Below, piece after piece: positions 1-34,944 of a stretch of DNA of 34,944 bases. The position numbers and the translations under genes are program-made. This DNA comes from Maribacter sp. (lineage in GTDB: Bacteria; Bacteroidota; Bacteroidia; Flavobacteriales; Flavobacteriaceae), in assembly GCA_022865355.1 (NCBI GenBank), contig JALHST010000175.1:1-34944 (forward strand). The letters run 5' to 3'. The notes under the pieces are model-generated. The model was not told where the DNA came from. It searched no databases and saw only the letters and a list, made by a program, of their open reading frames with translations. Position 1 is the first letter of the stretch; every line of letters starts with the position of its first letter.

Positions 1-607
1 CATAATCCCGCAGATTGTTCAGATTCAGAACTCCGGTACTCAAAAATCCGCAGGTGCATGCAGGTAACAACGCCGTCCAAAAAATTGTTTTGGTATATAA
101 AAACATTGCACCTAAGACCGCTACCAGACCAAAGAAAACAAAAACGAAAATATCTCCAAGACCTTTATAGCCATAGGCTGAATTGCCAACCGTATATTTA
201 ATCGCCGCCCATATGCTGATTACGCCTAAAGAACCAAATAAGACGATGTATTCAAGGTCTTCTTTCCCAAATGAAACATACAATACGGCTGCGACCAGGA
301 AACTGCTTGTAATAATCGAGCTGAAAATACCGGCCTTCAATTCATTCGCCGTAAGGAGTTTGCTTTGAAATGCCCGTTTCGGGCCAATCCTAGATTCATT
401 ATCGGTGCCCTTAACGCCATCGCCATAATCGTTGGCGAAATTCGAGGTTATCTGAAATGCCACGGTGGTAAACAAGGCAAGTATGAAAATTAAACCATCG
501 GATTTGCCATGAAAATTGGCCAATGCCGTACCAATTACAACCCCTGAAACAGAAAGGGGAAGTGTTCGTAATCTTGCCGCAGTAACCCACGTAAGGAATT
601 TCGACAA
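1..607 (-). CDS. menA: 1,4-dihydroxy-2-naphthoate polyprenyltransferase MenA (partial)
   Basis: This is an integral-membrane UbiA-family prenyltransferase that attaches the polyprenyl tail to DHNA to make demethylmenaquinone. About 202 N-terminal residues are visible; the rest lies off the left edge. The translation opens with a hydrophobic segment preceded by AARLRTLPLSVSG. It then carries the Asp-rich prenyl-diphosphate motif as NFANDYGDGVKGTDN, followed by several membrane segments. No ATG is available: in this frame a stop lies about 60 bases upstream, and the only start fitting MenA homologues is TTG at 605-607. That start lies two bases after the stop of the SPOR gene, so translation is probably coupled to it. 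Family assignment is secure; the TTG start is inferred. Confidence 0.9.
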   Translation of the reverse strand, partial: MSKFLTWVTAARLRTLPLSVSGVVIGTALANFHGKSDGLIFILALFTTVAFQITSNFANDYGDGVKGTDNESRIGPKRAFQSKLLTANELKAGIFSSIITSSFLVAAVLYVSFGKEDLEYIVLFGSLGVISIWAAIKYTVGNSAYGYKGLGDIFVFVFFGLVAVLGAMFLYTKTIFWTALLPACTCGFLSTGVLNLNNLRDY

Positions 608-609
608 AA

Positions 610-1209
610 CTAATAGGGGTCTTCTATTTGAATACGCTTGCCTTCTTTGTATGATGCAACAAAGGCATCTTTAAAGCCAATATCTACAAGCTGTTTTCGG
701 AACATTTGGGCTTCCTTCAAGGTTTCAAAGTTACCAAGCGAATAGGCGTAAAAAGGGTTTGTTTTGACAAACATGGTATTAGTAAGTGCCTCGGACGCCA
801 AGGTAATATTATTGTCAACGAAAGATTTGACTTGAACTGAGTATACCTTTTCTTTCTCCAAAAAGTTTTTGGCCAGGTAAAACTCCTTTACCAGACTCAA
901 TTCTTCATTTTGTTCCTTAAGGTTATCTATTCGTGCCTTTATAACATCGAGGCTATCGATCGAAACCAATAGATTACTAGGTTTTTGATAACCATTTTTA
1001 GTGCTAAGACCCGCTGTAAATGATGTAATCGCCAAGGTACCTATCAAAAAAAGACCGGTAATCCCAGCAAGTATATTGCGTTGTACCTTGCTTTTCTTGA
1101 GTGCTTTATTCTTATATTTTATTTGATCTAATAGACGCTCGTTTATGATTTGGGCTTTGTCTATATCCTTATGGAGTTCAAGTAGGTCACTTTCTTCTAT
1201 AAATGGCAT
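610..1209 (-). CDS. SPOR-domain membrane protein
   Basis: A 199-residue protein with a charged, coiled-coil-like N-terminal cytoplasmic part (about residues 1-45), one membrane segment (about 47-68), a second coiled-coil-like stretch (about 80-115) and a C-terminal SPOR-like domain (about 122-195, YSVQVKSF ... YSLGNFETLKEA ... FVASYKEGKRI). SPOR domains bind denuded septal peptidoglycan, so a cell-envelope or division-site role is plausible. The exact function is unknown. The gene runs directly into menA with a two-base gap, although nothing in the protein suggests a menaquinone function. ATG start at 1207-1209. A terminator separates it from cvfB upstream. Confidence 0.75.
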   Translation of the reverse strand: MPFIEESDLLELHKDIDKAQIINERLLDQIKYKNKALKKSKVQRNILAGITGLFLIGTLAITSFTAGLSTKNGYQKPSNLLVSIDSLDVIKARIDNLKEQNEELSLVKEFYLAKNFLEKEKVYSVQVKSFVDNNITLASEALTNTMFVKTNPFYAYSLGNFETLKEAQMFRKQLVDIGFKDAFVASYKEGKRIQIEDPY

Positions 1210-1243
1210 GAGTTAAAACATTTAGGGGGTGTATGCTGTAAAG

Positions 1244-1285
1244 TTAAAAAAAATCGCCCTATCTACGTTATAATATATAGGCGAT
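1244..1285 (-). terminator. intrinsic terminator after cvfB
   Basis: Read on the minus strand, GATCGCC and GGGCGAT pair around an A/T-rich middle, with further TAT/ATA pairing and a one-base bulge. The hairpin is followed directly by a run of eight T. This is a good Rho-independent terminator between cvfB and the SPOR-menA unit. A -7-like box (1291-1298) sits just upstream, so the same hairpin might instead fold at the very start of the SPOR-menA transcript. Confidence 0.65.
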
Positions 1286-1290
1286 CATTA

Positions 1291-1298
1291 CAAAAATA
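1291..1298 (-). promoter_or_regulatory. candidate -7 box upstream of the SPOR-menA unit
   Basis: The minus strand reads TATTTTTG, an exact match to the Bacteroidota -7 consensus TAnnTTTG. No clear TTG lies at the expected -33 distance. A start 5-7 bases downstream would fall at the base of the 1244-1285 hairpin. The region is A/T-rich, so a chance match is possible. Confidence 0.3.
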
Positions 1299-1382
1299 TA
1301 ATTTAATTCGAAAAACAGGCCATAAATCGATTATAATTTTTTCATCGTATTGATTTTCATACAAATAGGCCATGAAATCTCA

Positions 1383-2213
1383 TTAAATTGCGTGTATCCC
1401 GTCTTCTTTAATATCTATTTTTCTGGCTTTGTATAAAGTTCCGATCCCCTTTTTAAAAGTCTTCTTGCTCATTTGAAGTTCTTCCTTTATCTCCTCTGGT
1501 GAAGATTTATCATGGAGTCCCAGATACCCGCCGTGTGATAGCAGGGTTTCATATATTTTATTGGCGGCCGGTTCAAGAATTTTCAACCCCAGGGGTTGCA
1601 ACGAGACGTCGATTTTATGGTCTCCTCGAATTCTTTTGATTACTCCTTTGGTAGTATCACCTACAGATATCTTTTTGAAAACCTCATTGCCATACACCAG
1701 ACCTTTGTACTTGTGGTTAATAATTACCTCCCACCCAAGATCGGTAAGTCGCGTGACTACAAGTTCTACCACATCCCCCTCCGCCACGGTCAGCATGTCG
1801 TTGTTCAAAAACTTGTCAAGCTTGTTAGAGGCCACAAGGCGGTTTGACTGTTGGTCGAGATAACAAAATACCACATACCATTGTCCTTCCACCATTTTAT
1901 TTCGCTGCTCCCGGAAAGGCACCAGAAGATGTTTTTCCAAACCCCAATCTAAAAAGGCTCCAAACTCATTGACTTCGACGACTTGTAATAATTGAAATTC
2001 GTTTACATGAATATAAGGTTCCAAAGTGGTTGCCACAGGTCGTTCGGCATGATCCAAGTAACAAAAAACTTCTAATGGATCTCCTATTTGATACTGTTCG
2101 GGCACATATTTGTTGGGTAAAAGTATTTCATTGCCTTCACTATCCCCTAAAAATAAACCAACGCTGGTGTCGCGCAATATTTCGAGCGTGTTATACTCTC
2201 CCAGTGATATCAT
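1383..2213 (-). CDS. cvfB: CvfB-family S1-like RNA-binding protein
   Basis: A 276-residue protein matching the CvfB/YitL family: tandem S1-like OB folds (about residues 1-60, 70-135 and 140-205; for example FGAFLDWGLEKHLLVPFREQ, and GLVYGNEVFKKISVGD) followed by a C-terminal winged-helix-like domain (about 220-276, with KKTFKKGIGTLYKARKI). Family members bind RNA and affect virulence-factor expression in staphylococci; the role in Bacteroidota is not established. The gene is flanked by terminators on both sides (2244-2275 upstream, 1244-1285 downstream), so it is probably a separate transcription unit inside the menaquinone cluster. ATG start at 2211-2213. Confidence 0.88.
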   Translation of the reverse strand: MISLGEYNTLEILRDTSVGLFLGDSEGNEILLPNKYVPEQYQIGDPLEVFCYLDHAERPVATTLEPYIHVNEFQLLQVVEVNEFGAFLDWGLEKHLLVPFREQRNKMVEGQWYVVFCYLDQQSNRLVASNKLDKFLNNDMLTVAEGDVVELVVTRLTDLGWEVIINHKYKGLVYGNEVFKKISVGDTTKGVIKRIRGDHKIDVSLQPLGLKILEPAANKIYETLLSHGGYLGLHDKSSPEEIKEELQMSKKTFKKGIGTLYKARKIDIKEDGIHAI

Positions 2214-2243
2214 TGTGTAAAACTAGTTTAAATTATCAGATAT

Positions 2244-2275
2244 AAAAAAAGCCGTATACCCAATGGAATACGGCC
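2244..2275 (-). terminator. intrinsic terminator after the DUF2853 gene
   Basis: The minus strand forms a perfect 7-bp stem GCCGTAT/ATACGGC (2251-2257 with 2268-2274) with a 10-base loop, followed by seven T. It sits just after the DUF2853 stop and before cvfB, and would end the menI-menF-menD-DUF2853 transcript. Confidence 0.85.
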
Positions 2276-2295
2276 TTACTTTCTTCAAAAACAAA

Positions 2296-2637
2296 TTATT
2301 TATACACCGATTCTTTCTTGAAATGTTTGCACAGCATATAATATACCACTGCGCGGTGCTTGTTTTTATTGGATGTACCATACTTGTCCATCACACTTTT
2401 AATAGCATCCATTAACTGGGGGCTATCTTTCAAACCCAATTTCTTAATCAGGTAATTTTTCTTTACGGTTTCCAATTCTTTTTCATCGCCGCCCGAAACC
2501 TTCGAAGCGTCCAAATTGTAGATAGATGGCCCCAAACCAATGGTTACCTTGGTTAAAAGTGCAGTGTCTGCACTTGTTCCAAATTTGTCCTTAATGTCGG
2601 CGGCATACTTCGCAACCAATTCATCTCTTTTACTCAT
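2296..2637 (-). CDS. DUF2853 family protein
   Basis: A 113-residue, lysine-rich soluble protein recognisable as DUF2853: N-terminal helix MSKRDELVAKYAADIKDKFG, a central VTIGLGPSIYNLDASKVS, and a C-terminal NKHRAVVYYMLCKHFKKE. No function is known for the family. It has no signal peptide or membrane segment, so it is cytoplasmic. It lies 19 bases downstream of menD on the same strand and ends at a strong terminator, so it is probably the last gene of the menaquinone unit. ATG start at 2635-2637. Confidence 0.85.
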   Translation of the reverse strand: MSKRDELVAKYAADIKDKFGTSADTALLTKVTIGLGPSIYNLDASKVSGGDEKELETVKKNYLIKKLGLKDSPQLMDAIKSVMDKYGTSNKNKHRAVVYYMLCKHFKKESVYK

Positions 2638-2656
2638 AATAGCTAGTGTTGAATAA

Positions 2657-4429
2657 TTAATGGTTTAAAAGACTCGAAGATATAAAATCAAAGTACTCCA
2701 TCAAAATTTTATTATTCACAACTCTTGGAGTCTTAATTTCAAGCAGTTGCGGTGCATCTGAATTTAGATAAAAACCATTGAGTTTTGGTACAAGGTCTTC
2801 CAATTTCGAAACAGCTTGATATCGAATATTGAACATTTTACATAGATGTTCGGCATCAAATGAATGTACCGTTTCAAAATACGTTTCAAAATTGGCGGTT
2901 TCGTCATTTCCCGGAAGGATTCTAAAAATTCCTCCTCCTTGGTTGTTGGTGACGATGATCCTAAAATCAGGCCTCAGGTAAGAATTCCACAAACCATTGC
3001 TGTCATAAAGGAAACTAAGGTCCCCTGTTATCAAAAGGGTCGGATGCTTACAATATATAGAGGCCCCGACCGCCGTAGATGTGCTTCCATCTATACCACT
3101 TGTCCCCCGATTGCAGAATACTTCAACCGAATCATCGGTTTCAAATAGTTGTGCATAGCGTATAGCCGAGCTGTTTGCCAATTGTAATTGATAATTTTTT
3201 GGAATCTTTTTTAAAATATGATAAAACACCCACATATCCGAGATAGGTATTTTTTGTATGTACTCTTCTCGTTTCGCTTCATATACAAGTTTCAATTTAT
3301 TCCAACGATCATAATAGTTGCCAGCGTTCATTTGACGAACTGGCAAGAATTGATTAAAAAACGAATTCACATCCATTTTAAAATGATGCGATAGGCAAAA
3401 GAAGGTGTTGAACGCTTTTTTGGTATCAACATGCCAGTGGTGCCGTGGGGTAAATTCCCTCAGGAAGGCCTTAATTTTTTTGGAAACGATCATTCCTCCT
3501 ATCGTAAGCAGGATATCGGGTTGCAATGTTTGAAAAATAGCCTTGCGATTTTTGAGTTTTTCGATAGGGGCAATCATGCTATCAATACTGGGGAAAAAAT
3601 AAGGGCTGTGAACATTCGAAGTGGTTTCGGTCAATACGACCACAGAGGGATCTTTAGATAGCGCTTCCAGCAATTGCGCATTGATACGCTTCGGGTAGCA
3701 GGCCCCGATCAAAATCATTTTCCTTGGGGCTGTATTCCAAATAGCACCATATTTTTCAAGGTCCGAAATCACAATTTTAACCGATTTCACCTCAGTCTCA
3801 TAATCTGGTTCTACCAATAACTTGTCGACTGCATTGTATAATGGTTCTTCGAAAGGCACATTGATATGTACGGGTGTCTTGTCATTCACGGCAATCGTCA
3901 AGGCCTCGTTGAGGAAGTCATTATTTATCGTATTTATTTTTTGCTGGGCAGCCTCTATCGTATCCCCGGCGAGCATTTCAGGAGTATATTTTCTTACCCT
4001 ATCGGTGGCATGAACGACATCCTGAAGTAAATTGGCCGAATAACCGATATGCTTCTCAAAAACATCTGCTTGCCGTATCGTTTGCCCATCTCCTATATCA
4101 ATCTTGTATTGGGGTCGATCGGCCGAGATGACCACCAAAGGGATATCGCTATAATAGGCTTCGGCAATCGCCGGATAGTAGTTCAGTAAGGCGCTTCCAG
4201 AGGTGCAGACCACGGCAACCGGGGCTTGCAGCTGCTGGGCCATGCCTAGGGCAAAAAATGCCGCACAACGCTCGTCAACGATACTAAAGCAATTGAAAAA
4301 AAAATCCTCGGTGAATCCAAGGGTCAAAGGCGCATTCCGGGAACCCGGGGAAATTATGATGTTTTTTATCCCTTTTGCCTTACAATGCTGCAGGACCAAT
4401 TGGGCCGAGGGAATACTTGAATATTTCAT
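2657..4429 (-). CDS. menD: MenD, SEPHCHC synthase
   Basis: A thiamine-diphosphate enzyme of about 590 residues that joins isochorismate and 2-oxoglutarate to give SEPHCHC, the first committed step to menaquinone. Visible features are the N-terminal pyrimidine-binding domain with IISPGSRNAPLTLGF and the catalytic Glu in VDERCAAFFALGMA. The C-terminal TPP/metal site is GDLSFLYDSNGLW followed by NNQGGGIF. Length is normal for the family. A longer in-frame start exists only as TTG at 4436-4438, so the ATG at 4427-4429 is preferred. It lies about 38 bases downstream of menF and is presumably co-transcribed with it. Confidence 0.96.
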   Translation of the reverse strand: MKYSSIPSAQLVLQHCKAKGIKNIIISPGSRNAPLTLGFTEDFFFNCFSIVDERCAAFFALGMAQQLQAPVAVVCTSGSALLNYYPAIAEAYYSDIPLVVISADRPQYKIDIGDGQTIRQADVFEKHIGYSANLLQDVVHATDRVRKYTPEMLAGDTIEAAQQKINTINNDFLNEALTIAVNDKTPVHINVPFEEPLYNAVDKLLVEPDYETEVKSVKIVISDLEKYGAIWNTAPRKMILIGACYPKRINAQLLEALSKDPSVVVLTETTSNVHSPYFFPSIDSMIAPIEKLKNRKAIFQTLQPDILLTIGGMIVSKKIKAFLREFTPRHHWHVDTKKAFNTFFCLSHHFKMDVNSFFNQFLPVRQMNAGNYYDRWNKLKLVYEAKREEYIQKIPISDMWVFYHILKKIPKNYQLQLANSSAIRYAQLFETDDSVEVFCNRGTSGIDGSTSTAVGASIYCKHPTLLITGDLSFLYDSNGLWNSYLRPDFRIIVTNNQGGGIFRILPGNDETANFETYFETVHSFDAEHLCKMFNIRYQAVSKLEDLVPKLNGFYLNSDAPQLLEIKTPRVVNNKILMEYFDFISSSLLNH

Positions 4430-4467
4430 GGAATACAAAAATACGAAGCCCTAATTTCTTAACCCAA

Positions 4468-5580
4468 TTAATTTTGGCCAAAGAGAATGCTGAACATGGT
4501 TGTACTTTTAGCAACGGTTTCCTGCCATTCCAATTCGGGAATTGACTCGCGTGTAAGCCCTCCCCCGACATAAATCAGGGCTTTTGAATTTTTTAGTTGC
4601 ATGCAACGAATATTGACGTAAAGTCGGGTGCTTTTCTTTATAGGTCGAAATGCCCTTAATTCATGATTTTTGTTATCCGCGCTTCGAGCTTTTGTTTGTC
4701 GCATATTCAATTCACCCAAAAAACCAGTATAAAACTCGCGATCATACGATTCATGGCCTTGGATATAATTTTTAGCCCATTCTTTCGGAATGCCACAAAC
4801 AGCAGGTGTCGGGTGCAACGCCTTGATGATATCCGAAAGGGTATTTTGAAGCGTGCCAGTCAGTTTAGTCCGTAAATGCCAAAGCTTACCTGCGGGAACT
4901 GATTGCGATGCCGATATTTTCAGATCGGAGACGTTATTTTCCAACGCTTTTGCTATATATTCGGTGACAAAGGCCTGTTCACCTATTTCCTTTGCTCCCC
5001 AAACATGAAGTTGACCTTTATCGCTGCTATGTGTGCCCGCCAATGACATGGCCATCACCTGCTTGTTTTCGATCTGCACTAAAATTTCCGGAGTAGCTCC
5101 CAACCACATGCCTACTTTTGGATGGTACCAGAGATAACAAAATGCCGAATGGTAGCGGGCCAACACTCTTTGCAACAAAACGATCGGAGAAAGTGAACAA
5201 CCTACATCCAACTGTCGCGAAAGCACCACTTTACGATAATCGTTTTTTTTAATCTCGTCGATGGCATTTTTTACCTTTTCTAAATATATTTTCTTTGTTT
5301 GGGGATTAATTTTTAAAAGGTTTTGCCGTACACTGGGCACGACTCTTTCAGTAAAATCAATGGCTTGCAGCGTTTCGTCGGCAGCAATCAAAATAGCGCC
5401 CCTCGCAGTATCAAATGGTGCGAAAACGAATCCGCTCTCAGTATAATTGATGCTATATCGAACTTTTGCGTCATTTTGAAATAGGGCGTTGACAGCGGTT
5501 TCATGGGGTCTCCGATAGATCACAAAGGGAAGGTCCTTCGCTAAGTGAGCTTCCGTCTTAGTTATAATGTCTAAAAACAT
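4468..5580 (-). CDS. menF: isochorismate synthase MenF
   Basis: A 370-residue chorismate-utilising enzyme converting chorismate to isochorismate. The conserved C-terminal catalytic domain carries the base Lys in RKVVLSRQ, the GATPEILVQ loop, MSLAGT, HLRTKLTG, LHPTPAVCGIPK and the Mg-binding GHESYDREFYTGFLGE, ending with YVGGGLTRESIPELEWQET. Its place between menI and menD argues for menaquinone rather than siderophore isochorismate. The ATG (5578-5580) is separated from the menI stop by one base, so translation is probably coupled. The N-terminal part is weakly conserved, as is usual. Confidence 0.95.
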   Translation of the reverse strand: MFLDIITKTEAHLAKDLPFVIYRRPHETAVNALFQNDAKVRYSINYTESGFVFAPFDTARGAILIAADETLQAIDFTERVVPSVRQNLLKINPQTKKIYLEKVKNAIDEIKKNDYRKVVLSRQLDVGCSLSPIVLLQRVLARYHSAFCYLWYHPKVGMWLGATPEILVQIENKQVMAMSLAGTHSSDKGQLHVWGAKEIGEQAFVTEYIAKALENNVSDLKISASQSVPAGKLWHLRTKLTGTLQNTLSDIIKALHPTPAVCGIPKEWAKNYIQGHESYDREFYTGFLGELNMRQTKARSADNKNHELRAFRPIKKSTRLYVNIRCMQLKNSKALIYVGGGLTRESIPELEWQETVAKSTTMFSILFGQN

Positions 5581-5581
5581 C

Positions 5582-6004
5582 TTATTTTTTAGCTAAGGCA
5601 ATGGTAGTCAGTTTACAAACCGAAAGCAAGTTTTCTGCCTTATCCCTTATTTTTATATCCCATAATTGGGTAGTACGACCCTTGTGAATCACGGTTGCCT
5701 TGGCAAAGACTTCGCCTTCCTTAACGCTCTTTACATGATTGGCGGATATTTCTATACCTCTAATAAAATAATTCTGTGCATCCAAAAATATGTATGATGC
5801 CATGCTTCCTACACTTTCGGCCAAGGCTACCAAAGCACCCCCATGAAGTACCCCATCAGGCTGGTGAACCCTATGATTTACGGGCATTTTGCCCACTAAA
5901 AAGTTTTCCCCAACGTCTATGTATTCTATTTCCAAAGTCTCCATCATGGTGTTTTTGGAAGACTCGTTACAAACTTTTAGGATTTTAACCTTTAAATCGT
6001 CCAT
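5582..6004 (-). CDS. menI: hotdog-fold thioesterase, probable DHNA-CoA thioesterase MenI
   Basis: A 140-residue PaaI/YdiI-type hotdog thioesterase. The active-site region VLHGGALVALAESVGSMASY, with catalytic Glu in the long helix, closely resembles E. coli YdiI (MenI). So do EISANHVKS and the final LTTIAL. MenI hydrolyses 1,4-dihydroxy-2-naphthoyl-CoA to DHNA before prenylation by MenA. Being the first gene of a menI-menF-menD run supports this substrate, although PaaI relatives with other acyl-CoA substrates cannot be excluded. ATG start at 6002-6004. Confidence 0.85.
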   Translation of the reverse strand: MDDLKVKILKVCNESSKNTMMETLEIEYIDVGENFLVGKMPVNHRVHQPDGVLHGGALVALAESVGSMASYIFLDAQNYFIRGIEISANHVKSVKEGEVFAKATVIHKGRTTQLWDIKIRDKAENLLSVCKLTTIALAKK

Positions 6005-6019
6005 GCTGTTAATTTTTTG

Positions 6020-6046
6020 TAAAATTACATATTACGAAACCAACAA
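6020..6046 (-). promoter_or_regulatory. candidate promoter of the menI-menF-menD unit
   Basis: On the minus strand a TTG (6044-6046, within TTTTG) is followed after 16 bases by TAATTTTA (6020-6027), one mismatch from TAnnTTTG. The box lies about 16 bases upstream of the menI ATG. The spacing is slightly shorter than at the SRP RNA promoter of this window (19), so this is tentative. Confidence 0.35.
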
Positions 6047-6076
6047 AAGGCATTACTTTGAAGAAGATTTAGTTTT

Positions 6077-6721
6077 ATGGACCCATTGGAAAAACAAGTT
6101 AGGTACCAAACTACGAATACCTACAATACCTTGAATAACTTAACTGCCAAAACCGAAAATATATGGATGGTTTTTCATGGAATTGGCTATCTAAGTAGGT
6201 ACTTCCTGAAGTATTTCGATGAATTATCTCCCATTGAAAATTATATTATTGCCCCTCAAGCGCCCTCAAAATATTATTTGAACAGTCAATATCGATACGT
6301 AGGGGCGAGCTGGTTGACTAAGGAAAATACGGCTTTAGAGACCCAGAATGTCATTGCCTATCTCGATGCCGTATTTGCCATCGAAAAAATCCCGGATGAT
6401 CGACGATTGATTGTCTTTGGTTATTCACAAGGGGTGTCGATAGCGATGCGCTGGTTGGCGCGAAAACAATTGAAGTGTGCACATGTCATTCTATACGCAG
6501 GCGGATTACCCGATGAACTTACGGCCCAAGAATTTAAATTTCTAGAACAAAACGGTACGCACATTACATTGGTAGTTGGGAATCAAGACGAATATCTGAC
6601 CGAAGAACGACGTATCAAAGAAGCAAGCAAAATGAACGTCTTGTTCAATGGAAGGGCAAAACAAGTTATTTTTGAAGGCGGGCACGAAATTAAAAAAGAA
6701 CTTCTTAATACGTTCCTATAA
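6077..6721 (+). CDS. alpha/beta hydrolase (phospholipase/carboxylesterase type)
   Basis: A 214-residue serine hydrolase of the Abhydrolase_2 type. Visible elements are an oxyanion-hole turn FHGIG (about residues 33-37), the nucleophile elbow GYSQG (Ser117), an acid at VVGNQDEYL (Asp171) and a catalytic His in GGHE (His203). No signal peptide, so cytoplasmic. Substrate unknown; relatives are carboxylesterases, lysophospholipases or acyl-protein thioesterases. Its TAA overlaps the ATG of the next gene by one base (TAATG), the first of two such couplings in a hydrolase-GNAT-VOC trio. The gene is divergent from menI. Confidence 0.88.
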   Translation: MDPLEKQVRYQTTNTYNTLNNLTAKTENIWMVFHGIGYLSRYFLKYFDELSPIENYIIAPQAPSKYYLNSQYRYVGASWLTKENTALETQNVIAYLDAVFAIEKIPDDRRLIVFGYSQGVSIAMRWLARKQLKCAHVILYAGGLPDELTAQEFKFLEQNGTHITLVVGNQDEYLTEERRIKEASKMNVLFNGRAKQVIFEGGHEIKKELLNTFL

Positions 6722-7293
6722 TGGACAACGAGATTGTTTTGGAAAACGAATTCGTAAAACTACTGCCTTTGACTTTGGACAATATTCAGAATCTATACCC
6801 GGTAGCAAGCCAGAAAAAATTGGTAGCATTTTCCCCATCAGACATAGAAACGCCCGAAGCACTGAAGGAGTATGTCACGATGGCGCTTGAATTAAAGAAT
6901 AAGAAACAGGCCATTCCCTTTATTGTATTCGATAAGACCCGTCAGGAGTATGCAGGCAGTACCCGTTTTATGAATATTCAATGGGCCAATAAGGTGCTCG
7001 AAATTGGTTCAACATGGATCGGTAGGGAATTTCAAGGAAGCGGTCTGAATGCCCATATGAAAATCTTAATGGTCGATTATGCATTTGAAAAAATGGATTT
7101 TGAAAAAGTTGAATTCCGTATCGATGAACGCAACATACGGTCACGAAAAGCCGTCGAAAAACTAGGAGCGAAGCTAGAAGGGATTCTGCGTAAAAATGTT
7201 TATTTATTGGATGGATATAAAAGAAATACCTGTTGTTACGGACTTCTAAAGGAAGAGTGGCATGCCCATAAAAAGTCTGAATCGCAAAATTAA
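6721..7293 (+). CDS. GNAT N-acetyltransferase (RimJ/RimL-like)
   Basis: A 190-residue GNAT-fold acetyltransferase of the RimJ/RimL-like group. The strand pair TRFMNIQ/LEIGSTWIGREFQGSGLN carries the acetyl-CoA loop (GREFQGSG), followed by FEKVEFRIDERNIRSRKAVEKLGAKLEG. These are the usual landmarks of the family, and the length is typical. Substrate is unknown (ribosomal protein N-terminus, an amino acid or a small amine). It is translationally coupled at both ends: the ATG overlaps the upstream stop by one base, and its own TAA overlaps the next ATG. Confidence 0.88.
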   Translation: MDNEIVLENEFVKLLPLTLDNIQNLYPVASQKKLVAFSPSDIETPEALKEYVTMALELKNKKQAIPFIVFDKTRQEYAGSTRFMNIQWANKVLEIGSTWIGREFQGSGLNAHMKILMVDYAFEKMDFEKVEFRIDERNIRSRKAVEKLGAKLEGILRKNVYLLDGYKRNTCCYGLLKEEWHAHKKSESQN

Positions 7294-7682
7294 TGGAACA
7301 ACACATAGCACAAATTTCCTTGCTTGTAGCAGACTATGACGAAGCCATCGCCTTTTATACCGATAAACTGGGGTTTGAAGTGGTACAGGATATCCCCCTC
7401 ACGGAAGTCAAAAGATGGGTGGTCATAACGCCAAAAAATTCAAAAGGATGCAAACTGTTACTGGCCAAAGCATCTAATTCAAGACAATTGGCCTGCGTCG
7501 GCAATCAGACCGGTGGTCGGGTCTTTCTTTTTCTTTATACGGATGATTTTTGGCGGGATTACAACCACATGCAAACCAAGGGCGTAGAATTTACTGAAAA
7601 ACCGCGGGAAGAAAATTATGGTCAGGTAGTCGTATTCAAGGATTTATATGGCAATCTTTGGGATCTAATACAAGTCCGATAA
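7293..7682 (+). CDS. VOC superfamily (glyoxalase-like) protein
   Basis: A 129-residue protein with two beta-alpha-beta-beta-beta modules of the vicinal oxygen chelate fold: QISLLVADYDEAIAFYTDKLGFEVVQDIPL, then VFLFLYTDDFWRDYNHMQTKGVEFTEKPREE ... VVFKDLYGNLWDLIQV. The usual terminal metal-binding Glu position of glyoxalases reads as Asp (LWDLIQ), so classical glyoxalase I activity is not assured. This is the last gene of the TAATG-coupled hydrolase-GNAT-VOC trio and is convergent with the exported protein at 7716-8645 (33-base gap). Confidence 0.88.
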   Translation: MEQHIAQISLLVADYDEAIAFYTDKLGFEVVQDIPLTEVKRWVVITPKNSKGCKLLLAKASNSRQLACVGNQTGGRVFLFLYTDDFWRDYNHMQTKGVEFTEKPREENYGQVVVFKDLYGNLWDLIQVR

Positions 7683-7715
7683 AATGGCCGGCCGAATGCC
7701 TAATCAAGATTTCTT

Positions 7716-8645
7716 TTATTGTTCCTTTAGAGACGCATCATCTGGATAGTAAGTAATTTTGCGCGTCCGAAACGAATTGGTCGGAGATACGATTTGTTTG
7801 ATCCAATTTCCACTATCCCCATCGTCAAATTGGTAAATATATTCCAAAGTCTCGGCATGATTATTTACGGTCACTGCCTTTTTGGTCAACATACCCAATT
7901 CATTATAAGTATAAACCACCGATTCCTCCGGAACAAACTGTTGACTGTTCATATTATAGGAAAATGACGTACTGCTTATTAATTCGTTTTTATTGTTGAA
8001 GACTTGTTCGATAGCCGAATTCGGTTCTCCTTCCAAGAATTTTTTGGTCAATACCAGGTGATTTATTGTCCCATCTTTGGCCTTTTTGGTAGAAGTACGT
8101 TCCGATTCCAAAATTTCCCCATTCAACTCAATGGTCTTTGTTTTTTCGTCCTGATAGGTTGCATAGCGAATTACCGTTTCATCATTGCCATTATTATTGC
8201 TTCGAACCAAGCGTTTTAGTATGCTATCGGAATCAAAAAAGTACTCATATTGATCCAGAAAAACCTTATCGTATGAGATGATTTTCTCTGTTATTTTTCG
8301 ATCCCCTATCGTATCCAGCTCATAAAAATTTGCGATTGATGTACCACTGTCGAATACATTGTCCCGATAATTCTCCAAACGTTTCTCGACGAGTTCCCCA
8401 TTTTTATATTTATAATAGGTGATGTCATAATCACGGTCATTGTATCGCGTTACTGATTTGGTCAAACGTCCTTCCACATCAAAATCATATTCCTCTTTGC
8501 CATAATTCGTACTGACCATACAAGATTTCACATTCCCATGCAATTCGAAATCGGAAACCCTAAAAATCTTGATATCCTGGCCTTGAAGATAGCTTGGGAA
8601 TACGATTGTTAAAATGATGAATGTTAGTACGTAGTTTTTAACCAT
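7716..8645 (-). CDS. exported protein of unknown function
   Basis: A 309-residue protein with an N-terminal Sec-type signal (MVKNYVLTFIILTIVFPSY, cleavage probably near LQGQD). The mature part is rich in Tyr-Asp and repeated beta-strand units such as YDFDVEGRLTKSVTRYNDRD, YKYKNGELVEKR and YTYNELGMLTKKAV. These recall YD/MORN-like repeats found in many Bacteroidota periplasmic or surface proteins. No catalytic motif seen; function unknown. A candidate promoter ends only four bases before the ATG (see 8650-8683). Confidence 0.7.
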   Translation of the reverse strand: MVKNYVLTFIILTIVFPSYLQGQDIKIFRVSDFELHGNVKSCMVSTNYGKEEYDFDVEGRLTKSVTRYNDRDYDITYYKYKNGELVEKRLENYRDNVFDSGTSIANFYELDTIGDRKITEKIISYDKVFLDQYEYFFDSDSILKRLVRSNNNGNDETVIRYATYQDEKTKTIELNGEILESERTSTKKAKDGTINHLVLTKKFLEGEPNSAIEQVFNNKNELISSTSFSYNMNSQQFVPEESVVYTYNELGMLTKKAVTVNNHAETLEYIYQFDDGDSGNWIKQIVSPTNSFRTRKITYYPDDASLKEQ

Positions 8646-8649
8646 ACCG

Positions 8650-8683
8650 CAAAATTACTGGTTATTGGTAGAAGATAAAACAA
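8650..8683 (-). promoter_or_regulatory. candidate promoter, possibly giving a leaderless mRNA
   Basis: The minus strand has TTG (8681-8683), 23 bases, then TAATTTTG (8650-8657), an exact -7 match. Four bases (CGGT) separate the box from the ATG of the 7716-8645 gene. With the box-to-start distance seen at the SRP RNA gene (five bases), transcription would begin at or next to the A of the ATG. Confidence 0.45.
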
Positions 8684-8700
8684 AATAGGTACCAAATATA

Positions 8701-8733
8701 AGACCTGTCAAGATTTGAAGCCTTGACAGGTCT
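8701..8733 (-). terminator. perfect 12-bp inverted repeat after dnaK
   Basis: AGACCTGTCAAG (8701-8712) and CTTGACAGGTCT (8722-8733) are exact reverse complements around a nine-base loop, 23 bases past the dnaK stop. On the minus strand only a mixed TTATATTT follows, so it is a weak intrinsic terminator at best. It could also act as a 3'-end stabilising hairpin or be a copy of a dispersed palindromic repeat (ACCTGTCAGG-type palindromes are, from memory, frequent in Flavobacteriia). Confidence 0.6.
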
Positions 8734-8755
8734 ATGTTACTTTGATCTATTGAAA

Positions 8756-10663
8756 TTACTTTACTTCTTCGAAATCGACGTCCTCAACATTGTCGCTCTC
8801 CTTGGTGTCGGCGCCGGCGGTATCTTCACCGTTTGAAGTCGGACCGCCTTGCTGTGAGTCGGCCTGTGCCTTGTACATTTCCTCGGAAGCTACCTTCCAA
8901 GCTTCATTGACCCTCCCCAATGCGGAAGTAATCATCGCAAGGTCCTTACTTTCGTGCCCTTTCTTCAATTCAACCAAGGCATCCTCGATCGGCTTTTTCT
9001 TTTCTGCCGATAACTTTTCACCGAATTCCTTCAATTGTTTTTCTGTCTGGAATATCATACTATCTGCCTCGTTTAGCTTATCGGCAGTTTCCTTCGCTTT
9101 TTTATCACTCTCGGCATTCGCTTCTGCTTCGGCCTTCATCTTCTTGATTTCTTCTTCGGTAAGGCCTGAAGAAGCTTCAATACGAATATCCTGGGTTTTG
9201 TTGCTAGCCTTGTCGGTTGCAGAAACCTTAATGATTCCGTTGGCATCAATATCAAAGGTCACCTCAATCTGTGGAACCCCCCGCTGAGCAGGTGGAATTC
9301 CGTCTAGATGAAATCGACCGATCGTCTTATTATCTGCGGCCATGGGTCGTTCACCTTGCAGTACATGGATCTCTACCGACGGTTGATTATCTGCAGCAGT
9401 GGAAAATACTTGCGATTTTTTGGTTGGAATCGTGGTATTCGCATCGATGAGCTTGGTCATAACGCCCCCCATGGTTTCAATACCAAGGGAAAGCGGTGTT
9501 ACATCCAATAACAACACATCTTTTACGTCACCTGTCAATACGCCTCCTTGAATTGCGGCACCAACGGCTACTACCTCATCGGGATTCACTCCCTTAGACG
9601 GTTTTTTGCCGAAAAACTTCTCGACTGCCTCCTGAACCGCAGGAATACGGGTTGATCCCCCGACCAAGATAATCTCGTCGATGTCACTTTTCGATAGGCC
9701 CGCTGCCTTCAATGCAGTTTGACAAGGTTGGATGGTACGTTTTACCAAGTCCTCGATCAATTGCTCAAATTTAGCCCTGGTCAAGGTACGCACAAGGTGT
9801 TTTGGGCCCGTTGCAGTAGCAGTAACATAGGGTAAATTGATTTCGGTCTGTGCTGAAGATGATAATTCAATTTTGGCCTTTTCGGCGGCTTCACGCAAAC
9901 GTTGCAAGGCCATGGCATCTTTTCGAAGGTCGATGCCTTCTTCCTTATTGAATTCTTCGGCCAACCAGTCGATTATTTTTTGATCCACATCATCACCACC
10001 CAAATGGGTATCCCCATCGGTTGACAATACCTCAAAGACGCCATCACCTAGTTCTAATACCGAAACGTCATGTGTTCCACCTCCAAAGTCAAAAACCACA
10101 ACCTTTTGATCCTTGTGCTTTTTATCGAGGCCGTAGGCCAAAGAAGCAGCTGTCGGCTCATTGATAATACGTTCAACCGTTAGTCCCGCTATTTCGCCGG
10201 CTTCCTTGGTAGCTTGTCTTTGTGCGTCGTTAAAATAGGCAGGTACCGTAATTACCGCCCTGGTAACGGTCTGACCCAAATAATCCTCGGCCGTCTTTTT
10301 CATTTTCTGAAGGATCATTGCCGATAGCTCTTGTGGTGAATACAAACGCCCATCAATATCAACCCTCGGGGTGTCGTTGTCGCCCTTAACAACTTTATAA
10401 GGAACCCTCTCCGCCTCTTTTTTAGATTCGGAATATTTATTCCCCATAAACCTCTTGATCGAATACACGGTTTTATGGGGATTTGTAACGGCTTGTCTTT
10501 TGGCAGGATCACCTACCTTGATTTCGCCTCCTTCAACAAAAGCTATTACAGATGGGGTCGTTCTTTTTCCCTCCGCGTTTGGGATTACCACCGGTTCATT
10601 GCCTTCCATTACAGAAACGCAGGAATTGGTCGTTCCCAAATCTATACCTATTATTTTACTCAT
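8756..10663 (-). CDS. dnaK: molecular chaperone DnaK (Hsp70)
   Basis: A 635-residue Hsp70. The N-terminal ATPase domain has [18 protein letters not shown], the phosphate-2 segment [21 protein letters not shown] and [13 protein letters not shown]. The substrate-binding domain begins near [19 protein letters not shown], and the helical lid and acidic tail end with DVDFEEVK. Length and all signatures are normal. No dnaJ or grpE is adjacent. The 274-base upstream gap shared with divergent sdaA holds a sigma-54-like element and TGTCA repeats. ATG start at 10661-10663. Confidence 0.98.
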
Positions 10664-10712
10664 TCTATATGTTTTAAAAATTAATGCTTGATTTCAGTGT
10701 CGGTTTGTAGAT

Positions 10713-10753
10713 GTCAAACAATATGCCAAGAGACAGAAACTGACAGGATGTCA
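10713..10753 (-). promoter_or_regulatory. dnaK upstream element: sigma-54-like -24/-12 plus TGTCA/TGACA boxes
   Basis: Reading the minus strand towards dnaK: TGACA-TCC-TGTCA (a perfect inverted repeat, 10741-10753), then TGTCT, then TGGCAT (10723-10728), five bases and TTGAC (10713-10717). The last pair fits the sigma-54 layout TGGCAC-N5-TTGCA in spacing and in the GG, but the -12 GC reads GA. The predicted start would leave roughly a 40-base leader before the dnaK ATG. A Bacteroidota sigma-A reading (TATTGTTTG) would need a three-base gap in TAnnTTTG. Confidence 0.4.
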
Positions 10754-10937
10754 CTAAAAAGTCTGTTAAGCCTTCATAAACAATAGTTTAGAATTGCCGC
10801 ACGGCTGATTTATTTGCAAAACTAAAATATGGCCGGACATTCACCTAGATACTTCCGAACATTTAAATTGCCCTTTGTCTAATTACAGGCATGAACTTTG
10901 TAACTTAGCCTTTGAAATTTTATAACCAAATTCCTCC

Positions 10938-12365
10938 ATGGAATGTATCAGCATTTTTGATATGCTAAAAATTGGCGTAGGCCCCTCAAGTTCTCATACT
11001 TTAGGGCCATGGCGGGCTGCTGAGCGTTGGATTAAGGAATTACGGGACGCCGAATTATTCCCTGAAGTCGTAAAGGTTAATATTTATGTATATGGTTCAT
11101 TATCATTGACCGGTAAAGGGCATGCCACTGATTACGCGATTATGCTCGGGCTTTCGGGGGCCAATCCAGAATTTATTCCAATCGAAAATATCCATCCTTT
11201 GGTTCAGCATATCAAAGATTCACATGTACTCAATTTTGGTAATGAAGTCCCGCTTCGGTTCGATCCTATAAACGATATTGTCTTTGAAAGAAAGTTTCTG
11301 CCTTATCATGCCAATGGAATGAAATTTGAGGCGACCCTGCGATCGGGAATTAAGAAATCGAAGACTTATTATTCAATAGGGGGCGGTTTTGTCGTGGTAG
11401 AGGAACGTAAGAATGCCAAACGCAATATCGATACGTTCCGATCATTTCCGTTTCCAATCGAAAAAGGAACCGAATTATTGGCCTATTGCAAGCGTGAAAA
11501 CAAAACAATTTCCGAAATTGTGCTTGAGAATGAGCGCTCCTTGCGCAGCAATGATGAAATCGATAAGCAATTGCTTCGCATATGGGATACCATGTTGGAA
11601 TGCATGTATCTCGGGTGTCACACGCAGGGAAGTCTCCCTGGTGGACTCAATGTGCACAGAAGGGCATATGATTTGAACCACAGTTTGCTGGGTGATATAA
11701 AGAATTATCACAATCCGACCGAATGGCTTACGACCATTCGCGGAACGGAGGTGAAATTTCGACAAATTCTAAAATGGGTAAGCTGTTTTGCCCTTGCCGT
11801 GAACGAAGTCAATGCCTCTTTGGGACGCGTGGTCACGGCCCCGACCAATGGCAGTGCGGGAGTTATTCCGGCGGTACTAATGTATTATATGGTCATCGAG
11901 AACCACAAGGCCGATTTTAGGCATATTAAAAAATTTCTATTGATTGCCGGTGAAGTTGGTAGCATTTTTAAAAAGGGTGCGACCATTTCCGCGGCCATGG
12001 GTGGATGCCAAGCCGAAATTGGTGTATCTTCGGCAATGGCGGCGGCGGCCTTGACCGAACTATTGGGGGGAACACCGGAGCAAGTCTTAATGGCTGCCGA
12101 GATTGCCATGGAACATCATTTGGGTCTGACGTGCGATCCTATCGGCGGCCTCGTTCAGATTCCTTGTATAGAACGCAATAGCATGGGTGCGATCAAAGCC
12201 ATTAACGCAGCAGAATTGGCCATGGGATCCGACCCTGAAGACGCCAAGGTGCCTTTGGATAAGGTAGTGCAGACTATGTGGGAGACGGCGAAAGACATGA
12301 GTTCTAAGTATAAGGAAACATCGGAAGGCGGTTTGGCAATAGGAGTCAATCTGAGTGATTGTTAG
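10938..12365 (+). CDS. sdaA: iron-sulfur L-serine ammonia-lyase (single-chain)
   Basis: A 475-residue L-serine dehydratase converting serine to pyruvate and ammonia. The N-terminal regulatory/beta domain opens with [25 protein letters not shown]. The C-terminal alpha domain carries [10 protein letters not shown] and the [4Fe-4S] cysteines at about 357 (GGCQAE), 399 (LTCDPIGG) and 410 (IPCIERN). Their 42 and 11 residue spacings match the characterised Legionella enzyme. The ATG at 10938 fits the family N-terminus. It is divergent from dnaK and followed by a 178-base gap, in which I see no gene. Confidence 0.96.
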
Positions 12366-12543
12366 TGTGGTTTTACCCATACTGGGACCTGATTGACCTG
12401 CAACCGATTTATTCTCAATGGGCGCTTGAAGCAAAGCTCCACCGTGCCTGGCGAAAGACGCGAAGTAGTTGAGGCCGTGATGGCCAGGTTTCTATAATTT
12501 TCGGTAACTTTAGTAATTATATAACCATTTTAGTCATGAAATA

Positions 12544-14013
12544 ATGAAAGAACCAAAAAAAGACAAAACAATCGATACCTCCAGGAGGTCATTTATTAAG
12601 AAAGGAGCCATCGCCTCTTCGATATTTATTGTTCCTAGACATGTGCTCGGCGGTGTAGGCTATATGGCACCAAGTGATCGCCTGAATCTAGCCGCAATTG
12701 GTGCCGGAGGAAAAGGGGCCAGCGATATTTTCAATGCCTCGGTAAACGGTCGGGAAAATGTAATGGCTCTCTGTGATGTAGATTTTTCAGGTACGGCCAA
12801 ACGATCTGTGGAGAATTTCCCGAAAGCGAAACTTTATAATGATTTCAGGGAAATGTTGGATAAAGAAAAGGATATCGATGCCGTTACGATTTCCACACCC
12901 GACCACGTGCATGGACCTGCAGCGGTTTTCGCCATGCAACGGGGCAAACATGTCTACGTACAAAAGCCTATGACCCACAATATCAGGGAGGCACGCATCT
13001 TGACCCAAATGGCCAGGGATAAAAAAATTGTTACCCAAATGGGTAACCAAGGCGGTTCCAATCCGCTTTTGGGCATGGTTCAAAAATGGATCGATTCTGG
13101 GGACCTGGGCAATATTGCCAAAGTTCAAATATGGACCAATAGGCCCGTTTGGCCACAAGGAAACGCCATGCCATTGCCCGACCCAAGCCTCAAACCAAAG
13201 GACCTGCATTGGGATCTATGGCTGGGACCCGCACCGGAGCGGGAATACACTCCTGATTTACATCCCTTCAGCTGGCGCGGCTGGTGGGACTATGGTACCG
13301 GAGCCCTTGGCGACGTGGGATGCCATTTGATCGACATCCCGTTCAGGACTTTGGGTCTCAAATATCCGACCGATGCCGAATGTAGTATTGGATCGCTATA
13401 TTCACAAATGTGGAATGCCGATTACCATCCAGAGGGTTGTCCTCCCTCCTCTTTCATTACGCTGCATTTTGGGGCGACTGAAAAGAGCAAAGCCCCTATT
13501 GAAATGACCTGGAGCGATGGCGGAATTCGGCCTTCACATCCCGATATTATTCCGGCTGACAGTGACATTGGTGGAAAAAATAGTGCAAATGGCGTTTTGA
13601 TCATTGGTGAAAAAGGCATCATTTCTACCAATATCAATGATAGTTCACCTTTGATGCCCAAATTGTATCTAAACGACGGGACCACCGATTTCGGTCCTGA
13701 AACGGAGCCCAACGATGAACCTGAATATGGCCATCAACGGTTATGGGTCGATGCTTGCAAAGCAGGTTTTGATAGTTCGGAACACCGCGGACTCACATCT
13801 TCCTTCGATTATGCAGGTCCCATGACCGAGACGGTGCTAATGGGCAATTTGGCGATACGAAGTTACTTGCTACAAAAAGAGAATACCGAAGGCAAAATGG
13901 ACTTCTTCGCCCGCAAGAAATTATTGTGGGATGGCGAAAATATGCGCATTACCAATCTTGAAGAAGCGAATCAGTTCGTCACAAGAACCTATCGAAAAGG
14001 CTGGGAAATTTAA
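12544..14013 (+). CDS. Tat-exported Gfo/Idh/MocA family oxidoreductase
   Basis: A 489-residue NAD(P)-dependent oxidoreductase. Residues about 10-40 form a twin-arginine signal (SRRSFIKKGAIASS then IFIVPRHVLGG), so export to the periplasm is likely. The Rossmann segment is LAAIGAGGKGASDIF. The region normally EKP reads YVQKPMTHNIREAR, as in many planctomycete/Bacteroidota exported members. The C-terminal alpha/beta domain includes WRGWWDYGTGALGDVGCHLID. Substrate is unknown; sugar or sugar-acid oxidation is typical. It is convergent with a DUF1080 protein across a shared terminator, a pairing that suggests 3-keto-sugar or glycoside processing, but this is inference. Confidence 0.92.
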   Translation: MKEPKKDKTIDTSRRSFIKKGAIASSIFIVPRHVLGGVGYMAPSDRLNLAAIGAGGKGASDIFNASVNGRENVMALCDVDFSGTAKRSVENFPKAKLYNDFREMLDKEKDIDAVTISTPDHVHGPAAVFAMQRGKHVYVQKPMTHNIREARILTQMARDKKIVTQMGNQGGSNPLLGMVQKWIDSGDLGNIAKVQIWTNRPVWPQGNAMPLPDPSLKPKDLHWDLWLGPAPEREYTPDLHPFSWRGWWDYGTGALGDVGCHLIDIPFRTLGLKYPTDAECSIGSLYSQMWNADYHPEGCPPSSFITLHFGATEKSKAPIEMTWSDGGIRPSHPDIIPADSDIGGKNSANGVLIIGEKGIISTNINDSSPLMPKLYLNDGTTDFGPETEPNDEPEYGHQRLWVDACKAGFDSSEHRGLTSSFDYAGPMTETVLMGNLAIRSYLLQKENTEGKMDFFARKKLLWDGENMRITNLEEANQFVTRTYRKGWEI

Positions 14014-14028
14014 TCCCGGTCTTATAAG

Positions 14029-14075
14029 AAAAATCCCGCTGTATCTTATAAATTATAAGGTTCAGCGGGATTTTT
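14029..14075. terminator. bidirectional intrinsic terminator
   Basis: AAAAATCCCGCTG and CAGCGGGATTTTT pair over 13 bases, with an inner CTTATAA/TTATAAG-like arm extending the stem. Runs of A on the left and T on the right make it work in both directions, between the convergent oxidoreductase gene and the DUF1080 gene. Confidence 0.85.
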
Positions 14076-14126
14076 AATATAATTATTTTAGAATTTGGCG
14101 ACCCGTGTTGCTATCTATAAAGGGTA

Positions 14127-15068
14127 TTAATCAATTACTGGAGTCACCGTAATATTTCGATATTCGATCGGGCCATGATCACCCTGTATCAAGAAAGGAC
14201 CTGGTTCCCCTTCCTTACTATCCAATGCCCCACCTGTAATACCGGGAATGATCTGATCATTTATAACGGTTACCCCATTCGCCACCACGGAAACCCTTCT
14301 CCCGATCAAGGTAATATCGTAGGATTGCCAGTCGCCTGAATTTTTGGCGACCATTTCATTGGGTGTAAGAAAACCATATATCCCGCCGAACAAGACATCG
14401 GAAGGCTCCTTGCCCTTATCATCCTGAATCTGTGCTTCATAGCGCCCTCTTAGGAATATGCCGCTATTACTGCCTTTGGGGTATTTAAATTCAATATGCA
14501 ATTTAAAATCCTTGAATTTTTCGTCGGAAACCAGATTGGCACCCGATTTGGGGCTCTTTAAAACCCCGTCTTCAACGACCCACTGATTTTCGCCCATGGC
14601 GTGCCATCCGCTTAAGTCTTTATCGTTAAACAACTTGACGGTCCGACCCCATTTTGGATTCTTATTAAACGCTAGAATAGGGGCACGGGTTGCCTTCCAT
14701 TCGTAAGTCTTTCCATCGGTGTATTTCATTGTTCCACTTAATTTATCACCATCCATTCTTCCTTCAAATTCCATATCCACATTACCGGGCTCCCACTGCG
14801 GCGGAATGGCAAAATTGAATGTGCCGTCGGTTACTTTTACCTCAGCGATCGGACGGGCACTTCCAAAGGCATAGACAAAACGACCGACAAGGGTATGGTT
14901 GCCAGAATGTCGGATTTCCAACCAAGAGGGCAACTCTTTGCCATCTTGCATAATCACCATATCCCATCGGCCTTCCAAAGGATTCGTATCCTGACCAAAT
15001 AGTAAAGACGGGATGGTTAGGAGTTGAAGGCCCATGAGGCCAATAATTGTTTTCATTCTGATATTCAT
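14127..15068 (-). CDS. exported DUF1080 (3-keto-disaccharide hydrolase-like) protein
   Basis: A 313-residue secreted protein. A signal peptide (from Met5, MKTIIGLMGLQLLTIPSL, cleavage probably near FGQD) is followed by an N-terminal beta-rich domain (about residues 28-130, WDMVIMQDGKELPSW...). The C-terminal DUF1080 concanavalin-like domain (about 140-310) has VKLFNDKDLSGWHAMGENQW, FKLHIEFKYPKGSNSGIFLRGRYE and YRNITVTPVID. DUF1080 proteins have been linked to 3-keto-glycoside hydrolysis and glycan binding. Met5 at 15054-15056 is an alternative start. A candidate promoter lies at 15094-15127. Confidence 0.87.
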   Translation of the reverse strand: MNIRMKTIIGLMGLQLLTIPSLLFGQDTNPLEGRWDMVIMQDGKELPSWLEIRHSGNHTLVGRFVYAFGSARPIAEVKVTDGTFNFAIPPQWEPGNVDMEFEGRMDGDKLSGTMKYTDGKTYEWKATRAPILAFNKNPKWGRTVKLFNDKDLSGWHAMGENQWVVEDGVLKSPKSGANLVSDEKFKDFKLHIEFKYPKGSNSGIFLRGRYEAQIQDDKGKEPSDVLFGGIYGFLTPNEMVAKNSGDWQSYDITLIGRRVSVVANGVTVINDQIIPGITGGALDSKEGEPGPFLIQGDHGPIEYRNITVTPVID

Positions 15069-15093
15069 ACCTCTTAAATTTATTTATTGAATG

Positions 15094-15127
15094 TAAATAT
15101 ACTATATTATTTAAATCGTAGTCACAA
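15094..15127 (-). promoter_or_regulatory. candidate promoter of the DUF1080 gene
   Basis: On the minus strand, TTG (15125-15127) is followed after 23 bases by TATATTTA (15094-15101), one mismatch from TAnnTTTG, about 25 bases before the ATG. The surroundings are very A/T-rich, so a chance match is possible. Confidence 0.35.
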
Positions 15128-15207
15128 TTGATTGTAAGCCTATAAACGATCTACATTCGATGGAGTGCATTTCACTGTTTTACATCACTTCGAACGACCG
15201 CTATATA

Positions 15208-15663
15208 TCATTCACAGTTTTCGTTGCGCCTCGTGTCTATTAGATAAATTATTTTCCAGCCCTGACCATCGTTGAATAATTGAAATGAATTTACCCCACA
15301 ATGATGAAAAGTATCATTCAATATAAATTCATAACGGGTCCATGCGTTCGCCATCGGGCCATCTATTTGTATCGAATATTCCTTGATCAGTTCCCGAAAG
15401 TGTGTGGTCTCCGGAATACCCACGATCGCTTTTAGAAAATCGCCGAAATTCTCGGTTTTAACGAAGCTTTTGCCTGCTGGGTCCCGGGCAATGGTCTGAA
15501 GCACGATTGCCTCGGAAACCGTTTGTTTTATTAACAAAGAATCCTGATTGTGGAAACCTTCAAAAAAAGTTTCGATGGTCTTTCGAATAGCCTCGTTTTC
15601 AGAAGTTTGTGCGTTCAGGATTACTTGAAAGATTAAAAAAAGGCCCAAGGATATTTGCTTCAT
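15208..15663 (-). CDS. secreted NTF2-like (SnoaL/DUF4440-type) protein
   Basis: About 151 residues from the ATG at 15661-15663; an in-frame TTG at 15679-15681 gives six more residues but is less likely. A signal peptide MKQISLGLFLIFQVILNAQ is followed by a single NTF2-like cone domain: helix SENEAIRKTIETFFEGFHNQDS, then strands including MANAWTRYEFILND, GVNSFQLFNDGQGWKIIYLIDTR. Such proteins are often described as putative lumazine-binding or DUF4440-like in Bacteroidota. No enzymatic function can be read from it. Confidence 0.75.
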   Translation of the reverse strand: MKQISLGLFLIFQVILNAQTSENEAIRKTIETFFEGFHNQDSLLIKQTVSEAIVLQTIARDPAGKSFVKTENFGDFLKAIVGIPETTHFRELIKEYSIQIDGPMANAWTRYEFILNDTFHHCGVNSFQLFNDGQGWKIIYLIDTRRNENCE

Positions 15664-15794
15664 AATTTGCAATTTTGTCAAATGTAATTAAATATTGAAT
15701 TCTTAAAACCCACATTAAAAAAGAATCAGTTAAAGCTCATATCTTCACACCCTAATACAATTTCCTTACATTTATCACGACAAAAGATAACTAT

Positions 15795-16612
15795 ATGCCA
15801 ACTCCGAGAAAAGAATACAAACGAATCACCGTGAAGTCACTTGTCGATATGAAGAAAAACGGTGAAAAAATTTCGATGCTCACCGCATATGATTATTCAA
15901 TGGCCAAAATAGTCGATGCGGCCCAGATAGATGTAATCCTGGTAGGAGATTCTGCCAGTAATGTGATGGCGGGCCACGAGACTACCCTCCCCATCACCTT
16001 GGATCAGATGATATACCACGCCGCCTCCGTCATTAGGGCGGTAGAGCGGGCTCTTGTGGTGGTTGATATTCCTTTTGGAAGTTATCAGAGTGATCCAAAG
16101 GAAGCCTTGCGATCTGCGATTCGTATTATGAAAGAGAGTGGTGCCCATGCCGTAAAGGTCGAAGGTGGGGTCGAAATAAAGGAATCGGTGAAACGTATTC
16201 TCAATGCAGGAATTCCGGTAATGGGCACCTAGGACTTACCCCACAATCAATATATAAATTCGGCACCTATTCAGTTCGGGCAAAAGAGGATCAAGAAGCG
16301 GACAAACTCATGGAAGATGCCAAATTACTAGAGCATTTGGGATGTTTTGCCATTGTACTTGAAAAAATACCGGCGAGTCTCACCAAAAAAGTCACTGAAA
16401 GTATTTCCATCCCCACGATTGGGATTGGAGCGGGCAAATATGCTGACGGTCAGGTTCTGGTAATTCATGATCTTTTGGGGATGACCCACGAATTCAATCC
16501 GCGATTTTTGCGACGTTACATGAATCTTTATGAAGAAATGGGCCAAGCTATTTCCAACTATGTAAAAGACGTAAAAAAGATGGATTTTCCAAGTGATGAC
16601 GAGCAATATTAG
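15795..16612 (+). pseudogene. panB: panB (ketopantoate hydroxymethyltransferase) with a one-base deletion
   Basis: PanB makes ketopantoate from 2-oxoisovalerate and methylene-tetrahydrofolate for pantothenate/CoA synthesis. The first frame (15795-16232) carries the metal ligands in [10 protein letters not shown] and [10 protein letters not shown] and the catalytic Glu region AVKVEGG, then ends GIPVMGT-stop. The expected [14 protein letters not shown] is recovered if one C is restored after 16226: the next frame then reads [22 protein letters not shown] and runs on without a stop into [13 protein letters not shown] and [21 protein letters not shown] to the TAG at 16612. The repaired protein would be about 272 residues, normal length. 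Everything else looks conserved, so the lesion is either very recent or a sequence error. Confidence 0.9.
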
Positions 16613-16627
16613 GGTCTTAACAATCGG

Positions 16628-17125
16628 ATGGATCGAAAACGGATTTTTAAAAGGGTAGGAATTATTGTTTTGGTTTTGCTAAATATCGCTTGCGATCAAT
16701 TGTCCAAAGACGTTGTGCGCAAAAATGTGCGACCCTATGACTTTATCGAAATTGTCGGCGATCATTTTATCCTTACCAATGTTGAAAACACGGGTGCCAT
16801 TATGGGTTTTGGTGCGAACCTCGCCCCAATTTTCAAGTTGATTTTTTTACAATTCTTGCCCGTTATGGTCCTGGCGATTTTGCTTTTTAGAATTCTTCAA
16901 AGATCACAACATGACAAATGGCTAATCCTGGCACTCACTTTTGTAATCGGTGGAGGCATGGGTAATTTAATAGACCGAATTGCGTACGGATCGGTAACCG
17001 ATTTCTTTCAATTGCAATGGGGATTCCTCAAAACCGGCATTTTTAATCTGGCAGATGTTTCGGTAACCCTGGGAGTATTGCTTATTCTACTCGTTTCTTT
17101 ACGCCATAAAAAAATCGCACGATAG
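16628..17125 (+). CDS. lspA: signal peptidase II (lipoprotein signal peptidase)
   Basis: A 165-residue inner-membrane aspartic protease that removes the signal peptide from prolipoproteins. Four membrane segments are visible (about 9-23, 65-90, 98-112, 140-157). Conserved motifs are CDQLSK (Asp23), NVENTGA (Asn54), GGGMGNLIDR (catalytic Asp116) and FNLADV (catalytic Asp143). The window's many lipoboxes give it substrates. It sits 15 bases after panB and its TAG overlaps the GTG of the next gene. Flavobacteria often carry a second lspA elsewhere, so this may be a paralogue. Confidence 0.92.
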   Translation: MDRKRIFKRVGIIVLVLLNIACDQLSKDVVRKNVRPYDFIEIVGDHFILTNVENTGAIMGFGANLAPIFKLIFLQFLPVMVLAILLFRILQRSQHDKWLILALTFVIGGGMGNLIDRIAYGSVTDFFQLQWGFLKTGIFNLADVSVTLGVLLILLVSLRHKKIAR

Positions 17126-17823
17126 TGCCTGCTAAAATGGTTTCTACTCCAAAAAACTTACAGATCCTCTTTGAGGACAATCATTTGATAGCCATCAATA
17201 AACGCCCAGGGGATATTGTTCAAGGAGACAAAACGGGGGACATGCCATTAAGTGAAATAGTCAAAGCCTATATAAAGCAAAAAGAAGCAAAACCTGGAAA
17301 TGTATATTTGGGAGTCGCACACCGATTGGATAGGCCGACATCGGGCATCGTAGTTTTCGCGAAAACGTCAAAGGCATTGACCCGGCTTAATAAAATCTTT
17401 GCCGATAAAAAAGCCACCAAGACCTATTGGGCCGTCGTCAAGAATACCCCGCCTAAGGAATTCGATATCTTGACGCACTGGCTCAAAAGAAACCCAAAAC
17501 AGAACAAATCGTATGCATATATAAAGGAAATACATGAGAGCAAGAAAGCGATCTTGGAATATAAATTAGTAAAAAAAACGACTAATTATGTCCTTTTGGA
17601 AATCGATTTGAAAACGGGTCGTCATCACCAAATACGTGCACAATTAGCTATGATTGGATGTCCTATAAAGGGAGATCTTAAATACGGCTTCGACCGAAGT
17701 AATAAAGATGGCAGTATTCATTTGCATGCTCGACATCTATCGTTCATTCATCCTGTGCGGAAAGAAATAATCGAATTGATCGCGCCGCCGCCAGAGGATC
17801 CCATCTGGAATACGTGTACTTAA
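17125..17823 (+). CDS. RluA-family pseudouridine synthase
   Basis: A protein of about 232 residues converting uridine to pseudouridine in RNA. The catalytic motif AHRLDRPTSGIVVFAKT holds the active Asp (about 69); further family landmarks are KTYWAVV, the basic LKTGRHHQIRAQLA and LHARHLSFIHP. There is no N-terminal S4 domain, so it belongs to the short RluA/TruC-like group; the target (23S rRNA or tRNA) cannot be told. Start: GTG at 17125 overlaps the lspA stop by one base; ATG at 17137 is the alternative. Confidence 0.9.
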   Translation: MPAKMVSTPKNLQILFEDNHLIAINKRPGDIVQGDKTGDMPLSEIVKAYIKQKEAKPGNVYLGVAHRLDRPTSGIVVFAKTSKALTRLNKIFADKKATKTYWAVVKNTPPKEFDILTHWLKRNPKQNKSYAYIKEIHESKKAILEYKLVKKTTNYVLLEIDLKTGRHHQIRAQLAMIGCPIKGDLKYGFDRSNKDGSIHLHARHLSFIHPVRKEIIELIAPPPEDPIWNTCT

Positions 17824-17848
17824 AAGCGACGGCATCACGGGCGCTTTT
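17822..17848 (+). terminator. probable terminator after the pseudouridine synthase gene
   Basis: AAAAGCG (17822-17828) and CGCTTTT (17842-17848) pair perfectly around a 13-base loop immediately after the stop codon. The T-run is only the four T of the stem, so it is moderate in strength; it may work in both directions for the convergent genes. Confidence 0.5.
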
Positions 17849-17891
17849 CAAATTCAATTGATTTCGAATAACAAAACCATGCTTTTGGGCA

Positions 17892-19436
17892 CTAGCGGGT
17901 GTATTTCTTGGCCTTTTCCCGTATGATATCTGCAACGGGTTTGTTTTCGAGATGACTCTCGAGCCAAGAGATAATATCCAAGTAGAGGAAGGCTCGCCTT
18001 TCATACGGATGATCCTCGTATTTTTTTAGTTGGCTGTGTAATTTTTTGAATTCCGCATTCAATTCATTGGGATATATGTTTCCTAAATTGCGTAGGAACT
18101 TGATCATTTCCTTTTGAACAGCATGTAGATCGTTCATTTTCAAGAGAAATTTATAAGTGCTTTTTAGTTGTAGCTCCAAGTGATAGTCCATCCCAGCTTC
18201 ATAATGGGCGACCAGGCTTAAAACACGTGCAAAACACATTAAATCCTCGCGCATCTTCAAATTCTTATTGTTGATGATCTTTTTGAGGTAGAGTATACAA
18301 TTCTTATTATCCCCATTTCCGAAATAGAGGCAGGCAATTTTGTAATACAGCAGCATGATGTGATGGGCATCTAAACGATCCTTGTGCTTATTTATGCCAT
18401 ACTCAATTATCTTTACCAAATACAGTCCTTTTTCAAAGTTTCCTTCTAAGAAATGCAGGTTGAGTCGATTGGCATTGATGTACAAAAAAATAAGGGACCC
18501 AATATTGTCGTTTTTTGGAAAATCGTCCTTTTTAACTACTTCTTCAAGGTTTTTTAGGGTTTCATTAAATTGAGAGGCATAGCGAACATAAAATAACGAT
18601 TCAAGTAAATAATGATTTCCTTTCAAAAAGAAAACAGGATTCAAATAAATCATTTGTTTTTGCTCATAGAAAAGATCGACCCATTTGCTGGCGTATTTAT
18701 AGCATGATAAAAAATCCTGGATTAAAAAACTATACCATAAATGAGCCTTGTACAACCATAATTTTTCACGAAATCCGAGCTCCTCGATCCTGTATTTGGG
18801 TAGATGTTTTTCAAAATATTTCTTTACTTTTTGAAAGTCCTTATCACTTTGGACATATCCAATTTTAAGCATCATCCCATAAAGTTGCAACGAAAGGTTT
18901 GACAATTTGCTAGTAATTACATTCAAGGCAGAAAGCTCTTTTGCTTGGATGGCAAGTTCGTTCGCACGGTCGGGAATACTGCGTGTGATGTATTGTGTTT
19001 CGATTATTTTTTCTAATTCTACGATTTCATAGGCAACATTTTTTTCTTCGTTTTCAATGGCCGTAATCTTTGCCTTATCCAATATTTTGAGACTTTGCTT
19101 GTACAAACCCTTTTGATATAAAATAGTTGCAAAATCTAACTGCTCCCGAATCTGAACACGTATGTTTTGGTTCACCGGATTTAATCGCAAGCTCACCAAA
19201 ATTTGTTTATACAGATGGGCTTTTAAATTAGATAATTGGGCTTTTTTTACGATTCCACTTGCCAAAATCAACTTTTCATCATATTGTTTTATCTTGTCGA
19301 GTAAGTTAAAAAGACCTAAAAATTTAGCATCGGTGTTTACTCCTAATCTTCCGACATAGAGTTTAAATTGGCGTTTTTCTGACTTAGAAAGTGATTTGAC
19401 CAAGACGAACAAGGCATCTTTATGCACATTTGTCAT
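17892..19436 (-). CDS. conserved unknown, all-helical (TPR-like) protein
   Basis: A 514-residue cytoplasmic protein with no signal peptide. It begins MTNVHKDALFVLVKSLSKSEKRQF and is almost entirely helical, with repeated helix pairs such as ILYQKGLYKQSLKILDKAKI and KIACLYFGNGDNKNCILYLKK that resemble degenerate tetratricopeptide repeats. It is rich in Lys, Leu, Tyr and Asn. I recognise the type from flavobacterial genomes but not a function; a protein-interaction scaffold is the most that can be said. It is divergent from leuA, with 147 bases between, and convergent with the pseudouridine synthase gene. ATG start at 19434-19436. Confidence 0.7.
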   Translation of the reverse strand: MTNVHKDALFVLVKSLSKSEKRQFKLYVGRLGVNTDAKFLGLFNLLDKIKQYDEKLILASGIVKKAQLSNLKAHLYKQILVSLRLNPVNQNIRVQIREQLDFATILYQKGLYKQSLKILDKAKITAIENEEKNVAYEIVELEKIIETQYITRSIPDRANELAIQAKELSALNVITSKLSNLSLQLYGMMLKIGYVQSDKDFQKVKKYFEKHLPKYRIEELGFREKLWLYKAHLWYSFLIQDFLSCYKYASKWVDLFYEQKQMIYLNPVFFLKGNHYLLESLFYVRYASQFNETLKNLEEVVKKDDFPKNDNIGSLIFLYINANRLNLHFLEGNFEKGLYLVKIIEYGINKHKDRLDAHHIMLLYYKIACLYFGNGDNKNCILYLKKIINNKNLKMREDLMCFARVLSLVAHYEAGMDYHLELQLKSTYKFLLKMNDLHAVQKEMIKFLRNLGNIYPNELNAEFKKLHSQLKKYEDHPYERRAFLYLDIISWLESHLENKPVADIIREKAKKYTR

Positions 19437-19583
19437 CGTAAAAAATAGTATTTATATATTTGTATATCAATAAGTTAACACCTCTAAAAAGTGTGTCAAC
19501 GTTGTAAAACCATGTACGTTTTTATATTAATGTGGCCTTTTGGTTATATCTTCGTATAGGCTAGCTAAAACTACGTAAATATA

Positions 19584-20756
19584 ATGAGCAAAGATATAGT
19601 ACAAATTTTTGATACTACCCTACGGGACGGTGAACAAGTACCGGGATGCAAACTGGACACAGCCCAGAAATTGGTAATCGCCGAACGCTTGGACGAACTG
19701 GGCGTTGATATCATCGAAGCCGGTTTTCCGATATCGAGCCCTGGAGATTTCAATTCAGTCGATCAGATAGCAAGAATCGTAAAAAACGCTACGGTTTGCG
19801 GACTTACAAGAGCCGTGCGTAAGGATATCGAAGTGGCGGCACAAGCCTTGAAACATGCTAAAAAACCTAGGATTCACACTGGAATCGGAACATCTGACTC
19901 CCATATAAAACATAAATTCAATTCGAATCGGGAGGCAATCATCGAACGTGCCATCGCCGCCGTGAGCTATGCCAAGACATTTGTTGAGGATGTCGAGTTT
20001 TACGCCGAAGATGCCGGCAGGACCGACAATGAATATTTGGCGCGTGTCTGTGAGGCTGTCATCAAAGCGGGAGCTACCGTTTTAAACATACCGGATACAA
20101 CGGGGTACTGTTTGCCCGAGGAATATGGTGCCAAAATGAAATATTTGATGGAGAACGTAAAAGGCATCGAAAAGGCCATACTTTCGTGTCATTGCCACAA
20201 TGATCTTGGACTGGCGACCGCCAATTCCATCGCGGGGGTCATCAATGGGGCTCGACAAATTGAGTGTACCATTAACGGACTTGGGGAACGGGCAGGTAAC
20301 ACTTCCTTGGAGGAAGTCGTAATGATTTTACGGCAACATCCTAATTTGGGATTGGACACCAATGTCAACAGCAAGCTGTTATATGACACCAGTCAAATGG
20401 TATCCCAAAAAATGGGGGTCATGGTGCAGCCGAACAAAGCGATAGTCGGTGCAAATGCCTTTGCCCATAGCTCCGGGATACACCAGGATGGAGTAATAAA
20501 GAACAGGGAGACCTATGAAATCATGGATCCTGCCGACGTTGGGGTTACCGAATCGTCGATTGTACTTACGGCTAGGAGCGGTAGGGCCGCATTGGCCTAT
20601 CGAGCCAAAAAAGTAGGGTACGACCTTACCAAGATCCAATTGGATACCGTTTATGACGTCTTCCTGAAGTATGCTGATCGCAAAAAGGAAGTGCACGATA
20701 AAGATATTCATGAAATTATTGAGGTCAGTAAAATAAATAGCGAAAGCCTTACTTGA
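19584..20756 (+). CDS. leuA: 2-isopropylmalate synthase LeuA (short form)
   Basis: A 390-residue aldolase-type TIM-barrel enzyme joining acetyl-CoA and 2-oxoisovalerate, the first step of leucine synthesis. Signatures: [46 protein letters not shown], the metal-binding [16 protein letters not shown] and [15 protein letters not shown]. The linker domain with [13 protein letters not shown] is present, but the C-terminal LeuA_dimer regulatory domain of the usual ~510-residue enzymes is missing, with no sign of truncation by mutation. Its TGA overlaps the leuB ATG by one base. Homocitrate or citramalate synthase activity is less likely given leuB next door. Confidence 0.93.
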
Positions 20757-21874
20757 TGCGACTGAAAATAGCCCTATTAAGCGGTGATGGGATAGGTCCG
20801 GAGGTTGTATCCCAAGCCGTAAAATGCCTAAGATCTGTTGGGGAAACCTTTGGTCATTCCTTTACTTTTACTAGCGCCCCGGTCGGAGCGGAGGCCATAA
20901 AAATCGATGGCAACCCCCTACCCGATGCCACTATTAAGAACTGCAGGGATTCGGACGCTATTTTATTCGGTGCCATTGGGGCTTTGGAATATGATAATGA
21001 CCCAAATGCCAGGGTGCGACCAGAGCAAGGGCTATTAAAACTTCGTAAGGAATTAGATTTATTCGCCAACATCCGTCCTGTAAAGGTATTCCACATCCTT
21101 ATCCCGGGATCTCCCTTGAAAGAAAACATCATTAAGGGTACCGATTTCGTTATTTTTAGGGAACTCACCAGTGGAATCTATTTTAGTGAAAAAAAATTAA
21201 GCGAAGATGGAACCCATGCCTCGGATCTATGTGAATATTCAGAATGGGAAATAAGCCGTATTGCCCATATGGCATTTAAGGCGGCGAAAAAAAGAAAAAA
21301 GAAACTTACCTTGGTTGACAAGGCCAATGTTCTCGAAACTTCAAGACTTTGGCGAAGAGTGGTAATGGGCATAGCAAAGAGCTATCCCGAGGTTCAATTA
21401 GAATGCTTATTTGTTGATAAGGCCGCTATTGAAATGATTCTGAATCCCAGTCAATTCGATGTCATCCTGACAGACAATATGTTCGGGGATATTCTAAATG
21501 ATCAAGCAAGTGTCCTTTTAGGTTCTACCGGTATTTTGCCATCGGCTTCCATCGGGACCGATAATGCCATGTTCGAGCCCGTACATGGCTCCTTCCCTCA
21601 GGCAAAGGGAAAAAACATTGCCAATCCGGTGGCTTCGATTTTAAGTGTTGCCTTACTTTTACAGCATTTTGGCATGGAGGATGAATCGAATGCCGTGGTA
21701 TCGGCCGTACTTAAATCGTTCAACAAAAAGGTGGTGACATCCGATATTATGGGAAGTAGCAAGTATGGGACCAATTACGTAGGCGATTATATTGCCGATA
21801 ATATCGTGGATTCTGATGATAATTTAAGCATCAACGACGAAAACGTATGGCTTGGGAAATCAACCATCATTTAA
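20756..21874 (+). CDS. leuB: 3-isopropylmalate dehydrogenase LeuB
   Basis: A 372-residue NAD-dependent dehydrogenase that oxidises and decarboxylates 3-isopropylmalate. Signatures: LLSGDGIGPEVV, the substrate Arg region DPNARVRPEQGLLKLRKELDLFANIRPV, catalytic Lys in VDKANVLETSRLWR, metal Asp residues in VDKAAIEM and LTDNMFGDILNDQAS, and FEPVHGSFPQAKGKNIANP. The ATG at 20756 (TGATG overlap with leuA) is preferred over the TTG one codon upstream. leuC and leuD, usually part of this operon, are not in the window. Confidence 0.96.
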   Translation: MRLKIALLSGDGIGPEVVSQAVKCLRSVGETFGHSFTFTSAPVGAEAIKIDGNPLPDATIKNCRDSDAILFGAIGALEYDNDPNARVRPEQGLLKLRKELDLFANIRPVKVFHILIPGSPLKENIIKGTDFVIFRELTSGIYFSEKKLSEDGTHASDLCEYSEWEISRIAHMAFKAAKKRKKKLTLVDKANVLETSRLWRRVVMGIAKSYPEVQLECLFVDKAAIEMILNPSQFDVILTDNMFGDILNDQASVLLGSTGILPSASIGTDNAMFEPVHGSFPQAKGKNIANPVASILSVALLLQHFGMEDESNAVVSAVLKSFNKKVVTSDIMGSSKYGTNYVGDYIADNIVDSDDNLSINDENVWLGKSTII

Positions 21875-21885
21875 TGTGTATTGCT

Positions 21886-23110
21886 CTATTCGGATATTAA
21901 TTGCTTCACGAATCTGTCGAATTCTCTTTTGAATTCTTGAAACTTCTCACCCGTTGCCGGGCCATTGAATCCGGTGTGAATTCTTCGTATGGCACCTTTT
22001 CGATCTATAAATAGGGTGGTTGGGTAGGACAAAACGTGATTAAGCATCGGCAGTTTTTCCTGGGCCATTGCTTTACTCGAGCTACCATATTGTGCCAATA
22101 AGATGGGATATTGAACCCCAATGCGTTCTTTTTGGGCGTTCAATGGCTTTATTAGCTCTTTCGGGGGTTTTTGTGTATTCAAATGCCAAAGCGATTGGCT
22201 TTATTTCAGTATTTGGGTTATCATTTAAATAATCAACGAAAAATTTCGTTTCGTCCAAGCAGTTAGGACACCAGGTTCCCATAATCTGGACAATTACGAT
22301 GGTATTTTTAAATTCGGGATCGTTCAGGGAAACCATTTTGCCGGAGGTATCCGGAAAAGAAAATGACATCGTATCATAGCCGTTCTTCAAAAAGGTCAAC
22401 GAATCCTCGCTGGGCAATTCAAAGTTCGGAGCGCGTTTTGCAACCCATGTCTCTTTAGAATGGTTGGCAGAATAAAAAGAACCAAGCATAGTGCTATCGA
22501 AAACTTTGGCAACAAATAGAAAGACATGGGCCCCGTCAAAAGTGGAAAGTTTCAGGGAATCCCCATCAAGAACCCCTTGTAGATAACGATAATCCCCAGT
22601 GGTGGTTTGAAATGTGTCGTTAACAAGATTTTTGTTTTGTGTGAAGATATCTTTTGCCATATAGTCATCCGGGGTGTTGCCTTCGAATTCGGATTCCCAT
22701 ATCCCCGTCACATTTTGTTTGGGTACCCGAAGTACTTCAAACCTATTGTCTACCCCAAAGTTCGCCTCAAAAGGTACAACACGATCCAAACTCTCCTTTA
22801 TAAAATTTCCTTCAATACGGGATTCTGAAAATGTACCGGCGATATACCCTTCAAAAACAGGAAACTTAATATAAATCGAATCCTTTTTTAAGCTAATTTC
22901 ATCGACCTGAATAATTTCATCGGCATTCTAAATTTGAAGCCGATATTGCCCTTCCTTATTTTTATGAAGGTCAAAATTGAACGGTAATAGTTGATGATCC
23001 ATTACTTTTAAAGTTGCCAACCAAATGCCTTCTTTTAAGGTTTTATTCTTGGGTGTATCACAGGAAACCAAAAAATGAACTAAAATAAAGGGTATCAGCA
23101 ATTTTCTCAT
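21886..23110 (-). pseudogene. broken TlpA-like thiol-disulfide lipoprotein gene
   Basis: This is a thioredoxin-fold lipoprotein gene of about 407 codons carrying two lesions. From the ATG at 23108-23110 a lipoprotein signal (MRKLLIPFILVHFLVSC) is intact. An in-frame TAG at 22928-22930 then interrupts RLQI/NADEIIQVDEISLKKD; the same frame stays open for about 280 codons, through PNFELPSEDS and the redox motif GTWCPNCLDETKF. After ANKAIERPK the frame shifts by one extra base in an A run (about 22125-22131). The correct continuation KERIGVQYPILLAQYG ... LSYPTTLFIDRKGAIRRIHTGF is found in the next frame down to 21886. Both lesions are recent-looking, because the sequence on either side remains typical. 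It is divergent from pheT. Confidence 0.85.
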
Positions 23111-23190
23111 AAAAGTTGTTTTTAGGGATCCCATCGAAATAACAACATATAATCATAATTAAAAATTGGAAGGATTAGCACTATCGGCTA

Positions 23191-23221
23191 TTGAATGTCT
23201 TCCGGCATTGTTTTATCTTTA
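23191..23221 (+). promoter_or_regulatory. candidate pheT promoter
   Basis: TTG (23191-23193), 20 bases, then TATCTTTA (23214-23221), one mismatch from TAnnTTTG, ending 19 bases before the pheT ATG. Spacing and position fit the Bacteroidota pattern. Confidence 0.45.
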
Positions 23222-23240
23222 CGGCCTTTAAAACCAAACC

Positions 23241-25667
23241 ATGCAAATATCGTACAATTGGCTAAAACAATTCATCAAGCTCGATTGGGATTCAAAACAG
23301 GTAGCCGAACTCCTGACCGACTTGGGTCTGGAAGTGGAGGGAATCACCCCGTATGAATCTGTTAAGGGTGGCCTTAAGGGAGTTGTCGTCGGCCATGTAA
23401 TTAGCTGCGAACAACATCCTAATGCCGACCGTCTAAAATTAACTTTGGTTGATATAGGAGGTGAAGCGCCCTTACAAATTGTATGCGGTGCCCCGAATGT
23501 AGCTCAAGGACAAAAAGTGCCGGTCGCTAAGATTGGTACGGTACTCTACACCGCCGAGGGTACCCCTTTTACCATCAAGAAAGGTAAGATACGCGGATCG
23601 GAAAGCCATGGAATGATATGTGCGGAAGATGAACTAGGCATTGGGGAAAGTCATGAAGGGATTATGATCTTAAGCGATGCCTTAAAACCAGGAACTCCTT
23701 GTTCCAAGGTATTTGAAATTGAAAATGATGAAGTTTTCGAAATAGGTCTTACACCGAACCGCGCCGATGCTATGAGTCATTTTGGTGTCGCACGCGATTT
23801 GAAGGCTGGACTTAAACAAAGGGATATCGAAATTGAACTGATTACCCCACCAATTACCCACTTCAACGTTGACAATCGATCATTAAAAATCGATGTTATC
23901 GTCGAAAACAATGAACTAGCTCCTAGATATTGTGGGGTTACCATGAGCAATTTGATAGTGCAACCGTCACCAGACTGGCTACAAAACCGATTAAAATCTA
24001 TTGGGATAACGCCTAAAAATAATCTTGTCGATGCCACAAACTATGTCCTGCATGAACTAGGTCAACCTTTACATGCATTTGATGCAGATAGAATCCTAGG
24101 CAAAAAAATAATAGTAAAAACAATGCCGGCCGGGACAAAATTCATGACTTTAGATGGCCAGGAACGCGAGCTTCATGAAGAAGATCTTATGATTTGTGAT
24201 ATTGAAAAACCAATGTGCATCGCGGGAGTTTTTGGAGGAATTTATACTGGCGTAACTGAGGATACCCGTTCTATTTTTCTTGAAAGTGCCTATTTTGATC
24301 CGATTTCAATTCGAAAATCGGCAAAAAGGCATGGCTTAAATACCGATGCTTCTTTTCGATTTGAACGAGGTATCGATATAGAGAATGTAGAATATAGCCT
24401 AAAACGTGCGGCACTTCTCATTAAAGAAATCGCAGGCGGCGATATCACTTCAGATATTATTGACCTTTATCCTACTAAGAAAAAAGACAATGAGGTCTTC
24501 CTAGCCTTCGACAAAATATATAAATTGGTCGGACAGGAAATTCCAAAGGATACCATCAAGTCGATTTTGGCATCCTTGGAAATTAAAGTTAAAAACATAA
24601 CGGAAACGGGTATTGGACTCGTAATCCCGACCTATCGGGTAGACGTTCAAAGACCGGCAGATGTAATAGAGGAAATCTTGAGAATTTATGGTTATAATAA
24701 TATTGATTATTCCCAAAAATTCAATGCTTCGATTGCTTCCGTTTCCAAATTCGACAGTTATAAAATTGAAGGTATAATAGGAACCCAACTGGTCTCCCAA
24801 GGCTTTATCGAGATACTATCGAATAGCCTTACATCACCCGAGTATAGGGACCTATCAAATGAATTGCAAACTCATAATGCCGTGCAGATCTTGAATCCGT
24901 TAAGCACCGAGCTTTCCGTTTTGAGACAATCATTGCTTTTTAGTGGCATGGAGGCTATCGCCTATAACATTAATCGGAAGAAGCCAAATCTTCGATTATT
25001 CGAATTTGGCAATACCTATCATCAGGGGCAAGACAAACCAATTGAACAAAAACACCTCGGCCTCTTCATAACTGGCAACTTACAGGGGGACAGTTGGGTC
25101 GCTGCTACCAAAAGGTCCGATTTTTTTTATTTAAAAGGCATCGTGCAAAACATACTCAAGAGATTGGGGATTTATCCTAGTTCTTTAGGGCCATTGGAAG
25201 GGGATTTATACTCCGAAGGTATATCGTTATCATCCCAAGATACGGTACTAGTTAGTTTAGGCGTGGTAAAACAGTCTATCTTAAGGTATTTTGATATAAA
25301 ACAAGAAGTGCTTTTTGCCGATATACATTGGGGGGCCTTACTGCAGATGGCAAAACAGAATAAAATCACCTACCAACAAATCCCCAAATACCCGGAGGTT
25401 AAACGTGATCTTGCTCTTTTGCTAGATGCAAAAACCACCTTCAGCGATATTTACGAATTGGCCGTCCGGGCCGAAAAGAAAATACTTAAAGATATTAACC
25501 TTTTCGACGTGTATACCGGGGAAAATTTACCGAAAGGAAAAAAATCCTATGCCATTACCTTTACCCTTCAAGATGATCATACTACCTTGACAGACCAAAA
25601 AATCGACAAAACAATGTCTAATCTACAGCAAAGTTTTGAAAAGGAATTGGGCGCAGAATTACGATAA
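23241..25667 (+). CDS. pheT: phenylalanyl-tRNA synthetase beta subunit
   Basis: An 808-residue PheT, partner of PheS in the alpha2-beta2 enzyme charging tRNA-Phe. Domains in order: N-terminal MQISYNWLKQFIKLDW; EMAP-type tRNA-binding OB fold (about 40-150, VGHVISCEQHPNADRLKL and IVCGAPNVAQGQKVPVAKIG); B3/B4 editing region (about 210-390, GVFGGIYTGVTEDTRSIFLESAYFDP, RHGLNTDASFRFERGID); B5; a catalytic-like core; and the C-terminal anticodon-binding ferredoxin-like domain (about 715-808, KYPEVKRDLALLLDAKTTFSDIY). Normal length and no lesions. pheS is not adjacent. It is convergent with the fasciclin gene, with only two bases between the stop codons. Confidence 0.97.
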   Translation: MQISYNWLKQFIKLDWDSKQVAELLTDLGLEVEGITPYESVKGGLKGVVVGHVISCEQHPNADRLKLTLVDIGGEAPLQIVCGAPNVAQGQKVPVAKIGTVLYTAEGTPFTIKKGKIRGSESHGMICAEDELGIGESHEGIMILSDALKPGTPCSKVFEIENDEVFEIGLTPNRADAMSHFGVARDLKAGLKQRDIEIELITPPITHFNVDNRSLKIDVIVENNELAPRYCGVTMSNLIVQPSPDWLQNRLKSIGITPKNNLVDATNYVLHELGQPLHAFDADRILGKKIIVKTMPAGTKFMTLDGQERELHEEDLMICDIEKPMCIAGVFGGIYTGVTEDTRSIFLESAYFDPISIRKSAKRHGLNTDASFRFERGIDIENVEYSLKRAALLIKEIAGGDITSDIIDLYPTKKKDNEVFLAFDKIYKLVGQEIPKDTIKSILASLEIKVKNITETGIGLVIPTYRVDVQRPADVIEEILRIYGYNNIDYSQKFNASIASVSKFDSYKIEGIIGTQLVSQGFIEILSNSLTSPEYRDLSNELQTHNAVQILNPLSTELSVLRQSLLFSGMEAIAYNINRKKPNLRLFEFGNTYHQGQDKPIEQKHLGLFITGNLQGDSWVAATKRSDFFYLKGIVQNILKRLGIYPSSLGPLEGDLYSEGISLSSQDTVLVSLGVVKQSILRYFDIKQEVLFADIHWGALLQMAKQNKITYQQIPKYPEVKRDLALLLDAKTTFSDIYELAVRAEKKILKDINLFDVYTGENLPKGKKSYAITFTLQDDHTTLTDQKIDKTMSNLQQSFEKELGAELR

Positions 25668-25669
25668 AC

Positions 25670-26227
25670 CTAAATCTTTATTGGCAGGATGACACTATCA
25701 ATCTCATGGATTACCCCATTGCATTGATTCGAATCTGCAAGAATTATTTTGGCCGTATGGCCCAGTGCATCAGTTAATATGATATCGATGCCACTCATCG
25801 TAGCCGTTAAATCCTCACCTTGTACCGTAGTAAAGATGGCCTTACCATTTCCCCTGCACATTGCCCTCAAAATTTTAGAGGCCGTAAGATTGCCGGCAAT
25901 GATGTGGTAGGTCAAAACATCCTGCAATCGCTTCTTATTTTCAGGTTTTAAAAGATTTCCAAAGGCATTTTGAGATAAGCTTTCGAAGGCGCTGTCAGAA
26001 GGGGCGAATATTGTAAACGGGCCGTCATAATTAAGTATTTCTTCTAAATCGGCCGCCCTAATAGCGGTCAGTAACGTCTTATGATTTTTAGAATTTTCTG
26101 TATTCTTGAAGATTGATTTATTGGGATCCGATTCAAAGCGAACCCCCGTAACTTGGGTACTCTGTGCAAAGGCACTAAACGACATTAGCATACATAAAAG
26201 GGACAGGGGGGTAGCCAAGTATTTCAT
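25670..26227 (-). CDS. secreted fasciclin-domain protein
   Basis: A 185-residue protein with a Sec signal (MKYLATPLSLLCMLMSFSAFAQ) and one FAS1 domain (about 45-183): KTLLTAIRAADLEEILNYDGPFTIFAPSDSAF (H1-like), RLQDVLTYHIIAGNLTASKIL, and the H2-like VIHEIDSVILP. FAS1 domains mediate adhesion or polysaccharide/protein contacts; in Bacteroidota the ligand is unknown. Two cysteines (CRGNGK and NQCNGV) could form a disulfide. ATG start at 26225-26227. No terminator fits in the two-base gap to pheT. Confidence 0.92.
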   Translation of the reverse strand: MKYLATPLSLLCMLMSFSAFAQSTQVTGVRFESDPNKSIFKNTENSKNHKTLLTAIRAADLEEILNYDGPFTIFAPSDSAFESLSQNAFGNLLKPENKKRLQDVLTYHIIAGNLTASKILRAMCRGNGKAIFTTVQGEDLTATMSGIDIILTDALGHTAKIILADSNQCNGVIHEIDSVILPIKI

Positions 26228-26397
26228 AGGTGGGATAGTGGGGTTAAAAGACTAAAAGATCGATAAACGGTATAAGTTCGTCGTCAATATACAATTAATT
26301 AGATCTCAATCGAACTCCGACTAATGCACTTAATAGAAATTAACAAAATATTAACATTTAGAAGAATGTGTCAAAAAGTAATTGATGGTTATTTCAT

Positions 26398-26405
26398 TAA
26401 TTTTG
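26398..26405 (+). promoter_or_regulatory. candidate -7 box for the 26419 gene
   Basis: TAATTTTG is an exact match to TAnnTTTG, 13 bases upstream of the ATG. The nearest TTG (26382-26384) is only 13 bases upstream of the box, short for the -33 element, so just the -7 part is convincing. Confidence 0.4.
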
Positions 26406-26418
26406 GCAAAAAAATAGC

Positions 26419-27138
26419 ATGATTTTAGCCAAAACCAATGTTGTAGAAAAACTGGTCAAGGAGCGAGCCAAAAGAACTGGAGCGGACATGGTCATGAAAG
26501 AAGTGCATCAGATTTTAAGAGATGTATCCAAAAATCACGACCGTATCGAAACAACTATCTCCGGGGTCGATAAAACACAGACCAATGCCTTTAATTTAGA
26601 ACTCTTAGTGGCCGACCATATTTTTCATATAGACGAAATTAGATCAGTGTGTATTGACTATCGCCTTCGGTTCTTGGATTCCCGTTACTTTAAGGGCGAT
26701 ATTCCACGGGAGGCCATATCGAAAATAACCCAGCTCGAAAAATTACATTCGACTGAAATAAAAGGCTTTAAGATTGTAGCACCCTCGAAACTTTTTAAAT
26801 TGAAGAATTTGGATGACCCCTTACTGTTTGCTCCCATCGGGAATGATTATTTTTACCTAATCCATAAGTGGGGCAAGGATCTTCATCCTTTTCGAAAATT
26901 ATTGATGTGGCCCTTTCGCAACATCGTTAATCTTACATGTTTGGTCCTGGTAGTTAGTTATCTTGTAGCGGCAATGGTTCCGAACGGTTTATTTTCGAAA
27001 CACAATTCCACGGCGGAATTCTGGATCATTTATTTCTTTATGTTCAAATCGATTGCTGCGGTAGTGATTTTCTACGGATTCGCTTTGGGCAAAAATTTCA
27101 GCCCGGCAATCTGGAATAGTAAATATTTCAATGCCTAG
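26419..27138 (+). CDS. unknown membrane protein
   Basis: A 239-residue protein. The N-terminal ~175 residues are soluble and charged, including EKLVKERAKRTGADMVMKEV and a central beta/alpha part ending LLFAPIGNDYFYLIHKWG. Two C-terminal membrane segments follow, about 183-200 (IVNLTCLVLVVSYLVAA) and 212-232 (FWIIYFFMFKSIAAVVIFYG). No known domain recognised. The layout suggests a cytoplasmic domain anchored to the inner membrane. It is divergent from the fasciclin gene and convergent with the lipoprotein gene across the 27146-27178 hairpin. Confidence 0.7.
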   Translation: MILAKTNVVEKLVKERAKRTGADMVMKEVHQILRDVSKNHDRIETTISGVDKTQTNAFNLELLVADHIFHIDEIRSVCIDYRLRFLDSRYFKGDIPREAISKITQLEKLHSTEIKGFKIVAPSKLFKLKNLDDPLLFAPIGNDYFYLIHKWGKDLHPFRKLLMWPFRNIVNLTCLVLVVSYLVAAMVPNGLFSKHNSTAEFWIIYFFMFKSIAAVVIFYGFALGKNFSPAIWNSKYFNA

Positions 27139-27145
27139 CAAACCA

Positions 27146-27178
27146 AAATAAAAAGCATCCAGTTAGCCCGCGGATGCT
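27146..27178 (-). terminator. intrinsic terminator after the 27202-28332 gene
   Basis: On the minus strand AGCATCC/GGATGCT (27172-27178 with 27154-27160) form a perfect 7-bp stem with an 11-base loop, followed by TTTTATTTTGG. It also lies just past the stop of the convergent plus-strand gene, where it would be less efficient. Confidence 0.8.
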
Positions 27179-27201
27179 CTAATTGCTTGCTCATTGCTTT
27201 C

Positions 27202-28332
27202 TTATTTCAAGTAGATATCAATCGGAATGCCGTCCAGGCCTATCTGGTCGACAAGTTCGGGATCTGGATTCAATTTTATCCGCAATAGTCCGCCTTTTCC
27301 TAAGTCTCCGGTCTTTCGGTAACCGATCAACAACAAATTATTCGAAGTATCATAACCCACCATGGTCGTATCCCCAATTTCATAGTCGAATTCCACTTGT
27401 TCCTGGGTCAGGAAATTTTCAAATATAAATAAGTAGGTCGTACTCAAATTAAAATCATAAATGGCGGGGATATTGGGATGTAATTCCTCACCTGTTGGAC
27501 GTTCAAAATATAATTTGCCTTCAAGGTCAAAATGAATCGACTGGGAAGATGAGAAATTCGGTTCAGAACCTAGGCCATAATTCACGTATTGAACCCCTAG
27601 GGTCGCGCTATTAAAAACAGTATGCAGGCCATCATAACAAATTAAGAGATTCCCATCCTTATTTTTTAAAAGTTGTCGCACATTGTAGCCCAGGTTGTTT
27701 TCATAAATAAGACTATTCGTATCCATATCAATTACCACCATGCCATTTTCATCGGTAATTTCCTCGTCAAAGGTCAAGATAAAAAGGCGGTTATTGGCCA
27801 AGATAAATTGAATCGGTTTCTTATCCAGAGGTACATCAACATAACTGTATTCACTTGCATTGCCATCGATTACCCGTACCATGTATTTTTTTGGCTGGTC
27901 GATTTCAGCTAACACATAGCCCACATAGACCTTGGTTTCAGACCGGACGATGGCGGTAGCTACCACTGCACAATTTGGTATATCGTTAAAAACCACGTTC
28001 TGCTGTGTTGATTGATCACTAAAATCGTAGGTAGTGATTTCTCCGCTGCAATCAACTTTTGCATGGTACATCGTGAGCTTGGAACCCTCTTTATAGGTTA
28101 GATCGGGCAAAGGAAGTGCGCCAAACTTGTTTTCGCCCGTGTTGATCAATAGGGTTTCTGCTGTGGCATTGAGTCGTTGGGATTCTAACTGGCCGTTAGA
28201 GGTCATAAGAAGTGTGTAATCAGCCTCACCAGCAATGACCTCTGGGTCGGAATTGCCATCCTCTCCTCCTGTCTTGCTACAGCCAAAGAAAACCAGCACA
28301 AAAACCATGTAAAACATGCTGTAGGTCTTCAT
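27202..28332 (-). CDS. lipoprotein of unknown function (beta-propeller-like)
   Basis: A 376-residue protein with a lipoprotein signal (MKTYSMFYMVFVLVFFGC, Cys18 as lipid anchor) followed by a Gly/Asp/Ser linker. The rest is a series of beta-strand repeats such as YMVRVIDGNASEYSYVDVPL, RLFILTFDEEI, LIYENNLGYNVRQLLKNKDGNLLICYDGL and NLLLIGYRKTGDLGKGGLL, resembling a propeller fold that reports strings of values. I do not recognise a family or function. It is 27 bases downstream of the ABC-F gene and could be co-transcribed with it. It ends at a good terminator. Confidence 0.7.
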   Translation of the reverse strand: MKTYSMFYMVFVLVFFGCSKTGGEDGNSDPEVIAGEADYTLLMTSNGQLESQRLNATAETLLINTGENKFGALPLPDLTYKEGSKLTMYHAKVDCSGEITTYDFSDQSTQQNVVFNDIPNCAVVATAIVRSETKVYVGYVLAEIDQPKKYMVRVIDGNASEYSYVDVPLDKKPIQFILANNRLFILTFDEEITDENGMVVIDMDTNSLIYENNLGYNVRQLLKNKDGNLLICYDGLHTVFNSATLGVQYVNYGLGSEPNFSSSQSIHFDLEGKLYFERPTGEELHPNIPAIYDFNLSTTYLFIFENFLTQEQVEFDYEIGDTTMVGYDTSNNLLLIGYRKTGDLGKGGLLRIKLNPDPELVDQIGLDGIPIDIYLK

Positions 28333-28359
28333 AATGTAAGAATTTGGGTTCTACATATA

Positions 28360-29988
28360 TCAAACGGGCACTGCGTACATTTTAGCACGCTGTTCTCTTA
28401 AATTCTTATCGGACATATATTCATCAAACGTTAAATATCGGTCAATATTGCCTTTAGGAGTCAATTCTACGATCCTATTGGCCACGGTATGGGCAAATTC
28501 ATGGTCATGGGTGGTAAAAAGCACCGATCCCTTGAAGTTTTTGAGGGAATTGTTAAAAGCTGTAATACTCTCGAGATCTAGATGGTTGGTGGGTTCATCG
28601 AGCATTAAGACGTTGGCCCTAAGCATCATCATCCTGCTCAACATACAGCGCACCTTCTCCCCTCCTGATAAAACAGTACATTTTTTTAAAGCCTCGTCCC
28701 CACTGAACAGCATTTTCCCCAAAAATCCCCGAATATATACTTCCTCTCGCTCTTCCTCGGTCTTTGCCCATTGTCGAAGCCAATCGACCAAATTGATATT
28801 CTCGGTGAAATACCCCGCGTTGTCTGCCGGCAAATAACTTTGGTTGGTAGTGACCCCCCATTGAAATTCACCTTTGTCGGCATTTTTATTGCCCTTTATA
28901 ATCTCATAAAATGCTGTGGTCGCCCTTGAATCCCTTGAAATAATGGCTACCTTGTCCCCTTTCGCCAGATTTAAATTTACATTTTGGAATAAAAGTTCGC
29001 CATCATCGGAAGTAGCTGCCAAGCCTTCAATATTCAGAATTTGGTCACCGGCTTCGCGTTCCCTATCGAAGATAATGGCCGGATAGCGGCGACTCGAGGG
29101 TTTTATATCCTCAATTTTTAGTTTGGAGAGCATTTTCTTTCTTGAAGTAGCTTGCTTGCTTTTGGCAACATTCGCACTGAACCGCATAATAAACTCCTGC
29201 AATTCCTTGGCTTTTTCCTCGGCTTTCTTATTTTGTTGCGCCCTTTGCCTTGCGGCCAATTGGCTGCTTTCATACCAAAAAGTATAGTTCCCTGAATACA
29301 GATTTATTTTTCCAAAATCAATATCGGCGATGTCGGTACACACCGAATCCAGAAAGTGGCGATCATGCGATACGATTATTACGGTATTTTCATAGTCGGC
29401 CAAGAAATTTTCTAACCAGCTGATAGTTTCATAGTCCAAATCGTTCGTTGGCTCATCCATGATAAGCACATCAGGATTTCCGAAAAGGGCCTGCGCCAAG
29501 AGTACGCGCACTTTCAATTTAGAATCTACATCGGCCATGGCCGTATGGTGCAATTCTTCCTGAATCCCTAGATTCGACAATAAGGCTGCCGCATTGCTCT
29601 CGGCGTTCCAGCCGTCCATCTCTTCGAACCGCACCTGTAATTCCCCAATTTTATCTGCGTTTTTATCACTATAGTCGGCATATAGGGCATCAATTTCCTT
29701 TTTAATCGAAAATAAGGGCTTATTGCCCATGACTACTGTTTCAAGTACGGTGTATTCATCATAGGCATTATGATTTTGTTCTAAAATCGACATGCGCTTT
29801 CCGGGCTCTAAATGAACGTGGCCGGCGGTGGGATCTTGTTGACCGGAGAGTATTTTCAAAAATGTAGATTTTCCAGCACCATTCGCCCCAATGACTCCAT
29901 AACAATTCCCCTGGGTGAAAGAAACGTTGACCTCATCAAAAAGTACCCTTTTTCCAAATTGAACCGATAAATTCGAAACCGACAGCAT
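28360..29988 (-). CDS. ABC-F ATPase (YbiT-type)
   Basis: A 542-residue soluble protein with two ABC domains and no membrane part, so an ABC-F translation factor or ribosome-associated ATPase rather than a transporter. NBD1: Walker A GANGAGKS (34-41), Walker B/D-loop VLIMDEPTNDLD (174-185), H-loop VSHDRHF. Linker: about 240-300, with RFSANVAKSKQATSRKKML as in E. coli YbiT. NBD2: signature LSGGEK (440-445), Walker B VLMLDEPTNHLD (460-471), H-loop TTHDHEF. Two motifs are degenerate: the NBD1 signature reads VDSKLKVR instead of LSGGxxxR, and the NBD2 P-loop reads SRDSRATT. A candidate promoter lies at 30013-30044. Confidence 0.93.
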   Translation of the reverse strand: MLSVSNLSVQFGKRVLFDEVNVSFTQGNCYGVIGANGAGKSTFLKILSGQQDPTAGHVHLEPGKRMSILEQNHNAYDEYTVLETVVMGNKPLFSIKKEIDALYADYSDKNADKIGELQVRFEEMDGWNAESNAAALLSNLGIQEELHHTAMADVDSKLKVRVLLAQALFGNPDVLIMDEPTNDLDYETISWLENFLADYENTVIIVSHDRHFLDSVCTDIADIDFGKINLYSGNYTFWYESSQLAARQRAQQNKKAEEKAKELQEFIMRFSANVAKSKQATSRKKMLSKLKIEDIKPSSRRYPAIIFDREREAGDQILNIEGLAATSDDGELLFQNVNLNLAKGDKVAIISRDSRATTAFYEIIKGNKNADKGEFQWGVTTNQSYLPADNAGYFTENINLVDWLRQWAKTEEEREEVYIRGFLGKMLFSGDEALKKCTVLSGGEKVRCMLSRMMMLRANVLMLDEPTNHLDLESITAFNNSLKNFKGSVLFTTHDHEFAHTVANRIVELTPKGNIDRYLTFDEYMSDKNLREQRAKMYAVPV

Positions 29989-30012
29989 AATCTTTTAAAT
30001 TAAAATTTCGTG

Positions 30013-30044
30013 CAAAAATATATAAATAAAAATCGGTATACCAA
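30013..30044 (-). promoter_or_regulatory. candidate promoter of the ABC-F gene
   Basis: On the minus strand TTG (30042-30044), 21 bases, then TATTTTTG (30013-30020), an exact -7 match, 24 bases before the ATG. Both elements and their spacing fit the Bacteroidota consensus. Confidence 0.55.
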
Positions 30045-30135
30045 TAATCTTCAAAAGCCTGCCGATTATCGATTACATTAACGTAAAGGACTTATTTTTA
30101 ACGCACAATTAACAGCCTCGACTGTTTGGGTTTAG

Positions 30136-30143
30136 TAATTTTG
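30136..30143 (+). promoter_or_regulatory. candidate -7 box for the 30168 gene
   Basis: TAATTTTG is an exact TAnnTTTG match, ending 24 bases before the ATG at 30168. No TTG lies at the right distance for -33. Because it would place the transcript start after the upstream in-frame start candidate at 30126, it supports the 30168 start. Confidence 0.45.
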
Positions 30144-30167
30144 GCAGTACCTAGTAGCTATTCATAT

Positions 30168-31559
30168 ATGAATAAAAACTTACTCTATCTATTTCTTTTT
30201 GTACTCGCATCTTGTAATAAAGTAGAAAAAAATTCCCCCAATGTTTTTTTTGCTGGGGAAATTGTGAACCCTACAAATGATTATGTGGTTCTTTTCAAAG
30301 GAGATGTGGTTATCGATTCCGCCAAGTTGGATGAAAACAATCGTTTTGCCTTTAAACTTGACACCATTGCCGATGGGCTATATCACTTTAATCACGCGCC
30401 TGAATATCAATATGTTTATTTAGAGAAAGGGGACAGCCTAATGATCCGCCTCAACACTACCGGGGGAAGCTTTGATGAATCGCTCATTTTTTCAGGAAAC
30501 GGGGAAGAAATCAATAATTTTCTGTTAGATTTATTTTTGGTGAACGAAGATGAGGAAAGCCTGATCTACTCGAAATACTTCGGTATGGAGCCTGATGATT
30601 TTAGTAAACGGATCGATTCGTTGCGGCGTGAAAAATTAGCACAATTAAAAGCACTTGGCTCCGATGTAAAAATTTCTAGGCAAGCCGAGGAAATTGCGAA
30701 AGCAAGTATCAATTACACGTATTATGACTATATGGAGCGCTATCCGTTCGAGCATAAAAAACTTCTGAGGGACAAGGAGATTCATGACCTCCCAAACAAT
30801 TTTTACGCATATCGTAAGGGAGTTGATTTCAACAATTCGAACTTCACCTATTTACGTCCCTATTACGATTTCATGAAATCACATTTTGACAATCTCACCT
30901 ATATAGATTGTTCAAAGGACTGTTCGGAAGGGAACGAAATCGTGAAGAATGAACTTCATTTCAATCGTCATAAACTCAAACTTATCGATAGCTTAGTGGT
31001 TGATAAAGAGCTAAAGGACAACCTTCTGCGTAATGTTGCCTTTAAATATTTGTTGAAAGTGCACGATAAAGAGGAAAATAATAAAACCTTTATTGATGAA
31101 TTCCATAAATTATCCGGAAACAACAAACATATAAAGGAAATTGATGGGCTCTATGAAGCGATTCGGAACATACAACCGAACAAGGAAATTCCTAATTTTT
31201 ATGTGTCGAACGTTGCCGGTGATTCGGTCTCGCTGCAGAATATTGCAAAGAAAGATAAAACCGTCTTTTATTTTTGGTCTGGTACCGACAAAAACCATTT
31301 AGAAAAAATGGCCAATCGTGTGGCCCAGCTATCTGTTGCAAAACCCGAATATTCATTCGTAGGCATCAATATAATGACCGATGAAGCCACCTGGAAAGCC
31401 TTATTGGTTAACAAAGGGTTGGATGCCAACAAACAATTCCGTGCTAAAAATTTTGAGGAGTTGACCAAGAAGCTGATTGTATATCCATTGAACAAATGCA
31501 TTATTACCGATGATGCCAAGATCGTTGATGCCTTCTCGAATATGTATGCTTCTTTTTGA
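30168..31559 (+). CDS. TlpA-like thioredoxin-fold lipoprotein lacking the redox cysteines
   Basis: A protein of about 463 residues from the ATG at 30168; an in-frame start at 30126 adds 14 residues but would spoil the signal. Signal MNKNLLYLFLFVLASC gives a lipid anchor at Cys16. An N-terminal DUF4369-like beta domain (about 25-115: FFAGEIVNPTNDYVVLFKGD ... YVYLEKGDSLMIRLNT) is followed by a helical middle. The C-terminal thioredoxin-like domain (about 345-460) starts IPNFYVSNVAGDSVSLQNI. At the usual WCxxC site it reads FYFWSGTDKNHLEKM, so there is no redox pair; only a lone Cys near the cis-Pro loop (YPLNKCII) remains. This suggests a binding or structural role. Confidence 0.8.
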   Translation: MNKNLLYLFLFVLASCNKVEKNSPNVFFAGEIVNPTNDYVVLFKGDVVIDSAKLDENNRFAFKLDTIADGLYHFNHAPEYQYVYLEKGDSLMIRLNTTGGSFDESLIFSGNGEEINNFLLDLFLVNEDEESLIYSKYFGMEPDDFSKRIDSLRREKLAQLKALGSDVKISRQAEEIAKASINYTYYDYMERYPFEHKKLLRDKEIHDLPNNFYAYRKGVDFNNSNFTYLRPYYDFMKSHFDNLTYIDCSKDCSEGNEIVKNELHFNRHKLKLIDSLVVDKELKDNLLRNVAFKYLLKVHDKEENNKTFIDEFHKLSGNNKHIKEIDGLYEAIRNIQPNKEIPNFYVSNVAGDSVSLQNIAKKDKTVFYFWSGTDKNHLEKMANRVAQLSVAKPEYSFVGINIMTDEATWKALLVNKGLDANKQFRAKNFEELTKKLIVYPLNKCIITDDAKIVDAFSNMYASF

Positions 31560-31642
31560 TAGGCTCCAAAAGTGATGTTAGCCTCTCGCAAGCTCAAAAG
31601 TTATTCCTTAATTAGGGCTTAGAAAAAAACCACTTGTTTCGT

Positions 31643-32296
31643 TTAGTTCCCTTTTTTGTAATCGGCCAGGAATTTTTCAAGTCCGCTATCCGTCAATGGA
31701 TGCTTCAATAAACCTTCGATTGCCGACAAGGGCCCGGTCATTACGTCGGCTCCTAATTTGGCACAATCGATAATGTGCATGGTATGGCGAATCGACGCGG
31801 CCAATATTTGCGTTTCAAAGGCATAATTGTCATAGATGAGGCGTATTTCGGCAATCAAGTTAAGCCCATCGGTCGAGATATCATCTAACCTACCAATAAA
31901 TGGGGACACGTAGGTAGCCCCTGCTTTAGCGGCCAAAAGTGCCTGTCCTGGTGAGAAAACCAAAGTGCAGTTGGTTCGAATTCCTTTATCGCTAAAATAT
32001 TTCAAGGCCTTCACACCATCTTTTATCATCGGTACCTTGACAACGATTTGCTCATGTAGATCGGCCAGTTCCTCCCCTTCCTTTATCATTGCCTTAAATT
32101 CGGTAGCGATTACCTCCGCAGATACGTCACCTTCCACAATTTTACAGATATCAACATAATGTTTTAGGATATTATTCCGACCGGTAATACCCTCCTTTGC
32201 CATGAGAGACGGATTTGTAGTAACTCCATCCAAAACTCCGAGTTCCTGGGCTTCACGAATTTGATCCAAATTTGCTGTATCGATAAAAAATTTCAT
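31643..32296 (-). CDS. fsa: fructose-6-phosphate aldolase/transaldolase (FSA type)
   Basis: A 217-residue TIM-barrel aldolase. N-terminal [32 protein letters not shown], the Schiff-base Lys in QIVVKVPM (Lys87), [32 protein letters not shown] and [12 protein letters not shown] are all diagnostic. Small family members are annotated either as fructose-6-phosphate aldolase or as transaldolase (TalC); sequence alone does not settle which. The penultimate motif [20 protein letters not shown] is intact. It lies 62 bases downstream of the SDR gene on the same strand. Confidence 0.94.
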
Positions 32297-32358
32297 TTTC
32301 TCTGATTTTAATGTTGATAAGGTATCTTTTTAAATGGGCGTACACTGGTGCCACGAAA

Positions 32359-33168
32359 TTACAACTTATAATGATTTAACAATAGTTTCTCGTAGGTTTT
32401 GTCGGGGAGTACCCTCTTAAGGAAGATTGAAAACCGTTGCATAAAAGCGCCCACTTTGTAGTGCACCTTCGGATTCTTTGTACGGATGATCTTATACACC
32501 TTTTTGGCTACGTCAATAGGATCGCCTGCTTGATCGACATCCCTATCGATCATTTGCAATGTATGGCCATAAGCCCTGTTATATGGAGAATTTTCTGCAA
32601 TCGGCGCATGATACCTGCCCATTGCTATATTGGTCGCATAATCGCCAGGGGCCAAGGTGGTCATGTGCACCCCAAAATTCTTGGTTTCCATTCTAAAGGC
32701 CTCGGTAATGAGTGACATGGCGCCCTTGGTTGCCGAGTAAATACCCCGGTAAGGCAAACCCATATACCCGGCAATTGAAGTAATGTTGATAATAAGACCC
32801 TGCTGCTGTGCACGCATTTGAGGAAGTACCGCCTTGATCATATGCAGCGGCCCATGAAAATTGGTTTCGAAAGCGCTTAGAATCTCACTATGGGGGGTTT
32901 CTTCTAAAGGTCCTGTTATTCCGATACCGGCATTGTTGATGAGCACGTCGATCTGGTGCTCCTTCTCTAGCAGTTGCGTAACGACCGACTGCACAGAATC
33001 GGGATTCCGCACATCGAGTTGTAAAAGGGTAAAATCTTTAAAATCGGTCTGTTTCGTTACATCACGGGTAGTGCCATACACTTTGAACCCCTTAGACTTC
33101 AAATACTTGCCGATAGACTTTCCGATTCCCGATGAACCGCCAGTAATGAGAACAATCTTAGCTTGCAT
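32359..33168 (-). CDS. short-chain dehydrogenase/reductase (SDR)
   Basis: A 269-residue classical SDR. The cofactor site ITGGSSGIGKSIGKYL lies at the N-terminus, followed by LLQLDVRNPDS, the NNAGIG loop, the catalytic Ser in IINITSIAGYMGLP and the YSATKGAMS Tyr/Lys pair. The C-terminal part (about 180-269) includes the membrane-leaning, basic VHYKVGAFMQRFSIFLKRVLPDKTYEKLL. No Asp follows the glycine motif at the usual NAD-selecting position (KSKGFKVYGTTRDV has Thr-Thr-Arg), which hints at NADP. Substrate unknown. It follows the SRP RNA gene on the same strand. Confidence 0.92.
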   Translation of the reverse strand: MQAKIVLITGGSSGIGKSIGKYLKSKGFKVYGTTRDVTKQTDFKDFTLLQLDVRNPDSVQSVVTQLLEKEHQIDVLINNAGIGITGPLEETPHSEILSAFETNFHGPLHMIKAVLPQMRAQQQGLIINITSIAGYMGLPYRGIYSATKGAMSLITEAFRMETKNFGVHMTTLAPGDYATNIAMGRYHAPIAENSPYNRAYGHTLQMIDRDVDQAGDPIDVAKKVYKIIRTKNPKVHYKVGAFMQRFSIFLKRVLPDKTYEKLLLNHYKL

Positions 33169-33294
33169 AGTAATTACAAAATAACAAATAAAAGATCAAG
33201 GGACGAAGGACATCCCAATTGCACCGGCAGGAGAAGCCTTGTTTCGGCGGTTCCTCGCACAAACAAAATACCTTGACTAATGGGCACAAAAAAA

Positions 33295-33388
33295 GGCAAG
33301 CTACCTACATCGCACCGCTACGACCATATACCCTTGCTGCGTTCCCACCCTGGGGGATTCTACAGGAGCTGGTCGTGTAGGACTTGCC
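33295..33388 (-). ncRNA. ffs: signal recognition particle RNA (small bacterial type)
   Basis: Read on the minus strand, about 94 bases fold into one long hairpin: the ends GGCAAG and CTTGCC pair, then partly matching arms (CCTACACGACC with GGTCGTAGCGGTG, GTAGG). The universal SRP apical part GGGTGGGAACGCAGCAAGGGTA is present, as in other Bacteroidota. It forms the ribonucleoprotein with Ffh that targets nascent membrane proteins. A run of seven T follows at the 3' end (33288-33294), so the RNA's own terminal helix doubles as the terminator. The 5' end is set by the promoter at 33394-33423. Confidence 0.93.
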
Positions 33389-33393
33389 AATTG

Positions 33394-33423
33394 CAAATAT
33401 ACAACCTTTTAATTCTTTTGCAA
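33394..33423 (-). promoter_or_regulatory. SRP RNA promoter (Bacteroidota sigma-A type)
   Basis: The minus strand has TTG (33421-33423), 19 bases, and TATATTTG (33394-33401), an exact TTG-N19-TAnnTTTG promoter. Five bases (CAATT) follow before the first G of the RNA's terminal stem at 33388. This is the best-defined promoter in the window and calibrates the others. Confidence 0.8.
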
Positions 33424-33471
33424 TCGTATCAGATTCTTAATTTAAAAGTTAGTATGTTCATGCTTTGGTAT

Positions 33472-33479
33472 TATTTTTG
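33472..33479 (+). promoter_or_regulatory. candidate -7 box for the glutaminyl cyclase gene
   Basis: TATTTTTG matches TAnnTTTG exactly, about 92 bases before the ATG. No TTG at the -33 distance. A short GTCCGG...CCGG hairpin (about 33479-33497) would lie in the leader. Confidence 0.3.
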
Positions 33480-33570
33480 TCGTCCGGGGACGCCGGTGAC
33501 AAACAAGCATCAAATAAGGAATAACTAAATTTTAAGAGCGGTCGCTTTGATCGGGAATAAAAAATACGGT

Positions 33571-34626
33571 ATGGACATCTCAAATTTTTTTAAGGCCAGT
33601 ATACTCCTATCTTTCTTTTGGGCCTGCGGCGGTGGCAATACGACGGCAACATCCCTTTTCGAAATTCAAGTGGAGGGGAATAGCACCCAATTTCAGCAAA
33701 ATGAAGACGTGGGCATTGGTATTAGGAATAAGAAAAACAAAATAATAGACCAGGTAACCTATTCTATTGACGATAAGACACTCCCTTTGCATGATGCACA
33801 TATTTCCCTTGATGTTGCCTCCTTGGGAAACAAGACTTTAAAGGCAGTGGTCGATTACGAGGGAGGATCAGTTGAAATTTCGAAGAAACTGAAAATATTA
33901 GCCGCGAAAGCACCAGAAATATATACCTATGAGATAATTAATGAATATCCACATGATCCAAAGGCGTACACCCAGGGCCTCGAATTTTATAATGACACCC
34001 TCTATGAAAGCACCGGCAAGAATGGACGATCCTCACTTCGTAAGGTAGATTATACCACCGGAAAGGTATTGGAACAGATCGACCTTGATAAATCGGTTTT
34101 TGGTGAAGGGCTCACTATCTTCAACGGCAAGATTTATCAATTGACCTGGCAGAACGGAAAAGGGTTTATTTATGATCTCGGCAATTTTAAGAAATTGGGC
34201 GATTTTCAGTACGGGGAAAGCAAAGAGGGATGGGGATTGGCCAACAATGGCGAAAAAATCATAAAAAGTGACGGTACCGAAAAAATATGGTTCCTCAATC
34301 CGCAAACATTGGTCGAGGAAGGCCATATTGAAACAGTTACCAATAAATCGATCTTTAATAAAACCAATGAACTCGAATATTTGGATGGTAAATTGTATGC
34401 CAACGTATATCAAAAACCAAGTATTATGATTATTGATGCCTCTAGTGGCGCCATAGAAGGGGTAATTAATCTAAGTGGTCTGGATAAAAAAGTGAGCAAG
34501 ACCAGCACATGGAGTGACACGGACAATGTTTTGAATGGAATAGCCTATAATCCGGCTCGGAAAACCTTTTTTATCACAGGGAAAGATTGGAATATCCTTT
34601 TTGAAGTCAAGTTTATTAAAAAATAA
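33571..34626 (+). CDS. glutaminyl-peptide cyclotransferase (glutamine cyclotransferase)
   Basis: About 351 residues from the ATG at 33571; a TTG eight codons upstream is less likely. The lipoprotein signal (MDISNFFKASILLSFFWAC) ends at the lipobox FWAC-G. A beta-sandwich-like region (about 30-115) precedes the five-bladed propeller QC domain (about 120-350). That domain has PHDPKAYTQGLEFYNDTLYESTGKNG, SVFGEGLTIFNGKIYQLTWQNG, KEGWGLANNGEKIIKSDG, TNELEYLDGKLYANVYQ and NGIAYNPARKTFFITGKDW. The enzyme turns N-terminal Gln into pyroglutamate; in Bacteroidota most exported proteins begin with Gln after cleavage, giving it abundant substrates. The next gene starts five bases after its stop. Confidence 0.93.
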   Translation: MDISNFFKASILLSFFWACGGGNTTATSLFEIQVEGNSTQFQQNEDVGIGIRNKKNKIIDQVTYSIDDKTLPLHDAHISLDVASLGNKTLKAVVDYEGGSVEISKKLKILAAKAPEIYTYEIINEYPHDPKAYTQGLEFYNDTLYESTGKNGRSSLRKVDYTTGKVLEQIDLDKSVFGEGLTIFNGKIYQLTWQNGKGFIYDLGNFKKLGDFQYGESKEGWGLANNGEKIIKSDGTEKIWFLNPQTLVEEGHIETVTNKSIFNKTNELEYLDGKLYANVYQKPSIMIIDASSGAIEGVINLSGLDKKVSKTSTWSDTDNVLNGIAYNPARKTFFITGKDWNILFEVKFIKK

Positions 34627-34631
34627 TACCC

Positions 34632-34944
34632 ATGGAAATTTTTGAAAAAACCCTGGTAGTGACAAACGATGATCTTGATGATCTGGAACATGTCAACAAT
34701 GTGCGCTACGTGCAATGGATACAGGACATTTCAAAAGAACATTGGCAGGCCTTCGCACCTAAGGAAATGCAGGCGGAGGTCGTTTGGGTGGTCTTGACCC
34801 ATCATATTTCGTATAAGGGCGCCGCGAAGCTCGACGAGGTAATTCGCATTCGTACACATATCGCCGGGAGTAAAGGTGCCACTACGGTTCGGGTCGTAGA
34901 AATGATCAACTATAAAACAAATCATCTCTTGCTCCGTTCCAAAA
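34632..34944 (+). CDS. acyl-CoA thioesterase, YbgC/4HBT type (partial)
   Basis: A hotdog-fold protein cut by the right edge after about 104 residues, with no stop reached. MEIFEKTLVVTNDDLDDLEHVNNVRYVQWIQDISKEHW has the 4HBT layout, with the usual active-site Asp position in the DDLEHVNNVRY motif. It continues as THHISYKGAAKLDEVIRIRTHIAG. Substrate unknown. The ATG at 34632-34634 lies five bases after the stop of the glutaminyl cyclase gene, so the two are probably co-transcribed. Confidence 0.82.
   Translation, partial: MEIFEKTLVVTNDDLDDLEHVNNVRYVQWIQDISKEHWQAFAPKEMQAEVVWVVLTHHISYKGAAKLDEVIRIRTHIAGSKGATTVRVVEMINYKTNHLLLRSK

Follow-up and report, generated by a model that had tools for sequence, protein, structure and literature searches.

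A candidate enhancer and sigma-54-type promoter upstream of dnaK and other chaperone genes in Bacteroidota

We propose that a 41-bp element upstream of dnaK in a Maribacter sp. (positions 10713-10753 of the window, that is, of the 34,944-nucleotide stretch of contig JALHST010000175.1 that we analysed) is a compact enhancer joined to a promoter for RpoN (sigma-54). We further propose that it is activated by an enhancer-binding protein, here called EBP1, and that dnaK, grpE(-dnaJ), groES-groEL and htpG form one chaperone regulon under this control. We put the probability of this reading at about 0.77. It builds on the box and the promoter themselves, on their conservation, on the fixed or phased spacing between them, on their bias towards chaperone and protease genes, and on the presence of rpoN and EBP1 in all 60 genomes compared.

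Bacteroidota are a main phylum of gut, soil and sea, and at the loci studied here we did not find the RpoH and CIRCE elements that usually serve chaperone control. The interest of the finding is that it proposes both a DNA site and a single protein through which this large phylum would control its chaperones. With a phased enhancer and one candidate activator, the way in which these bacteria switch on their chaperones can be tested directly.

The element upstream of dnaK

On the dnaK strand, the whole element reads GTGACATCCTGTCAGTTTCTGTCTCTTGGCATATTGTTTGACATC. An earlier note on this DNA had described a perfect TGACA-TCC-TGTCA inverted repeat and a TGGCAT-N5-TTGAC sequence with the spacing of a sigma-54 promoter, and the letters bear out both (Table 1). 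In its general form, TGNCA-N3-TGNCA, the box is unchanged by reverse complementation, and this holds for any middle letters. If the promoter is read as sigma-54, then the -24 G is at 10726, the -13 G at 10715 and the -12 A at 10714. The center of the box would lie at about -45 relative to the predicted start, and the predicted leader of dnaK would be 39 nt long.

Table 1. Coordinates of the features of the window
Feature	Position	Strand	Remarks
dnaK, 635 aa	8756..10663	-	gene starts at 10663
Enhancer box TGACA-TCC-TGTCA, TGACATCCTGTCA on the dnaK strand	10741..10753	-	candidate; general form TGNCA-N3-TGNCA
Sigma-54-type promoter TGGCAT-ATTGT-TTGAC, TGGCATATTGTTTGAC	10713..10728	-	sequence pattern and conservation
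TGTCT, half-site-like word between box and -24	10731..10735	-	sequence
Predicted transcription start (+1)	10702	-	predicted by counting from -12
panB-like frame, first part	15795..16232	+
panB-like frame, second part	16310..16612	+
Small SRP RNA	33290..33396	-	Rfam RF04183, 108.6 bits

In the fixed 16-bp register, the promoter of this genome keeps the TGGCA at -24 and a G at -13. The C at -12 of the sigma-54 consensus is absent (the dinucleotide is GA), so we term it a variant that would work like a sigma-54 promoter. Taken alone, in a single sequence, the sigma-54-like pattern is modest evidence: allowing up to one mismatch, the -24/-12 pattern has 13 matches in the window versus 6.1 expected, and 1 of 100 shuffles reached 13.

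We then compared the regions upstream of dnaK (up to 400 bp per genome) across genomes. dnaK was matched in 60 of 60 genomes, including our own (G000, a 3.97 Mb draft in 319 contigs); 37 are from the same family, and one match is a fragment at a contig end. The search expression TGG[CT]A[CT]-N5-[ACT]TG found a -24/-12 element before dnaK in 56 of the 60 (30/30 in the first set). At the four loci without a match, one stretch is partly N and three are one base off the expression; one of these three, which reads GGGCATGATGATTG, is from a 0.345 Mb genome (G051). Within the family, 33 of 37 dnaK loci have a box that matches in 9 or 10 of its 10 letters and lies 12-13 bp before TGGCA; in G002, G016, G025 and G033 the best box is further upstream. 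Because the element is conserved across genomes, we consider it to be more than chance. The earlier note had made its reading depend on conservation of the motif in related dnaK upstream regions, and that conservation is found.

The -13/-12 dinucleotide of the 56 dnaK promoters is GA in 44, GT in 7 and GC in 5. The earlier note was correct that the -12 element is GA instead of GC, but this is no argument against sigma-54, as GA is the common form before dnaK. Counting from -12 in the same way, the median predicted leader in the 56 genomes is 38 nt. The further TGTCT that had been pointed out is present between the repeat and the -24 element. It is poorly conserved, with a comparable word just before -24 in 9 of 37 dnaK promoters from the family, so we rejected it as a conserved third half-site; it is probably incidental to the element.

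The CIRCE consensus is TTAGCACTC-N9-GAGTGCTAA, and the RpoH consensus is CTTGA-N12-17-CCCCAT. With these consensus sequences, the best match to CIRCE at 60 dnaK, 30 groES and 29 htpG loci still had 5 mismatches out of 18, and an RpoH box was found in 0 of 60 dnaK upstream regions, in keeping with what had been reported for the window. We also tried HAIR and CtsR consensus elements and found none that was convincing: CtsR-like words with up to 3 mismatches were present in 6 of 60 regions, which we judged to be chance.

Elsewhere in the window, two frames look like two parts of one gene, presumably panB (ketopantoate hydroxymethyltransferase), which either a frameshift or a mistake in the assembly has broken in two. 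The window also contains a small SRP RNA (Table 1).

The unit at other chaperone genes and its helical phasing

We found groES, grpE and htpG in 31, 31 and 29 of 31 genomes and could read 30, 30 and 29 loci. The test was for a TGGYA with G at -13 that is preceded, at 11-13 bp, by a box departing from TGWCA-N3-TGWCA in no more than one letter. This test was passed by 15 of 30 groES, 23 of 29 grpE and 22 of 29 htpG promoters. (Our own grpE locus was incomplete in that set; its promoter, read separately, carries the box and the -24/-12 unit.) The earlier note had pointed to other heat-shock genes as the place to look for the motif, and it is present at all three. The groES boxes are weaker, with half of the promoters passing, and we count this against our explanation. 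In grpE promoters, -13/-12 is GC in 15 of 23.

The half-sites vary by gene: TGACA/TGTCA before dnaK, TGACA/TGACA before grpE (18), TGTCA/TGTCA before htpG (10), and TGAAA (6) or TAACA (3) paired with TGTCA before groES. Because grpE and htpG use their own combinations, the exact TGACA-N3-TGTCA fails as a genome-wide marker of the regulon, and we rejected it as such. The exact 13-mer occurs once in the window and at two places in the 3.97 Mb draft, upstream of dnaK and inside an open reading frame on another contig.

As a control, we took the 130 bp before -24 from 124 promoters (56 dnaK, 29 groES, 26 grpE and 13 htpG). There were 111 boxes in 100 of the 124 chaperone promoters, 78 of them at 11-13 bp, versus 4 boxes in the reversed stretches and a mean of 2.9 (largest, 7) in 50 Markov resamples. 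We also scanned ten whole genomes from the family for the unit, setting the gap at 12 bp and allowing one mismatch. This gave 30 places, versus 1 for the backwards pattern, and 29 of the 30 precede dnaK (7), grpE (10), groES-groEL (6), htpG (4) or Hsp20 (2), as judged from coordinates and tblastn; the remaining one is unassigned. In our own draft genome, the scan gave exactly three sites, which are grpE, dnaK and groES; the gap at its htpG is 13 bp.

Finally, we scanned a public genome collection blindly, that is, for the DNA of the box and the -24/-12 element with gaps of 14-44 bp, without naming any gene. The scan gave at least 117 loci, and the figures that follow are among the matches listed. 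Within 900 bases downstream, 99 of the 117 have a chaperone or protease gene by tblastn: DnaK 68, GroES/GroEL 16, Hsp20 8, Lon 3, and GrpE, ClpB, ClpC and HtpG 1 each. (Ten downstream proteins were checked against Pfam; one is an exchanger protein and was left out of the count.) By their record names, 109 of the 117 belong to Bacteroidota (Bacteroidales, Prevotella, Alistipes, Cytophagales, Flavobacteriales and others).

The gaps at the 117 listed loci cluster near 23, 33-34 and 44 bp: 57 are at 21-25 bp, 32 at 31-36, 19 at 41-44 and 7 at 14-15, with 1 each at 17 and 27. For a period of 10.5 bp, R = 0.77 at these 117 loci and 0.80 at the 99 chaperone or protease loci. With one promoter per similarity cluster of the listed loci (n = 70), R = 0.78 (p ~5e-19); the 37 listed loci that were unexamined when the period was first noted, 34 of which precede chaperone genes, give R = 0.75 (p ~9e-10); and gene-anchored boxes of relatives outside the family, at 16 bp or more and found with spacing ignored in the search, give R = 0.74 (n = 29, p ~1e-7), where all p-values assume independent loci, which related species are not, and clustering is a partial remedy. 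In relatives outside the family, the boxes stand further upstream; across genomes, dnaK boxes lie at 12, 22-23, 33, 42-44, 53, 62-65 and 74-76 bp. The blind-scan gaps continue the phase of the 12-bp position of our family, which is helical phasing. With phased positions that begin at -45, these promoters are also a natural test of how near to its polymerase an AAA+ activator can sit.

The other 18 of the 117 listed loci have no recognised chaperone gene, and we count them against our explanation. Among 15 of these, five stop no more than 310 bases from the promoter, and one of the five starts like DnaK. Those without a gene whose records are titled Chloroflexi, Pseudomonas or Salinisphaeraceae are probably chance matches.

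Some of the listed loci lie in unexpected places. The box and sigma-54 element stand before Lon genes in metagenome-assembled genomes titled Euryarchaeota and Neomarinimicrobiota, and the same group (L276, L280 and L347) takes in one titled Chlorobiaceae, with the unit before a recognised chaperone gene. Either these bins carry wrong labels or the unit is spread more widely. At L304:1598-1645, the gene behind the unit encodes a glutaredoxin and is closely followed by a GroES-like frame; we counted this locus under GroES/GroEL.

A candidate activator

The sigma-54 reading of the earlier note called for rpoN, and the gene is there in our own genome. The draft shows only its last 84 residues, including ARRTVAKYREQ, because the contig ends there. 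The DNA-binding domain of RpoN is present in 60 of 60 genomes. Our genome also contains four strong matches to the sigma-54 activator domain PF00158, one of which is EBP1. Its gene stands in the order miaB - EBP1 - lptE - TPR gene - secG - groES - groEL.

EBP1 is 426 amino acids long, with the PF00158 AAA+ domain (223 bits), an AAA lid and a Fis-type helix-turn-helix (HTH_8, residues 388-424). The GAFTGA loop reads GSFTGA. A domain search found no receiver or other sensor domain. EBP1 does not reach the cut-off of any of the 25 NCBIfam models listed (PrdR, 328 of 795 bits; PspF, 274 of 444). Each of the 60 genomes has it, with identities of 57-100%; in seven the alignment stops in the linker. 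It lies within 5 kb of groES in 25 of 31. We tried 45 orthologs, and 43 were extracted and aligned. The helix-turn-helix sequence LGISERTLYRK is invariant. The linker of 121 residues between the lid and the helix-turn-helix has 1 invariant residue, and a better conserved segment lies near residues 280-310. The longer the linker, the nearer the dnaK box tends to be (Spearman -0.57, n = 35); the trend tracks the family tree, and we leave it out of the evidence.

Because our own genome has three further PF00158 proteins, elimination in favor of EBP1 works only through other genomes. We took a census of PF00158 in 16 genomes (fifteen of up to 2.2 Mb and one of 4.0 Mb). EBP1 is the only strong PF00158 protein in 7 of the 16 (G035, G043, G046, G047, G051, G056 and G058), with over 200 bits versus at most 38 for the next match. 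Four of the seven (G035, which is about 91% complete, G046, G047 and G051) have a single enhancer-binding protein and yet show the box upstream of dnaK or groES, along with a -24/-12 or -24 element. Among the 117 listed blind-scan loci, of which 16 hold groES or groEL, we found no ortholog of EBP1, only one partial match at 37%, in a locus other than these 16; we count this against our explanation.

The genome of 0.345 Mb, G051, is, to judge from its size, probably that of an endosymbiont. It keeps rpoN and a single enhancer-binding protein, and it keeps the order miaB - EBP1 - groES - groEL with a secG-like frame. Its groES has a perfect TGACATTATGTCA (L407:4439-4451) 23 bp before TGGCATATTTTTGG. 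Its dnaK has a -24-like element, and the best box is 120 bp upstream and out of phase, which we count against our explanation. In the parts available to us, a study of a comparable endosymbiont called the retention of RpoN unusual and tied it tentatively to nitrogen (PMC3971599). Chaperone transcription would be a simpler reason than nitrogen for RpoN to be retained in endosymbionts, and the idea of EBP1 control, if true, would explain its retention in such tiny genomes.

A second AAA+ protein is encoded near grpE. In our own genome (contig C88, L199:3109-4272, minus strand) it has a receiver and the AAA+ sigma-54 activator domain, with the loop GAFTSA, and a domain search found no helix-turn-helix or other DNA-binding domain. 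Its gene is in one run with grpE and dnaJ. Among the matches listed, 18 of the 25 genomes tallied have an AAA+ gene of this size class no more than 8 kb from grpE; the domains of these neighbors were tested in our own genome only, and six other genomes were left out of the tally. The seven genomes with a single enhancer-binding protein lack the receiver-AAA+ protein, so the unit does not depend on it. The protein may nevertheless feed a signal into the unit.

The earlier note had suggested that the boxes could bind a regulator or an enhancer-binding protein. We think that this is right: they probably bind an enhancer-binding protein, and EBP1 is the likely one. We predict that RNA polymerase with sigma-54 binds TGGCAT-N5-TTGAC and waits as a closed complex. 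With its Fis-type helix-turn-helix, EBP1 would bind TGACA-N3-TGTCA on the side of the DNA helix that the polymerase also occupies, and it would use ATP to remodel the closed complex and open the promoter. With the box so close to the polymerase, a long loop would be unnecessary, and the long linker of EBP1 may let the AAA+ ring reach the polymerase. Heat or misfolded protein presumably activates EBP1. Because there is no receiver or sensor domain before the AAA+ module, our guess is that a partner keeps EBP1 inactive, perhaps a chaperone such as DnaK or GroEL; the chaperones themselves may set its activity through the unusual linker.

A broader form of the proposal stands, in our view, at about even odds. 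One sensor-less AAA+ activator beside groES would be the master heat-shock regulator of Bacteroidota, acting from TGNCA-N3-TGNCA at -45 or whole turns further up without the classical long-range looping, and would be the reason for RpoN in insect endosymbionts of about 0.3 Mb.

Alternative explanations and known systems

The promoter could be a sigma-54 promoter whose box is bound by another protein, whether another NtrC-type activator, an unrelated activator or a repressor. We consider this unlikely. Our genome does offer three further strong PF00158 proteins, two of which have an HTH_8 of their own, and there are the AAA+ genes near grpE. A box that abuts the expected position of the polymerase would also suit a repressor, but a repressor site would need no phased positions up to 76 bp upstream. 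As for another activator of the NtrC type, EBP1 is the sole strong candidate in 7 of the 16 genomes of the census, and the four named above still show the box with a promoter element.

It is much less probable that a housekeeping or ECF sigma factor reads dnaK, with TGGCAT-N5-TTGAC either mimicking a sigma-54 promoter or belonging to an operator. The dnaK promoter lacks the -12 C, and TTGAC resembles a -35 hexamer. However, none of the 56 dnaK promoters has the housekeeping pattern TTG-N17-23-TAnnTTTG in the stretch from -24 to the start codon, and sigma-70-like sites nearby are close to the level of shuffled sequence (2 versus 1.1 expected). The 16-bp register with G at -13 is also kept in 56 of 60 genomes, and, according to the parts of the study available to us, a mapped dnaK start in Flavobacterium psychrophilum was assigned to a sigma-54 motif (PMC9723704). 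That a chance inverted repeat happens to stand beside a chance -24/-12 look-alike we regard as practically excluded: the pattern is not rare in one sequence alone, but conservation, specificity, the controls and the phasing refute it.

That sigma-54 controls chaperone genes in flavobacteria is already known from the literature. The available parts of the F. psychrophilum study describe transcription starts with sigma-54 motifs, mapped upstream of groES-EL, lon, dnaK, grpE-dnaJ, htpG and clpB, and do not decide which of three PF00158 proteins is the activator (PMC9723704). In those parts we found neither an upstream box nor an assigned activator; in the main text, "enhancer" is used once and "palindrom" never. 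In a 2025 study, again as far as available, the computed sigma-54 targets of Flavobacteriia and other classes of Bacteroidota are enriched in chaperone genes, and no activator is tied to these genes; the main text has no UAS, "upstream activat", TGTCA or "palindrom" (PMC12316311). The available text of PMC12596196 has nothing on chaperones or sigma-54. In open papers, we found no report of the box, its phasing, the wide link to chaperone genes or the assignment of EBP1.

The SM4 promoters of F. psychrophilum are among the closest known counterparts, with the same chaperone genes as here and with -24/-12 motifs. The available parts of that study also list a probable sigma-54-dependent regulator, THC0290_0733, with lptE (0732) and with a locus number near that of groES (0729) (PMC9723704).

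The proposed control can also be set beside two classical systems and one family of activators. Control by RpoH and by HrcA/CIRCE has the same target genes (dnaK, groESL, grpE and htpG). Their elements were not found at the loci tested here, where activation would instead go through sigma-54. EBP1 shares the AAA+ sigma-54 activator domain, the AAA lid and the Fis-type helix-turn-helix with enhancer-binding proteins of the NtrC/PspF type, and like PspF, EBP1 has no N-terminal sensor. Sigma-54 enhancers usually lie about 80-150 bp upstream; the box at -45 is nearer, which we count against our explanation. EBP1 differs from the NtrC/PspF type in its poorly conserved linker of about 120 residues between the lid and the helix-turn-helix, and in its proposed sites, which are at -45 or whole helical turns above.
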